From assembly GCF_003860125.1 (NCBI RefSeq), contig NZ_RQYL01000035.1:1-40521 (forward strand): DNA of 40,521 bases. Direction: 5' to 3'. The translations under genes were made by a program, and so were the position numbers. Source of the stretch: Fretibacterium sp. OH1220_COT-178 (GTDB lineage: Bacteria > Synergistota > Synergistia > Synergistales > Aminobacteriaceae). Below, in pieces: positions 1-40,521 of the stretch; position 1 is the first letter of the stretch; each line of letters begins with the position of its first letter. The notes beneath the pieces are model-generated. The model was given only the letters and a program-made list of their open reading frames with translations, did no database searches and was not told where the DNA came from.

Positions 1-107
1 GTTTAAGCGAACTTTAGTTTTGCACCCGTCGGGTGCGGCAAAAATTGTTTGAAGTCTGTCTTTGAGACAGGTCAAAAATTTTGCCTGAGGATTTGGGCAA
101 CGTGTCG

Positions 108-1769
108 CTACAGGACCGCGTAGGGATTCTCGAAGATGCGGACATCCGAGCTGGTGCCGTCGGAGAAGAAGATCTGCATGGAGACGAACCAGACCTTCTC
201 CGCCGTATTCTTGGCAAGAAAACGCCCCGCGACATCGGCAGAAGGAGAGCTGTCCTCGCCAGGCTTCGGTTTTTCACGCATCCGGTTGGGGACCTTTTTG
301 TTAATGCCGTAGACGATCCGGTCGATGACGTTCCAACCTGCGCCCAAGGACCAAAGCTCCCGGAAGATGTCGATTTGGATATCAGTATTCCTCCCCTTGG
401 AAAAGGTCACCCAATCCGCAGAATCCAGAGCTTTCCACACTTCTCTCATGTATTCTTCGTGGAGATCAATTCCAAAGAGCCGAGGACCGTGCAGACCGCC
501 CGCCTGATCGACATATTTGAGCTCCAGCTCGTATTGGGGCCGCTTTTTCAGATCGATGGTGTGCTGGACATACCGTTCCTTTGTCGTAGGATTACGTTCG
601 CTCGAAAAACCCGTGGAGCGGAAATCCTGATCCGGCGAAACCCTGTAAAATATCTCCCGAGCTTCCTTTCCTGTGTGTGCGTAGAACGTCACGATATCCT
701 CACGGACACAGCTGAGCTTCAGACATATGCCGGAACTTTCCTGTTTTTTGCCCCCATCCCAAACTGTTTGAGTGGTTGATGAACCTGGTGATACGCCAAA
801 GGGAGCAATAGTTGATTCTGTAGGGACAGGGGGCTGATATGCCTCCCAAAGCCGCAATCCCGCAAGCAGCCGCCGCGACGGCCCCTCCGGAGCAGCCGTG
901 ACGGCCAGGCCCCACAGCAGGGTGAAGGTCAGGGCACAGGCGCCTGCGTCCACCAGCCAGGGGGTATGCCACCGGCCCCGGGGCATCTGGTGCAGCACGA
1001 ACGCGAGGGCGGACAGCGAGAGGATGGGAACGGCGGCGTTGAACCACGGCCAGCGGCCGGAGAGCTCGTAGATCAGGGCGAAAAGAGCCAGAAAGAACGT
1101 CCCCGTCTTGATGGAGAAGGCGCGCCGGACGATCAGGCGCAGGCATTGATAGAGGGTCGCGGCGGAGACGGACGGGCCAAAGGCCAGCGAGAGCGACCGG
1201 GAGTATTCCTGCCAGTCGAGGCCGTCGGGGTTTTCCCTCAACCAACGCCAGAAGGCGCGGACGGCGAGGACGCGCTCCTCCGGCAGGGGCGCGCCGTGGC
1301 GGGGATGCGTGACGCGCGCGACATAGGCATCCTCGTAAAAGTCCACGACGGCGTCGAAGATGCCGCCCGCGTAGAGCGTGGCAGCGCCGCGTCCCGGATT
1401 TTCGCTGCGATGGGTCAGGCCGTTCAGGCGTTCTCCCCACTCGGGGGAATTCTCCATGCGGCGGAGCGTGCGCATAACGCTCGACACGTTGCGGCCCAGC
1501 ACGATGGCGACGTCCCTCATGCTCCACAGAACGATGCCGTCTTCATCTGCGCTCAGGTGGCTCAGGTCGGGACGGTCGGCGGCGTACTGCTCCTCCAGCC
1601 GCTCGTACTTGTGCGCCGCGCCCGCGTCGTGCACCTGATAGTCCAGGACGTAGCTCTCCATCCTGCGGCGGATCGAGGCGCGCGCCTCGCAAAACGACAG
1701 GAATTTGTTCGTCAGCTTCAGCCGCAGCTCCCGCGGCAGGGTCTCCGCGCCCTCCCCGAATGTCCTCAT
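108..1769 (-). CDS. Membrane protein with N-terminal helix-turn-helix-like domain (possible one-component transmembrane regulator)
   Basis: The product is about 553 residues and I do not recognise a named family. The cytoplasmic-looking N-terminus (about 220 residues) holds a helix-turn-helix-like stretch, WSMRDVAIVLGRNVSSVMRT, near residues 80-100, followed by a wing-like segment. About three hydrophobic segments follow near residues 220-293 (cores FFLALFALIYEL, AAVPILSLSALAFVL and ACALTFTLLWGLAVTA). A soluble C-terminal domain of about 250 residues would then lie outside the membrane. This layout resembles ToxR/CadC-style one-component regulators in plan, not in sequence. I chose the ATG at 1769 because GGGGAGGG lies about 5 bases before it; ATGs at 1784 and 1811 lie inside or beyond the palindrome at 1783-1818 and have no ribosome site. 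DNA binding is inferred; the membrane segments are clear from composition. Confidence 0.72.
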   Translation of the reverse strand: MRTFGEGAETLPRELRLKLTNKFLSFCEARASIRRRMESYVLDYQVHDAGAAHKYERLEEQYAADRPDLSHLSADEDGIVLWSMRDVAIVLGRNVSSVMRTLRRMENSPEWGERLNGLTHRSENPGRGAATLYAGGIFDAVVDFYEDAYVARVTHPRHGAPLPEERVLAVRAFWRWLRENPDGLDWQEYSRSLSLAFGPSVSAATLYQCLRLIVRRAFSIKTGTFFLALFALIYELSGRWPWFNAAVPILSLSALAFVLHQMPRGRWHTPWLVDAGACALTFTLLWGLAVTAAPEGPSRRLLAGLRLWEAYQPPVPTESTIAPFGVSPGSSTTQTVWDGGKKQESSGICLKLSCVREDIVTFYAHTGKEAREIFYRVSPDQDFRSTGFSSERNPTTKERYVQHTIDLKKRPQYELELKYVDQAGGLHGPRLFGIDLHEEYMREVWKALDSADWVTFSKGRNTDIQIDIFRELWSLGAGWNVIDRIVYGINKKVPNRMREKPKPGEDSSPSADVAGRFLAKNTAEKVWFVSMQIFFSDGTSSDVRIFENPYAVL

Positions 1770-1782
1770 GAAGGCCCTCCCC

Positions 1783-1818
1783 ATAATGAATGCGGCCCCG
1801 CGGGGCCGCATTCATTAT
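1783..1818. repeat. Perfect 36-bp palindrome upstream of the HTH-membrane gene
   Basis: Two 18-base arms, ATAATGAATGCGGCCCCG and its exact complement, meet with no loop. The palindrome ends directly at the GGGGAGGG ribosome site of the gene starting at 1769. On the minus strand a TATAAT-like hexamer overlaps its upstream end. It also lies 34 bases after the stop of the Synergist-CTERM gene that ends at 1853. No T-run follows on either strand, so a plain intrinsic terminator is not supported. An operator for the downstream HTH protein or an RNA-end hairpin are the two readings I consider most likely. Confidence 0.85.
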
Positions 1819-1852
1819 ATAAGGCATATAAGGCTTATATTATTATCTGAAC

Positions 1853-3580
1853 TCAGTGCTTCCGGCGCAGGGAAAACGGAAGCAGTAACAAAAGGCCTGA
1901 AACGACACTCCCCCCATCACATCCACTACCACCAGAATTCGTTCTTGCCCTCGGATCAGGCTCAGGGAGAGGCAAAGACTGGTTGTTCATTTCTCTCAAA
2001 AGAATACCCATTCCATTTTTGCCCAACTTGAGCTCTTTTTCTTCGGTCCCCTCCTCCAACCGATAACGCAGCGCCTTAATGGCTGCGTTGTTCCAAGCAC
2101 CTTTGGCAACCTTGCCCGTCATACGAACTATAGTAGCCCCAGGTGCTGAGGATGCGGTGCGAGACGATACCGAATAAGCTCTATTCCTGAGGACCTCGAC
2201 TGAAGGTGCCCCAATCAGCCCCGTGCTCTCGGCTCGCACAGAGACCAACGACTTCTGTGTCGTTATGGAAACCGTGACGGTCACTGGAGTATTGCCTTGC
2301 TCATCAGGAGTCTCGCTGACGATTTCCCATCGCTGAGGATCGATGGGGGCAAAGACCTCATTCGGACTTGGCTTAGGCGTCGGAGTCGGCTTGGGCATCG
2401 GTTTCGGCGTCGGAGTCGGCTTGGGCATCGGAGTCGATCCCTCGCCCGTCACGGTAACTTCGATCGGGCGTGAGAGGTAGATGCCCTCACCGTCATAGTA
2501 GGGAACGCTTAAAGTTGTCTTGCCGGCCTTCAGCCCCATGATCTGAAACGTGAAAACACCATTCTGCCCAGTCCAACTGCCGGTACGATTCACCACTGTC
2601 CGATCTGCAATAAGAGTTTTCAAGGTGACGTCCAACCCAGGTTTCAGCGTAAATTTAATTGTTTTGGTCTCACCGACCTTCAGAGCAATTGGCGCCGCCA
2701 AGTCTCCCTTATCCTCAAAGCCGTATTGATGAGTCCATTCAGCCTCAAAAAAATCCCATGCGTAGGTGCCCTTGGAGACGAGTCCCTGCCCATCGGTTTT
2801 CTTCATATCCTCCCGAACCAACCGAAATCGGACTCTAAAATCGTTTAAGGGTACGTTGAATCCAAAATCCTCTGTGCCTTCCAACAACGCTCCTGCTGCG
2901 AAGGCCTGCCCTGGTCTGTAGTACTCGCTATAACCAAAACCTTGTCCAAACCGCCAAAAGATCACTTGAGACCTGCAGGGCAGTGAAATCGCCTTGGATG
3001 GTTCCCTGGGATCGATCAATCGCCACCTGAACCCCGTAACGTTGCCTCCGGAAAGGTTCAATTCAATGTACGGAACGGCATTATCCTCCTGCTCCAGCGT
3101 CGTCAGGAAGTGGGGCACTTTAGAGGTTCGGTTGACCCCGAACAACGTCCATTCGACATCGGTGTCCCGTAACCCGTCCTCTGAGGAAAGAGGCCAAAAA
3201 TCTACCCTATCTCCGGATTGGGAGGGGTAATAATTCCCTTTGGGATTGTTAGTAGGCTCATGATCGAAACTGGACAGCTGGAAGGTTTTCTCCTCGCCCT
3301 GAACCTCTTCTCCTCCTGCCCAATAGGTTCCGCCCTTCAGCGTCAGGGAACCCGCAGGAGTGCCGGCAGGCTGCTGTGGGGCACCCTGAGGATCAATCGT
3401 GTCGTTGAACCAGAACACATAGCGTTCAAAAAAGGCTGTCTCATAGACCGTTTTCCCTCCCAGCAGCCCGCATATGCTGTGGTGATCGAAACCCAAGGCC
3501 CAATTTTCCGCCGCAATTGCCGATGGAGCCAGTATCGACAGGACCATGCAAGCTATAAAAAACGCGTTTCTTACCCTCAT
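1853..3580 (-). CDS. Secreted Synergist-CTERM protein with Ig-like domain
   Basis: The product is about 575 residues. It begins with a signal peptide (MRVRNAFFIACMVLSILAP, then a SAIAA cleavage-like site) and ends in a C-terminal sorting signal: GGSGCDGG, a hydrophobic stretch (VVSGLLLLLPFSL) and RRKH. This is the Synergist-CTERM plan, in which the Cys-containing motif is thought to be processed at the membrane. The first ~380 residues are beta-rich and unassigned. A bacterial Ig-like segment follows, roughly 310-385 (VGETKTIKFTLKPG onward), then a Pro/Thr/Lys linker with repeated PMPKPTPTPKP units and a second domain before the sorting signal. The start at 3580 has AAGGGGG upstream and places the signal peptide at the N-terminus; an in-frame ATG at 3682 would put about 34 extra residues before it. 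It is probably a surface or envelope protein; its partner or substrate is unknown. Confidence 0.83.
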   Translation of the reverse strand: MRVRNAFFIACMVLSILAPSAIAAENWALGFDHHSICGLLGGKTVYETAFFERYVFWFNDTIDPQGAPQQPAGTPAGSLTLKGGTYWAGGEEVQGEEKTFQLSSFDHEPTNNPKGNYYPSQSGDRVDFWPLSSEDGLRDTDVEWTLFGVNRTSKVPHFLTTLEQEDNAVPYIELNLSGGNVTGFRWRLIDPREPSKAISLPCRSQVIFWRFGQGFGYSEYYRPGQAFAAGALLEGTEDFGFNVPLNDFRVRFRLVREDMKKTDGQGLVSKGTYAWDFFEAEWTHQYGFEDKGDLAAPIALKVGETKTIKFTLKPGLDVTLKTLIADRTVVNRTGSWTGQNGVFTFQIMGLKAGKTTLSVPYYDGEGIYLSRPIEVTVTGEGSTPMPKPTPTPKPMPKPTPTPKPSPNEVFAPIDPQRWEIVSETPDEQGNTPVTVTVSITTQKSLVSVRAESTGLIGAPSVEVLRNRAYSVSSRTASSAPGATIVRMTGKVAKGAWNNAAIKALRYRLEEGTEEKELKLGKNGMGILLREMNNQSLPLPEPDPRARTNSGGSGCDGGSVVSGLLLLLPFSLRRKH

Positions 3581-3816
3581 TACAAAAACCCCCTTAAAAA
3601 AATTATGATCAAAAGCAATATTTGCGTTCATTCCACATTTTATTTGCGGCATAAGTGACACCCCTTTCTTGGGCTTCACCACAAATCAATCGGTCTTTAT
3701 CCAAAGACAAATGGGCCGAGACAGTTCGCTAAAAATTTTCTTACAGCGTTTCCGGGCTAAGACGATACTCCACAAATACACTTATAACAACTATCAGTAA
3801 TTTCACACCTAGATCA

Positions 3817-3845
3817 ACTTTAAACCAACCCCTACCTTAAGTCAA
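3817..3845 (-). promoter_or_regulatory. Candidate sigma70-type promoter for the first Synergist-CTERM gene
   Basis: On the minus strand TTGACT (3840-3845) and TAAAGT (3817-3822) are separated by exactly 17 bases. This would give a leader of about 230 bases before the chosen start at 3580. The segment 3683-3881 is AT-rich compared with its neighbours and holds no gene. The match is moderate and the start site is not proven. Confidence 0.4.
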
Positions 3846-3881
3846 TAACCTCCAAACAGCAACGGGAAAGGAAACGTTTTC

Positions 3882-4115
3882 ATGCAGAAGGAAAAAAACA
3901 CCGCCGGGCGGGGCAGGGTATCCGCGCCCGAAAAAAACAAGCCCGTATTCACCCAGGTGCGCATCGACGAGGAGACCTTTCTAAAGGGAAAGATCCTCGC
4001 GGCCGTCTACGACGAGTCGTTCAACAGCCTGATGGTGCGCGCCGTGCGCAACGAGATCCGCGCCTACGAGGCCGAGCACGGCCCCCTGCCGGAGCCCGCA
4101 CGCCCGGAGTCCTGA
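3882..4115 (+). CDS. Small ribbon-helix-helix-like DNA-binding protein
   Basis: The product has 77 residues. After a charged, disordered N-terminus comes a pattern typical of Arc/CopG-like ribbon-helix-helix proteins: a short beta strand (FTQVRID), then ETFLKGKILAAVYDESFNSL and MVRAVRNEIRAYEAEHG as two helices. Such proteins bind DNA as dimers through the strand and often act as small repressors or antitoxins. AAAGGA lies upstream of the ATG. No toxin-like partner sits next to it; the next gene, DUF2958, is on the opposite strand and converges from the right. The family call rests on pattern only, and the function is unknown. Confidence 0.65.
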   Translation: MQKEKNTAGRGRVSAPEKNKPVFTQVRIDEETFLKGKILAAVYDESFNSLMVRAVRNEIRAYEAEHGPLPEPARPES

Positions 4116-4125
4116 CGCGCGGCCC

Positions 4126-4476
4126 TCACCCTTCCGCGTCATACCCCCTCGCCCCCTCCAGCTCCAGCACCTCGGCCATCGGCCGTATCGCAAAGCCCGC
4201 GTCCTCCCGCAGCACCGCGCCGCGGGACAGGGCCGCCCTCCGCATCTCCGACAGCGAGAAACATCCCATCCGCAGCTCGAAATCCCTCACGAGTCCCCAG
4301 AACATCCAGTCCCCGTCTCGTTCCTCCCCCTCCGCCGCGTAGTACGTGCAGAGGAGGGCTCCGTCGTCCCCGGCCATGACGAACCGCACGTGGACAAACA
4401 GGTCCCGGAAGGGGAGGTGGCGCACGCTTTTCAGCGGCGGCAGGCTTTTTTGGAGAACACCATGAGGTTCTTCCAT
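4126..4476 (-). CDS. DUF2958-family protein
   Basis: The product is about 116 residues. It matches my recollection of the DUF2958 pattern: an N-terminal LPPL motif, a strand (DLFVHVRFVMAG), a TYYAAEGE motif and the signature FWGLVRDFELRMGCFSLSEM. DUF2958 proteins are commonly carried by plasmids and integrative elements, and their biochemical role is not established. The ATG at 4476 has GGAGTG six bases upstream, so I prefer it to the GTG at 4485, which lacks a good ribosome site. The gene converges with the small RHH gene and leaves only about 10 bases between stops. It is transcribed divergently from the AAA+ gene, with a gap of nearly 390 bases. Confidence 0.72.
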   Translation of the reverse strand: MEEPHGVLQKSLPPLKSVRHLPFRDLFVHVRFVMAGDDGALLCTYYAAEGEERDGDWMFWGLVRDFELRMGCFSLSEMRRAALSRGAVLREDAGFAIRPMAEVLELEGARGYDAEG

Positions 4477-4862
4477 CTTCGACACTCCGAATGAGGGGAT
4501 CGACGAGCACAGCCATCAGGATAGGAAAAAGGCGGCGGGCAATCAATTGCATCTGAAAAGAGGCGTATACATCCTCCGCACCGCACCTTCGGGGCACGCT
4601 CCGGGAACGCGGAAAAAATCTTTCCGGACGCGGGCGAGACGCAGGGCTCTCCATGCCCCATAATACGAGGAGATTTCACTGGACGAACATCCGCTCCGCG
4701 TTGGAAGCCCCAATCCGTTTTCCTCCCCTTCATCGACCCGGAAAGGCATTTCCCACTGCGCGTATCTTTTGTGCGGGTCCGCACTCCCGTTGTGGGGGCA
4801 CGGCTCCGGCATTCGTGCGGAAGCCCTGGTGTTTTTTTGAGCAAATCCGGAGGACAATAACG
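4477..4862. other. Divergent intergenic region without a gene
   Basis: This gap lies between the DUF2958 gene (minus) and the AAA+ ATPase gene (plus). It must hold promoters for both, but I see no clear -35/-10 pair. A weak hairpin CGGAAA/TTTCCG occurs near 4610-4626. The open reading frame extending upstream of 4863 on the plus strand has no protein-like composition and no ribosome site, so I treat it as noncoding. Confidence 0.5.
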
Positions 4863-6893
4863 ATGCTGTTCTACAAAATTGAAATGGAGAGCGACAAGGC
4901 TCTGGAGCAGAAGGAGCAGAGGATGAGAAGAACCTGCTCCAGGCTCAAGGAACTGACGGCCGAAGCCAACGAAGAAACGAAGGGAAAATCGGCTTTTTTC
5001 ATCTCGGATATCGAGGGCCGGAAGGTCTCCATCGGCGCCGCCCTGTTCGTGGACCCCATATCGATGAACCGGCAGAGCCTTACGGAGGCGTTCGACGGGT
5101 TCTGCGGTCATACCCGGCTCCGAGGCAAGATCACCGGGACCCGGGAGATCACCGCCAGGGACTTTTCCCGGCTGCTGACCTGGGCGGACCGGAAGGACTT
5201 CATCCACGACGACGACGAGTACAAGGCGGGGCTGGGCATGAAATGCATCGAGTCCTGCACGGACTCCGAATGCGAGGAGTCCATGCTGGAATCGCCCTGC
5301 GCCAAAAAGGAGGCCCTCGCCGAGGCGAAGCGGCTGCTGTGCGGCGCATCCCTCCTGCCCGAGCTCGAACGGATCTTCGACAAACGATCCCCGGATCGTT
5401 TTCTGGGGAACCCCGTCCACTACGCGATCGTGTCGGACGATCCGCAGATCCGGACCTCCATCCGCGAGCTGCTGCTGCGCTCCCTGCTCCAAAGGAAGCG
5501 CCTGATGGGCGGGCGGTACTGCACCATGACCCTCGGGGTCAACGACAGCCTGTTCGAGTGCCTTTACGAGAGCAAATTGAGGGACGTCTACCAGTCCCAG
5601 ATGGGCTGTGCCCTGGTGCTGTCCTTTTCCATGAGCGGCGAGGAGGAGAGCGGCCATGCCGACGCCTCCTTCGAGGTCATCACGTCTGTCGCGGCCCAAA
5701 TACGCGAATTCCGCCGCGGCACCCTGACCGTCCTGGAGATGGGGCGCTCGGAGGAAAAGCTGTTCGACCGGATGATGGAGGAGCTCCACGGCATCACGTT
5801 CGTCAGGCTGGACGAGGAGGTCGTCTTCAACCGCGAGGCCAAGGCCTATCTGAGGCGCCTCGCCGAAAAAAACGGCGTCGCGGACTGCCGCTCGCTCGTC
5901 AAGCTCCTCCCCCGATCCGAGTCCGGGTACCTCGGCACCGACCTGAAGAAACTGTTCGACCGCTGGTACGACAGCTACCTCCGCAAGGAACTCCATCCCC
6001 AATATCGGGAACTCTCGGCGGAGCTGGAGAGGAAAAGCAGGAAGCCGAAGGGAGACGCCTACAAGGAGCTGATGGAGATGGCCGGCCTCAAGTCCGTGAA
6101 GCAGGTCATCCTGGAGGCCATCGACTTCCACAAGGCCCAGAAGCTGTTTGCCGACAGGGGAATCGGCGCGAAGCGGCCCGCCATGCACATGGTCTTTGCC
6201 GGCAACCCCGGCACGGCCAAGACGACCGTGGCCCGCCTGATGGCCCGCATCATGAAGGACAACGGCCTGCTCTCCGCAGGGGGCCTGGTGGAGGTGGGGC
6301 GTAGCGACCTGGTGGGCAAGTACGTGGGGTGGACCGCGCCGATCGTCAAGAAGAAGTTCAAGGCGGCCAAGGGGTCGGTGCTCTTCATCGACGAGGCGTA
6401 CTCCCTGGTGGAGGATCGCGGGGGGCTCTACGGGGACGAGGCGATCAACACGATTGTCCAGGAGATGGAGAACGCACGGGACGACACGGTGGTGGTCTTC
6501 GCCGGATACCCCGACCGGATGCGGGAGTTCGTGGAGCGCAACCCCGGCCTGAGGAGCCGCGTGGCCTTTCACGTCGACTTTCCGGACTACTCGGAGGACG
6601 AGCTGCTGGAGATCCTTCGTCTTGTCGCCAGGCAAAGTCAGCGCACGCTTGGGGAAGGCGCGGAGGAACGCATTCGGGGTCTGCTGAAGGAGGCCCTGGG
6701 CACGCCGGACTTCGGCAACGGACGCTTCGTGCGGAATCTCGTGGAGCGGGCCATGATGCGCCAGGCGTCGCGTCTGGTGCGTCTGCCCTCCGCGGAGACG
6801 ACGGATGAGGAACTGAAGCTCCTGCTGCCCCAGGACTTCGCCCCGCCGGCCGAGGGTTCGGAGACGCATTCCCGCATCCTCGGGTTCCGTTGA
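4863..6893 (+). CDS. AAA+ ATPase of the CbxX/SpoVK type with a large N-terminal region
   Basis: The product is about 676 residues. The C-terminal ~250 residues form a CbxX/CfqX/SpoVK-type AAA+ module: Walker A GNPGTAKT near residue 447, Walker B VLFIDEAYSL near 505, an arginine-finger region (NPGLRSRVAFHV) and a sensor-2-like GNGRFVRNLVERA near 618. Relatives are hexameric remodelling ATPases such as rubisco activases, SpoVK and EccA of type VII secretion. The N-terminal ~430 residues (starting MLFYKIEMESDKALEQ) have no family I can name. They include a Cys-containing acidic segment near 120-150 and regular alpha/beta composition, so they probably select the client. The ATG at 4863 follows GGAGG with 10-base spacing. 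The ribosome site fixes the start; an upstream ATG at 4653 lacks support. The client protein is unknown. Confidence 0.85.
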   Translation: MLFYKIEMESDKALEQKEQRMRRTCSRLKELTAEANEETKGKSAFFISDIEGRKVSIGAALFVDPISMNRQSLTEAFDGFCGHTRLRGKITGTREITARDFSRLLTWADRKDFIHDDDEYKAGLGMKCIESCTDSECEESMLESPCAKKEALAEAKRLLCGASLLPELERIFDKRSPDRFLGNPVHYAIVSDDPQIRTSIRELLLRSLLQRKRLMGGRYCTMTLGVNDSLFECLYESKLRDVYQSQMGCALVLSFSMSGEEESGHADASFEVITSVAAQIREFRRGTLTVLEMGRSEEKLFDRMMEELHGITFVRLDEEVVFNREAKAYLRRLAEKNGVADCRSLVKLLPRSESGYLGTDLKKLFDRWYDSYLRKELHPQYRELSAELERKSRKPKGDAYKELMEMAGLKSVKQVILEAIDFHKAQKLFADRGIGAKRPAMHMVFAGNPGTAKTTVARLMARIMKDNGLLSAGGLVEVGRSDLVGKYVGWTAPIVKKKFKAAKGSVLFIDEAYSLVEDRGGLYGDEAINTIVQEMENARDDTVVVFAGYPDRMREFVERNPGLRSRVAFHVDFPDYSEDELLEILRLVARQSQRTLGEGAEERIRGLLKEALGTPDFGNGRFVRNLVERAMMRQASRLVRLPSAETTDEELKLLLPQDFAPPAEGSETHSRILGFR

Positions 6894-6908
6894 GGCCGTG
6901 GGGCAGAG

Positions 6909-7378
6909 CTATTTGAAAGACGCCGGCGCCCCTTCCTCCCTGTGGCGCTCCAGCCAGCTTTGCAGAATCAGGGAGGCGGCGACCTTGTCCACCTTCCCCC
7001 TGCGGCCTCGGCGCGACACGTCCCCCTCCAGCAGTGCCCGTTGCGCGATCACCGTGGTGTACCGCTCGTCCCAGGTCGCGAACCTCCGATCGGGATAGTC
7101 CGCCTCGAGACGCCGGACGAGTGCGGCGATGCGCTCCCCCTCCGGCCCCAGGCCTCCGTCCGTACGCGTCGGCATCCCAATCAGGACCAGGACGGGGTCG
7201 TACTCCACAAGACACGCCTCGAATTTTTTGCGCCATCCCCCATTCTTCTCCGCAACGGGCCAGACGGCGATCCCCTGCGCAATGATGCGCAGGGGATCCG
7301 TAACTGCGACGCCGATACGGACGGCGCCGATATCCAATGCCAGGACCCGTCCCTTGGGGACGCTGCCTCCGGTATCGT

Positions 7379-7382
<4 letters not shown>
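6909..7382 (-). CDS. ruvX: Putative Holliday junction resolvase / pre-16S rRNA nuclease (YqgF/RuvX)
   Basis: The product has 157 residues, a normal length for YqgF/RuvX. It opens with the RNase H-like fold signature LALDIGAVRIGVAVTD, in which the Asp is a catalytic metal ligand. LVLIGMPTRTDG, TWDERYTT (catalytic Glu) and GKVDKVAASLILQSWL (final Asp) follow. Family members are described as Holliday junction resolvases or as nucleases that mature 16S rRNA. Its ATG overlaps the alaS stop codon by 4 bases (ATGA), so translation is probably coupled. The gene stops 15 bases from the end of the convergent AAA+ gene, leaving no room for a usual terminator. The alaS-ruvX order is common in bacteria. 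Confidence 0.93.
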
Positions 7383-10027
<2,645 letters not shown>

Positions 10028-10049
10028 TCGATAGATCCTCTCTCCTTCG

Positions 10050-10070
10050 AAAAACGGCCAGGGACGGCCG
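10050..10070 (-). promoter_or_regulatory. Terminator-like hairpin in the alaS leader (possible attenuator)
   Basis: On the minus strand CGGCC, a 6-base loop and GGCCG are followed at once by TTTTT, about 23 bases before the alaS start and just ahead of its ribosome site. Flanking GAAA and TTTC can extend the stem with one bulged base. An upstream GC-rich stretch (GTGCGGCCGCCCGG on the minus strand) could pair with one arm as an antiterminator. I see no T-box signature. Function is inferred from position only. Confidence 0.4.
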
Positions 10071-10146
10071 ATTTCATGTAGATTTTTGCCTTTAACCTGC
10101 AAATTCCGGGCGGCCGCACGACCGTCCGGATACCTTCCATCAGAAT

Positions 10147-10152
10147 ATTATA
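10147..10152 (-). promoter_or_regulatory. -10 element of the alaS promoter
   Basis: A perfect TATAAT lies on the minus strand about 120 bases before the alaS ATG. No good -35 hexamer is visible at 17-18 bases (TGGCAA is the best). It would give a leader of roughly 110 bases that contains the terminator-like hairpin. Confidence 0.45.
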
Positions 10153-10368
10153 ACCGCAAAATCCGCTTCTTTGCCATTTTATCAAGAGGATATTTCGACC
10201 TGTCGGTCCCCGCCTCCCCATGGGAGGTGCAAACAAAAAATCGCCCTGACGGCTCTCATCGAGATAAGGAACGAGGGGGCATTGATCGTCTCCCATTTCC
10301 CCGGAACGGCGAATGCCCGGACGGCCGGGGAAGGGGCATTGGGCATCCAAAGGGGCGGCGGACTGTCG

Positions 10369-10374
10369 TATAAT
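10369..10374 (+). promoter_or_regulatory. -10 element upstream of the DUF2339 gene
   Basis: A perfect TATAAT lies on the plus strand 60 bases before the ATG at 10435. No convincing -35 hexamer is present at normal spacing. The intergenic region 10103-10434 contains nothing else I can support apart from the divergent alaS -10 element. Confidence 0.4.
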
Positions 10375-10434
10375 CACTGTCGGCGCACTACGTCTTTGAG
10401 GCTCCAGACCAAAACGAAAGCGGGGCTGAGAGTA

Positions 10435-13365
10435 ATGGCGTTGCTTGTGTTTTTCGTGGTTTTGTGGGTGATCCTATCCCCGATCCTGATCATGGTGAAA
10501 ACGAGCGACCTGGGGGACCGTCTGAATCGCCGCATTGATGATCTGGAGAAGAGGATCGACGCACTGCGAAGGGGCGCCGCCCATCCGCAGGTTCCGGAGG
10601 AGCCGCTCTCGGCCTCCCTCCCTCCTCGAGAGGTGCCGCCCGATCTTCAGCATCGGGAGGAGCCGGAAGCCTCGCCCCTTGCGCCCGAGCCCTCCGAACC
10701 TCCGAGCAGATCCGTCCCTGAGCACTTCGAAGGCCCCATCGTCCTTCCTGGAGCGTCGGCTGAGGCCGCATTCGACATCGATGTCCCTTCCGCGCCCTTC
10801 GAACCGGAGGCGATGGAGAAACCCGTTGTCGAGGACGCCGTTCCCGACGACGCGACAACGCCTGCCCCGGCCGGGGGCTCCCCGTTCCGCGAACCCGGCC
10901 CGGTCGCCGTCGCGTGGTCCCGTCTCCTCGCCTGGCTGCTTGCGGAGGGGAACATCTGGGTCTGTATGGGCGTGCTCCTCTTCCTGGTGGGCTTCGGCCT
11001 GCTCTTCAATTACGCAATTCAGGCCGGTCTGCTGACCCTCGAGATGCGCCTGGCGGCCGCGGCCGTTACGGGAATCCTTATGGTGGCCTTCGGCTTTCGC
11101 ATGCGGCTGAGGCGCCGTACCTACGCCCTCGTCCTCCAGGGGGGCGGCATGGGCGTCCTCTACCTCGTCGTTCTGGCCGCAGCGAAATTCCATTCGCTTC
11201 CCATCGATATGCCCATCCTGCCGGAGGGACCGGCCGTCGGCGCAATGCTCTTCCTTTCCGTCGTCACCGTTGTCCTGGCGTTGCTGCAGGACTACGAGCC
11301 CTTGGCGCTCTTCGCGGTCCTCGGCGGCTTCGCTGCCCCGCTCCTGATTCAGGTCGGAACCCGAAACCCCGTGATGCTCTTCTCCGCCTGCACTCTGCTG
11401 AACCTCGAAATCCTGGTCATCGCCTTCCGGCGCCGCTGGCGCCTGCTGACCCGTATGGGCTTCCTCCTCTCCGTTGCCGTCTCCCTGTTCTGGGGCCGGT
11501 ACAACTGGAGGCCGGAGCTTTTCTCCTCGGCGGAGCCCTTCCTGCTTGCGTTCCTCGTAACCTACACGCTGATCACGGTCCGATTCGCTCTTGTCCCAGG
11601 GGAAAAGGGTGCCCTCGACGCCGCGAACGGCGGACCGCGTCACGAAGCCGATATGCCCCTGACCCTCCTGGTCCCGTTGGTGTTTTTCCTCCTGCAATCC
11701 CATATAGCGGGGCATTTCGTCTACGGCATGGCCCTGACCTGCCTTGGGCTGGGAGCGGGTTACCTGCTCCTCGGAGCTTGGCTGCGCCGGAAGGGTGAAC
11801 GGTGTCACCCCATGATGTGGCGCCTCTTCGTCGCGCTGAGCGTCCTCTTCTCGAACCTGGTCCTCCCCTACGCCTTCGAACGCGTCCTGCCGTCCGCCGT
11901 ATGGGCGGCCGAGGGGGCGTTCCTGGTCATCGCAGCCTGCCGTTACGGGAGCGTCAAGACCCTTCTGGGGGGGATCGTCCTGCAGATGGGCGCCCTCGTC
12001 CTCTATGCCCCCGAGCTGGCTCGGGTCGACCTGGCGGCCGAATCGAGGCTGAGTCCCATCCTCGGAAGCGGCATCCTGTTCTCCGTCGCCCTCTGGTGCA
12101 GCGGGTTCTGGATCACGCGTTTCAGGCCGCGTGAGGCATCCCCTCTGCACGGCAACAAATGGGAACGCTGGCTGACGGGCGTTCTCGACACCAATCTGCG
12201 TCCGGCCTGTGCCGTTTTTTCCTGGATCCTGACCGCGGCGGGAACCCTCTGGTGGTGGTGGACTCTCGGCGACCAGGTCCCGCGCATCGGTCTTCCCTGG
12301 CTCTCGGCCTTTTCTGTCGCCTGCCTGACCGCTCTTGCCGGATCCTGGGCCTCTCTGCGCTTCCACTGGCCGGCGGCCCGCCTCCTCCTGTTCGGCCCCC
12401 TGATCGCCGGGCTTCTCTGGACTCTGGGAACGCTGCCCCTCGATTTGTCCCCCATAATCCCCGACATCTTCGGCACCGAGCGCAGCCTGACGGCAAACGC
12501 CCTCATCTATGCGGCCGCGTTCGGACTGTCGCTCCGTCTGCACCATAAGACGGAGACGGGCTTTCAGGGGCTCGAGCTTCTTCATTTCGCCTCCCTTTTC
12601 GTCGGTCTGACGCTTGCCGGCGAGGCCCTGAGGCAGTGGGGGGCGCCATTCGGTCCGGACTGGGCACGACTCCTCTCCATCCTGCCCCTGACGACATTGC
12701 TGCTCCACGTATCACGGGTACGCGAGCGTTCGTTTTTCTCGGGGCCTCCGGAATCCCTCGCCGCGGCTGCAGGACTCCCCCTGCTGCTGAAGCTCCCCGC
12801 CTTCATCGGCAGCTTCGCCTGGAAGGGATCCTCCGTCCAGGGGATATTCGTCCCCTTCCTGAACCCCCTCGAACTCTGGCAGGCCGCCTTCATCCTGTCG
12901 TGCGTTCTCTGGTTCCGCTGCCTCTTTGCCGGGGACGCCCATCCGTTCGGACTCTTCCGGAGGGGGATCTGCTCGCTCCTCTTCGTCTGGGTCAACCAGA
13001 TTGCAGCGCGGGCGGCGTGGTGGTACTCGGGCGATTCGTATTCCTCGATCTGGGAGGTGCTGAAGTCACCCCACTATCAGGGGATTGCAGCCATCCTGTG
13101 GGGCATCCTGGGCCTCGCGGGAATCCTGCGGGGAAAGCAGACCGGCAGTCGTCCGCTCTGGCACGCGGGTGCGGGGCTACTGGCAGTGGACATGGTCAAA
13201 CTGCTGTTCGTCGACCTGAACCACAGCACCACTTTGACCCGCATCATCGCCTTTCTCGTGCTGGGTGGACTCTTTCTGCTCATCGGATGGGCCGCACCGT
13301 TGCCCCCAAGGGAAGCGACCCCCAAAGGCGCACGCGACACGGCCGAGCAACGCTCGGGAGAGTGA
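10435..13365 (+). CDS. DUF2339 polytopic membrane protein
   Basis: The product is about 976 residues. One N-terminal membrane helix (LLVFFVVLWVILSPILIM) is followed by a short coiled coil (LGDRLNRRIDDLEKRIDAL). A Pro/Glu-rich linker of about 110 residues comes next, then more than 20 hydrophobic segments from near residue 165 to the end. The segment NIWVCMGVLLFLVGFGLLFN with VLQGGGMGVLYLVVLAA is the hallmark of DUF2339 predicted membrane proteins. Their role is unknown; a link to cell-envelope assembly is assumed because of the membrane topology. The ATG at 10435 begins the hydrophobic helix and is preceded by only a weak ribosome site (CTGAGAG). The reading frame is open further upstream, but that part looks noncoding. 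The DUF3999 gene follows 5 bases after its stop, so the two form one operon. Confidence 0.88.
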   Translation: MALLVFFVVLWVILSPILIMVKTSDLGDRLNRRIDDLEKRIDALRRGAAHPQVPEEPLSASLPPREVPPDLQHREEPEASPLAPEPSEPPSRSVPEHFEGPIVLPGASAEAAFDIDVPSAPFEPEAMEKPVVEDAVPDDATTPAPAGGSPFREPGPVAVAWSRLLAWLLAEGNIWVCMGVLLFLVGFGLLFNYAIQAGLLTLEMRLAAAAVTGILMVAFGFRMRLRRRTYALVLQGGGMGVLYLVVLAAAKFHSLPIDMPILPEGPAVGAMLFLSVVTVVLALLQDYEPLALFAVLGGFAAPLLIQVGTRNPVMLFSACTLLNLEILVIAFRRRWRLLTRMGFLLSVAVSLFWGRYNWRPELFSSAEPFLLAFLVTYTLITVRFALVPGEKGALDAANGGPRHEADMPLTLLVPLVFFLLQSHIAGHFVYGMALTCLGLGAGYLLLGAWLRRKGERCHPMMWRLFVALSVLFSNLVLPYAFERVLPSAVWAAEGAFLVIAACRYGSVKTLLGGIVLQMGALVLYAPELARVDLAAESRLSPILGSGILFSVALWCSGFWITRFRPREASPLHGNKWERWLTGVLDTNLRPACAVFSWILTAAGTLWWWWTLGDQVPRIGLPWLSAFSVACLTALAGSWASLRFHWPAARLLLFGPLIAGLLWTLGTLPLDLSPIIPDIFGTERSLTANALIYAAAFGLSLRLHHKTETGFQGLELLHFASLFVGLTLAGEALRQWGAPFGPDWARLLSILPLTTLLLHVSRVRERSFFSGPPESLAAAAGLPLLLKLPAFIGSFAWKGSSVQGIFVPFLNPLELWQAAFILSCVLWFRCLFAGDAHPFGLFRRGICSLLFVWVNQIAARAAWWYSGDSYSSIWEVLKSPHYQGIAAILWGILGLAGILRGKQTGSRPLWHAGAGLLAVDMVKLLFVDLNHSTTLTRIIAFLVLGGLFLLIGWAAPLPPREATPKGARDTAEQRSGE

Positions 13366-13370
13366 AGGCC

Positions 13371-14786
13371 ATGGCTGGAAACAAACGTTCGAGGCGCTGG
13401 GCAACGGGGGTTGTATTGACGCTGGCCCTGTTGACGCCCTTAAGGTCCTGGGGGAAGGTCTCGGAAAAGCCGGTTTCCCGCACGGATTTCGTTCACCAAT
13501 ACGAAATTGCGGGGACGGGGCTCGATGGAGCGCTTCACAGGTTTTCGATCCCGCCCGCGGTCTATGGCGGACTGATTCAATCCCAGAACCACGATCTTGC
13601 CGTCTTCGACTCCAATGGAGAGATCGTTCCTTTTGCCGTGGTTTCGGATGTTGCGGACTCCGAGGCGCCCCCGGTTCGATCCGAGGTGTCCCTGCCGTTC
13701 TTTGAACTCCCCGGAGACAACCGAGACGGCGCGGAGAGGCGGACGCCTGTGGACGTCTCCGTGCGGATCGATGCGGACGGCCGAATTGTGGAGCTCCGGG
13801 AGAGCCGCCTGCGCCACGGGGGGGCCGACCGCCGTTACCTTCTCGATCTCGCCTCCGTCTTCCCCGGCGGAGATCCGAACTCGTATCGGCTGGACCTCCG
13901 AGTCTCGGGAGATGCGGAGCTGAATGCAAAAATCGACGTCCTTCGAAGCGACAACCTTCGCGACTGGAGTACGGTATGCCAAGACGTCTCCCTGATTCGG
14001 CTTCGAAGGGGAGATGCGCGCCTGGACAGCGGCGAAATCGAGCTGCTGCGCGCTCCGGGCCGTTACCTTGTGCTGGAGGTGCGGGGCGCAGGTCCGGCAT
14101 TCACCCTGACGGAGGTGCGCTGTTCCTTTCTGGTGCGGCAGGGATCTGCCGAGGATGGCTTCGCCGAGTTCGGTGGCGTACCGGCACCCGACCGTCACGT
14201 CGTGGACTACGATCTCGGGGGAGCGTTCCCCGTTACTCAACTCGACTTCGTTCTGAGGGAGCCCGGGCTGTATCGAGTCAACTATTCCTCCCGTTCCGCA
14301 CCCGAGATGCCATGGCGTGCCCCCGGTGAGGCGGTGCTGTTCAAGGTCCGCACGTCGGACGGAGCCTTTCGGGCAAATGCCGCCATAAGCATCGTTCGGC
14401 GCGAAGATCGTTACTGGCGCCTGATCTTCGAAAAGAATTTTTCCGCACCGCCGCCTCGCCTGAGGATAGGATGGCATTCCGGAACCGTATATTTTTTGGC
14501 CCAAGGCCAAGCCCCATGGGTCCTCGCCTTTGGGAGCGGCCGAACGGGCATGGGGCTGCAGACTCCTCATCTGCTTCGAAACCTGCATCCGAGTACGGCC
14601 GTGGAAGCGGCGATCGGTGCCCCCCTGGCCCCCAAGCCGGACAAGGGGGCGAACGCCGGGCACGGCCGCTTGAATGGAGCCGAATGGCAGCGTCGACTGG
14701 TCTGGGGTCTTTTGATTCTGGGGGCTTTTTTGCTCTCCGGAATCGCCTGGAGATTGCTGCGCTCCGGCCCGGGGCCGGAGAACTAG
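13371..14786 (+). CDS. DUF3999 exported protein, membrane-anchored at the C-terminus
   Basis: The product is about 471 residues. A signal peptide (RRWATGVVLTLALLTPLRSWG) leads into a large periplasmic beta-rich part. One C-terminal membrane helix (LVWGLLILGAFLLSGIAW) and a short basic tail end the protein. Features such as FVHQYEIAGTG, YGGLIQSQNHDLAVFDSNG and the LRSDNLRDWSTV segment agree with DUF3999 proteins, which are typically encoded right after DUF2339 proteins, as here. The pair probably forms one membrane complex; no activity is known. GGAG lies about 9 bases before the ATG at 13371. A GTG at 13362 that overlaps the upstream stop is an alternative start. A GC-rich inverted repeat around the stop (GGGCCGG/CCGGCCC) lacks a T-run. 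Confidence 0.86.
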   Translation: MAGNKRSRRWATGVVLTLALLTPLRSWGKVSEKPVSRTDFVHQYEIAGTGLDGALHRFSIPPAVYGGLIQSQNHDLAVFDSNGEIVPFAVVSDVADSEAPPVRSEVSLPFFELPGDNRDGAERRTPVDVSVRIDADGRIVELRESRLRHGGADRRYLLDLASVFPGGDPNSYRLDLRVSGDAELNAKIDVLRSDNLRDWSTVCQDVSLIRLRRGDARLDSGEIELLRAPGRYLVLEVRGAGPAFTLTEVRCSFLVRQGSAEDGFAEFGGVPAPDRHVVDYDLGGAFPVTQLDFVLREPGLYRVNYSSRSAPEMPWRAPGEAVLFKVRTSDGAFRANAAISIVRREDRYWRLIFEKNFSAPPPRLRIGWHSGTVYFLAQGQAPWVLAFGSGRTGMGLQTPHLLRNLHPSTAVEAAIGAPLAPKPDKGANAGHGRLNGAEWQRRLVWGLLILGAFLLSGIAWRLLRSGPGPEN

Positions 14787-15466
14787 CCCCCGGCCCGAAC
14801 CGAGACGGCCAACAGAAGAGTAAGCAAGAGGTCCACGCGGCCGCTTGCCGTGCGCTGATCCTCAAAAAGACGAGCTGACGCGGGGGGAATTGTTTCATCG
14901 AACTTGGGGGGAGCTTGAACACGTCGCTCTGCCGGAGGTTTTCCGGCTTCCGACGAGGGCGAGGTTGCCACTATTTCTGAAGAAACCGTGCCTGTCGGAG
15001 GAGATTCCGAATGCGATGCTCGATGCTGTTACGACCTTCCTTCGGGCTCCGCGAGAAAAGGCAAAAACACCCTGCTTAAACGCCATCATGGAGCGCTTCC
15101 CTCTCGTCAGCAGCCCAGCATCAATCCCCCCAAATGCTAGGCAATGACGGATATCGAGTTTGAACTCCCGCTGTCGTACTTGCAAACTTTGTCGTTTGTC
15201 GTGTTAAGATGTGGGAGCACCGGTCCACCCACTACCCTGCCTTTGCCGGAGCAGTATTTAATCCTTTTGGGAAAATCTGTTTTTATTTGACTATCTGCAC
15301 ATTTCTCGAGTATTTTTTGACCTTCCTTAGAGGCTTATTATTTGCACCTAAGGCTTGTTGTTTTGCACATTGGGAGCACCGCAAAGCCGAGAACGCGTCC
15401 TTCCGCTCCTGGATTAACGTTCGGGGGCTTCCGCGATCGATACTCAAGCTGAGGGAGTGGTTTTGA
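14787..15466. other. Long intergenic region with no supported gene
   Basis: About 680 bases separate the DUF3999 gene and the DUF5058 cluster. Open frames here (for example 14845-15147 plus and 14895-15185 minus) have no protein-like composition or ribosome site. The right half (15240-15365) is AT-rich and probably carries the cluster promoter; TTGACT near 15287 and TTGACC near 15318 are candidate -35 hexamers without a clean -10 partner. The decamer GGGAGCACCG occurs twice, near 15212 and 15370. Some of this region could be the remains of a decayed gene. Confidence 0.5.
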
Positions 15467-16151
15467 ATGCAGGAAGTGCAGAATTACCTGGAGATCGCCA
15501 ACTCGAGTACGATATGGTGGTTGTGTTCGATCACCGTTGGCATCGCGTTTTTGCAGGCCGTTCTCTACATGGTCATGGCCCGGCGGACGGCCGCGAAGGC
15601 CCCCGGCCTCGTTGCAGCGGGGGTAGCGGGTAAATCCTTCAGGATCGGCATGATCACGGCCATCGGGCCGGCGCTTGGAGTCTTCATCGTCATGGTCGGC
15701 CTGATGGCGGCTATCGGCGGCCCTATGGCCTGGACCCGCCTCCGGAGCGAGGGCCTCCGGGGTGGAGCTGGGAGGCGACGGGTACAACCTGACGGCCATG
15801 TCGGTTTCCTGGTTCGCCATGGCGCTGAACGGAGCCGGATGGCTTGTCATAACCGGACTTTTCACTCCCATGCTCGAGAACCTTCGCGAAAGGGCCAGCG
15901 GCGGAGACGGCAAATGGCTGATCGTCCTCTCCGCCGCTTGTTCCTTGGGTATCTTCGGCTATCTGAACCACGGAGAGATTCTGCGCGGCTGGGGCAACGC
16001 CACGGCCTCCATTACCGGCGCTCTCTGCATGGTGTTCCTGGTGAAGTGCATCGTTCCCAAATACCCAAAACTGATGGAATACTCGCTGGGCATCGCCATG
16101 CTGTTCGGGATGTTCTGCGCCGTCCTCTATGACGCGTTTTTCGCCGTTTGA
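15467..16151 (+). pseudogene. DUF5058-like membrane protein, frameshifted
   Basis: Two overlapping frames together give one membrane protein of about 227 residues. The first part (MQEVQNYLEIANSSTIWWL through GPMAWTRL) ends its family-like sequence near 15745. The rest (VELGGDGYNLTAMSVSWFAM through LYDAFFAV) continues one frame over, from about 15762 to 16151. The N-terminal NYLEIANS motif, about five to six hydrophobic helices and the total length fit DUF5058. The shift lies within 15735-15770, where GCCTCCGG occurs twice about 15 bases apart, so a small duplication or an assembly error is plausible. An intact partner membrane gene and an M20 amidohydrolase follow, so the cluster otherwise looks functional. 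If the shift is real, translation in the first frame runs on to 16132 with a nonsense tail. GGGAG lies before the ATG. Confidence 0.75.
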
Positions 16152-16184
16152 TGCAGACGGGACTCTGAGAAGGGAAAGGTAGCC

Positions 16185-16877
16185 ATGGAAAATCAGAATT
16201 ACGATTTTATGTCCAGCTGGAAAAGAAACAGCATCCTCATCGGCGCACCCACCAATCTGATCGCTGCGGCGACGGCCTTCATTCCCGTCCTGTGGCTTTG
16301 CAGCACCTACAACTGCTGGCCGGATTGGGATATCGTTCTCACCGCGTGGGGGATGACGGCCATCTCCTTCGGGGCCTTCTACGTGGTGGAGCCCATTTCA
16401 TACTACGCGGCTCTGGGCCTGACGGGAACGTATCTGAGCTTCCTCTCCGGGAATATCGGCAACATGCGCGTGCCCGTCGCCGCCTTGGCCCTTGAAGCCA
16501 CCGACAGCCAACCCGGCACACTGCAAGCGGAGATCGCGTCCACGATGGCAATCTGCGGATCCATCATCACCAATCTCTTTTTCACGTCGCTGGCGGCCGT
16601 CGTCGGGGCCGCGGTCGTGGCCACACTGCCCGCCTTTCTCGTGAAAGCGCTGACCCGCTATTCCGCGGCAGCCATCTTCGGCGGTACTTTCGGCAACTTC
16701 GCCATCCGTTATCCCAAAGTTGCGGCTTTCTCCCTGCTCGCTCCGTTGGGCATTCACCTGGCTATCCCCAAGATCCCCGCGTGGCTGCTCATAGTCATCT
16801 CCGTGTTCGGCAGTCTTGCCGTAGCGCGTCTTTTCTACAACATGGAGAAGAACAAGGCCCAGGTCCGAGATGCTTAG
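16185..16877 (+). CDS. Integral membrane protein partnering the DUF5058-like protein
   Basis: The product has 230 residues with about six hydrophobic segments (for example IGAPTNLIAAATAFIPVLWL, IITNLFFTSLAAVVGAAVVA and AWLLIVISVFGSLAVARLF). A conserved-looking polar loop, LSGNIGNMRVPVAALALEAT, lies near residues 90-110. I do not know a named family for it. Genes like this often sit between a DUF5058 protein and an M20 amidohydrolase, and the pair is plausibly a transporter for the amidohydrolase substrate; this is inference from context. AAGGGAAAGG lies before the ATG. The gap to the upstream frame is 33 bases and the M20 gene begins 24 bases after its stop, so all three are likely one operon. 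Confidence 0.8.
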   Translation: MENQNYDFMSSWKRNSILIGAPTNLIAAATAFIPVLWLCSTYNCWPDWDIVLTAWGMTAISFGAFYVVEPISYYAALGLTGTYLSFLSGNIGNMRVPVAALALEATDSQPGTLQAEIASTMAICGSIITNLFFTSLAAVVGAAVVATLPAFLVKALTRYSAAAIFGGTFGNFAIRYPKVAAFSLLAPLGIHLAIPKIPAWLLIVISVFGSLAVARLFYNMEKNKAQVRDA

Positions 16878-16901
16878 CCCCGAAAAGGAGGTCGTATCGA
16901 T

Positions 16902-18086
16902 ATGAGTATGTGGGAGAAATGCAAAGAGCTTCAGGACTATATTGTTGGCATCAGAAGAGATCTTCACCAGATTCCCGAGGTCGGAACGGATCTCCCCAAG
17001 ACGCAGGCAATGATTGCCGCCGAGTTGGACAAGCTTGAGATTGCCTATCGGAAGAACAAGGGAGACTCCGGCATTATCGGCACGATCGAGGGCGGCAAGC
17101 CCGGCAAAACGATCCTCCTGCGCGCGGATATCGACGCCCTGCCCATCACGGAGCAGACGGGATTGCCCTTCGCGTCGAAACACCAGGGGTGTATGCACGC
17201 CTGTGGTCATGACACCCACGCCGCGATGCTGCTCGGTGCCCTGCGGATCCTGAACGAGCACAAAGACGAGCTGTCCGGCAACGTCAAATTCGTCTTCCAG
17301 ACGGGGGAGGAGATTTCCAAAGGGGCGAGGATCGCGATTCAGGAAGGCGTGATGGACGGAGTGGACGCCGTTTTCGGGATTCACATCGGCTCCATACTTG
17401 GCCCCGACGTCCCCGCCGGAACTCTGATCGCCGTCCCCGGCTGCTGCATGGCCTCCTTCGACCGGTTCATCCTCAAGGTCCATGGAATCGGCTGTCACGG
17501 TTCGACGCCTGAAAAAGGCGTGGACCCGATCACCATTGCCTCCAACATCGTCCTGTCCCTACAGGAAGTGATCGCCAGAGAGATTGCCGCTCCCAAGGCC
17601 GCGGTTCTTACGATCGGCAAGATCGCCGGAGGCTTCGCGTATAACGTCATTCCCGACGAGGTCCTTATCGAGGGAACGATCCGCTCTTTTGAGGATCCCA
17701 TTCGCCAGCATCTCGCCAAGCGGATCGGCGAGATCGCCCAGGGAATCGCCTCGACGTTCAGGGGCAGCTGCGACTATGAGATGGACTGGGGCGCTCCCCC
17801 CGTCGTCAACGACGAGGCCATGGCCGAACTTGCCGGTGTCGCGGCGAAGAAGGCGCTGGGAGCGGAGCACGTCCTCACCGCTCAGCCCGCGCCCAACATG
17901 GGGGGCGAGGACTTCGCTTACTACCTCGAGAAAGCCCCGGGAGCATTTATGTTCCTGAGCTCAGCCAATCACGAAAAGCACACCGACGTTCCGCACCACA
18001 ACCCCAAGTTCGACGTGGACGAGAGCGTACTCCATATGGGAAGCGCCGTCTTCGTCAGCATCGTCGAAGATTTCCTGGGGCGCTGA
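16902..18086 (+). CDS. M20-family amidohydrolase (HipO/IAA-amino acid hydrolase type)
   Basis: The product has 394 residues, standard for M20D metallo-amidohydrolases that cleave N-acyl or N-aromatic amides of amino acids (hippurate, indoleacetyl- or N-acetyl-amino acids). LLRADIDALPITEQTGLPFA is the first catalytic stretch. MHACGHDTHAAMLLG near residue 102 carries the Cys and His metal ligands, FQTGEEISKGAR near 136 the catalytic and bridging Glu pair, and FGIHIG the next ligand region. GGEDFAYYLEKAPGAFMFL near the end supplies the last ligand. A dimerisation domain lies in the middle (ASFDRFILKVHGIGCHGSTP). AAGGAGG lies 10 bases before the ATG. It is probably cytoplasmic, since no signal peptide is seen. 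The two upstream membrane genes suggest uptake of its substrate, which cannot be told from sequence. Confidence 0.93.
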   Translation: MSMWEKCKELQDYIVGIRRDLHQIPEVGTDLPKTQAMIAAELDKLEIAYRKNKGDSGIIGTIEGGKPGKTILLRADIDALPITEQTGLPFASKHQGCMHACGHDTHAAMLLGALRILNEHKDELSGNVKFVFQTGEEISKGARIAIQEGVMDGVDAVFGIHIGSILGPDVPAGTLIAVPGCCMASFDRFILKVHGIGCHGSTPEKGVDPITIASNIVLSLQEVIAREIAAPKAAVLTIGKIAGGFAYNVIPDEVLIEGTIRSFEDPIRQHLAKRIGEIAQGIASTFRGSCDYEMDWGAPPVVNDEAMAELAGVAAKKALGAEHVLTAQPAPNMGGEDFAYYLEKAPGAFMFLSSANHEKHTDVPHHNPKFDVDESVLHMGSAVFVSIVEDFLGR

Positions 18087-18113
18087 CAGCCCTCGGAGAA
18101 ATCGGTAAGTCGT

Positions 18114-18144
18114 GCCGGCCTGATCCTCACGGGCCGGCCTTTTT
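18114..18144 (+). terminator. Intrinsic terminator after the M20 gene
   Basis: GCCGGCC (18114-18120) and GGCCGGC (18132-18138) form a 7-bp GC stem with an 11-base loop, followed by CTTTTT. It lies 28 bases after the amidohydrolase stop and ends this operon before yajC. Confidence 0.85.
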
Positions 18145-18161
18145 ATGAGAGGAGTCGCGTT

Positions 18162-18440
18162 TTGAATACGGATTTGATGTCCCTTGGCATACTGTATGTG
18201 TTGGGTATTTTTTTGTTGATATACCTTTTCTCGATTCTGCCGGCAAAAAGAAAGCACAGAAGGATTCGCGCCATGCACGACGCCGTTAAGGCGGGGGACG
18301 AGATCGTAACGCTCGGGGGAATCATAGCGGAAGTTCAGTCCCGAGACGGCGAGGAGGTCGAGCTGAGGATCAATGGATCCGGAACCACGATGAGAGTCCT
18401 GATCTACGCCGTGCAATCCATCCGCAAATCCGCGCAATAA
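18162..18440 (+). CDS. yajC: Preprotein translocase subunit YajC
   Basis: The product has 92 residues. It has one N-terminal membrane helix (LGILYVLGIFLLIYLFSI), then the YajC signature LPAKRKHRRIRAMHDAVKAG, GDEIVTLGGIIAEV and a beta-rich tail. YajC associates with SecDF and the Sec translocon in the inner membrane. The start is a TTG at 18162, about 8 bases behind GGAG; the first in-frame ATG would remove part of the N-terminal region. No secD or secF lies next to it in this window, unlike the usual order. It stands between a terminator on its left and a probable terminator on its right. Confidence 0.88.
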   Translation: MNTDLMSLGILYVLGIFLLIYLFSILPAKRKHRRIRAMHDAVKAGDEIVTLGGIIAEVQSRDGEEVELRINGSGTTMRVLIYAVQSIRKSAQ

Positions 18441-18495
18441 GACCAGGGGCAAGGCGCGCATCTGGCTTCCGGCGAGCCCCGACATTCGTGGATAT

Positions 18496-18525
18496 GGAGA
18501 GGCGTCGACTTCTCCCTCCTTTTTC
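18496..18525 (+). terminator. Candidate terminator after yajC
   Basis: GGAGA (18496-18500) and TCTCC (18511-18515) form a short stem with a 10-base loop, followed by CTCCTTTTT. It lies 55 bases after the yajC stop. The short stem makes this tentative. Confidence 0.4.
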
Positions 18526-18534
18526 CCCTTCCCG

Positions 18535-18564
18535 TTGTTCCTGAAGGCCGAATGATGCTATTAT
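18535..18564 (+). promoter_or_regulatory. Candidate promoter for the Nudix gene
   Basis: TTGTTC (18535-18540) and TATTAT (18559-18564) lie 18 bases apart, about 100 bases before the TTG start at 18664. The -10 hexamer matches the consensus at five positions. It follows the candidate yajC terminator. Confidence 0.45.
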
Positions 18565-18663
18565 CGGGGATATGGGCCCGGAAGCCCAGGGGCGCTTTCG
18601 GAAAAACCCCTTCCGGAAGGACGAAAAGGCGCTCCCATCTCGAATTCGGGGAGGCTTCAAGCG

Positions 18664-20382
18664 TTGGAGAAGGTTTGGAGAAAGCTTCTGAAGCATCTCC
18701 CCCTCTGCTCGGCTGAGGGCGGAGGCTGTACGGAGATCGCCGCCAGCGAACTGGTGCGGCTTGTAGGGGAGGATTCGGAACACCCGCACGCGACGGTGCT
18801 CCTGGTGCAGGAGCTCTTTTGCAAGGCCGGCCTTCTGGAGAGCGGCCGGCTGCGGGAGGGCGTCTGGCGCTTCGTCTCCTATCCCGCGCGTCTGTTCGCC
18901 TGCTCCCTGCTCGCACTTCTCGCGAGCGAGCAGGGACTTTTCTGGGAGGGGTTCTGGGCCGCGGGGATGAACGACGACATCTCTCGGCAGCACAAGGCGC
19001 TCCATGCCCTGGAGACCCTGCGCGACGAACGGACCGAGGCTTTCCCCATCCGAAGGACCTTCGTGGCCTGGGGGGTCATCCGGAGAGAGAGCCGCTTCAT
19101 CCTCAAGCGGCGGGAGAACCGTGAGGACGATCCCGACAATGCCCTTCACGGGAATTACGGTTTTCCCGGAGGACGGGTCAACCTTCGCGACCTGCAAAAC
19201 TGCGAGTCGGGGATGAGCGCCGAGCAAGGCCTCGAACTCCTCTATGGGTTGCCCGAGGCTCTGACGGCCGAGGAGGAAGCCCTTATCGACCGGGCGCTGG
19301 AGCACGCGCTCGTCCGAGAGCTGGAGGAGGAGCTCAGCCTGCAGCACAAGACTCATTACACCTTCACCCGGTCCGACTTTCAAAGGCCCCCGGCGACCTT
19401 CATCCATGGCGCCAACGCGCAGCACTGCCTGACCGAATGCCGTTTTACGCTCTTCGAAATCGCATTGACGCCTGCCGGAGACGCCCGGCTGGCCTCCACG
19501 GTAAGGGATGGAGAGCTCTTCTTTCTGGACGAGATGCAGACCCCCTGCCTGCCCGAACGCAAGGCGTTTCTGGACGATCAGAACGACGGGTTCCTGGACT
19601 GGCTGGAAAAACTGACCGACTCCGCCTCGTCCCTGCACCTCAAGCGCGCGGACCTGTCCCCGGGGCCCGGCGGAGGAGCTAAGGGGGAGGAGCCGCTCGA
19701 GGTGGTCCTTCCTTTAACCGTACAAGAACCGCTGATCCTCGGCGACTGCGAGATCACCTTGAGCGACCCGCAGTACGTCGATCTGTTGCTCCTCCTGGGT
19801 CTGGCGGTCCGGGCGGAGCCCCTCCCGCACCTTCAGGACGGCCCCGAACCAAGCCATTGGGGTTGGGTGCGCATGCAGGACCGAGAACTGCTCCTGCTGG
19901 CACAGAGGCTCAATCAGGAGGCAAGAAAAATCTGCGGAGTCCCTCCCCTGATGATTCAGGACTCGCTGTGCCGTCTGCGCGCGGGAGGAGACAACGTCTT
20001 TTTCAGCCCGGATCTCTTCAGCGCGGAGCTGCGCCAAGAGCAGCTTCTTCTGCGCCGGGGATCCCTGGACAGGCCGGGACTCCTCTATGTAGACGCCCAA
20101 ATCCATGCCTTGACGTTCTCCGGACCCAATTGGGCCCATCTGCAGCACCTGAAAAACGGTGAGAGCGATCGGGTATCCTACGACAACCTGCGCAAACTCA
20201 AGGACAAGAGCAACCGACGTCTGGACGACTTCGTCCGCCTCTGCGGGCTCCGTCAGCTGTACGCCCCCAAGGACGCCACGCTGAGCAGGGAATTGCAGGA
20301 GTTCCGGTTCGCCATCCGCATCATCGGAAGGGACGCACACAGCCCGGACAGCCCGTTCGACGGCCTCGGACGCAGGCGTTAG
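18664..20382 (+). CDS. Large Nudix-domain protein with an interrupted Nudix box
   Basis: The product is 572 residues, far longer than a usual Nudix hydrolase (about 150-200). Residues 1-110 look like a winged-helix-type region (ASELVRLVGEDSEHPHATVL, then a wing-like WRFVSYPARLF). The Nudix fold follows from about 128: RRTFVAWGVIRRESRFILKR, GNYGFPGGRV near 165 and HALVRELEEELSL near 214. In a usual Nudix box GG and REXXEE are about 13 residues apart; here an insert of roughly 40 residues lies between them, although the RELEEE helix is intact. Residues 320-572 are unassigned. The start is TTG, nine bases after GGGGAGG. Its stop lies about 240 bases before a cas-less CRISPR array. Substrate and role are unknown; a regulator that senses a nucleotide is one option. 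Confidence 0.78.
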   Translation: MEKVWRKLLKHLPLCSAEGGGCTEIAASELVRLVGEDSEHPHATVLLVQELFCKAGLLESGRLREGVWRFVSYPARLFACSLLALLASEQGLFWEGFWAAGMNDDISRQHKALHALETLRDERTEAFPIRRTFVAWGVIRRESRFILKRRENREDDPDNALHGNYGFPGGRVNLRDLQNCESGMSAEQGLELLYGLPEALTAEEEALIDRALEHALVRELEEELSLQHKTHYTFTRSDFQRPPATFIHGANAQHCLTECRFTLFEIALTPAGDARLASTVRDGELFFLDEMQTPCLPERKAFLDDQNDGFLDWLEKLTDSASSLHLKRADLSPGPGGGAKGEEPLEVVLPLTVQEPLILGDCEITLSDPQYVDLLLLLGLAVRAEPLPHLQDGPEPSHWGWVRMQDRELLLLAQRLNQEARKICGVPPLMIQDSLCRLRAGGDNVFFSPDLFSAELRQEQLLLRRGSLDRPGLLYVDAQIHALTFSGPNWAHLQHLKNGESDRVSYDNLRKLKDKSNRRLDDFVRLCGLRQLYAPKDATLSRELQEFRFAIRIIGRDAHSPDSPFDGLGRRR

Positions 20383-20621
20383 CGAAAACGAATTTCCCGT
20401 GAGGTTATCCCCAAAACATCGAAAAGGGCGCCGGCCCGATTTGATTCGGGTGCGCCATGCACGTGCACCATGCGGCGTTCTCCTCTAGGTCCGCAGGGCC
20501 GGCCTGGCCGAGGAGGAGCCCGCGGCATAAGTTTCGGCGGCGGGCAAGAGGGGGGCCGTACGGATCCAGGCCGGAAGGAACGGACCAGGCTGCAGGGCAG
20601 AGCCTCCCTCCGACAGGCGGT
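20383..20621. other. Gap between the Nudix gene and the CRISPR array
   Basis: I see no gene here. Short inverted repeats occur (for example around 20426-20458), but no terminator with a T-run. If the array is read on the minus strand, this is its trailer side. Confidence 0.4.
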
Positions 20622-20982
20622 GCTTCCACCCCTATATCAGGAAGACTGAGCTGGCAACAATAGCGGCCCAGTTCCAATGTTATGGGTTTCCATCCCTGCA
20701 ATCAGGAATATTGAGATGCGGGGCGAATCCTCGCGACGGCGCGGGCTGACATGTTTCCATCCCTGCAATCAGGAATATTGAGTCCTTCCTGCGGCGGCGT
20801 TCTTCCTTCCACGTCTCGAGTTTCCATCCCTGCAATCAGGAATATTGAGGCCCGGCAGGGAGCGGAAAAACATACGGTGCGCTGCGTTTCCATCCCTGCA
20901 ATCAGGAATATTGAGTGTGCCGGAGCTCCCGTGCATTGGTGGTCATCACAAGGTTTCCATCCCTGCAATCAGGAATATTGAG
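20622..20982 (-). CRISPR. Cas-less CRISPR array: five identical 30-bp repeats plus one degenerate repeat
   Basis: Identical repeats lie at 20686-20715, 20753-20782, 20820-20849, 20886-20915 and 20953-20982. Spacers are 37, 37, 36 and 37 bases. A degenerate 29-base copy lies at 20622-20650 with a 35-base spacer. On the minus strand the repeat runs from CTCAATATTCC to GGGATGGAAAC; the GAAAC end is typical of type I and III repeats and would give a 5' handle like ATGGAAAC. An internal CCTG-ATTG-CAGG hairpin supports this reading. The degenerate copy at the low-coordinate end marks the trailer, so both clues put the leader above 20982 and transcription on the minus strand. No cas gene is present in the window, so any interference must use Cas proteins from elsewhere. 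Confidence 0.95.
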
Positions 20983-21204
20983 CGATCGAGGCAGGCAGCA
21001 ACCGGATCGGCAAATTCCAATCCGCTGATCGGCGGCGGAACGGAAAATGTTCGTCTCCTCCGTAAAACCCTGTGGCTCCGCATTTTGGAGGCAAATTTTG
21101 GAGGCAAAGAAGGCGCCGCGTCGACCACCGGCACTGCAAACGCCGTCGGGGGTCGACGCGGACCTCAGGATGCAAGGTCGTGCCTCAAAACTTTCGGAAA
21201 GGGC
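20983..21204 (-). promoter_or_regulatory. Presumed CRISPR leader region
   Basis: This region lies at the leader side of the array. It holds a perfect tandem repeat of ATTTTGGAGGCAA (21082-21094 and 21095-21107). It also holds an inverted repeat CCGCGTCGACC/GGTCGACGCGG (21116-21126 and 21151-21161) whose loop can pair further. It is not notably AT-rich and no clear promoter is seen, which is unusual for an active leader. It contains no gene. Confidence 0.45.
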
Positions 21205-21435
21205 CTATCGGTCCTCCAGCTCCAGGTCGCTCCGGATCGCATCCGCGGCAAACGTGCCCATTCGGTCTCCCTTGGTCAGCCCGGAGGTACGGGCGGCATC
21301 GTTGTAGTTCTCCAGCTCCTCCAGATACCGTTCGAGCGCGTCCACCAAGTAGTCCTCCCGCGTCTTGTCCGCATCCCGCGCCAGGGCATCCAACCGACTC
21401 TCCAGCTCGGGCGGCAGGTTCAAGATGATCGACAT
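21205..21435 (-). CDS. Orphan RelB/CopG-like ribbon-helix-helix antitoxin-type protein
   Basis: The product has 76 residues. MSIILNLPPELESRLDALA is the beta strand and first helix of a ribbon-helix-helix fold; KTREDYLVDALERYLEELE forms the second helix. The tail ends in ESDLELED-like acidic residues as in RelB/DinJ-type antitoxins that wrap a toxin. Such proteins repress their own promoter with the toxin. No toxin gene lies on either side: ogt is upstream and the CRISPR leader downstream. GGAGGGAG lies about 6 bases before the ATG at 21435. In-frame codons extend upstream to 21540, but that part overlaps the ogt end and the promoter. It may be an antitoxin remnant or a stand-alone regulator. 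Confidence 0.82.
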   Translation of the reverse strand: MSIILNLPPELESRLDALARDADKTREDYLVDALERYLEELENYNDAARTSGLTKGDRMGTFAADAIRSDLELEDR

Positions 21436-21472
21436 CCGTACTCCCTCCTCCCGGTTGAATTTTCCAAGTATT

Positions 21473-21501
21473 ATTGTAGAGGTTCCGGCAAGGACGCGCA
21501 A
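21473..21501 (-). promoter_or_regulatory. Candidate promoter for the RHH gene
   Basis: On the minus strand TTGCGC (21496-21501) and TACAAT (21473-21478) are separated by 17 bases. The predicted start lies about 30 bases before the ATG at 21435. This implies that the RHH gene, and perhaps the array behind it, can be expressed apart from ogt. Confidence 0.5.
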
Positions 21502-21536
21502 GCGCGGTTCTCCCGAGGCGTTCAGGGGGCCCCCTC

Positions 21537-22028
21537 TCACGCCTCCAACCGGACCCCTTCGATCTCCAGGAGCCTTCGTTTGACCTCGAGCCCTCCGCCA
21601 AACCCGACCAGCCCGCCGTCCGCCCCCACAACCCGATGACAGGGCACGAAGATGGACAAGGGATTGCGGCGGTTGGCCCCGCCCACGGCCCGAACGGCCC
21701 TGGGGCTGCCGATCCGGGCCGCGATCTGACCGTAGGTCCGCGTCTCGCCGTAGGGGATCGTCAAAAGCGCGTTCCAGGTTCGGAGCTGAAAGTCCGTCCC
21801 CTCCATCCGGAGCGGGACGTCGAAGCGCCTCCGCTCCCGGCGGAAATACCCCATGAGCTGCCGGGCCACCTCCCCCAGCAGGGGGCTCTCGCCCCGCACC
21901 GCTCCATAGGGGAGCGTAGCGCTTCCCTCGTCCCCAAAATGCACGGCGACAAGGGCATCCTCGTCGGCGACCAAGGTCAGAGGGCCAATAACCGTCGTCA
22001 TGACATGAAAAAGACTTTGTCTCGACAT
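21537..22028 (-). CDS. ogt: Methylated-DNA--[protein]-cysteine S-methyltransferase
   Basis: The product has 163 residues, the size of Ogt/MGMT suicide DNA-repair proteins that move a methyl group from O6-methylguanine to a cysteine. The helix-turn-helix part reads TFQLRTWNALLTIPYGETRT-like and YGQIAARIGSPRAVRAVGGA. The active-site motif is PCHRVVG (Cys near residue 130) and a conserved GFGGGLEVKRRLLEIE closes the domain. GGGAGG lies about 11 bases before the ATG at 22028. An alternative ATG at 22001 would start at TTVIGPLTL. The chosen start codon sits inside a small hairpin (22009-22037). The gene follows the corrinoid protein gene by 39 bases and probably belongs to its operon. Confidence 0.93.
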   Translation of the reverse strand: MSRQSLFHVMTTVIGPLTLVADEDALVAVHFGDEGSATLPYGAVRGESPLLGEVARQLMGYFRRERRRFDVPLRMEGTDFQLRTWNALLTIPYGETRTYGQIAARIGSPRAVRAVGGANRRNPLSIFVPCHRVVGADGGLVGFGGGLEVKRRLLEIEGVRLEA

Positions 22029-22037
22029 TTGTCTTTT
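22009..22037 (-). promoter_or_regulatory. Hairpin enclosing the ogt start codon
   Basis: On the minus strand AAAAGAC and GTCTTTT flank an inner TGTC-GA-GACA stem, giving two stacked stems in 29 bases. The ogt ATG lies in the inner part. It could reduce initiation; this is inferred from base pairing alone. Confidence 0.35.
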
Positions 22038-22067
22038 CGCCTCCCTATCCTCCGCATTCTTCCATTC

Positions 22068-22745
22068 TCAAGCGTTTGGCCCCCTCTCAGATGTCCTGCC
22101 CCGTCCCACGGCGTCGCGCCGCTCCAAGGCCAGCCGGATCCGCTCCACGCTCTCGAAGACGTTGGGCCCCCAGACGTCGGCGCCGATCTCCCGGGACCAC
22201 TCGCCGGAGGTAGAGGCCCCCCCGATGGAGACAAGGTACTCCTGACGGTCCCCCGACTCCTCCAGAAGTCGGATGAAGTCCGCCTGGAAGACCAAAGTGG
22301 AGGAAAGCAGGGTCGAGAGTCCCACCACATCCGCGCGATGCTCCCGGGCGGCGGCCAAAAAAGCCTCCGGGGCAACGTCCGTCCCCAGGTCCACAACCCG
22401 AAACCCACCGATGCGAAGGGCTACGACCAGAAGATTCTTTCCGATGTCGTGGAAATCCCCCTGAACCGTGCCAACGACAGCCGTATAGGCCGAGGCATCC
22501 CCGCCGGGCTCCAATCTTCCCTCCAGACGGTCCATCACCTGGGCGAAGGCATCCCCCGCCAGGATGAGATCGGGCAGAAAGGCCCGATAATCCTCGAATC
22601 GACGTCCCAACTCCGCAAGCTCCTCGGCCAGGACGCCGACGAGGTCCCGGGCGGAGACCCCCTCGGACAAGAGAAGCTCCGCCTCCACCAAAGCGCCGTC
22701 GCCGTCTCCCTCCAGAACGCAGGCGCACAGCCTGTCCATCAACAT
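22068..22745 (-). CDS. Corrinoid (cobalamin-binding) protein of the MtaC/MtbC type
   Basis: The product has 225 residues. An N-terminal helical cap (about 1-85) is followed by a Rossmann-like B12 domain. The signature GDFHDIGKN near residue 98 contains the DxHxxG motif whose His ligates cobalt; STLLSSTL and IGGASTSGEW near 171 are the other two conserved loops. Such proteins carry a methyl group between a substrate-specific methyltransferase and a second acceptor. No methyltransferase or reactivating protein is encoded beside it. GGAGGAGG lies before the ATG at 22745. The gene begins 43 bases after the giant regulator and is followed by ogt, so the three are likely co-transcribed. It may serve a methyltransferase encoded elsewhere, or act as a B12-dependent sensor. 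Confidence 0.9.
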   Translation of the reverse strand: MLMDRLCACVLEGDGDGALVEAELLLSEGVSARDLVGVLAEELAELGRRFEDYRAFLPDLILAGDAFAQVMDRLEGRLEPGGDASAYTAVVGTVQGDFHDIGKNLLVVALRIGGFRVVDLGTDVAPEAFLAAAREHRADVVGLSTLLSSTLVFQADFIRLLEESGDRQEYLVSIGGASTSGEWSREIGADVWGPNVFESVERIRLALERRDAVGRGRTSERGPNA

Positions 22746-22788
22746 AGCGCCTCCTCCGGGGGCATTCCGCGCCTCAGACGGCCCGACA

Positions 22789-25740
22789 TCAGGAATTGTG
22801 CCATCCTATCCTACTCCTCAGTTCCGCCCAGCGGCGTTCGTAGCTCCTCCGCCCCTCGCCCAGGTAGCGCCTCCGGAACCCCTCGGGGACATCCGGAATC
22901 CGGCGAAGAAGCTCGGATTTAGCCCAGTCGAGAATCCCCGCCCAGAGCGGGCGCCTCTGCTCCTCGACAAGCCCCTCGGCAAGCTCGAAACGCCTGCCGC
23001 CCGCCTCCCAATCGCCCCCGAGGGCATCCAGAAGGGCCATCAGGCTGAAGGCGAACCCGCCGCCCTGCAACGCATTTCTTCGCTCCGCGTACAGGAGGTC
23101 CTCCAGCTTGAACATACGCTCCAGAAAGGCTCTGGCCCCCACCAGATCGTCCTGAAGGAGAGCGCAATAGGCCGCTTTGGAGAACGAAAGGCCCAGCCCC
23201 GGATAGAGCCCCAGCCCCTCGCCCATGTCCACGCAGCACTCGTAATGCCGGAGCGCTGCGGCGGCGTCCCCTTGTGCAAGCCGAAGGTCGCCCCTGAAAT
23301 GCTCCGCCGCGATCAGGGACACCGTATAACTGGGCCCCGTCTCCTCCAGCTTCTCGAACACCCGCGCGGACATCTGCAGCAGTCGTTCGACGTGCGTCCT
23401 CTCCCCCTTCAGAATGTTGCCGATGGCGATGAAGCGCAGGGACGCGCCCGCCCAGAGCTCCAGATGCCGGTTCAGGGCCAGGCGATAGAGGTTGCGGGCC
23501 CAGGGAAGAAGGCGAGCCCCATCGTCCGTCTGGATGGCGAGGTAACAGAGCTGACCGTAAGCGGCGGCGACGGCCTCGTCCTCCTCGGTCCGCAGGGCCA
23601 TCCTCAGCCCCTCCTCCAGGATCTGCCGGGCCCCCTCGTAATCGCCGCTCCACCAGAGATACCCCCCCTTCAGGATCGACCAGTCCCGCTCGGCCCGCAG
23701 AGTGGCCGGCGAACGGCCGGATCGGCGGACGATGCGGTCGATCAGCTGGCGCGTCTCCTCCAGAGCTCGACGCGTCCATACGTAATCCTCGGCCTTGGGG
23801 ATGTGCCGGGCCAGGTCCGCGTCGCTCAGGGCGGGGAAGACCTCGTGCACGGCTTGAAAGTGGAGCTTCAACTCGCCGAGCCGCCAGAAAAGCTCCTCCT
23901 CGCCGAGCCCCGCCTCCCGGCTGTGGAGGACCAGACGGGCAAAGACCGGCCGGTTGCGGTAGAGCAGCGCGGGGTTCCACCCCCGCAGCACCTCGACGTT
24001 GCGTCTGTGCAGGGCGACGCGCAAGGACTCCGACATCCGCTCAAGAAGCGCCTCCCGGATCTTGGAGTGCGTGAAATAGTAGCTGACGTCCCCGTTTTCC
24101 TCGTTCTTCTCCCTCAAAAAACCGTGGATCCGGACCCTGTCGTGGAGCTCCGAAATCCTCAGTGGAGGGAGGTTCAGAGCCTCCGCGGACTCGAGCATCG
24201 AGACGGGACCAGGCGAGATGGCGAGCGCCTCCAGAAAAGCCCGCTCTTCGGGGTCCAAGAGCTCGATGCGCGAGGCGAACGGATTCTTGGAGGGAACGAG
24301 CGACTGCCCGGAACGCTCCTCCTGAGGAGGACAAAGGAGGGATCGGATAAAGAAAGGGTTGCCCTCGGTCTTGTCGTAGACCTCGCGGACCTCCTCGCGA
24401 GACCACTGCCGATCGGGGCGGAGGAGCCGACAGATCCGCTCGGTCTGCTCCGGGCTGAAGCGCTCGAGCGGTATCTCGCATACAGCAAAAGGCTCGTTCT
24501 CCAGGGAGGTGCGCGCCATGAAGAGGGATCGCGCCTCCCCGTATCCCGAGACGAGGACGTGTCGGGGCAGCGCGTGGTTCCACAGGAACATCTCCAGGAT
24601 CATCCACGATGCCTCGTCCATCCACTGGATGTTCTCCAGGGCAAAAAGCCTGGGCGCCTCCCCGGGCCGACTCGCCGCCTCCTCGTAGACGAGCTCCGCA
24701 ACGCGGGCACAGGCCAACTCCGTAAAGAAAACGTTCTTATCGTCCGAAAAGAGCTTTTGATCCCGTTTGCGGAACATCTGCACAAAGGGAACCATGGGCC
24801 GGGTACGCTCCTCCTGGGTGAAGCGCACCGAGCAGCAGTTCCAGCCATTGGCCGAGAGACGCGAGACGATCTCCTGGACAAAAGCCCCTTTGCCAATCCC
24901 CTCCTCACCCCAGACGAACCCGCAGGAGGACCGCCCCTCCTCCCCGGCGGAGCAGAAGAAGTCCAGCATTTTGAGTATCTCCCCGGAGCGTTCCAGGGGG
25001 TTCTCGGCCGTTGCGGCCTCGAAGGCCATCAGGGGGGCGGGGACCGTCCGGCGCTTCAGCAGCAGGTCGCTCGACAGAAGCTCGGAACGCTGGCCGAGTT
25101 CTCCCTCGACGCGGCTCGCAAAGCTCCGCGCGGTCCGGACCGCATCCACCTTCCGCCCCAAACGGATGTAGAGGCGGACCAGTTCGCCGTGAATCTTCTC
25201 GTCGTAGGGTTCGAGCTCGGCAATTTTCTCGCAGCAGCGTACCGCCTCCTCCATTCGGACGGACACACCGTGCGTGAGTTCACGCCGGAACCGCTGCCGC
25301 AGCCGATCCGCCAGCAATGCCCGATACGCCTCCCGCTTCGGCAGGAGCCAGTCGGAGAAAGAGGGCCACTCCTCGATATCGGCCAAGTCCATAAAGGGCT
25401 CGAAAAGCGGAACGAGCCGTTCCCATTCCAGGGAGCCCACCCGGTCCAGGAGATCGAGATCCCTCTCGATCCTGACATCCGGGGCCAGCGACAGGACGCC
25501 CCGGCTGTCCGAAAGCAGGGGCAAAACACCCCGGACGCAGCTGAGAGCGTTGCTGAGGTTGCGCCTGCCCGCCTCGGGCGATTTGTCCCCCCAGAGAAGG
25601 GAACAGACCCTGTCCCGGGACATCGTTCCCTCCTCGACGAGCAGAAGGGCCAGAATACGCGCCTTGAGGAAGGGAAAAGAGGCCTTGACGCCATCGACAA
25701 AAAGTTCGGGCACGCCCAAAAAACGGGCCTTGTACTCCAC
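22789..25740 (-). CDS. SARP/BTAD-type transcriptional regulator with ATPase and TPR regions
   Basis: The product is about 983 residues. Residues 1-95 form an OmpR-like winged helix (LKARILALLLVEEGTMSRDR, LLWGDKSPEAGRRNLSNAL), and about 100-250 form a BTAD domain of helical repeats. An AAA_16/STAND-like ATPase region follows. Its Walker A is degenerate (VWGEEGIGKGAFV near 278, with Gly where Ser/Thr is expected) and its Walker B-like segment reads LENIQWMDEAS. TPR-like helices fill about 620-970 (for example WWSGDYEGARQILEEGLRMA). These proteins usually activate neighbouring genes in response to a ligand. Its closeness to a corrinoid protein suggests control of a methyl-transfer pathway, which is inference. 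The GTG at 25740 has GGAGG about 9 bases upstream; the GTG at 25746 lies too close to it. Confidence 0.83.
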   Translation of the reverse strand: MEYKARFLGVPELFVDGVKASFPFLKARILALLLVEEGTMSRDRVCSLLWGDKSPEAGRRNLSNALSCVRGVLPLLSDSRGVLSLAPDVRIERDLDLLDRVGSLEWERLVPLFEPFMDLADIEEWPSFSDWLLPKREAYRALLADRLRQRFRRELTHGVSVRMEEAVRCCEKIAELEPYDEKIHGELVRLYIRLGRKVDAVRTARSFASRVEGELGQRSELLSSDLLLKRRTVPAPLMAFEAATAENPLERSGEILKMLDFFCSAGEEGRSSCGFVWGEEGIGKGAFVQEIVSRLSANGWNCCSVRFTQEERTRPMVPFVQMFRKRDQKLFSDDKNVFFTELACARVAELVYEEAASRPGEAPRLFALENIQWMDEASWMILEMFLWNHALPRHVLVSGYGEARSLFMARTSLENEPFAVCEIPLERFSPEQTERICRLLRPDRQWSREEVREVYDKTEGNPFFIRSLLCPPQEERSGQSLVPSKNPFASRIELLDPEERAFLEALAISPGPVSMLESAEALNLPPLRISELHDRVRIHGFLREKNEENGDVSYYFTHSKIREALLERMSESLRVALHRRNVEVLRGWNPALLYRNRPVFARLVLHSREAGLGEEELFWRLGELKLHFQAVHEVFPALSDADLARHIPKAEDYVWTRRALEETRQLIDRIVRRSGRSPATLRAERDWSILKGGYLWWSGDYEGARQILEEGLRMALRTEEDEAVAAAYGQLCYLAIQTDDGARLLPWARNLYRLALNRHLELWAGASLRFIAIGNILKGERTHVERLLQMSARVFEKLEETGPSYTVSLIAAEHFRGDLRLAQGDAAAALRHYECCVDMGEGLGLYPGLGLSFSKAAYCALLQDDLVGARAFLERMFKLEDLLYAERRNALQGGGFAFSLMALLDALGGDWEAGGRRFELAEGLVEEQRRPLWAGILDWAKSELLRRIPDVPEGFRRRYLGEGRRSYERRWAELRSRIGWHNS

Positions 25741-25844
25741 CGGCACCCCTCCCCGGATTCCCCAGAAAATTCAGGCCGACCGACACCGGCACGCCCCCGG
25801 AAAATCGCCGTGGCGCGACGCCCGGCGGCGCCCAGCATGCGGCG

Positions 25845-27827
25845 CTAGCGTTTTCCCCCTCCAGCGGCCCATTCCTCGAGCAGTGCGATGCAATCCCCGG
25901 CATTCTTCAGTCGGGCGTAGCCCAGACTGTCGCGTCCCGTGTTGTCGGAACGGCCGGGGTCCGCACGGACTCGCAACAGCGCGGAAACGGCCTCGGCATT
26001 GTTGTAGGCGGCCGCAATCATCAGGGGCGTCGTTCCTCCGGAGTCGGGACGGTCCACCTTGGCATCCGAGGAAATCAGCATTTGCAGCACCTCGAGCCCA
26101 TTCGCGTTCTGGGCGGCAAAGTGCAGCGGGGTCCATCCGACGAAATCCACGGCATCCGTTCGCGCACCCGAGTCCAGAAGGAGCCGAGCCGCCTCGGAGT
26201 TGCCGCGGTACGCGGCCTCCATCAGGGGCGTCATATTCCGAAACGTTCGGGACTCGACGTCCGCCCCCGCCCGGAGCAGCAATGCCGTCGATGCGGTCCC
26301 TCCGTCCTGGGCCTGGATGGAGTGCATCAACGCCGTCATCCCATCCAGGTCCCGAACCTCGACGTCCGCGCTCAGGGCCAGAAGGTGCCCCAGGCCCTCG
26401 GCATTGCCCGAGGCCGCGGCGATCATCAGCGCCGTCATGCCCTGGCCGGCCCTCTGGTCCACCGAGGCCCCCGCGCCGACAAGAAGCTCGAAGATATCGG
26501 CCTCCCGGGATTTCCGGGCCGCTACCATCAGCGGCGTCAAGCCGTCCCAGGTGCCCTGGGCGGGATCGGCCCCGAAATCGAGCAAAAGCGCCGTGGCAGC
26601 AGCATCATCCTTCGCCGCCGCCATGATCAGTGGGGTGACCGTCACGGCATTCTTATGGTTGGGGGCCGCCTTCAGCTCCAGGAGGACCTTCAGGGTCTCC
26701 ACTCCCCTCCCGGCATCGAGGGCCGCCATCAAGGGCGTCATCCCCTGCCGAGTGGACTCGTCGACCGGAGCCCCGGAACGGACGAGGTGTCGGATCAACT
26801 CCGGAGAGGCTCCCGAGGAGGCCGCGAAGATCAGGGGCGTCCAGGACCGCAGGTCCCGCAGCCCCACATCGGCGCCGAGGCGCAGCAGGGCCTGGACGGC
26901 GGGCAGATTGTCCGAGCGGCAGGCCTCCATCAAGGGGGTCAGCAGACCGCTCTCTCGCGTATCGGGGTCGGCCCCCGAGGCGACGAGTTTTTCCAGTACC
27001 TCGGCGGAGACCGCAGGATTGGAAGCCCCCAGAAAGAGCGCTCCGCGATTCTGGTCGTCCTCGGCCCGGACGTTGGCCCTCCCCACGATCAGCGCATCCA
27101 CCGCCTCCGCGTCCGCACCGGCGGCAACGGCCCGCATGAGGGGGGTGTAACGTCCGGCATCCCTGACGTTGACATCGGCACCGGCCTCCACCAGAAGCTT
27201 CAGGACGGCCGCGTCCGGCCTTTCGCACGCGGCCAGGAGGGGCGTGACCCCCATGTCGTTCGGCTCGTCCGCCGGGACTCCGGCGTCCAACAGGAGCTCG
27301 ACGCCCCGAACGTAGGGGCGGGCCGCCGCCACCCACAGGGGCGTCCGGCCCTCGCCGTCCCGGATCCTGGGCGACGCGCCGCGACGAAGCAGCGCGGCCA
27401 TGACCTTAGGAGAGTCGTTCATTGCGGCCGCAAGGTGGAGGGGCGTCCGGCCCCTCCCGTCCGTAACATCCAGCGAGGCGCCCGCCTTGACGAGGGCATC
27501 GACAATGCCCTCATGCGGGTTGTAGGCGGCGGCCAGCATCAGAGGAGTCAGCCCCTCGAGCCCCTCGGAGGAGAGCGAGGCCCCCTTCTCGACCAGAAGC
27601 TCCACGACCTTCGGGTCCGAGGCATGCTCCGCCGCCACATGGATGGGTCGGTTGCCGTCCGGGAAAGGTGCGTCCGCGGAGGCCGTCTCCAGAGCGGCAC
27701 GCAGTTCCGGCAGCGAGCCCGAAGAACAGAGGCGCTGCAAGTCGGAAGCCAGGGCCCGGCCCCGGAAAGAAAGCAGGAAAAGGGCAGCTGCCGCCAGGAT
27801 GCATTTCAAGTTTCTTGTCTTTTTCAA
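25845..27827 (-). CDS. Exported ankyrin-repeat protein (18 repeats)
   Basis: The product is about 660 residues. A signal peptide (KKTRNLKCILAAAALFLLSF, then RGRALAS) is followed by 18 ankyrin units that fill nearly the whole protein. Most units carry the GxTPLMxAA core, for example GLTPLMLAAAY and GMTALMIAAAS. Ankyrin stacks bind proteins. Here the export signal points to a periplasmic or surface role, unlike most cytoplasmic ankyrin proteins. No catalytic domain is visible. The start is TTG at 27827, with GGGAGG about 6 bases upstream; the in-frame ATG at 27956 has no ribosome site and adds about 43 odd residues. The deaminase gene lies 73 bases upstream on the same strand, so the two may share a transcript. 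The partner is unknown. Confidence 0.87.
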   Translation of the reverse strand: MKKTRNLKCILAAAALFLLSFRGRALASDLQRLCSSGSLPELRAALETASADAPFPDGNRPIHVAAEHASDPKVVELLVEKGASLSSEGLEGLTPLMLAAAYNPHEGIVDALVKAGASLDVTDGRGRTPLHLAAAMNDSPKVMAALLRRGASPRIRDGEGRTPLWVAAARPYVRGVELLLDAGVPADEPNDMGVTPLLAACERPDAAVLKLLVEAGADVNVRDAGRYTPLMRAVAAGADAEAVDALIVGRANVRAEDDQNRGALFLGASNPAVSAEVLEKLVASGADPDTRESGLLTPLMEACRSDNLPAVQALLRLGADVGLRDLRSWTPLIFAASSGASPELIRHLVRSGAPVDESTRQGMTPLMAALDAGRGVETLKVLLELKAAPNHKNAVTVTPLIMAAAKDDAAATALLLDFGADPAQGTWDGLTPLMVAARKSREADIFELLVGAGASVDQRAGQGMTALMIAAASGNAEGLGHLLALSADVEVRDLDGMTALMHSIQAQDGGTASTALLLRAGADVESRTFRNMTPLMEAAYRGNSEAARLLLDSGARTDAVDFVGWTPLHFAAQNANGLEVLQMLISSDAKVDRPDSGGTTPLMIAAAYNNAEAVSALLRVRADPGRSDNTGRDSLGYARLKNAGDCIALLEEWAAGGGKR

Positions 27828-27900
27828 AACAAACCTCCCGTTTTCAGGAGCGTCCCCAAGCCTGATGGGGCCCCGGGACGGGAACCCGCAAAAAGGGGCG

Positions 27901-28407
27901 CTAGCGCCGCCAATGATCCCTGTGGATCGAAAGGATCTCCTCCTCCAGTTCCGCATCGGCTATGGGGCCGACGACCACGATATCCTTTTGCCCCCGTGCG
28001 AACACCTCCCGGCAGGGCAGATCGAAGGTAGGGTTCGCGGGGTCGCTGCCCGTAAGGGCCAACAGCTTGTTTTCCCCTACGCCGTAGACCACGCGCCCGA
28101 GGTTGCCCCAGTACATCGCCCCGCTGCACATGGCGCAGGGCTCGATGGTGGTGTAGAGGGAACATTCCCAGAGATCGTCGCGGGAAAAACGCTTGGAGGC
28201 CGCCCGCATCAACGCGGACTCGGCGTGACCGGTGCAATCCCGCTCCGTCAGTTCGATGTTCCCCCCGCTGAGCAAGAGCTTCCCCGCCGAGTCGACCAGA
28301 ACCGCTCCAAACGGGTGGTTCCCCCCCCTCAGAGCCGCGACGGCGGCCTCGTGGGCCAAACGCATGAACGCAAGATCCTTGTCCTTATCGAAAAAGTCGA
28401 ACCTCAT
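27901..28407 (-). CDS. Cytidine/deoxycytidylate deaminase-family protein (nucleobase/nucleoside deaminase)
   Basis: The product is about 168 residues. It has the zinc-deaminase motif HAESALM near residue 59 (His ligand and catalytic Glu) and TTIEPCAMCSGAMYW near 85-99 with the two Cys ligands. NHPFGAVLVD and RVVYGVGENK complete the fold. The family includes guanine deaminase and tRNA adenosine deaminase TadA; the extended C-terminus (LPCREVFARGQKDIVVVGPI) favours a free-base deaminase such as guanine deaminase, but this is not certain. The ATG at 28407 has GGGGAG about 8 bases upstream; an in-frame ATG at 28503 would add 32 residues that do not look like the family. Confidence 0.88.
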   Translation of the reverse strand: MRFDFFDKDKDLAFMRLAHEAAVAALRGGNHPFGAVLVDSAGKLLLSGGNIELTERDCTGHAESALMRAASKRFSRDDLWECSLYTTIEPCAMCSGAMYWGNLGRVVYGVGENKLLALTGSDPANPTFDLPCREVFARGQKDIVVVGPIADAELEEEILSIHRDHWRR

Positions 28408-28552
28408 CTCAGCTCTCCCCGGACACGACAATGTCCCCGATATGATGTGCACAACGGGGTCTCGACGTGGTATGCTAACCTCATCCGCCAAGCCCGTCGA
28501 CATTCAGTATAGCAAACTCCGACGCGAGCCTGACCGAATGGAGTGAACGCAC

Positions 28553-28942
28553 TTGCCCGAAAACCAGGAAAGAAGGGATCAGCGCCGGTTTCTGAGAGTG
28601 GACTGTCGGCTCTTCACCGAATTCCAGCTGCCCGACGAGGGCGACTGGTTGCTGGCCGAGGTTCTGGATCTGAGCATCGTCGGCCTTCGGGTCCGATTTC
28701 GGGAGAACCAGCGCAAGCGCGCCATCAAAGAGGAGGACATCGCCTGGCGGGATGTCCGCTTCCGATTTCGGAACAGGGCGGAGGAATTTCTTCTGGACGG
28801 GCATTTTCTGATGGTCTACGCCAAAAGCGACGGATGCTTTACGGCAGGAGTCGAGTTCGTGAACGTGACCCCGGAGCAGCAGTTCAAGCTGGTGGCCCTT
28901 TATGCGGACTACCGGCGCAGGGGACAGAACTCGGACGAATAG
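28553..28942 (+). CDS. PilZ-domain protein (c-di-GMP receptor candidate)
   Basis: The product has 129 residues. It carries the PilZ signature: an N-terminal Arg cluster (QERRDQRRFLRVDC, equivalent to the RxxxR motif) and DLSIVGLRVRF (equivalent to [D/N]xSxxG). A beta-barrel pattern follows through AGVEFVNVTPEQQ and a C-terminal helix. Single-domain PilZ proteins bind cyclic di-GMP and adjust motility or surface behaviour. The start is TTG at 28553, seven bases after GGAGTGA. It stands alone on the plus strand between a divergent deaminase gene and a convergent membrane-protein gene, so its target is not evident. Confidence 0.87.
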   Translation: MPENQERRDQRRFLRVDCRLFTEFQLPDEGDWLLAEVLDLSIVGLRVRFRENQRKRAIKEEDIAWRDVRFRFRNRAEEFLLDGHFLMVYAKSDGCFTAGVEFVNVTPEQQFKLVALYADYRRRGQNSDE

Positions 28943-28964
28943 AGACATACGTCCCCAAGCCGGA

Positions 28965-28990
28965 GAGAGCCCCGCGGCGGCGGGGCTCTC
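28965..28990 (+). terminator. Terminator after the PilZ gene
   Basis: GAGAGCCCCG and CGGGGCTCTC form a perfect 10-bp stem with a 6-base loop, followed by the T-rich GTCTTGCTTC. It lies between the convergent PilZ and DUF4153 genes and may serve both strands, though the minus side has no T-run. Confidence 0.65.
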
Positions 28991-29013
28991 GTCTTGCTTC
29001 ACTTTGCTTCACT

Positions 29014-30729
29014 CTAGGGCCAAGGCAGAATCCGATACCGTTCCCCCCGTATCATCAGCTCCTTGAACTGCGGCTCCACGACCGAAAGATCCGGGGAGGA
29101 CAGCGCGGAAGGGAGCAGATCCCCCTGAAAGAATCCGACGACCCGAGGTTCGTCGGAGACGACATCGAGCACCAGGCCCATTCCGGGGAGGATCAGCAGG
29201 CAGGTCTCCCCGGCCTCCTCCCTCTCGCTCAGGACGTCCTGAAACACGAAGAGCGCGTCGGAGCTGCGGCGCAGGGTATTGAGTGCGTAGCCCTCCTCCC
29301 AAAGGCGGACCAGATGCTCGACCAGGATCGGAGAGAGCTTTCGCCCCTCGGGATGGACGGCGGCGGCATTCAGGATATCGCGTCTTCGGGCCTCGGAGGG
29401 CAGACCGCTCCGAACGTCCCTCCAATGCGCCTGAGGATCCACGGCCATGGCGTCATCGAGGCGCTTGCGAATGGCAGCCGAAGCCGGGGAATGCCTCCCC
29501 TCCTCCCTCAGCCGGATGAGGGCGTAGTTGCCATAGCGCCCGAGGTTGAAACGCAGATAGAGGTAGTCGAAATCCGCGGGCGTGATCTGTCCGCTGAGCA
29601 GCCGGTCCACCTGATTGTTCGCGGCCAGGCGATAGGGATCCAGGAGCGGAGAGCTCATCGCCACGACGATGACCGTCAAAATCAGGGCCGCAACGGTATT
29701 GATGCGGCCGATGGCTCCCGGCCACTGGCGCAGCAGCACGGCCCCCGCGTAGCCCAGCCCCCAGACCCCCGTGACCGTCACCAGGAACGCCGCGTGGATA
29801 CGGTCGACGGAGAGCCCGTACTGCTGAACCCTCAAACCCAGCGAGTAGAGGCACAGAGCCGTATAGGCGGGAAGACAGAGCAGGGAGACCTTCGCCAGCG
29901 CGTTGACGAACTTGTTGGAGAAGGGGGACCGGGTCCCATCGAGCCACGCCGCGTTGGCGAGCAGGATGGTGGCGAGCTGCAGAAGCAGCATCAGGGAGCT
30001 GGCCTGCCCGGTGTTCCACAGGGTCTTGAGCCCGGAGTAGGGCAGGCAGGCGATGAATACGAAGGAGAGCGCCGAGAAGGGGGGCAACAGCCAGGCCAAT
30101 ATCGACAGGATCCAGCGCCCCAGGGAATCGATACCGGGGTGCCGGAGGGCCAGGGTGATGGATACCGCGATCGTGAGGCTCGTCAGGGGAGCGGCCACGA
30201 GCGGATGGAACAGGACGTGGGGGACGAACTCCAGCCCCACGATGTCGAAGAGCAGGCTGGCGGTGAGGAGCAGCGCCCAGAAGACCACCGTCACGATTAC
30301 GGCCTGAAACAGCAGAAAGACGTTGCGGCAGAGCTGGAAAAAGACGTCGGAATAGGGCACGCGCCAGCTCCATGTCGCGATGCGGCACTGAAAAAAGGGC
30401 AGCAGCAAAAAGACGGCCATGCAGAACCGCAACAGCTCCATGCCCTGGGAGGGCATGGAGTGAAACGCTCCGTCGGGCGGATAAAGGGACCAGAGCCTGT
30501 AGGCGTAGAAGACCGAAAGGACCAGGGAGAGGCCACCCAGAAAACGCCTGAGACGCCTTCCCCAATGCTCCTGGGCCAGCCAGAAGGCGAAGGGGACCAC
30601 CACCATCAGGGTCAGAGGCAGGGCCAGAAACGGCCCGCTCTGGGTGACCAGATATTGGCCCAGCAGAAGCCCCTGCAGCAGGGCGGACAGGAGCACCCAC
30701 AGATAGCGCTTGCGGTCGATTCCGTTCAT
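29014..30729 (-). CDS. DUF4153-type polytopic membrane protein
   Basis: The product has 571 residues with about ten to twelve hydrophobic helices in the first 385 residues (for example YLWVLLSALLQGLLLGQYLV and AALILTVIVVAMSSPLLDPY). A soluble C-terminal region of about 180 residues follows. The segment YGLSVDRIHAAFLVTVTGVW fits the conserved C-terminal part of the DUF4153 membrane region. Its role is unknown. The ATG at 30729 lies 6 bases after the stop of the DUF2993 gene and has no clear ribosome site, so translation is probably coupled to that gene. The soluble tail may contact the DUF2993 protein or a peptidoglycan factor; that is a guess. Confidence 0.78.
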   Translation of the reverse strand: MNGIDRKRYLWVLLSALLQGLLLGQYLVTQSGPFLALPLTLMVVVPFAFWLAQEHWGRRLRRFLGGLSLVLSVFYAYRLWSLYPPDGAFHSMPSQGMELLRFCMAVFLLLPFFQCRIATWSWRVPYSDVFFQLCRNVFLLFQAVIVTVVFWALLLTASLLFDIVGLEFVPHVLFHPLVAAPLTSLTIAVSITLALRHPGIDSLGRWILSILAWLLPPFSALSFVFIACLPYSGLKTLWNTGQASSLMLLLQLATILLANAAWLDGTRSPFSNKFVNALAKVSLLCLPAYTALCLYSLGLRVQQYGLSVDRIHAAFLVTVTGVWGLGYAGAVLLRQWPGAIGRINTVAALILTVIVVAMSSPLLDPYRLAANNQVDRLLSGQITPADFDYLYLRFNLGRYGNYALIRLREEGRHSPASAAIRKRLDDAMAVDPQAHWRDVRSGLPSEARRRDILNAAAVHPEGRKLSPILVEHLVRLWEEGYALNTLRRSSDALFVFQDVLSEREEAGETCLLILPGMGLVLDVVSDEPRVVGFFQGDLLPSALSSPDLSVVEPQFKELMIRGERYRILPWP

Positions 30730-30735
30730 CGGAGG

Positions 30736-31518
30736 CTAACGGGAGAAGTAATGGTATGTCGTACCCTGATCGATGGGCTGAGGGCCGATCCGCGTGGAGA
30801 GCAGAGCCCTCCCCTCCTCCAGGGTCACGGTATGGAGCTTCAGGGGCAGGGGAAAACGGGCCAGATCCAGCAGAGGCTGAATTTGAGCCAGCGCCTTCTT
30901 CGTGATGTAGTCGGGAAGGTCCATCTTGTTGATCCGCACCTGGGGATCGTCCAGCCAGAGCTCCCTTCGGTTGACGATCTTCAGCTTGCTGTCTATCTCG
31001 ATCAGGATGTCCAGAGTGACGAAAAGCACTTTGGCAAGGTAGGTCCCCTTGCCCTTCAGCCCGGAGGGCGTGATCGCAAGGGCGATATTCTTCCAGTGGT
31101 CGTCCTTCCCGAAGGTCTGGGCCTCGAGCCCCTTGTTGATGTCCTCCTCCAGGATGCGGCAGGCCGCATAGATCTGAAGGGCGTTCCGGCACTCGACGTC
31201 CCCCGACGTCCAGTTCTCCGGCGCATTGAACTGCACGTCGTTCATGCGGAAGGTCAGCTTGTCCACCCGCACATCCTCGATCCTCACCCCCGTCAGGTCC
31301 ATGAAGAGGTCGTGGAAGCGCCCCGTCGCATCCGGCTGCCCGACGACGGTGAGCTTCAGCTCCTCCGGGGCGAAACGGTTCACATAATAGGCCAGAAGAT
31401 GCGAGGTGGTATCCACGGGCTCGATCTTCCCCCTGAACTCGAAGTCCGCGGCCCACGACGCAGACGCGGCCGAAATCACCCATGCCAGCAAAAGCGGAAT
31501 CACCTTGATCGTTCTCAA
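30736..31518 (-). CDS. Exported DUF2993 (LmeA-like) phospholipid-binding-type protein
   Basis: The product has 260 residues. A signal peptide (IKVIPLLLAWVISAASASWA) leads into a mature region with a repeated beta-strand plan. Segments such as LFMDLTGVRIEDVRVDKLTF, GTYLAKVLFVTLDILIEID and LLDLARFPLPLKLHTVTLEEG fit DUF2993/LmeA. LmeA binds phosphoinositides and helps lipoglycan maturation in mycobacteria; family members elsewhere are less well known. The start is TTG at 31518, about 9 bases after GGGGG. It forms a likely operon with the DUF4153 gene. Confidence 0.82.
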   Translation of the reverse strand: MRTIKVIPLLLAWVISAASASWAADFEFRGKIEPVDTTSHLLAYYVNRFAPEELKLTVVGQPDATGRFHDLFMDLTGVRIEDVRVDKLTFRMNDVQFNAPENWTSGDVECRNALQIYAACRILEEDINKGLEAQTFGKDDHWKNIALAITPSGLKGKGTYLAKVLFVTLDILIEIDSKLKIVNRRELWLDDPQVRINKMDLPDYITKKALAQIQPLLDLARFPLPLKLHTVTLEEGRALLSTRIGPQPIDQGTTYHYFSR

Positions 31519-31588
31519 AACACATGACCCCCTAACGGATTCCCGCTTCCTGTCGAAGCGTCGATGAAAGCAACGTTTTTCTCTCTCT

Positions 31589-31594
31589 ATTATA
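31589..31594 (-). promoter_or_regulatory. -10 element upstream of the DUF2993 gene
   Basis: TATAAT on the minus strand, about 70 bases before the TTG at 31518, is a plausible -10 element. No good -35 hexamer lies at 17-18 bases. Confidence 0.35.
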
Positions 31595-31645
31595 GCTCAG
31601 GATGGGAGACGGCTCCTGAGAAACCCCGTGCCCTTTTGCACAAAG

Positions 31646-31675
31646 GGAGGCCGGGGTGTACTCCCCCCGGCCTCC
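31646..31675 (-). terminator. Strong hairpin after nifJ
   Basis: GGAGGCCGGGG (31646-31656) and CCCCGGCCTCC (31665-31675) form a perfect 11-bp stem with an 8-base loop, 41 bases after the nifJ stop. The T-run behind it on the minus strand is poor (CTTTGTGC). It probably acts as a terminator or as an mRNA 3'-end stabiliser. Confidence 0.6.
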
Positions 31676-31716
31676 GCACTTGGATTGACGAAATTCGAAC
31701 CGAACGGCCGAAAGAA

Positions 31717-34700
31717 CTAAGCCTTGATCGGCTGCGGGCCCATCTCCGCCAGGGCCTTGTAGGCCGCGTAGCGCTCCTTGGCCTCCTTCTCCGCCTGCTC
31801 GAAGAGCGCATCGGCGATGTCCGGGAACCCCTGTTTCAGGGCCGCATAGCGCACCTCGCTCAGCAGGAAGTCCTTGTAGCTGGCCTTCGGCTCCTTGGAA
31901 TCGAGGATGAACGGGTTCTTCCCCTGCTCGGCCAGCTCAGGGTTGTAGCGGTACAGGTGCCAGTAGCCCGCCTCGACGGCCTTCTTGCTCTGGTCCTGCG
32001 TCTTGCCCATGCCCGCCTTGATGCCGTGGTTGATGCAGGGCGCGTAGGCGATCACCAGGGACGGGCCCTTGTGAGCCTCGGCCTCGGCCAGGGCCTTGAG
32101 CAGCTGGTTCTTGTCCGCGCCCATCGCGACCTGCGCGACGTACACGTGCCCGTAGGTCATGGCCATGCGGCCCAGGTCCTTCTTGCGCACGCGCTTGCCG
32201 CTGGCCGCGAACTTTGCGATGGCCGCCGTCGGCGTGGACTTGGAGGACTGGCCGCCGGTGTTGGAGTAGACCTCGGTGTCCATGACCAGGATGTTGACGT
32301 CCTCGCCGCTGCCCAGAACGTGGTCCAGGCCGCCGTAGCCGATGTCGTAGGCCCAGCCGTCGCCGCCGAAGATCCAGACGGACTTCTTGACCAGGTAGTC
32401 CCGGAACTGCTCGATCTTGGCGAACTCCCGGATGACCGCCTCGTCCCCACACCCGCACTCGCCGCAGGAGCAGCAGAACATGCGGTCCAGCAGCGCCTCG
32501 ACCTTGGCCGCGGTCTCGCGCGACTTCTCGCCGTCCTCGCGAGTGTCCAGCCACTCCTGCAGCACGTCCTTGTCCTCCTGCGCGATGTCCATCTTCAGCA
32601 GGTTCTCCATGGCCTCGACGAGGTAGTTCACCATCACGTTGATCGAGAGCTTCATGCCGTAGCCGTACTCCGCGTTGTCCTCGAAGAGGGAGTTGGCCCA
32701 GGCCGGCCCCTGGCCCTTGGCGTTGGTCGTGTAGGGCATGCTGGGCGCCGAGCCGCCCCAGATGGAGGAACAACCCGTGGCGTTGGCGATGACCATACGG
32801 TCGCCGAACAGCTGAGTGATCAGCTTGGTGTAGGGCGTCTCGCCGCATCCGGCGCAGGCGCCGCTGAACTCCAGCAGCGGGCGCTGGAACTGGCTGCCCT
32901 GGATGGTGAACTTGTTGCCCACGTTCTCCTTGTCCTCCACGTTCTCCATCGCGAAGGTCCAGTTGTCGATCTGGTCCTCCTGGGTGGCGATGGGCTTCAT
33001 CTCCAGGGCGCTGACGGGGCAGATGTCCGCGCAGTTGCCGCAGCCCATGCAGTCCAGGGTGTCGACCTGCATCTTGTAGGTGTAGCCGGCCTCCTTGAGG
33101 GCCTTGCCCTTGCACTCGACGTCGCCGAAGCCCTCGGGAGCGGCGGCCCGCTCGTCCGCGTCCAGCAGGAAGGGACGGATGGAGGCATGCGGACAGACCA
33201 TAGCGCACTGGTTGCACTGGATGCACTTGTCGCTCTTCCACTCGGGCACGTTCACCGCGACACCGCGCTTCTCGTAGGCGGACGTCCCGGACGGGAAGCT
33301 GCCGTCCTCGCGGCCCGCGAACGCGCTTACGGGCAGGCTGTCGCCCTCCTGCGCGTTGATCGTGGCGCACTGGTTGGCCATGAAGTCCGGCACCTCCGAG
33401 GGCATCCCGCGCTTCTCCACCACCTTGTCCTGAACGTCGAGCCAGGCCGCCGGGACCTTGATCTCGATGATGTTGTCGAGCCCGGTGTCGACCGCGGCGT
33501 GGTTCATCCTGACGACGCTCTCGCCCTTCTTGCCGTAGGACTTTTCGATGGCGTCCTTCATGTACTTCACGGCATCCTCGATCGGGATGACCTTCGCCAG
33601 CTTGAAGAACGCGGCCTGCATGATCGTGTTGGTGCGGTTGCCGAGACCGAGCTTCTCCGCCTCGTCCACCGCGTTGATGACGTAGAACTTCGCCTCGCGC
33701 TTCGCGAGCTGGCGCTTGAGCTTCGCGGGCAGGTGCTCCTCGAGCTGCTCGAGCGTCGTCCACTGGGTGTTGAGCAGGAACGTGCCCCCCTTCTTGAGCC
33801 CGGCCGCGACGTTGTACTGGTGCACGTACTCCTGCTTGTGGCAAGCGATGAAGTCGGCGGCATCGATCAGATAGGTGGACTTTATGGGCGACTTGCCGAA
33901 CCGCAGGTGCGAAACCGTGATTCCGCCGGACTTCTTGGAGTCGTAGGCGAAATAACCCTGCGCGTAGAGGTCCGTGTGGTCGCCGATGATCTTGATGGAG
34001 TTCTTGTTGGCACCGACCGTTCCGTCGGATCCCAGACCCCAGAATTTGCAGCAGACCGTGCCCTCGGCCGCGGCCTCGATCTCCTCGATCACGGGCAGGG
34101 AGCTGTCGCTGACGTCGTCCACGATGCTGATGGTGAAGCGGTTGCGCGGCTCGTAGAGGCTGAGGTTGTCGAAGACCGTCTTGATGTGGCTGGGCGTCGT
34201 GTCCTTGGAGCCCAGACCGTAGCGGCCGCCCACGATCTTGGGCGCCGCGCCGCCCTTGTCGAAGAACAGGGTGCGCACGTCCTCGTACAGGGGCTCGCCC
34301 AGAGAACCGGGCTCCTTGCAGCGGTCCAGAACCGCAATGGCCTGAACGGTGGAGGGCAGCACGCGGAAGAAGTACTTCGGGGAGAACGGACGGTAGAGAT
34401 GGGCCTCCACCACGCCGACCTTCTCGCCCCGGGCATTCAGGTAGTCCACGGTCTCCTCGATGGCCTGGCAGACGGACCCCATCGCGACGATGACGCGCGT
34501 GGCATCCGGCGCCCCATAGTACGTGAAGGGGTGATACTCGCGGCCCGTCAGCTTCTTGATCTCCTGCATGTAGCCCTCGACGACGTCCGGAATGTCCACA
34601 TAGAAGGGCTGTGCGGCCTCCTTGGCCTGGAAGAAGATGTCCGGATTCTGGGCCGTCCCCTTGTGGAAGGGATTCTCCGGCCGCATGGCACGGGCGCGGA

Positions 34701-35310
34701 ACATGTCGATGGCGTCGTAGTCCACCAGCCCGGCGAGGTCGTTGTAGTCGAGCGCGTCGATCTTCTGGATCTCGTGGGAGGTTCGGAACCCGTCGAAGAA
34801 GTGCAGGAAGGGAACGCTCGTCCTGAGGGTCGAGAGGTGCGCGACGGCGGCCATGTCCATGGTCTCCTGGACGCTCCCGGCCGCCAGCATCGCGAATCCC
34901 GTCATGCGCGTGGTCATGACGTCGCTGTGGTCGCCGAAGATGGAGAGGGCGTGTCCCGCGATGGCGCGGGCCGAGACGTGGAAGACGCAGGGCATCAGCT
35001 CGCCGGCGATCTTGAACATGTTCGGCATCATCAGCAGCAGCCCCTGAGAGGCCGTGAAGGTGCTGGCCAGGGCTCCGGCCGAGAGCGCACCGTGCACGGC
35101 TCCCGCGGCGCCCCCCTCGGACTGGAGCTCCGTTACCTTGACGGTCTGGCCGAAGATGTTCTTGCGCCCGTGCGCCGCCCACTCGTCGATCAGCTCGGGC
35201 ATGGTCGACGACGGCGTGATCGGATAGATTGCCGCCACCTCGGAGAACGCGTAGGCGACGTGCGCCGCTGCAGCGTTTCCATCCATCGTTTTCCAGTTTC
35301 TCTTTGCCAT
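31717..35310 (-). CDS. nifJ: Pyruvate:ferredoxin (flavodoxin) oxidoreductase
   Basis: The product has 1197 residues, the normal size of the single-chain enzyme that converts pyruvate and CoA to acetyl-CoA, CO2 and reduced ferredoxin in anaerobes. The N-terminal domain holds YPITPSSTMPELIDEWAAHG and FTASQGLLLMMPNMFKIAGE. A gamma domain follows. Two 4Fe-4S clusters are set by CIQCNQCAMVCPHASI near residue 694 and CMGCGNCADICPVSAL near 752. The C-terminal thiamine-binding part has ACAGCGETPYTKLITQLFG near 818 and DTEVYSNTGGQSSKSTPTAA near 1015. GGAGGGGG lies before the ATG. No ferredoxin or hydrogenase gene is beside it. It stands alone between two terminator-type hairpins. Confidence 0.97.
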   Translation of the reverse strand: MAKRNWKTMDGNAAAAHVAYAFSEVAAIYPITPSSTMPELIDEWAAHGRKNIFGQTVKVTELQSEGGAAGAVHGALSAGALASTFTASQGLLLMMPNMFKIAGELMPCVFHVSARAIAGHALSIFGDHSDVMTTRMTGFAMLAAGSVQETMDMAAVAHLSTLRTSVPFLHFFDGFRTSHEIQKIDALDYNDLAGLVDYDAIDMFRARAMRPENPFHKGTAQNPDIFFQAKEAAQPFYVDIPDVVEGYMQEIKKLTGREYHPFTYYGAPDATRVIVAMGSVCQAIEETVDYLNARGEKVGVVEAHLYRPFSPKYFFRVLPSTVQAIAVLDRCKEPGSLGEPLYEDVRTLFFDKGGAAPKIVGGRYGLGSKDTTPSHIKTVFDNLSLYEPRNRFTISIVDDVSDSSLPVIEEIEAAAEGTVCCKFWGLGSDGTVGANKNSIKIIGDHTDLYAQGYFAYDSKKSGGITVSHLRFGKSPIKSTYLIDAADFIACHKQEYVHQYNVAAGLKKGGTFLLNTQWTTLEQLEEHLPAKLKRQLAKREAKFYVINAVDEAEKLGLGNRTNTIMQAAFFKLAKVIPIEDAVKYMKDAIEKSYGKKGESVVRMNHAAVDTGLDNIIEIKVPAAWLDVQDKVVEKRGMPSEVPDFMANQCATINAQEGDSLPVSAFAGREDGSFPSGTSAYEKRGVAVNVPEWKSDKCIQCNQCAMVCPHASIRPFLLDADERAAAPEGFGDVECKGKALKEAGYTYKMQVDTLDCMGCGNCADICPVSALEMKPIATQEDQIDNWTFAMENVEDKENVGNKFTIQGSQFQRPLLEFSGACAGCGETPYTKLITQLFGDRMVIANATGCSSIWGGSAPSMPYTTNAKGQGPAWANSLFEDNAEYGYGMKLSINVMVNYLVEAMENLLKMDIAQEDKDVLQEWLDTREDGEKSRETAAKVEALLDRMFCCSCGECGCGDEAVIREFAKIEQFRDYLVKKSVWIFGGDGWAYDIGYGGLDHVLGSGEDVNILVMDTEVYSNTGGQSSKSTPTAAIAKFAASGKRVRKKDLGRMAMTYGHVYVAQVAMGADKNQLLKALAEAEAHKGPSLVIAYAPCINHGIKAGMGKTQDQSKKAVEAGYWHLYRYNPELAEQGKNPFILDSKEPKASYKDFLLSEVRYAALKQGFPDIADALFEQAEKEAKERYAAYKALAEMGPQPIKA

Positions 35311-35435
35311 GAAAAAACCCCCTCCTCAAATTGGTGCCGCAGCCCCCCGGAACGAGACAAACGAGCCTCGCAGGGACACCCCCAAAAAGGAGGCCCCGGC
35401 ACGAACAAACCATTCCCCTATATGCAGGCAAGCAC

Positions 35436-35467
35436 AAAAAATCTTTCGCAGAATGATTTCTGCGAAA
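35436..35467 (-). terminator. Hairpin with T-run between the metallophosphoesterase gene and nifJ
   Basis: TTTCGCAGAA and TTCTGCGAAA form a perfect 10-bp stem with a 4-base loop, followed on the minus strand by GATTTTTT. It lies about 60 bases after the metallophosphoesterase stop and about 125 bases before the nifJ start. It is most likely the terminator of the upstream gene; it could be a nifJ leader attenuator if the nifJ promoter lies ahead of it. Confidence 0.7.
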
Positions 35468-35527
35468 AATTTCGAGTACAATCCAGCTTGGGAAGCCGCC
35501 TCCAATTTTACTACAATCCCGTAAATT

Positions 35528-36712
35528 TTAGGCCCCCTCCAACGGAAAAGTCCGTGGGGCCGTTCGCACGTCATCGCGTCGATTTTCATGACGGGAGACG
35601 AAGCGCAGCGTGAACCGGACGATCTCGCTGGAGGAGACGGTTCTCAGGGGCATGTGCCAGAACCCCGCCCCCGAGGAGACGTAGAAGCCCATCCCCCCTC
35701 GCTCTCCCCATCCCGAGGAAACGCCGTAGCGGCGCCGCACCAGGAGGTTGAAGGGGAACACCTGCCCGCCGTGCGTGTGTCCCGAGACCTGCAGGACCGT
35801 TCCGGCGGCCGAGGGCTCCTCCAGATCCTCCGGCGTGTGGTCCGCAACCACCAGGGGCAGCGCGGCGGCCGAGGGCAGTTCACGCCTCAGCCGCGCCAGG
35901 ACGTTCTCGAGAGGAGCGCGAGGACTGCCCAGGCGATCGCCCCGGGGATCGTTACGTCCGACGAGAAGCAGGGTCCCGTCCACGACGCGGCCATCGTCCT
36001 GCAGGACGGTGAAGCCCGCCCGTTCCAGCAGCTCCCGTGAAAAATCCTCCCCGGCATAGAGTTCATGATTGCCGAGCACGGCAAACTTGCCCAGCGGAGC
36101 GCTCAGGTCCGAGAGCAGCGTCTCGATCCCGGACTCCAGCGCCCCGCCGCGGTGGCCGTCGAGGGTATCCCCCACCAGCAGAATAACGTCCGGACCGCAC
36201 TCCGCGACTCGCCTCACGATCCGGTCCAGGAGTCCGGGATTCACGCTGCCGCCGGCATGGATGTCGGAGACGGCGACAAGGGTCATGGGAGACCGCGGCG
36301 GCATGCCGGGCGGAAGGGGCAGAACGATGTCCAAATCCCGGACGATGGTGTACTGGGCGCGGGCCACGCCGTAGGCCATCCAGAGAAGCATCAGGTTCAG
36401 AAGCAGAAAGGGACGCGGTGCGCCTATGACGGACGGGAACAGACGAAAGAGCAGCCTCCAGACGTCCAGGAGGAGAAAGGCAAGGGTGAAATGGGCGACG
36501 AAGCCGAGTGCCGTGCCACCGAGCCTCTGGAGCTGAAGGCCGCCCAGCCAGCGCCCCAGCGGCATGGCCAGGCCGAAGAGCCCCCAAAGGAGGGCGACGA
36601 CGAGGCGCATCAGCCCTCCCGGGACGAGGAGAACAAGATGAAGTCCCGTATAGAGCAGGGCCAGGAGGTAGAACGAAAAAAAGGCGAACAGGATCGAGTT
36701 GTGGTAGAACAA
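35528..36712 (-). CDS. Membrane-anchored metallophosphoesterase (YkuE-like)
   Basis: The product is about 394 residues. Four to five hydrophobic segments fill the first ~130 residues (for example FYHNSILFAFFSFYLLALLY and PFLLLNLMLLWMAYGVA). A calcineurin-like phosphoesterase domain follows: VAVSDIHAGG near 148, LLVGDTLDGHRGG, AVLGNHELYAG and VSGHTHGGQ, the metal-ligand motifs in order. Relatives include enzymes acting on membrane or lipid-linked phosphoesters such as UDP-diacylglucosamine or glycerophospholipids; the substrate is not evident. I chose the TTG at 36712 because GGAGG lies 7 bases before it and a good promoter sits just upstream. An ATG at 36784 would lie within that promoter. 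Confidence 0.85.
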   Translation of the reverse strand: MFYHNSILFAFFSFYLLALLYTGLHLVLLVPGGLMRLVVALLWGLFGLAMPLGRWLGGLQLQRLGGTALGFVAHFTLAFLLLDVWRLLFRLFPSVIGAPRPFLLLNLMLLWMAYGVARAQYTIVRDLDIVLPLPPGMPPRSPMTLVAVSDIHAGGSVNPGLLDRIVRRVAECGPDVILLVGDTLDGHRGGALESGIETLLSDLSAPLGKFAVLGNHELYAGEDFSRELLERAGFTVLQDDGRVVDGTLLLVGRNDPRGDRLGSPRAPLENVLARLRRELPSAAALPLVVADHTPEDLEEPSAAGTVLQVSGHTHGGQVFPFNLLVRRRYGVSSGWGERGGMGFYVSSGAGFWHMPLRTVSSSEIVRFTLRFVSRHENRRDDVRTAPRTFPLEGA

Positions 36713-36760
36713 TTCAAATCCTCCATAAAATGGCGTAAGGTGGACGGCGCGAATGAGGAT

Positions 36761-36789
36761 ATAATACCTCCATCCTCCCGCCATTCCAA
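36761..36789 (-). promoter_or_regulatory. Promoter of the metallophosphoesterase gene
   Basis: On the minus strand TTGGAA (36784-36789) and TATTAT (36761-36766) are separated by exactly 17 bases. The predicted start would leave about 40 bases before the TTG at 36712. The -10 matches the consensus at five positions. This placement decides against the longer reading with ATG at 36784. Confidence 0.6.
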
Positions 36790-36961
36790 CCCGCGGAGAA
36801 AGGGGGGCTCCGGGAGGTCCTGCGGGGGAACGGAAGGAGGGGCCGTGTCCCCGGAATGGCTGGCGCGTCGAGCCACCGCAACGTTCGATTCTTGCCCTAC
36901 AGATCCTAGATCGACTGCAATTGCTTGGTTTCGACCAGAGATAAAAGATAAGGAGCGTTGA

Positions 36962-38590
36962 ATGATGAAGAAAAAAATTTCAGCATGCGCCCTGTTGTTC
37001 GCGGTCTTCCTTCTCGCGGTGCCCGCGGGGGCGGCGACGTTCACGGTCAGCAACGACGCCGACAAGGGCCCCGGTTCCCTGCGACAGGCCATCCTCGACG
37101 CCAACTCGACCCCGGAAGCGGACGAAATCCATATCGATGCCGCGGTCAAGGTCATCACGTTCGCCTCGGAGGTGAACATCTCCGATTCGCTGACCCTGAA
37201 CGGCGGCGGCGCGACACTGAAGGGGAACACGACGCGTCTTTTCAGCATTACCGGTGGAACGGTAAAGTTCGACCGGCTCTCCTTCACCAAGGGCAAGGCC
37301 TTCTCGGGCAACGGCGGAGCGGTCAACATCGAGGGAGCCGCCAAGGCGGATTTCGTTAACTGCACGTTCTTCGACAATGACGCGGGAGCCAGTGGCGGCG
37401 CGGTCTGTGTATCCAGCAGCGGCTTCGACGCAACCACGTTCCTGAACTGCACCATCGCGGACAACAGCGCCACGAACGGCGGCGGAGTCGCAGTCGTCAG
37501 GGGCGGCGTCAGCTTCGCGGGGTCCATCGTCACCGGCAACACCCAGCGGGGCGGAATGCCTCAGGGCACCGACGTCTACGCGGAAACGGGGGGAAGCATC
37601 TTCAACAACGGACGCTACAACGTGATCGGCCAAACGAACGCCCCCGGTTCCTTTTCCTCGGCGTGGGGCAATCACATCTCCGTCAGCTCGCAGGATGTTT
37701 TTCACACCCAGCCGCTGGCCTTGACGGCGATCAACGGCGTTCAGGTGCTGAAGCTCTCCAGCCTGTCCGGAAACGTCGCACGCGACCTCATTCCCACATC
37801 CACGCCGGGTTTTCCCGAGATCGATGAGCGCGGGGAGCGCCGCCCTCAACTGCTCGGACTCGACTCGGGCGCATTCGAGCTGAGCCCCGTCCCACTGGCA
37901 AGCATCGACCTCAAAGGAAGCCCCTACATCCAGCTGGGCAAGAGCGAACAGTACGTCGCCGGGGTACACCCGTCCGACGCTACGCGAGATGTCCGTACCC
38001 ATAAGGACGGCATAGAATGGAGCGTCAGCGACACTTCAATCCTCAGCGTGGATGCCGCAGGCATCGTCACGGCATTGAAGTCGGGCGATGCCGTCCTCTA
38101 CGCCCGGGGACACGGCTGGGATGCCTCGGGCAATCCAGTCGTATCCTCCCCCGCATCGATCAAGATCCGGGTGGGCTCTTCGCCGCTTCCAGTCCCGGAA
38201 GTCATCCTCAAGCCCCTGGGGGATGTAGCTCTCAGGCAGGGCACCACCAGGACGCTCACGCCCGCGGTCACGATCAGCCTGGCAGGGGCTCCTGCGGACC
38301 TGGCCTACAAACTTTCCGTTTCCTCTCTGAACACGGCCGTGGCCTCCGTGGATGTCTCGCCCGACGGCAAACAGATTGTGCTGGCGGGTAAAACCATCGG
38401 CACGAGCCAGATCTCGGTCATCGCTACGGCATCGAACAGCGCGGGCAGCAGCAGCGATACGAAGACCTTCACCTTGACCGTCTCTCAACAGGGTTCGGGC
38501 AAGAGCGGCGGCGGCGGTTGCAACGCTGGCTTCGCGGGGTTGGGCCTGCTGGCCGCAGCCTTCTGGGCGCTGCGCCGCAAGGTGCGGTGA
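36962..38590 (+). CDS. Secreted Synergist-CTERM protein with parallel beta-helix and Ig-like region
   Basis: The product has 542 residues. A signal peptide (KKKISACALLFAVFLLAVPA, then GAA) is followed by DADKGPGSLRQAILDAN, a CSLREA-like motif typical of autotransporter-like and polymorphic outer-membrane beta-helix proteins. Repeated short strands (VNCTFFDNDAGASGGAV, LNCTIADNSATNGGGV) build the helix to about residue 310. A BIG2-type Ig-like domain (about 320-400: YVAGVHPSD onward, with SVDAAGIVTALKSGDAVLY) and a further beta domain follow. The C-terminus is SGGGGCNAGFAGLGLL, a hydrophobic stretch and RRKVR, the Synergist-CTERM pattern. AAGGAG lies before the ATG at 36962 (a second ATG is at 36965). 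It is a likely adhesin or surface protein. A perfect hairpin and a terminator follow. Confidence 0.87.
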   Translation: MMKKKISACALLFAVFLLAVPAGAATFTVSNDADKGPGSLRQAILDANSTPEADEIHIDAAVKVITFASEVNISDSLTLNGGGATLKGNTTRLFSITGGTVKFDRLSFTKGKAFSGNGGAVNIEGAAKADFVNCTFFDNDAGASGGAVCVSSSGFDATTFLNCTIADNSATNGGGVAVVRGGVSFAGSIVTGNTQRGGMPQGTDVYAETGGSIFNNGRYNVIGQTNAPGSFSSAWGNHISVSSQDVFHTQPLALTAINGVQVLKLSSLSGNVARDLIPTSTPGFPEIDERGERRPQLLGLDSGAFELSPVPLASIDLKGSPYIQLGKSEQYVAGVHPSDATRDVRTHKDGIEWSVSDTSILSVDAAGIVTALKSGDAVLYARGHGWDASGNPVVSSPASIKIRVGSSPLPVPEVILKPLGDVALRQGTTRTLTPAVTISLAGAPADLAYKLSVSSLNTAVASVDVSPDGKQIVLAGKTIGTSQISVIATASNSAGSSSDTKTFTLTVSQQGSGKSGGGGCNAGFAGLGLLAAAFWALRRKVR

Positions 38591-38620
38591 AAAAGCGGGC
38601 GGGCTATTTGCAGCTCGTCC

Positions 38621-38657
38621 CATGCAGTGCCACCGGCGTAGCCGGTGGCACTGCATG
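38621..38657. repeat. Perfect 37-bp inverted repeat after the second Synergist-CTERM gene
   Basis: CATGCAGTGCCACCGGC, a 3-base loop GTA and the exact complement of the left arm form a 17-bp stem. It begins 31 bases after the gene stop. No T-run follows. A separate terminator lies further on at 38723-38764, so this hairpin is not needed for termination. Confidence 0.85.
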
Positions 38658-38722
38658 GCCAGACTCACAACCGTGAACCTTTCTCCTCTCCCTGCTCCTC
38701 CATGGGCTCCACTCACGAAACG

Positions 38723-38764
38723 AAAAGGGCGTTTTCCTCGCGACAAGGAAAAACGCCCTTTTCT
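38723..38764 (+). terminator. Terminator of the second Synergist-CTERM gene
   Basis: AAAAGGGCGTTTTCCT and AGGAAAAACGCCCTTTT pair along their whole length with one bulged A. TTTTCTCTAATC follows on the plus strand. The A-run at the left end suggests it can also work on the minus strand. Confidence 0.8.
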
Positions 38765-38957
38765 CTAATCTTTTCATCGACCGTTCACTGTTCGGTCGAG
38801 GGTATCCTTGGTGGAGCTAAAGCATCGGTCCTGAAACTCACGACTCAATAATTCAGAAATAGGGGCAACTTATGCCGCCATCCCTATTCTTTCAAGATCC
38901 CAAAAGGGATTGTGAGTGGAAACGCGAATACCCCAATTTAACCCCGCAAAACTCACC
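38765..38957. other. Intergenic gap without a gene
   Basis: The segment between the terminator and the end of the toxin-antitoxin pair is more AT-rich than the rest and has no supported gene. The open frame 38872-39063 on the plus strand overlaps the antitoxin gene on the other strand and has no ribosome site. Confidence 0.4.
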
Positions 38958-39164
38958 TTATCCAGATGCTACCTCAGCCCTCTTCCTAGGCTCCATCGGC
39001 TTAAGGGGGCTCATTTTCAGGTTGAACTGCCTGATTATCGGCTCATTCTGCGCACGAAAATAAGCAACTTCCTCCTCCGGGGTCATATCTTTGATTCTCT
39101 CATAGATTTTCAGACGTATTATATCCAGCTCATCCTCTATTGGGTTAGATGTCCGGTTGTTCAT
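38958..39164 (-). CDS. Antitoxin candidate of the PIN pair
   Basis: The product has 68 residues: MNNRTSNPIEDELDIIRLKI, then YERIKDMTPEEEVAYFRAQN and a basic tail. The ...KDMTPEEEVAYF pattern resembles the small antitoxins that follow PIN-type toxins. It has no visible DNA-binding fold at its N-terminus. AAGGAGG lies 9 bases before the ATG at 39164, which is strong support for a real gene. Its start lies inside the 3' end of the toxin gene (about 20 bases overlap), so the two are translated together. The toxin comes first, the reverse of the common vapBC order. Confidence 0.75.
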   Translation of the reverse strand: MNNRTSNPIEDELDIIRLKIYERIKDMTPEEEVAYFRAQNEPIIRQFNLKMSPLKPMEPRKRAEVASG

Positions 39165-39636
39165 GGCGCAAAACCTCCTTCGCAGTACAGATGACCACCC
39201 CTCCATACCCTTCGGTATTATTGACATTGGTTGTCAATATTCTGGTTTTATCTCGATTGATATGCTGGAAATTATAAGAGACCACGCAGTCCAATTTATA
39301 AACAGATGCAGCTGCAACATGCAAACTGTCAAGACGGTATGAACTCGGAATGATTTCGGTCTTCAAGTAAATCTCAGCCAACCGAGCCGCTTCGGACGTA
39401 GATTCCAAGACAGCTATTCCATATTGTTCTATAAGGGATAGCATGGCACTCCGTTTGGGTTCTGGTGCTTCCCTTAATTCATCCGTCACATACCATGAGG
39501 CATACCCCTCATACCGCCCAGCACCAATGGCCTCAAACAGCCTGACGACATCCTCATGCCCGTCTCTGTCCGTATCGAAGTAGTAGTTAAAAACTGTCGT
39601 CTCCAAGTACAAGCGTAATTTCCCGATTCTCATCAT
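39145..39636 (-). CDS. PIN-domain toxin (VapC-like)
   Basis: The product is about 163 residues. LRLYLETTVFNYYFDTDRDG is the start of a PIN domain with Glu at the place of the usual first Asp. The remaining acidic site residues are seen in YVTDELREAPEPKR and RLDSLHVAAASVY, and SYNFQHINRDKTR matches the (W)NFKHI-type motif of this subgroup. PIN toxins cleave RNA, often tRNA or rRNA. The start is uncertain: GTAGGAG runs directly into two ATG codons (39636 and 39633). A candidate promoter lies upstream (GTGCAA and TAAAAT, 17 bases apart, 39652-39680). The antitoxin candidate follows with an overlap. Confidence 0.82.
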   Translation of the reverse strand: MMRIGKLRLYLETTVFNYYFDTDRDGHEDVVRLFEAIGAGRYEGYASWYVTDELREAPEPKRSAMLSLIEQYGIAVLESTSEAARLAEIYLKTEIIPSSYRLDSLHVAAASVYKLDCVVSYNFQHINRDKTRILTTNVNNTEGYGGVVICTAKEVLRHEQPDI

Positions 39637-39651
39637 CTCCTACATACACAT

Positions 39652-39680
39652 ATTTTACCTCGTACAGTCCATCTTTGCAC
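39652..39680 (-). promoter_or_regulatory. Candidate promoter of the PIN toxin-antitoxin pair
   Basis: On the minus strand GTGCAA (39675-39680) and TAAAAT (39652-39657) are 17 bases apart. The -10 hexamer ends about 15 bases before the ATG, which would give a leader of roughly 10 bases. Confidence 0.4.
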
Positions 39681-39843
39681 CATAAGGGGGCTCTATTCGA
39701 ATCCTACCTCGTCCATCGAACCCATGACCCTATCCCCCTCCGAAGCGAATCACATCGGAAAAGAAAAATCCATTGAAAATCATGTATGGAAGCCCCTTCA
39801 GGCATTCATATTCAACTCAAAATCAGATTGGAGGATGACGACC

Positions 39844-40221
39844 TTGGAAACATCGGACAGAATCCGAAGCGCACTGGCCTGCCAGATCGGCACGGAGCAC
39901 TATTGGAAAGTATTTCCCGATGACGACGCCTTCAAAATTACCGATGGCGTCAAGATGATGGCGGAAATGTGCGAGGCGTTCTGGCTTGTTGCGGATATAC
40001 TCGCTTGTCAGCACACTCAAAAGGCAAAAAGAAAAGCCTTGCAGACCTGGACCCTGACATTGAATACCAAAGACAAGTCAGCGGATGCCTTACTCATCGG
40101 AGAGGACGGCAACGGAAGGATCTTAGCCAAATTGGAGATTCCCTATACGGATTTTCCTCTTCCGGAGGGCATTACGCTCTTCCTGGAGGATGGAGTCCTG
40201 CTGCTTCCCTCGGAGCATTAA
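39844..40221 (+). CDS. DUF6876-family protein
   Basis: The product is about 125 residues. It has a family-like plan: RIRSALACQIGTEHYWKVFP, TDGVKMMAEMCEAFWLVADI, TWTLTLNTKDKSADAL, EDGNGRILAKLEIPYTDFPL and the end LEDGVLLLPSE. My family call rests on the shared TDG...AFWL, EDGNG...YTDFPL and LLPSE elements. Such proteins are usually carried by plasmids, phages or integrative elements, and their function is unknown. GGAGG lies about 9 bases before the TTG at 39844. The ATG at 39835 directly abuts GGAGG, so I prefer TTG; a longer frame from 39724 lacks support. Confidence 0.7.
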   Translation: METSDRIRSALACQIGTEHYWKVFPDDDAFKITDGVKMMAEMCEAFWLVADILACQHTQKAKRKALQTWTLTLNTKDKSADALLIGEDGNGRILAKLEIPYTDFPLPEGITLFLEDGVLLLPSEH

Positions 40222-40257
40222 GAAATCCCCTTCCCTATTCTTTTCAGCTCACTTGCC

Positions 40258-40327
40258 ACGTATCGGTCGCCTCGCTGCGGCTTGACGCCTGCACTCGGCA
40301 GCTCGGCTCCCGCCGAGCTCCGATACG
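40258..40327. repeat. Nested inverted-repeat element
   Basis: The outer arms CGTATCGG (40258-40265) and CCGATACG (40320-40327) are perfect complements. Inside lies a hairpin AGCTCGGC/GCCGAGCT (40300-40307 and 40312-40319) with a 4-base loop. The GC-rich interior can form more pairs. It is too irregular to call a tRNA. The rest of 40222-40428 holds no gene. Confidence 0.5.
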
Positions 40328-40427
40328 CGTCGTTCGCTCCTTGATTCATCCCTCAAACGAGTTCTTTTCCCTATATCCCGTATTTCATAGGGGGCTTCTC
40401 CCCCATATTCAAAATGAGACCTGCTAG

Positions 40428-40521
40428 ATAGTGTCGTCACAAGATATTAGCCCAAAGAGCAATGCAGCGAATTTGCACCGCGGCAACAAAGGATGCGGCA
40501 TTTTTCGCATACCGTGTAGCA
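40428..40521 (-). mobile_element. Partial IS5-type insertion sequence running off the window
   Basis: The element boundary is placed near TAGTGTCGTCACAA, a probable terminal inverted repeat, since the transposase stop lies just inside it. Only one end is in the window, so direct repeats cannot be checked. Confidence 0.55.
40437..40521 (-). CDS. IS5-type transposase, C-terminal fragment (cut by the window edge)
   Basis: The last ~28 codons are visible on the minus strand and end at a TGA at 40437: ATRYAKNAASFVAAVQIRCI, then ALWANIL. The RYxKxxxSFVAAVxIxxI pattern is typical of the end of IS5-family DDE transposases (their RYDKLASSFLA-like tail). The body, including the catalytic residues, lies beyond the window. 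This is the only clear transposase sequence in the window. Confidence 0.7.
   Translation of the reverse strand, partial: ATRYAKNAASFVAAVQIRCIALWANIL

Follow-up and report, generated by a model that had tools for sequence, protein, structure and literature searches.

The NrtR/AraR proteins resemble the protein described here in pairing a Nudix domain with a winged helix and in their ADP-ribose context; NrtR is a protein of ~230 aa, with the Nudix domain first and the winged helix last, and within its family BtAraR is without the catalytic residues (PMC4666351). The Nudix RNA pyrophosphohydrolases and decapping enzymes RppH, NudC and Nudt16 share the fold and are small enzymes with an uninterrupted box, the ADP-ribose diphosphatases are marked by a proline 15 residues after the last glycine of the Nudix box (PMC4629899), and isopentenyl diphosphate isomerase, a member of the Nudix clan, has an insertion inside the box, giving GX7EX14RR (PMC5389931). 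At the level of gene neighbourhoods, systems centred on an ADP-ribosylglycohydrolase contain Nudix-HTH regulators, Macro genes and chaperones (PMC9503650, section 3.8).

Our subject is a gene within a 40,521-nt stretch of the genome of Fretibacterium sp. OH1220_COT-178 (Synergistota), referred to hereafter as the window, for which a first-pass annotation had described a Nudix box split by an insert, with the catalytic helix kept. The family to which its product belongs is rare and accessory, has apparently not been described so far, and has a domain architecture unmatched in any library searched.

The gene and its split Nudix box

The coding sequence (18664-20382, + strand) specifies 572 aa from a TTG start, 9 nt before which lies a Shine-Dalgarno-like GGGGAGG (18648-18654, + strand). 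This start and frame are supported by a codon-position GC resembling that of the neighbouring genes and by the relatives of the protein, which begin at the residue equivalent to the TTG. Opposite-strand ORFs over the gene were rejected, the longest of them (18370-19638, - strand) being without support, whereas the + frame has homologues. A small RNA upstream of the gene was not found, in that 18530-18670 folds no better than shuffles, and an Rfam scan of the upstream region gave nothing above the gathering score.

The Nudix domain, delimited by Pfam, AlphaFold2, Foldseek and in-silico excision, comprises residues 128-300 (19045-19563, + strand). Its box does not have the canonical spacing GX5EX7REUXEEXGU: the first part, G169-G170-R-V-N-L-R-D176 (19168-19191, + strand), provides G170-x5-D176, after which there are 41 rather than 7 residues to R218, the first residue of the second part, R218-E-L-E-E-E-L-S-L226 (19315-19341, + strand). 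Thus 47 residues lie between G170 and R218, versus 13 in GX5EX7RE, and the 34 extra residues form an insert at 177-210 (19192-19293, + strand), placed by the spacing and by the excision scores. The spacing from GG to the R-E motif was 39-52 residues in 7/7 family members, with inserts of 24-37 aa, and since the split spacing was present in every member found, the insert is a family trait. G169, G170, R171, D176, R218, E219, E222 and E223 were invariant across the seven, including a protein of only 28% identity on the Methylomonas plasmid pUP202. That the R-E-x2-E-E residues never vary indicates that the catalytic residues are under selection, and judging from this invariance the protein is probably an active enzyme. 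The proline mark of the ADP-ribose diphosphatases was not found at +15; a proline was present at +17 or +18 in 6/7 members and there was none in the L028 protein.

The Nudix annotation of a protein depends on a contiguous box, and a family with such an insert scores too low for the Pfam cut-off and can readily be overlooked. On the full protein the Pfam NUDIX profile scored 19.6 bits (cut-off 21.1), covering the catalytic helix only. On the isolated domain the score rose from 22.7 to 37.3 bits once the 34-residue insert was excised in silico, and the match, until then confined to the catalytic helix, took in the front half of the domain as well; when stretches of 34 residues were deleted at nine other places as controls, the score was never above 23.2 bits. 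Excision of the inserts of two relatives had the same effect (24.7 to 39.7 and 20.4 to 33.5 bits). The AlphaFold2 model was built from a 7-row alignment, the shallowness of which limits it (mean pLDDT 70.5, pTM 0.68), and the catalytic helix was modelled at pLDDT 90-96. All of the top 50 Foldseek matches in the PDB were of the Nudix clan, with BdRppH first (probability 1.00, E 2e-3), and there was also a weak Pfam Nudt16-like match. The modelled protein is, with good support, a Nudix fold from which the insert loops out, the point that the first-pass annotation had proposed to check by structure prediction. A match to the PADLOC defence candidate PDC-S07 was set aside, as it involved only residues 213-241 (the catalytic helix) at 22 bits and not the whole profile.

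Flanking domains

The suggestion that the N-terminus would be winged-helix-like is supported by the AlphaFold2 model, at moderate confidence: residues 1-87 (18664-18924, + strand) are predicted to fold in the order H-E-H-H-H-E-H at pLDDT 57-83. In sequence this module did not match the winged helix of NrtR, and membership of NrtR was rejected, since PF21906 was not detected in the protein or in its C-terminus but was detected in the NrtR neighbour on the Methylomonas plasmid. With its different domain order as well, the layout is neither that of NrtR nor that of a common hydrolase, in agreement with the earlier description. The C-terminal ~230 residues (19690-20379, + strand) form a domain that has likewise stayed without assignment, there being no Pfam or PDB-sequence match and no assignment from Foldseek; weak matches to AfsR and to KptA/Tpt1 were not significant and were discarded.

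Distribution and gene neighbourhoods

Profile searches placed the family in 6/188 Synergistota genomes. One further member was on a contig assigned to a Holosporaceae MAG, and the pUP202 protein is full-length. In a Pseudomonadota sample the family was found in 1/398 genomes, the seed genome only, and phage homologues were absent from INPHARED and from the viral contigs scanned. The pUP202 gene (L036 7980-9665) has been annotated from an internal start at 8601, too far downstream, and a hypothetical ORF on the opposite strand (8160-8561) has been annotated over its true N-terminus.

The window copy is surrounded by genes for YajC, an M20 peptidase, an O6-methylguanine methyltransferase and a BTAD-type regulator, together with a CRISPR array, and has no ADP-ribose or RNA-repair neighbour. 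Elsewhere in its genome there are two ADP-ribosylglycohydrolase-family genes, in tandem on another contig (G000:C12:7236-9223) and downstream of an ABC-transporter-like run, and a single Macro gene, also on another contig; Pnkp and RtcB are absent. As the gene stands alone, its product would either depend on partners whose genes lie elsewhere or have kept only part of its role. Two other genes of the window may be mentioned. The first (4653-6893, + strand) encodes a SpoVK/CbbX-type AAA protein found in only 6/188 Synergistota genomes, of which there is a second copy on contig C22 of the same genome and a 45%-identical relative two genes from the Nudix homologue of genome G159; as a Nudix partner it is no more than a weak lead, since four other genomes have the AAA gene without any partner genes. 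The second (25845-27956, - strand) encodes a 703-aa protein consisting largely of ankyrin repeats.

The relatives have different company. In genome G022 a run of tandem AAA, Hen1 (E 9e-99), Pnkp ligase (E 1e-169), ADP-ribosylglycohydrolase, alpha/beta hydrolase and Macro genes leads to the Nudix gene, which is convergent. G004 has the same run, but with Hen1-Pnkp deleted down to a 42-aa Pnkp remnant. This remnant, the last 42 codons of the ligase gene (G004:C5:74819-74941; L093 4808-4933), lies between the tandem AAA and ADP-ribosylglycohydrolase genes, at the site where the sister genome G022 keeps Hen1 and Pnkp intact. In both genomes Macro adjoins the Nudix gene, being in G004 the sole Macro of the genome, and the ADP-ribosylglycohydrolase is a few genes away. 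In G159 (L026) a convergent ADP-ribosylglycohydrolase gene is directly downstream, and beyond it lies a SpoVK/CbbX-type AAA gene, and in G019 (L018) a gene for Ro60 (TROVE plus Ro60 vWA) is divergent to the Nudix homologue. On pUP202 a NAD-kinase-like gene, an SPFH gene and an ADP-ribose-responsive NrtR (E 3e-78) lie within about 3 kb. Burroughs and Aravind, in Nucleic Acids Res in 2016, reportedly named TROVE and SPFH modules as RNA-repair scaffolds, a role that fits the Ro60 and SPFH neighbours of the Nudix relatives. Finally, L030 and L031 have homologous divergent kinases resembling MAD6/PglW, with a PP2C gene also present in L031.

The region between Ro60 and the Nudix homologue of G019 has features of its own. 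Positions 1470-1690 of L018 (G019:C187) contain a strong fold of ~200 nt (z -3.4 and -4.1 on the two strands), and the intergenic region has two 28-nt direct repeats and a T8 tract; on these sequence features it is a candidate for a Ro-associated Y-like RNA, with no Rfam match to a Y RNA in this region.

As the categories of neighbour were chosen after the loci had been inspected, rough estimates of chance adjacency, ~2/3500 for the Macro gene that G004 has only once and ~4/2600 for the ADP-ribosylglycohydrolase of G159, are only indicative. Pnkp was present in 3/6 Nudix-family genomes (one as the remnant) versus 6/182 others, which gives a Fisher p of 0.0014, or 0.022 with intact genes only, in both cases uncorrected for phylogeny. 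None of seven other Pnkp loci examined, some of them on short contigs, had a family member nearby. Most neighbours of the family are in convergent or divergent orientation rather than in an operon with the Nudix gene, and they differ from one locus to the next.

Such variability, together with a patchy distribution typical of island genes and with closest fold matches that are RppH-type enzymes, would suit a Nudix hydrolase that, like RppH or NudC but with extra domains, serves in general house-cleaning or in removing caps, its neighbourhoods reflecting no more than accessory-gene islands. We consider this quite unlikely, because island noise seems too little to account for the presence, in separate lineages, of ADP-ribosylglycohydrolase, Macro, Hen1-Pnkp and Ro60 neighbours.

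The CRISPR array beside the gene

The first-pass annotation was correct that a cas-less CRISPR array is nearby: five 30-nt repeats with spacers of 36-37 nt (20686-20982) form a real, orphan array, beginning 300 bp downstream of the Nudix gene and without cas genes beside it. Its repeat was found nowhere else in the genome, in which cas1 is on a separate contig, C31, with its own arrays of a different repeat, and the two repeats share only their last 11 nt (GGGATGGAAAC). The reverse complement of the orphan-array repeat ends in GGGATGGAAAC, like the C31 arrays, and given this common end it may be the minus strand of the array that is read, with the array served in trans.

It was from this proximity that the Nudix protein had been suggested to be a CRISPR-linked nucleotide hydrolase, e.g., one degrading a CRISPR second messenger. 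The homologue search speaks against this, as the window locus alone has an array and every other homologue locus is without one, an outcome that the first-pass annotation itself had named as refuting the link; in addition, the array is the sole one of its repeat, adjoins no cas genes and has only the 11 nt of GGGATGGAAAC in common with the repeat of the cas1 locus. We therefore regard a CRISPR-linked hydrolase as extremely improbable. The proximity of gene and array is a coincidence, and the array is not part of the Nudix system.

Proposed function

It is from gene neighbourhood only that we infer a function. The first-pass annotation had offered a nucleotide-sensing regulator or a nucleotide hydrolase, and while the CRISPR-linked version of the latter fails, the invariant catalytic residues and the ADP-ribose and RNA-repair neighbours of the relatives point rather to an enzyme, whose substrates would be diphosphates of the ADP-ribose type or at RNA ends. 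Our best reading, offered tentatively and at somewhat less than an even chance, is of a nucleic-acid-binding, multidomain Nudix hydrolase whose part in conflict or repair modules is to clear diphosphates of the ADP-ribose type, whether these are free or borne on RNA ends. Such an enzyme would cleave the diphosphate of its substrate. The substrate could be ADP-ribose, or one of its derivatives, in the free form in which ADP-ribosylglycohydrolase or Macro enzymes release it; alternatively, it could be an ADP-ribose, NAD or App cap at an RNA end. The N-terminal winged helix would bind nucleic acid, the insert in the box would shape the substrate entrance, and the protein would help to undo NAD-derived modification or RNA damage arising from conflict with phages or toxins. 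Counting against this reading are the missing +15 proline, the variable and mostly non-operonic neighbours, the absence of ADP-ribose or RNA-repair genes beside the window copy, and the other Pnkp loci that have no family member nearby.

The winged-helix-like N-terminus in the AlphaFold2 model could also belong to a transcription regulator of nearby genes. It would then bind DNA, and the Nudix domain would act in the manner of NrtR as a sensor of ADP-ribose or a similar nucleotide, whether or not it also hydrolyses this ligand. Homologues divergent to the Ro60, kinase and PP2C genes (L018, L030 and L031) would be well placed for such control, and systems with an ADP-ribosylglycohydrolase commonly include Nudix-HTH regulators (PMC9503650, section 3.8). 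However, R-E-x2-E-E is invariant here, whereas the NrtR relative BtAraR is without catalytic residues (PMC4666351), the NrtR winged helix was not matched and the domain order differs, and the Methylomonas cluster already holds an NrtR of its own. A regulator thus seems to us somewhat unlikely.

To return to a hydrolase of ADP-ribose-type diphosphates, its more specific form would be a protein new to the RNA-repair and anti-ADP-ribosylation modules of bacteria, in which a split-box, nucleic-acid-binding Nudix enzyme strips ADP-ribose-, NAD- or App-type caps from RNA ends, or clears released ADP-ribose, alongside ADP-ribosylglycohydrolase, Macro, Hen1-Pnkp or Ro60. The ties of the family to ADP-ribose and RNA repair are circumstantial, and in this specific form we judge the proposal unlikely. 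If the neighbourhoods have been read correctly, the family would add to bacterial conflicts an enzyme through which NAD-derived modification is connected to the repair of RNA ends.

Comparison with known systems

The window protein differs from NrtR in having its winged helix at the N-terminus, a split box, a C-terminal domain of 230 residues and invariant catalytic residues; an NrtR is itself present in the Methylomonas cluster. The anti-ADP-ribosylation systems (PMC9503650) are similar to the loci of the relatives in that genes for Macro, for a Nudix-plus-HTH protein and for AAA or chaperone-like proteins are found close to an ADP-ribosylglycohydrolase gene; the Synergistota loci differ in having no rhodanese-type phosphatase among the genes annotated, and the split-box protein differs from the short Nudix-HTH regulator of those systems. 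Hen1-Pnkp genes are common to the G022 locus and to Pnkp-Hen1 RNA repair (PMC4411300), and Ro60, which is beside the G019 homologue, is likewise part of the rsr-Y RNA-rtcBA operons (PMC7790460); the sections of these two papers available to us describe no Nudix component for either. Five other Synergistota Hen1-Pnkp loci have no split-box Nudix protein.

As a Nudix protein, the window protein is like RppH, NudC and Nudt16 in having the full R-E-x2-E-E helix, and unlike these small enzymes in its interrupted box. For an interruption of the box the precedent is isopentenyl diphosphate isomerase, but there the insertion is of a few residues, the motif has R-R and not R-E, and the reaction is a different one. 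In comparison with that short insertion (PMC5389931), what is new here is a Nudix variant with a long insertion in its box, which is both real and unusual.
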